A stretch of DNA of 9,293 bases from Bacillota bacterium (lineage in GTDB: Bacteria; Bacillota_I; Bacilli_A; RFN20; CAG-288): positions 1 to 9,293 of the forward strand of contig DNJQ01000078.1 of the NCBI GenBank assembly GCA_003497225.1. Direction: 5' to 3'. The number at the start of each line of letters is the position of its first letter. Position 1 is the stretch's first letter. Of this stretch, positions 1 through 9,293 are shown piece by piece. Made by a program: the position numbers and the translations under genes. The notes beneath the pieces were generated by a model that saw only the letters and a list, made by a program, of their open reading frames with translations, did not search any database and had not been told where the DNA came from.

Positions 1-294
1 GAATATGATGAAATATGTAATTACTTAATGAAGGAAACTGGATCAAGGCTTTTTGCTGGATTCTGGAAGAAGAAAAAACGAAAGGATCCTGGAGTTGAAC
101 CTTCATTTTGGTATTATGATTTAAATTTTATGATGAAAATTGCTGTATTGTTTAATCAAGAGAGCATTCTTGATTGGAAATTGCTTTGTATTGGAGATGA
201 AAAGAATAAATATATTAGAAATCCATTCTATGATAAAAATTCACCAAAACTAGATAAGGAAGCAATATTAAGAAAGATAAGAGAGGATAAATGA
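1..294 (+). CDS. hypothetical protein, 5'-truncated by the window edge
   Basis: The reading frame is open from base 1 (Glu-Tyr-Asp-Glu-Ile) to the TGA at 292-294, so the gene starts outside the window; the internal ATG at 28 is probably not its start because the codons before it are open and gene-like. The visible 97 residues hold a basic stretch (Trp-Lys-Lys-Lys-Lys-Arg-Lys), an aromatic Trp-Tyr-Tyr region and a charged C-terminus. There is no signal peptide or membrane segment in the visible part. I do not recognise the family. It ends one base before the start of the next gene, so the two are probably co-transcribed and translationally coupled. Confidence 0.6.
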   Translation, partial: EYDEICNYLMKETGSRLFAGFWKKKKRKDPGVEPSFWYYDLNFMMKIAVLFNQESILDWKLLCIGDEKNKYIRNPFYDKNSPKLDKEAILRKIREDK

Positions 295-295
295 A

Positions 296-613
296 ATGTA
301 CGATATTAGTAAATATACGCCTAATGCTCAAAAGTATTTAAGACTTAGTTGGGCTGCTTGGGAAGCTGGAAGTAAAGGCAATAAGGAAGAATATGAACGA
401 ATACTTATTGAAAGGGGAAAGTTTTGCAATGAAAATTTCACCCTTGAAGACTTTGATTCTATGATAGAAGATTCTTCTGATTATACGCCGGAATGTCTAG
501 CGTGGCAAAGAGCAAAAGAAAGATACATAGCTGAACGTCAGCAAAAGGAAATTAAAATTGCGAAAGCTGAAGATACAAAAGTGTCACCTAAACAATTTAG
601 AAAAGCAATGTAA
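296..613 (+). CDS. hypothetical protein, 105 aa
   Basis: Complete frame of 105 residues starting at ATG 296, with a GAGAGGA ribosome site inside the end of the upstream gene. The protein is soluble and highly charged: an N-terminal half rich in Trp/Tyr/Glu (Trp-Ala-Ala-Trp-Glu near residue 19), an acidic middle (Asp/Glu-Asp-Ser-Ser-Asp) and a Lys/Glu/Gln-rich C-terminal third that could form a helix or short coiled coil. There is no signal peptide or membrane span, and I do not recognise a family. The one-base gap to the preceding gene suggests an operon of at least two genes; a functional pair is possible but not shown. No hairpin terminator is visible between its stop and the repeat unit that begins about 28 bases downstream. 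Confidence 0.6.
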   Translation: MYDISKYTPNAQKYLRLSWAAWEAGSKGNKEEYERILIERGKFCNENFTLEDFDSMIEDSSDYTPECLAWQRAKERYIAERQQKEIKIAKAEDTKVSPKQFRKAM

Positions 614-634
614 ATGTGCTAGCTTATTAAAGAT

Positions 635-961
635 TTAGAGACAACTGCCACTTTTGTCCGAGCCGGACTGGCCCATTTTTTCTGCATTTTCAGGGTCGTA
701 ATTCCATTGTTTTGTCACGCTTTGGACGGCACTCAAATATACTTTTGGATTGTATTTTTGAACATATGTATCTGCTCCATAATAGTACATTCCATATGCT
801 AAATTAAAGGAGTTTAGCGAAGAAACAATCTCTAAATTGCTGATGGGATTGCTTCCTAAATTTAATTGCGCAAAGGCGTATGTAAACTTTTTATTGTCCC
901 AAGGCCGAAGTGCGCCTAATCCACTCGAAGTTAGGCTATTTCTTGCTTCAACCGATAGCAT
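635..961 (-). CDS. repeat-family protein, copy 1 (108 aa, unknown function)
   Basis: The 108-residue product aligns without gaps from its Met to residue 106 with the protein at 8158-8496; by hand count 49 of 106 positions are identical. Conserved blocks are Pro-Trp (20-21), NPIS (38-41), LEIVSSLN (43-50), KYNPKVYLSAV (69-79), Gln-Trp (85-86) and KSGS (103-106), after which the two diverge. Codons inside these blocks differ mostly at silent positions, which argues for protein-level selection rather than a non-coding repeat. I see no signal peptide, membrane span or known catalytic motif. The ATG at 961 is chosen because it coincides with the ATG in copy 2, although its ribosome site is weak (AAAGATAG). 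The frame stays open upstream to a stop at 998-1000 with partial similarity to copy 2, so a longer or non-ATG start, or a gene fragment, cannot be excluded. Confidence 0.5.
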   Translation of the reverse strand: MLSVEARNSLTSSGLGALRPWDNKKFTYAFAQLNLGSNPISNLEIVSSLNSFNLAYGMYYYGADTYVQKYNPKVYLSAVQSVTKQWNYDPENAEKMGQSGSDKSGSCL

Positions 962-1006
962 GTTATCTATCTTTGTGTATTCACGGGAGACTAAATTTTA
1001 ACGTAA
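642..1006 (-). repeat. dispersed repeat unit, copy 1
   Basis: This stretch is homologous to 8178-8552 in the same orientation. The shared left edge reads CAACTGCCACTTTT on the plus strand, and the right edge lies near GTAAT at about 1002-1006; outside these edges I see no clear similarity. Well conserved DNA blocks include TTTAGCGA(A/G)GAAACAATCTC and GACGGCACT(C/T)AAATA. GC content is about 39% by hand count. The unit contains the 108 aa coding region plus about 45 bp upstream of its ATG, where CTCCC-n-TG-n-ATAC is shared with copy 2. Boundaries are estimated by eye from two full copies and one edge fragment. Confidence 0.75.
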
Positions 1007-1012
1007 TCTCAT

Positions 1013-1040
1013 TGTATATAATTTAGTTATTTAGTACTAT
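1013..1040 (+). promoter_or_regulatory. putative sigma-A promoter for the ruvAB operon
   Basis: TTGTAT at 1013-1018 and TACTAT at 1035-1040 are separated by 16 bases. The start would fall near 1047, leaving about 40 bases of leader before the microprotein gene at 1086. A TATAAT also occurs at 1061-1066, but its start point would fall on the ribosome site and it has no good -35. The region is very AT-rich, so chance matches are likely. Confidence 0.35.
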
Positions 1041-1085
1041 GAAAATTATATAAAAAGCACTATAATATATGCTAGGAAGCAAGAT

Positions 1086-1181
1086 ATGAACGCTTTAGAT
1101 AAAGTTAGATATGGTGCAATTATTGGACTTGTAGTTCTAGTCTTGTTTATTGTTGTAACGATTATTGTTTTAAGGAGCTAA
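1086..1181 (+). CDS. 31-residue single-span membrane microprotein upstream of ruvA
   Basis: ATG at 1086 is preceded by AGGAAG (1074-1079) at six bases. The frame encodes 31 residues: a short polar N-terminus (MNALDKVRYG), one continuous hydrophobic segment of about 19 residues rich in Val, Ile and Leu, and a C-terminal Arg-Ser. This is a typical single-pass membrane peptide, probably with its N-terminus inside. Its stop (1179-1181) lies one base before the ruvA ATG, and its last codons (AAGGAGC) supply the ruvA ribosome site, so the two genes must be translated from one message. I do not recognise a family. The good ribosome site, the clean membrane segment and the tight coupling make it a credible gene despite its size. 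Confidence 0.6.
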   Translation: MNALDKVRYGAIIGLVVLVLFIVVTIIVLRS

Positions 1182-1182
1182 C

Positions 1183-1746
1183 ATGTATTATTATTTGCGC
1201 GGAACAATTGCTTTGTATGAGAAAGATGCCATTGTTGTTGATTGTAATGGCGTTGGATATTATGTTTATGTTTCTAAGCCAGAAAATTTTCCAATAGGTG
1301 AAACAATTACAGTTTATACTTCTTTACATACAAGAGAAGATGAACAATTTCTTGTTGGATTTAGAACATTTGAAGAAAAGCAAGTTTTTAATAAGTTAAC
1401 TTCTGTTAAAGGTGTAGGACCTAAAACTGCGTTATCTGCTTTAGGTGGTGCTACTCCAGCACAAATATGTGACGCAATTGAAAATGCAAACGTTTTGTTT
1501 TTAAAGAAATTACCTGGAATTGGTCCAAAAGCGGCAAATCAAATTGTATTAGATTTACGTGGTAAACTTTCTTATTCTTCTAATAGCCAAACCGGTGATA
1601 AAAATATGGATGATGCTATGATAGGACTTCGTCAATTTGGATTTAAGGCGGCTGAGATTTCTGCTGCTATGAATAAAATTACTGAGCGCGGATTAAGCAC
1701 TGAAGAGTATGTTAGAAAAGCATTAGCACTTTTAAGTAGGAACTAA
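1183..1746 (+). CDS. ruvA: Holliday junction branch migration protein RuvA
   Basis: RuvA binds four-way DNA junctions as a tetramer and loads the RuvB motor during recombinational repair. The 187 aa product has the family layout: an N-terminal OB-fold (about 1-62, beginning MYYYLRG), a middle domain with two helix-hairpin-helix motifs (VKGVGPK at 75-81 and LPGIGPK at 110-116) that contact DNA backbone, a polar linker (about 130-142) and a C-terminal three-helix domain (about 143-187) that contacts RuvB. Length is close to the usual ~200 aa. The ATG at 1183 has AAGGAGC just upstream. ruvB follows after two bases. No ruvC is nearby, as usual in Firmicutes, where RecU resolves junctions. Confidence 0.97.
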
Positions 1747-1748
1747 AT

Positions 1749-2825
1749 ATGAAGAAATCATTTAGAAAAGAAGATAATGAGAAAATTGTAGAACAGATTC
1801 TTAACTCTGTTACTGAAGAACAGGATGAGCAGGATGATATTAACCTCCGTCCCCAATCACTAGAAGAATATATTGGACAGACCAATTTAAAAAAGATGTT
1901 ATCAATTTATATTGGTGCTACTAAAGAGAGAAATGAAGCATTAGATCATGTTTTATTTTATGGTCCACCTGGCTTAGGTAAAACTACCTTAGCTCATGTT
2001 ATTGCTAATGAATTAGGTACGCATATTAAAACGATCAACGGACCAAGTTTAACTAGATCTGGTGATTTAGCAGCGATCCTTTCTTCAATTGAAGCAGGGG
2101 ATGTCGTTTTTATTGATGAAATACACCGTATACCTCGAACAGTTGAAGAAGTTTTGTATGGCGCTATGGAAGACTTCACTTTAGAGATGATAGTTGGAAA
2201 AGATGAAGCGGCTCGAACTCTTTCTGTACCACTTCCACCATTTACTCTTATCGGTGCTACAACAATGGCTGGTAAGTTATCAAGTCCTTTGCGTGATAGA
2301 TTCGGTATTATTGAAAGACTTAATTACTACGATGATGAAGAATTAGCCATGATTATTAGAAGAACTTCTAAAGTTTTCGATTTTCCAATTACGGAAGAAG
2401 CAACAAATATGTTAGCATGCCGCGGTAGAGGTACACCACGTATTGCAAATAGAATCTTTAGACGTGTTAGAGATTTTGCTTCATTCCAAAAAGCCCCAAT
2501 TATCAATGAAGATATTGCGGGTGAAGCATTATCGATGCTTCATATCGATGATATGGGATTAGATGATATTGATAGAAAATACTTATTGGCTTTGATCCAA
2601 AGATTTGAAGGCCATCCAGCGGGTTTAAAATCTATCGCTTCTGCTATAGGTGAAGAAGAAAAGAACCTTGAAGATGTATATGAACCATATTTAGTTCAAA
2701 CTGGTTTAATAAATAAAACAAGTCGTGGACGTGTGGCCACACGAAAAGCCTATCATCACATGGGATTTAAATATCCTGATGAAGATTTACAAGGCGTGGA
2801 TTTAAGTTTGAGTTTATTTGATTAA
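1749..2825 (+). CDS. ruvB: Holliday junction branch migration DNA helicase RuvB
   Basis: RuvB is the hexameric AAA+ ATPase that pumps DNA through the RuvA-bound junction. The 358 aa product shows Walker A GPPGLGKT (72-79), Walker B around VVFIDE (119-124), sensor 1 in IGATT (168-172), the arginine finger in LRDRFG (181-186), sensor 2 in GTPRIANR (228-235) and the C-terminal winged-helix DNA-binding domain with the [10 protein letters not shown] signature (319-328). The family usually has an Arg after IGATT; here it is Met, a conservative-looking drift. An acidic N-terminal extension of about 30 residues precedes the first conserved block. The AGGAA ribosome site lies inside the end of ruvA. 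The stop overlaps the convergent S66 gene by four bases, with no hairpin terminator. Confidence 0.97.
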
Positions 2826-3817
2826 TCTAAATATTTAATTATAAAATTCTCATCGCAGTAAGTTACTTCGGCTTTTGCTCCTGAGCGAAGAGGTAACGCG
2901 GGTTTTAAATGTCCAATATCGCAATCATATAAAATTGGGACATTATATTTACTGAGCATATCTTTTGTAACATCTTCAAAAGTTACACCAGCATAATCTT
3001 CCTCTATATGTAAAGGTCTTCCGATTAAAAAGCCTTTAACATGATCTTTAAACCATCCATTTTGTTCCAATTGAAAAAGTGCTCTGCGATAAGCAATAGA
3101 GTTTAAATCACAGGCTTCAAGGAAGAATATCACGCCATCTTCTTCATGCCTTTTTATATATTCTTTGGTTTGATCAAATTTAGTTCCGCAAAGACCGATT
3201 AAACAATCTAAACATCCACCTATTAGTCTTCCAGAGAATGGTTTACTATAGTTAACGGCTTTTATGACCTTTTTTGAATCTAAATGAAGTGGAGAAAGAT
3301 CATGAGTATCAGCTTTCATCGATTGATACTTTGCAAAACCTTTAAATATTTTCTTACCATGCAAAAGATTAAGTGTTTCTTCACTTTCTTCATCTAGCTC
3401 TTCAGTATAAAAAGCAGGGAAACACGGGCCATAAATAGTTTCTATATCATTTATAGTAGTGAGAGTATAGGTTAAATTTGTATTATCAGAATAACCAATA
3501 AACCACTTAGGTTTTACTTTTTTTAGCTCAGCAAAATCTATGTAGGGTAAAATCTCGACCATCGTCTCGCCTCCGCCGACGGACCAGACGATAGAACAGT
3601 CAGAAGTATAGGCGCGCATAAATTCTTTTGCTCGCTCAATTGGAGTATTTGAACCTACTATTCCAACATTTAAACGGCAGTTTTTTCCTTCGTGAATGAT
3701 ATATTCATCTTTTAATCTCTCGATAGATAAATCTAATCTTTTATCGTAAGGAAAGAAGGCGCAACCAAACGAAGGTGCGACTAGCTCGATCACATCTTTT
3801 TTTATTTTAGACTTCAT
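2822..3817 (-). CDS. S66 family peptidase (LD-carboxypeptidase / MccF-like)
   Basis: This family cleaves the L-Lys/DAP-D-Ala bond of recycled muropeptides (LdcA) or the amide bond of microcin C-type aminoacyl-nucleotides (MccF). In the 331 aa product the nucleophile is expected at Ser110 in GYSDNT, with the charge-relay Glu at 234 (FFLEACDL) and His at 303 (IGHLKPALP). GGGE (81-84) before the catalytic loop and GGCLDCL (200-206) fit the S66 fold. There is no signal peptide, so it should act in the cytoplasm. AGGAG lies eight bases before the ATG. Length and overall pattern look closer to the MccF-like branch, but sequence alone does not separate cell-wall recycling from peptide-nucleotide immunity. 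It converges on ruvB with a four-base overlap. Confidence 0.88.
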
Positions 3818-3901
3818 ATTTATAGCTCCTAATTAATTATTAAATAAACCGAAATAAATTGCAATGTTGTTTTTTGTCGAATATTGAAGAAAAAGTAAAC
3901 A

Positions 3902-3934
3902 AAAAGGAGAACATACTATTTTTGCTCTCCTTTT
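3902..3934 (-). terminator. terminator of the rubrerythrin gene
   Basis: Perfect 9-bp stem AAAAGGAGA / TCTCCTTTT (3902-3910 with 3926-3934) with a 15-base loop. On the minus strand it is followed by T-rich sequence (TTTTTGTTTACTTTTT). It lies 15 bases past the rubrerythrin stop and about 85 bases upstream of the S66 gene, so it should separate the two transcripts. Confidence 0.75.
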
Positions 3935-3948
3935 AAACGTTTGTTCAA

Positions 3949-4497
3949 TTATTTTGAAAGATATCTTTCAACTAGAGCAACTAAAGCGCGACCATGTCTT
4001 GCTTCATCTTTGCACATTTCGTGAACTGAATCATGAATAGCATCATATCCAAGTTCTTTAGCCTTTTTGGCGATAGCTAATTTACCTTTGCAGGCGCCAT
4101 TTTCACCATTAATCATCTTTTCAAGATTTTCTTTGGTTGAACTGGTGACTAATTCACCGAGCATCTCTTGGAAACGTGCGGCGTGTTCAGCTTCTTCCTT
4201 AGCAATTTGTTCAAGAACAACACCTATTTCTGGATATCCTTCTCTAAAGGCTTGTCTTGCCATAGCTAAGTACATTCCTACTTCGGTGCATTCGCCGTTA
4301 AAGTTGTCCTTTAATCCTTTAACAATTTCTGGATCTAAGCCTTTAGCAACTCCAACTTTGTGTTCATCCGCCCACACTAATTCTTCTTCAACGTAGGGAA
4401 CTACTTTATCTCCTGAAACCCCGCAAACAGGGCAGACTGGTTTTTCACCATCTTTGACTTCAAATACTTGTCCACATACTAGACATTTATACTTCAT
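3949..4497 (-). CDS. reverse rubrerythrin (rubredoxin domain first)
   Basis: Rubrerythrins reduce hydrogen peroxide at a diiron site using electrons passed through a rubredoxin iron. Here the rubredoxin-like domain comes first (Cys5-x2-Cys8 and Cys22-x2-Cys25), followed by the ferritin-like four-helix domain (about 55-182). Likely diiron ligands are Glu69/Glu72 (GECTEVGMY), the ExxH at Glu102/His105 and the ExxH at Glu165/His168. The rubredoxin-first order and 182 aa length match the reverse rubrerythrins of clostridia, which act as NAD(P)H-linked peroxidases with a separate reductase; no reductase gene is visible here. The ribosome site AGGAGGAAAG is very strong. The gene has its own promoter and terminator and marks an anaerobic or microaerophilic cell. 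Confidence 0.95.
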   Translation of the reverse strand: MKYKCLVCGQVFEVKDGEKPVCPVCGVSGDKVVPYVEEELVWADEHKVGVAKGLDPEIVKGLKDNFNGECTEVGMYLAMARQAFREGYPEIGVVLEQIAKEEAEHAARFQEMLGELVTSSTKENLEKMINGENGACKGKLAIAKKAKELGYDAIHDSVHEMCKDEARHGRALVALVERYLSK

Positions 4498-4510
4498 TTT
4501 CTTTCCTCCT

Positions 4511-4523
4511 CGCTTATTAAGCG
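4511..4523. promoter_or_regulatory. 13-bp perfect palindrome at the rubrerythrin start point
   Basis: CGCTTATTAAGCG is a perfect inverted repeat around one central base. It overlaps the transcription start expected from the promoter at 4529-4557 (near 4522) and ends directly before the ribosome site. It could be a repressor operator at +1 or a 5' hairpin in the short leader; the sequence does not decide between these. Confidence 0.45.
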
Positions 4524-4528
4524 TTTTA

Positions 4529-4557
4529 AGTTTATCATGAAGAATTATTCTTTACAA
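4529..4557 (-). promoter_or_regulatory. rubrerythrin promoter with PerR-like palindrome in the spacer
   Basis: Read on the minus strand: TTGTAA (4557-4552), a 17-base spacer, then TAAACT (4534-4529) preceded by TGA, an extended -10. The spacer and the edge of the -35 carry the perfect palindrome AAGAATTATTCTT (4540-4552). Its AAT-n-ATT core matches the centre of the PerR box (TTATAATnATTATAA), but the outer bases match only partly. PerR control of reverse rubrerythrin is known in Clostridium acetobutylicum, so the assignment is plausible but not proven. Confidence 0.5.
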
Positions 4558-4624
4558 CAAAACTGCTTAATATAAGCTTATAAACATATTTACAATTTTA
4601 ATAAATAGTAAAAATAACAATATT

Positions 4625-4663
4625 TATATAAGAAAAAAGGCCAAGATTTATTTCTTGGGCCTT
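4625..4663 (-). terminator. rpsO terminator
   Basis: Stem AAGGCCCAAGA / TCTTGGCCTT (4653-4663 with 4637-4646; one bulged base) with a 6-base loop, followed on the minus strand by TTTTCTTATATA. It starts five bases after the rpsO stop. This is the clearest intrinsic terminator in the window, and it makes rpsO a single-gene transcript. Confidence 0.9.
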
Positions 4664-4667
4664 AAAT

Positions 4668-4937
4668 TTACTTACGAATTCCTAATTTCTTAATGAGTTC
4701 CAAATAAGCATTGTGATCTTTGCGGTCGATGTAGTTTAAGAAACGACGACGACGACCAACGAGAATCATAAGTCCGCGCTTAGCAGATTGATCGTGGATG
4801 TGATCTTTGCGGTGAGCGGTGAGATTTTTGATTCTTTCGGTTAAGATTGCTACTTGAACCGCGGCAGAACCAGTATCTTTTTCAGTGCCACCGAATTCTT
4901 TGACTAATTCGGCTTTTTGTTCTTTTGTTAATTGCAT
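4668..4937 (-). CDS. rpsO: 30S ribosomal protein S15
   Basis: S15 is a primary binder of the 16S rRNA central domain. The 89 aa product has the full family pattern: the TGS turn (22-24), the RNA-contact region HRKDHIHD (42-49) and RGLMILVGRRRRFLNYI (54-70), ending KKLGIRK. The start chosen is the ATG at 4937, which gives the canonical 89 residues and has AGAAAGTGA (4954-4946) eight bases upstream, a 7-of-9 match to AGGAGGTGA. A GTG at 4949 would add four residues (MKED) but has no ribosome site and would lie inside this one. The gene is monocistronic, with its own promoter, leader and terminator. Confidence 0.96.
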   Translation of the reverse strand: MQLTKEQKAELVKEFGGTEKDTGSAAVQVAILTERIKNLTAHRKDHIHDQSAKRGLMILVGRRRRFLNYIDRKDHNAYLELIKKLGIRK

Positions 4938-5006
4938 ATCCTCTTTCACTTTCTAGATATTGTTTCCGAGTCACAACCGAGGAGGATGTTGACCAAGAAA
5001 AATAAC
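4938..5006 (-). promoter_or_regulatory. rpsO leader with possible S15 autoregulatory pseudoknot
   Basis: About 69 bases lie between the predicted start point and the rpsO ATG. GTCAAC (4993-4988) can pair with GTTG-TGAC (4977-4970, with a two-base bulge), closing a 10-base loop ATCCTCCTCG. The loop's ATCCTC (4987-4982) is the exact complement of GAGGAT (4943-4938), which lies between the ribosome site and the ATG, so hairpin plus loop pairing would make a pseudoknot covering the start region. S15 autoregulation through leader RNA structure is known in E. coli (pseudoknot) and in bacilli. The structure here is inferred by eye. Confidence 0.4.
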
Positions 5007-5012
5007 GCTATG

Positions 5013-5041
5013 ATTATACAAAAGAGAAGATAATTAATCAA
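5013..5041 (-). promoter_or_regulatory. rpsO promoter
   Basis: On the minus strand, TTGATT (5041-5036), a 17-base spacer and a consensus TATAAT (5018-5013) form a good sigma-A promoter with start near 5006. It diverges from the feo promoter; the two -35 boxes are about 40 bases apart. Confidence 0.75.
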
Positions 5042-5082
5042 GTATAGGAAGAATTATTTCGTAAAATTCTAAGTAAAAACTA

Positions 5083-5111
5083 TTGACAGTAAAAATTTAA
5101 TACGCTAAAAT
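5083..5111 (+). promoter_or_regulatory. feo operon promoter
   Basis: Consensus TTGACA (5083-5088), 17-base spacer, TAAAAT (5106-5111, one mismatch). It is the strongest promoter in the window. The expected start is near 5118, directly at the palindrome described at 5117-5134. Confidence 0.85.
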
Positions 5112-5116
5112 TAGCA

Positions 5117-5134
5117 TGTTAGTTATAACTAACA
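5117..5134. promoter_or_regulatory. 18-bp perfect palindrome, likely DtxR-family iron operator
   Basis: TGTTAGTTATAACTAACA is a perfect 18-bp inverted repeat starting six bases after the -10 box, so a bound repressor would cover the start point. The TTAG...CTAA half-sites resemble the outer bases of DtxR/IdeR/SirR-type metal-dependent repressor sites (for example TTAGGTTAGCCTAACCTAA). Its place in front of feoA-feoB supports iron-responsive repression. The identity of the regulator is inference; no regulator gene is in the window. As RNA it would form a weak AU-rich hairpin. Confidence 0.65.
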
Positions 5135-5152
5135 AGTTTGAAAGGAGTACCT

Positions 5153-5395
5153 ATGCCAATAACAATTGCACCGATAGAGGTGAATTTAGTCATTATTAAA
5201 ATAATGATAACTGATGCTAAAACTAAAAAGCATTTAGAAGATATCGGAATTGCAGTAAATTCTTCAATAAAAATTCTTTCACGCAATAGCGGTAACTGCA
5301 TTATCGTTTATAAAGGCGGACGTTTAGCATTAGACTACAATTTATCAAAGAGCATATTCGTTATGATAGATAAGGAGGATAGTGAAGAAAAATGA
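5153..5395 (+). CDS. feoA: FeoA domain protein, first copy
   Basis: FeoA is a small SH3-like cytoplasmic partner of the FeoB iron transporter. This 80 aa protein fits the family pattern more loosely than the next gene: a conserved-like KKHLEDIGI segment (about 25-33), a hydrophobic IKILSRNSGNCIIVYKGG strand pair and RLALDYNLSKSIFV near the end. The ATG at 5153 has AAAGGAG (5141-5147) five bases upstream; a TTG at 5138 in frame lies before this ribosome site and was not used. The stop overlaps the second feoA by ATGA. Tandem divergent FeoA proteins are common in Firmicutes feo operons and may have separate roles, which cannot be read from sequence. Confidence 0.88.
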   Translation: MPITIAPIEVNLVIIKIMITDAKTKKHLEDIGIAVNSSIKILSRNSGNCIIVYKGGRLALDYNLSKSIFVMIDKEDSEEK

Positions 5396-5634
5396 TTAAA
5401 ACATTAGATACTTTTTCTATTGGAGAAAATGGAATTATTGTTAAAGTTGACGGCGAAGGAAGAATTCGGAGAAGACTATTCGATATGGGAGTAACTCCAG
5501 GTGCTAATGTAGTTTTACAAAAAAGAGCGCCGCTTGGTGATCCTATTCAAGTTTTACTTCGTGGATATGAATTAACTTTAAGAAAAGATGAAGCTAATTT
5601 AGTTCACTGTGAAGTAAAGGAGGAGACTAAATGA
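5392..5634 (+). CDS. feoA: FeoA, ferrous iron transport protein A, second copy
   Basis: This 80 aa protein is the canonical FeoA: RRRLFDMGVTPGANV (about 26-40) followed by KRAPLGDPIQVLLRGYELTL (about 44-63) and a final strand with LRKDEANLV. The SH3-like fold is thought to act on the FeoB G-domain and membrane pore. It is joined to its neighbours by ATGA overlaps on both sides (5392-5395 and 5631-5634), so translation should be coupled through the operon. Its ribosome site AAGGAGG (5372-5378) sits 13 bases upstream, longer than usual, consistent with reliance on coupling. Confidence 0.95.
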   Translation: MIKTLDTFSIGENGIIVKVDGEGRIRRRLFDMGVTPGANVVLQKRAPLGDPIQVLLRGYELTLRKDEANLVHCEVKEETK

Positions 5635-7925
5635 AAAAGTTTGCCTTAGCTGGAAACCCAAACTGCGGAAAAACTACACTATTTAACGCTTTAACTGGAA
5701 GTACTGCTCACGTTGGTAACTGGCCGGGTGTAACAGTTGATAAAAGAGAAGGAACATATAAAAAGGAAAAAGAAGCGATATCTATCGTTGATCTTCCTGG
5801 TATTTATTCTTTATCTCCTTATACACCAGAAGAAGTTATATCTCGTAACTTCATCCTTGATGAAAAGCCTGACTGTGTAATTAATATCGTTGATGCAACT
5901 AATCTAGAAAGAAACTTATATTTAACTACACAAATTCTTGAAATGGATGTTCCGGTTATTATCGCTTTAAATATGAGTGATGTTTTAGATAAATCAGGAA
6001 AAAAACTTGATGCTGAACTACTTGAAAAGATGTTAAATGTTCCAGTAGTTTCTATCTCAGCTTTAAAAGAAACTAATATTGAAGAACTCATGCATAGAGC
6101 ATATTTAACAAGTTTAACTGAAAGAAAAGGAAATACTTGTTTAAAAGACACTTGTATCGCGCACTTAGTTGGTGATGTTGAAATTGCTTTTAAAGGCATG
6201 CAAGTTCAAAATCCTTTATTTCACTCAATTAAGTTAATTGAAAAAGATGAAATTGAAATTCAAGATCATCCTAATCTTCTTTCAATAATAGAAGAATTTA
6301 AAAAGACTTTTAAAAGCGAGACATTTGGAGATGATTTAGAAGCTATAATTGCAGATGAAAGATATAAATATATCTCTAACTTCACAAAAAATGTTGTGAA
6401 AAAAATAGAACGCAAAGAAGATGATTCAAAAGATTCTAAAAAGAAGAAGAAAGAGAATTCTGATGGATTAACTTTTTCTGATAAAGTTGATAAAGTATTA
6501 ACTCATAAAATATTCGGTATTCCAATCTTTATTCTCGCATTGTTTTTAATCTTCCATCTAACATTCTCTACAGACTTTTTGTTCCTTAATGCGATGGGAC
6601 TTGTCGATGTAACTTCATTTGTTGGAACTCCATATCAAGGGTTATTTGCTGATGGTGGAATAGCTTCACTTGGTACGATGCTAACAAACTTCTTCAATAT
6701 GTCCTTTGATGCTTTAGTTGATCTAACTAAAACAGGATTAGAATCGGCTGGCGCGGAAGCGTGGGCAGTTGGATTAATTGGCGACGGTATTATGTCAGGT
6801 GTACTATCCGTCTTTGGATTCTTACCGCAAATCTTAATGTTATTCTTATTCTTTTCTATTCTTGAAGATAGTGGATATATGACAAGAGTCGCTTTCATTC
6901 TTGATAGAATATTTAGAAAATTCGGTGTCACTGGTCGCGCATTCATGCCGATGATCATGGGATTTGGATGTTCAATTCCAGCCATGATTAATACCAGAAC
7001 TCTCGCTGATGAAAAAGAGAGAAGAGCAACAATTCGTGTTATACCTTTCTTCTCATGTAGTGCAAAATTACCTATATTAACCTCTGTCGCTGGAGCCATA
7101 GTAAGTAAGTTCCATATCGCTAACCCCGATATCATTACCCTATCAATGTATTTAGTTGGAATGATTGTTGCTATGGTAGCACTTATTGTTATGAGATCAA
7201 CAACGATGAAAGGTGATGTTCAACCATTCATCATGGAACTTCCAACCTATCACTTTCCAAGATTTAAATCATTGATGATTCACCTTTGGGACAAAACCAA
7301 GCACTTTGTTAAAAAAGCATGTACTATCATCTTAATTTCTAATATTGCTATTTGGTGCTTGATGCACTTTGCACCTAACTGGAGTTACTTAGAAGACAGT
7401 CAAGTTGATAATTCAATTTTAGCGGTCTTCTCAAAGATCTTACAGCCAATATTTACACCATTAGGATTCGGCGTTCAACTTAAGGGCCTCGGTTGGGTCT
7501 TCGTTGCCGCTAGTGTTGCAGGACTTATAGCTAAAGAAAACCTCGTTGGTTTATTCGCAGTCTTAGCTGGAGTCATCTCTAATGTCAGTGCTGATGATAT
7601 TAGTGAAGTTGAAGCGGTAGTAACTTTAGTAGAAAATACTCAAGTCACCGCCCCAGCGCTTATCGCCTTCATCCTCTTCAATATGACAACCATTCCATGC
7701 TTTGCTGCTTGCGCTACAGCAAGAGCTGAATTACCACAAGGAAAGTTTAAGTGGACCTTACTTTTCTGGATTGTAAGTTCCTATATCGTTGGAACTTCAG
7801 CATTCGTCATTCTCACTTGGTTATGGACAATTCCAATCTTTGTCGTCGTTATCGCTTTACTAATTGTTGCTTTATATTTCTACCGTAAAAATGGAACCTT
7901 ATTTAAAAGGAAAAAGACAGCATGA
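5631..7925 (+). CDS. feoB: FeoB, ferrous iron transporter with N-terminal GTPase
   Basis: FeoB imports Fe(II) across the cytoplasmic membrane. The 764 aa protein starts with the G-domain: G1 GNPNCGKT (8-15), G2 Thr35 in GVTV, G3 DLPG (54-57), G4 NMSD (114-117) and G5 SISA (141-144). The GDI-like helical domain follows, then an unusually Lys-rich charged linker (about 257-278), the first span after HKIFGIPIF (about 292-310), and a polytopic domain with LEDSGYMTRVAF (411-422), the conserved Cys motifs GCSIPA (446-451) and SCSAKLP (475-481), and IAKENLVG (633-640). Length is normal (E. coli 773 aa). AGGAGGAG precedes the ATG; the stop overlaps the next small gene. Confidence 0.98.
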   Translation: MKKFALAGNPNCGKTTLFNALTGSTAHVGNWPGVTVDKREGTYKKEKEAISIVDLPGIYSLSPYTPEEVISRNFILDEKPDCVINIVDATNLERNLYLTTQILEMDVPVIIALNMSDVLDKSGKKLDAELLEKMLNVPVVSISALKETNIEELMHRAYLTSLTERKGNTCLKDTCIAHLVGDVEIAFKGMQVQNPLFHSIKLIEKDEIEIQDHPNLLSIIEEFKKTFKSETFGDDLEAIIADERYKYISNFTKNVVKKIERKEDDSKDSKKKKKENSDGLTFSDKVDKVLTHKIFGIPIFILALFLIFHLTFSTDFLFLNAMGLVDVTSFVGTPYQGLFADGGIASLGTMLTNFFNMSFDALVDLTKTGLESAGAEAWAVGLIGDGIMSGVLSVFGFLPQILMLFLFFSILEDSGYMTRVAFILDRIFRKFGVTGRAFMPMIMGFGCSIPAMINTRTLADEKERRATIRVIPFFSCSAKLPILTSVAGAIVSKFHIANPDIITLSMYLVGMIVAMVALIVMRSTTMKGDVQPFIMELPTYHFPRFKSLMIHLWDKTKHFVKKACTIILISNIAIWCLMHFAPNWSYLEDSQVDNSILAVFSKILQPIFTPLGFGVQLKGLGWVFVAASVAGLIAKENLVGLFAVLAGVISNVSADDISEVEAVVTLVENTQVTAPALIAFILFNMTTIPCFAACATARAELPQGKFKWTLLFWIVSSYIVGTSAFVILTWLWTIPIFVVVIALLIVALYFYRKNGTLFKRKKTA

Positions 7926-8089
7926 AGCCAATTAATATCATAATCCTAATATCCGTAATAGTTCTTGTATCTATAATAATCGGCATCTATATTTATAAAA
8001 AGCTAACGCATAAACCAACTGGGGAATGTGCGTGTTGTGCTAAAAAGAGCAACATAGTAAAACAATATCATAAAAAATATCATCGTTAA
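7922..8089 (+). CDS. FeoB-associated Cys-rich membrane protein
   Basis: A 55-residue gene overlapping the feoB stop by ATGA. It has an N-terminal hydrophobic span of about 20 residues (Ile/Val/Leu-rich, 4-25), a Lys-rich junction, then a Cys cluster GECACCAKK (35-43: Cys36, Cys38, Cys39) and a basic, His-rich tail (Gln-Tyr-His-Lys-Lys-Tyr-His-Arg). This is the layout of the small FeoB_associated family (one membrane span followed by clustered cysteines) found at the end of Firmicutes feo operons. The cysteines probably face the cytoplasm near the FeoB G-domain and may bind iron or respond to redox state. The role is unproven; it may replace FeoC, which is absent here. Confidence 0.85.
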   Translation: MKPINIIILISVIVLVSIIIGIYIYKKLTHKPTGECACCAKKSNIVKQYHKKYHR

Positions 8090-8095
8090 ATAAGC

Positions 8096-8147
8096 AAAAA
8101 GGTCGTTTGAAATCTAGTGTCTTGCTAGATAAATAACGGCCCTTTTT
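8096..8147 (+). terminator. feo operon terminator with nested hairpin
   Basis: Outer stem AAAAAGGTCGTT / AACGGCCCTTTTT (8096-8107 with 8135-8147, one bulge and one G-T pair) encloses a second perfect 6-bp stem ATCTAG / CTAGAT (8112-8117 with 8125-8130, 7-base loop). The T5 tract lies at 8143-8147 on the plus strand. The minus strand also ends in T5 (complement of 8096-8100), so it can also end transcripts of the minus-strand gene at 8158. Confidence 0.85.
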
Positions 8148-8157
8148 AATGAATATT

Positions 8158-8496
8158 TTAAAATTTTATATTACATAAACTGCCACTTTTTTCGTACTTT
8201 TCGGCCGGGTCATTTTGCGCATTTTGGCGGTCAAATGTCCATTGATATGCCATCGTTTCGACGGCACTTAAATACACTTTTGGATTGTACTTTTTCGTTC
8301 GCGTTGTGTAACTATATAAGTACATTGCAGTAGCGTAATTTCCTATGTTTAGCGAGGAAACAATCTCTAACTTACTAATGGGATTGTATCCTAACGCTAT
8401 CTGGAAAATCGTGTATTTTAATGTCTCATCATTCCATGGTGAAAATACTAGGTAGCCTCTCGGCGTCCGCTTGTTTTTAATAGTTACTTCTCCCAT
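8158..8496 (-). CDS. repeat-family protein, copy 2 (112 aa, unknown function)
   Basis: Paralogue of the product at 635-961. From the Met at 8496 the two align without a gap through residue 106, sharing PW (20-21), NPIS (38-41), LEIVSSLN (43-50), KYNPKVYLSAV (69-79), QW (85-86) and KSGS (103-106); the last six residues (LCNIKF) are unrelated to copy 1. The ATG at 8496 is preferred because it coincides with the copy 1 start and has AAGGA ten bases upstream. The frame also continues upstream to a TTG at 8544 (16 more residues, including SPAYWKE), and that part resembles copy 1 weakly with a one-codon gap, so a longer start is possible. No signal peptide, membrane span or known motif is visible. 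It is read toward the feo terminator. Confidence 0.55.
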   Translation of the reverse strand: MGEVTIKNKRTPRGYLVFSPWNDETLKYTIFQIALGYNPISKLEIVSSLNIGNYATAMYLYSYTTRTKKYNPKVYLSAVETMAYQWTFDRQNAQNDPAEKYEKSGSLCNIKF

Positions 8497-8552
8497 ATTT
8501 TCGGTTTCCTTCCAGTATGCAGGGGAGATCCAATAAAACCTCAAAGTAATAC
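8178..8552 (-). repeat. dispersed repeat unit, copy 2
   Basis: Homologous to 642-1006, same orientation. The left edge is AACTGCCACTTTTTT, identical over its visible length to copy 3 at the window end; the right edge is near GTAAT (8546-8550). GC content is about 39-40% by hand count, against about 28% in a 180-base piece of the lipoprotein gene next door. The coding frame of the family runs 20 bases beyond the left edge before it meets a stop. Confidence 0.75.
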
Positions 8553-8596
8553 GTATTTATTTTAGATAGAAAAGAAATAACACAAAGATTATTTAA

Positions 8597-8625
8597 TTGC
8601 TATCAGTATTAAGAAATATTATTGT
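8597..8625 (+). promoter_or_regulatory. weak candidate promoter for the lipoprotein gene
   Basis: TTGCTA (8597-8602), a 17-base spacer and TATTGT (8620-8625), each with two mismatches to the sigma-A consensus. Position is reasonable for the gene at 8650, but the start near 8632 leaves a leader of only about 18 bases, and the region is AT-rich. Confidence 0.25.
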
Positions 8626-8649
8626 CTATTAAAAAAAGGAGATAGTAAA

Positions 8650-9222
8650 ATGAAAAAATCATTATTGTTAGCATTAATGCCATTAATAGTTACGACAAGT
8701 TGTAGTAATCCTATATCTTCTATATCTTATTCATTAGTCTATTTTGAAACTCCTCCTTCGCCACCATTAAGCCTATTTAATAGCTTCATTATGCCAACTG
8801 AACTAGAAAAACTATATTCATTATCTAACATAAAAATAGAAGTAAATTTAGCTTTTTATAAAAAAGGGCAATCGGATTTTCCTTGCCCAGAATATGCTAT
8901 GGTTTATATGAATAAGGGAGAAAGAAATTATAGTGCAGATAATTCTGTAGTTTTATTTGAAACAAGTAATAAAGAAGAATTAGAAAAATTCTATTTTATT
9001 CCTAATGAAAACTACACAAATATTAAATATGGCGGAAAAGTAGAGTTAAGTGTACCATCAGACTATTTCACGGAAGATGTTGGTATTCAAGGCATATACT
9101 ATACTTTTAAAAATCCAAAAGAAAATAGCGATGAAGAGATATCTCCAGAAGGATGTACTTCAATTGTGTATCAAAAGGTAACAAAAGATAAAATACATAT
9201 ATCTGTAAGAGGGTGTAGGTAA
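8650..9222 (+). CDS. putative lipoprotein, unknown function
   Basis: The 190 aa product begins with a signal peptide: Lys-Lys, a hydrophobic core (LLLALMPLIV) and Cys18 in VTTSC. Ser at -1 fits a lipobox, but Thr at -3 is atypical, so lipid attachment is likely rather than certain. The mature part is polar and probably beta-rich, with a Pro-rich stretch (about 35-40, ETPPSPPL), and three further cysteines (79, 169, 189) that could form disulphides outside the cell. I do not recognise a domain. AAAGGAGA lies about eight bases before the ATG. The gene is AT-rich and sits alone between two copies of the repeat family; no hairpin terminator is visible after its stop. Confidence 0.75.
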   Translation: MKKSLLLALMPLIVTTSCSNPISSISYSLVYFETPPSPPLSLFNSFIMPTELEKLYSLSNIKIEVNLAFYKKGQSDFPCPEYAMVYMNKGERNYSADNSVVLFETSNKEELEKFYFIPNENYTNIKYGGKVELSVPSDYFTEDVGIQGIYYTFKNPKENSDEEISPEGCTSIVYQKVTKDKIHISVRGCR

Positions 9223-9278
9223 ATATCTCATTAGAAAGTTGCCAAATAAGAAAATACATATAGGGTAACCTTGGGGCC

Positions 9279-9293
9279 AACTGCCACTTTTTT
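9279..9293 (-). repeat. dispersed repeat unit, copy 3 (first 15 bases only)
   Basis: AACTGCCACTTTTTT at the window end is identical to the left edge of copy 2 and matches copy 1 over AACTGCCACTTTT. Read on the minus strand it encodes the family's terminal Lys-Ser-Gly-Ser in the same frame. The rest lies outside the window. In this copy the frame does not stop after KSGS but stays open to a TGA at 9160-9162, into the antisense of the lipoprotein gene's 3' end. Confidence 0.65.

Follow-up and report, generated by a model that had tools for sequence, protein, structure and literature searches.

The 9,293-nucleotide stretch of DNA analysed here (the window) carries a repeated protein-coding sequence on its minus strand, which an earlier note, made from the letters alone, described as three copies of one protein family, the first two aligned from a shared ATG. 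What the repeated unit is, and what its copies are for, is the question raised by this locus.

The cassette and its borders

Copies 1 and 2 align as first described, with 46% identity over 106 residues (49 of 106 by the earlier count) and an E-value of 6.5e-25. The unit that repeats is a cassette of about 337–367 bases, near-uniform in length, with the fixed DNA ends YCTCCY (5′) and AAAAGTGGCAGTT (3′). Both copies are real, but the earlier extents 642–1006 and 8178–8552 give way to 643–990 and 8178–8528, with a frame starting upstream of the ATG. A third copy at the window edge is present, but only as its last 15 conserved bases (9279–9293), the body being missing from the assembly; past the edge the contig runs through two N into a 5′ end. 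The parts in the window are as follows.

643–990, minus strand: cassette copy 1, border to border, 348 bases, open frame VSREYTKIDNMLSVEAR...DKSGS
985–990, minus strand: 5′ border TCTCCC of copy 1, with TAG directly before it
643–655, minus strand: 3′ border AAAAGTGGCAGTT of copy 1, one of 61 exact copies in the genome (reversed control, 0)
638–961, minus strand: open reading frame of copy 1 from the ATG chosen in the earlier note, probably no true start
821–829, minus strand: arm ATTGTTTCT of a conserved inverted repeat in copy 1
848–856, minus strand: other arm of this repeat, GGAAGCAAT
8178–8528, minus strand: cassette copy 2, border to border, 351 bases, open frame ISPAYWKETENMGEV...EKSGS
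8523–8528, minus strand: 5′ border TCTCCC of copy 2
8178–8190, minus strand: 3′ border AAAAGTGGCAGTT of copy 2
9279–9293, minus strand: third cassette, 3′ end only (AAAAAAGTGGCAGTT, then GGCC outside), its body an assembly gap beyond the window

At the DNA level, both ends and short blocks inside the cassette are conserved, and the stretches that separate them are highly variable. An RNA element was considered and rejected, as Rfam was silent at the cassettes and column covariation pointed to a single conserved inverted repeat, without any other clear helix.

The end sequences look partly inverted: GCC[AG] precedes 20 of 50 left borders, or 15 of 45 without the five contig ends that had been selected by the motif CGCC (L197, L226, L277, L284 and L311), and GGCC follows 28 of 62 right borders. 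Some units start inside another unit (C29, C23, C143 and C107; P0010, P0015 and P0040).

A large dispersed family

The draft of the small genome behind the window comprises 882,665 bases in 150 contigs with runs of N, and is 62% complete with a contamination of 0.02. The expectation that three copies imply many more was borne out across it: 38 bodies were recognisable, and the cassette 3′ end occurs in 61 exact copies, the reversed pattern, used as a control, giving none. Two of these 3′ ends, both located on C90, are separated by a run of N, have identical flanks and may be a single end. By pattern, 26 cassette 5′ ends were found (control, 0). The single orientation seen in the window does not extend to the genome, where 36 of the 3′ ends are forward and the other 25 reverse, contig orientation being arbitrary. 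Flanks of these dispersed single copies are unrelated and the cassette ends are sharp; in the window the copies adjoin ordinary bacterial genes.

No named family was known to the earlier note, and we found no match in Pfam, NCBIfam, PHROGs, PADLOC, PDB or Rfam beyond isolated weak ones: phrog_25218, of unknown function, for a window cassette (E = 0.0052), and in Pfam weak matches for only one or two of 106 members (E = 0.003–0.008). The copies match no known gene and mostly are not decayed, bodies being free of internal stops at 33 of 38 places (5 contain one). The family was found in none of the 278 other genomes of the same order that were searched, viral scans and phage and plasmid collections gave nothing useful on it, and a search of other genome contigs, from which this genome's record and those very close to it may be missing, returned no relative. 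Among the 120 relatives listed, 108 derive from sources other than this draft. Alignment A3 holds 115 of these 120 proteins, and A4 has 106 rows, 12 from the window and loci and the rest from listed proteins. Structure prediction, also proposed in the earlier note, was run with AlphaFold2 and gave no confident fold (pLDDT of 63.4 and 54.9, pTM of 0.32 and 0.30).

An open frame from border to border

The open frame of the cassette body is not a chance occurrence, because it contains 2 stops in 2,561 codons against 125–238 per 2,534–2,561 codons in each of the other five frames. These counts uphold the view that the protein has been under selection. The reading of a large, dispersed and cassette-like family with constraint on the protein is supported.

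Reading of the units as genes from the shared ATG was not supported. Between the border and the ATG the cassette frame has no stop in 310 codons (34 of 310 and 3 of 279 in the other two frames), and outside the 5′ border it has 21 in 315. A Shine–Dalgarno core stands before 2 of 31 cassette ATGs and is lacking at 29; as a control, it stands before 35 of 69 first ATGs of open reading frames of at least 150 amino acids, a first ATG that may differ from the true start. The 31-cassette analysis leaves out one chance match (L011 minus), which is kept in the set of 50 left borders (L041 minus). The ATG is kept in almost all copies of this genome (entropy at most 0.24, 25 rows), and a second lineage of relatives (P0107, P0114 and P0116) has a Gly-rich stretch in place of the methionine region. 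The true unit is the cassette, open from border to border, rather than an ATG-started gene, and the shared ATG is probably not a true start.

Mosaic variation

Core residues of the protein are invariant. Its segments vary nearly independently, with segment-to-segment correlations of 0.06–0.13 across 105 of the 115 proteins in the alignment (the 10 rows exceeding 8 gaps were dropped), and the copies are therefore mosaics. As a control, 49 RuvB proteins, from organisms more distant than those of the cassette set, gave a median between-segment correlation of 0.56 (0.41–0.69). In the pair P0018/P0046 the first two segments are identical and the third is 41% alike, and P0043/P0044 show the reverse; two of the seven closest protein pairs, P0052/P0056 and P0078/P0092, are fairly similar in every segment.

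Differences in the conserved blocks had been described as mainly silent, which is true in part: pN/pS over all copy pairs is 0.72, and in eight-codon windows it runs from 0.49 in the core to 0.86 (excluding the last, one-codon window, with a ratio of 0.15), values that are rough because the distances are large. Some core codons lack any silent change, GGA and GTT each being used in 31 of 31 copies, whereas one Gly and one Val codon elsewhere in the cassette take four forms. Mean DNA identity among the 31 copies is 59%, with only six identical tracts of at least 30 bases, leaving little substrate for RecA; the maximum identity between copies compared over more than 150 sites is 0.87.

Contig ends at cassette borders

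A contig end lies within 70 bases of 31 of the 61 3′ ends, where 1.45 would be expected by chance, and for 24 of those 31 it lies within about 12 bases. That half of the 3′ ends lie at contig ends is expected if different cells hold different cassettes at one site; such breaks could also stem from other causes, such as strain mixture or coverage. In a further sample of 120 contig ends, drawn from those not already known to hold a cassette, 20 of the 106 readable ends stop at a 5′ border by its motif. The motif matched 23 ends, three of which (L208, L244 and L285) were set aside by eye as chance; of the 20 kept, four finish at CGCC or CGCCA, before YCTCCY, and by our estimate about one of the rest is perhaps chance. 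The cassette of C22, truncated where its contig stops, is found whole in another of the listed contigs (P0014). The first border pattern had suggested 3′-polar replacement of cassette bodies, a reading rejected once breaks right at the 5′ border were found; because the pattern required 35 bases of cassette, such breaks had escaped it.

Search for an expression site

At the 50 left borders no long open reading frame leads into the cassette in its frame (one is a chance match). The longest clean upstream in-frame one has 41 codons and is antisense to another, and one longer frame of 101 codons runs into another cassette and N. Beyond the right border a stop follows within 52 codons at 61 of 62 places and within 94 at the remaining one. 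Longer proteins sharing short words with the family (231–735 and 588–1,872 amino acids) included none at E ≤ 0.001. A candidate expression site at C59 was rejected, its upstream frame being antisense to another open reading frame, as was a frameshift fusion with the gene ending at the border, since the frame relation varies (for example, L041 and L260) and right borders adjoin convergent genes as well.

RecA, RuvA and RuvB are present in the draft, as are three tyrosine recombinases, the gene of one of which ends exactly at a cassette 3′ border. The best full-length matches of the RuvB protein reach 52–55% and come from mixed organisms. No serine recombinase and no reverse transcriptase (PF00078; search control positive in 3 of 14 genomes) were found in the 62% complete draft.

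Silent donor cassettes as the proposed explanation

Many partial copies without start signals (61 3′ ends; a Shine–Dalgarno core at 2 of 31) and a mosaic relation among them (0.06–0.13 against 0.56 in the control) are what silent donors would present. Our best explanation, held with moderate confidence, is that the cassettes are recombined into one expressed hypervariable protein, the recipient gene of which was not found in the draft. Because an expression site holding an in-frame cassette was sought and not found in this 62% complete draft, the mechanism is one that we infer. New variants would arise by recombination within the conserved blocks and ends, and assemblies stopping at borders suggest that one site may carry different cassettes in different cells. 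The expression site would supply the promoter, the start and constant regions, with reading entering via the 5′ border and leaving through KSGS and often Trp-Pro. The product may face outside, and its diversity may help the cell to evade host or phage or to adapt to them.

A further reading, which we put forward tentatively, is a genome-wide combinatorial library of about 100 hypervariable cassettes at the ends of ordinary genes, the bodies of which would be swapped among fixed sites and into the expressed protein via short fixed ends and internal blocks (6–15 bases, too short for ordinary RecA exchange), giving each cell its own repertoire.

Alternative explanations

Unlikely, in our judgement, is a small non-autonomous mobile element, precisely bounded and spreading in intergenic DNA, whose frame would be a passenger or needed on landing in genes, as described for the Rickettsia palindromic elements. 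Dispersed single copies with sharp ends and unrelated flanks would fit such an element, as would the partly inverted look of the ends, units starting inside other units, the failure to find the family in the 278 other genomes, and the tyrosine recombinases with the gene that ends at a cassette border. Against this, target-site duplication does not exceed chance at the 10 cassettes with both flanks readable (356 of 1,000 shuffles of the flank partners reach the observed sum), recent near-identical copies are lacking (mean DNA identity 0.59, maximum 0.87), no left border among the 50 lies in frame within a host open reading frame, and the draft yielded neither a serine recombinase nor a reverse transcriptase; protein-level constraint and near-uniform length also argue against it.

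We consider it improbable that the cassettes encode small proteins (about 110 residues) that are each expressed on their own from the shared ATG and have diversified through duplication and selection. The conserved ATG, the frame intact at 33 of 38 places, the invariant core residues and the failure to find a longer protein with the domain are consistent with such proteins, but the frame is constrained upstream of the ATG, a Shine–Dalgarno core is rare, the second lineage does not keep the methionine, no confident autonomous fold was predicted, and segments are not inherited together.

Very improbable is a diversity-generating retroelement, or another targeted mutator, rewriting the variable stretches in place. 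Hypervariable stretches do alternate with conserved ones, and the conserved 3′ end is reminiscent of an initiation site; one of the three closest pairs has 28 of 37 differences involving A, but over all three pairs the count is 72 of 117, where composition predicts 0.61, and no reverse transcriptase was found in the 62% complete draft. An artefact of a chimeric draft or spurious open reading frames, which 150 contigs, 62% completeness and N runs might suggest, is very improbable given the ordinary bacterial genes beside the window copies, the low contamination, the 108 of 120 relatives from other sources and the in-frame stop counts.

Comparison with known systems

The Rickettsia palindromic elements are small, scattered repeats whose reading frame is open along their whole length, and they also lie in frame inside genes; the cassettes are alike in dispersal and open frame, but at 50 left borders none was seen in frame inside a gene. 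On our best reading, the cassettes resemble by analogy the silent-donor systems of the msp2/p44, tprK, vlsE and pilS type, except that they are dispersed. Donors of tprK match single variable regions of a known recipient gene, whereas each cassette here covers several stretches, variable and constant alike. In Treponema pallidum, 53 silent chromosomal donor cassettes feed seven variable regions of tprK (PMC10063172). Mycoplasma genitalium, with its very small genome, has partial copies (MgPar) at several loci that recombine with the expression site in the MgPa operon (PMC2169797), nine loci holding partial operon copies; here there are 61 short 3′ ends with fixed borders and no known recipient. 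The functional pseudogenes of Anaplasma phagocytophilum msp2/p44 (pfam01617) lie mostly in one cluster near the expression site, whereas the cassettes here are about 350 bases long and belong to no Pfam family, and an expression site was not found in the draft.

If the donor reading is right, the genome would hold between about 60 and 100 donor segments, dispersed at gene ends rather than clustered. Such a repertoire would equal the largest known to us in bacteria, in a lineage for which, to our knowledge, antigenic variation is not known. Donor cassettes would explain the poor assembly of this genome, in which many contigs stop at cassettes, and would offer a test of how fixed ends of 6–15 bases can support cassette exchange.

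A cassette with two fixed borders

The cassettes are sharply bounded by YCTCCY at the 5′ side and AAAAGTGGCAGTT at the 3′ side, and the flanks beyond are unrelated; the 3′ border is mostly preceded by two extra A and in one copy takes the variant form AAAAGAGGCAGTT. The copies in the window are as follows.

Cassette copies and internal repeat in the window
643–990, minus strand: cassette copy 1, border to border
821–829 and 848–856: inverted repeat GGAARCAAY / RTTGTTTCN inside copy 1, at the same place in other copies
8178–8528, minus strand: cassette copy 2, border to border
9279–9293, minus strand: copy 3, 3′ end only, with an assembly gap beyond

Copies 1 and 2, recognised in the earlier note, are real (46% identity over 106 residues); what was taken there for a third cassette starting at the window edge is a 3′ end running into the gap. 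Measured from CTCC to the final AGT, the length of thirteen cassettes is 337, 346, 349, 361 or 367 bases. Two core motifs could be recognised together in 98 proteins, and their spacing is constant in 97 of these. The tail (for example, window 643–690) varies in length mostly by four-residue (12-base) steps of differing sequence; among 94 proteins, 88 have a spacing of 28, 32 or 36.

Searching the draft genome (882,665 bases in 150 contigs; completeness 61.75%, contamination 0.02) with copy 1 gives 38 places, and 38 again with another copy and with an alignment. The 13-base 3′ end occurs exactly 61 times (reversed control pattern, 0) and the 5′ pattern 26 times (control, 0), so that the genome would hold about 100 cassettes (61/0.6175), given a missing part that resembles the assembled one. 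Among 279 genomes of the order, its own included and 150 of them with a completeness of 90% or more, this genome alone has the cassette, and no relatives were found in collections of genome contigs and viral contigs. The protein database contains 136 relatives; among the 120 listed, 108 come from sources other than this genome and 112 are the sole member of their 90% cluster. Relatives P0107 and P0114–P0117 form a second lineage, ending in QKGEA or similar where others have KSGSW; a Gly-rich insert replaces the ATG region in P0107, P0114 and P0116, and the other two start inside the insert. Pfam, NCBIfam, PHROGs, PADLOC, PDB and Rfam hold no fitting family, with weak isolated matches at most, and a literature search, with subscription journals mostly outside its reach, returned known donor systems and nothing recognised as this family.

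Reading frame and conserved core

The cassettes are protein-coding, but probably not as a gene starting from the ATG. Read in the cassette frame, 31 copies contain 2 stops in 2,561 codons, against 125 to 238 in each of the other five frames. In the stretch that leads from the 5′ border to the ATG, this frame is free of stops (0/310 codons, compared with 34/310 and 3/279 in the other two), and outside the border it has 21 in 315. A Shine–Dalgarno core precedes 2 of 31 cassette ATGs, as against 35 of 69 long open reading frames (ORFs) scored at their first ATG. The earlier view of a gene read from a shared ATG is not supported, and the open frame, the rare Shine–Dalgarno core and the replaced ATG region of the second lineage indicate selection on a protein running through the border. 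Past the 3′ border, 61 of 62 reading frames stop within 52 codons.

In the core blocks, DNA is conserved in addition to protein. The invariant core codons GGA and GTT (31/31 each) are without silent change, and elsewhere in the cassette one Gly codon and one Val codon show all four forms. Two core blocks form the inverted repeat, eight pairs of which form in at least 94% of the 31 copies, G–T counted. In eight-codon windows pN/pS runs from 0.49 (core) to 0.86, with 0.72 over all sites, values made rough by the large distances; in the three closest pairs, A is involved in 72 of 117 differences, in line with composition. AlphaFold2 models are unconfident (pLDDT 63.4 and 54.9), the first having no PDB match, which fits either part of a larger fold or a coevolution signal lost by shuffling, neither being proven.

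Genomic position

The window, bases 1–9293 of a 10,705-base contig, has ordinary gene content: RuvA, RuvB, LD-carboxypeptidase, rubrerythrin, ribosomal protein S15, FeoA and FeoB. Between cassettes 2 and 3 lies a plus-strand ORF (8650–9222) with a lipoprotein-like start, as judged by eye, and no Pfam family; ahead of the S15 gene (4881–4984, minus) the ribosomal S15 leader is matched below threshold (20.1 bits; gathering threshold 39.5). The RuvB and carboxypeptidase ORFs share four bases where they end (2822–2825), a sign of a compact genome.

Distances from borders to ORFs indicate that cassettes often abut gene ends. Immediately before 17 of 50 left borders examined, one of them a chance hit, is a stop triplet (background 0.075 per position), and 12 of 22 co-directional ORFs ending within 60 bases of a left border end 0–1 base before it. 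Among convergent ORFs ending within 60 bases of a right border, 7 of 28 have a stop that abuts or overlaps the final two conserved bases. On one reading, spacer has been trimmed in a compact genome as far as functional borders. GCCA or GCCG precedes 20 of the 50 left borders, 5 of the 20 having been selected by that motif, and GGCC follows 28 of 62 right borders. In the 10 cassettes whose flanks can be read on both sides, target duplications do not exceed chance.

Assembly breaks and mosaic structure

Of the 61 3′ ends, 31 are no more than 70 bases away from a contig end (1.45 expected), 24 of them at about 12 bases or nearer. A further 120 contig ends, none previously known to hold a cassette, were sampled. 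Setting aside 14 that consist of N alone leaves 106, and 20 of these end, by motif, at a 5′ border, several precisely there. Because the ends common to different sites are only 6–15 bases long, the breaks are most simply explained, as read from the assembly rather than from sequencing reads, by several different cassettes sharing one flank within the sampled population. One cassette cut in this genome (contig C22) is found in full on another listed contig (P0014).

Identity is nearly uncorrelated across three segments of 105 proteins (r of 0.13, 0.10 and 0.06), the same test giving 0.41–0.69 for RuvB (49 proteins, spanning more distant organisms). Seven pairs have one segment that is 85% or more identical; five of them are strongly unlike in another (for example, P0018/P0046, P0017/P0028 and P0043/P0044) and two are fairly similar in all. 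Some units are truncated and run directly into a new 5′ border (C29 (L120), C23 (L118), C143 (L123) and C107 (L040); also P0010, P0015 and P0040), the junction often lying at an internal Ser–Pro codon pair similar to the 5′ border. Within the genome, cassette DNA identity averages 0.59 and identical tracts of 30 bases or longer number only six, so exchange among the assembled copies is old or fine-grained.

Comparison with donor systems

The closest cases are msp2/p44 of A. phagocytophilum, where about 100 functional pseudogenes accompany an expression cassette whose ends are conserved (PMC2789410), tprK of T. pallidum, with 53 donor cassettes (PMC10063172), and M. genitalium MgPar (PMC2169797). 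RecA and three tyrosine recombinases are present in the genome; neither a reverse transcriptase nor a serine recombinase was found in the 62% complete draft. The stop codon of one tyrosine recombinase ORF (C2:12229–13200), convergent on a cassette, overlaps its 3′ border, which may be chance, given 61 dispersed cassettes.

No readable border in the genome (50 left, 62 right) runs on into a long in-frame ORF, and no cassette was found inside longer proteins of 231–735 or 588–1,872 residues. Given a single expression site for about 100 cassettes and a draft that lacks 38% of the genome, its absence is not strong evidence, but this absence is what holds our confidence in a donor role at roughly even. 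In anatomy the cassettes, with fixed ends, no start, mosaic structure and many partial copies, match silent donors; about as likely as not, they would feed an expression site carrying a cassette in frame.
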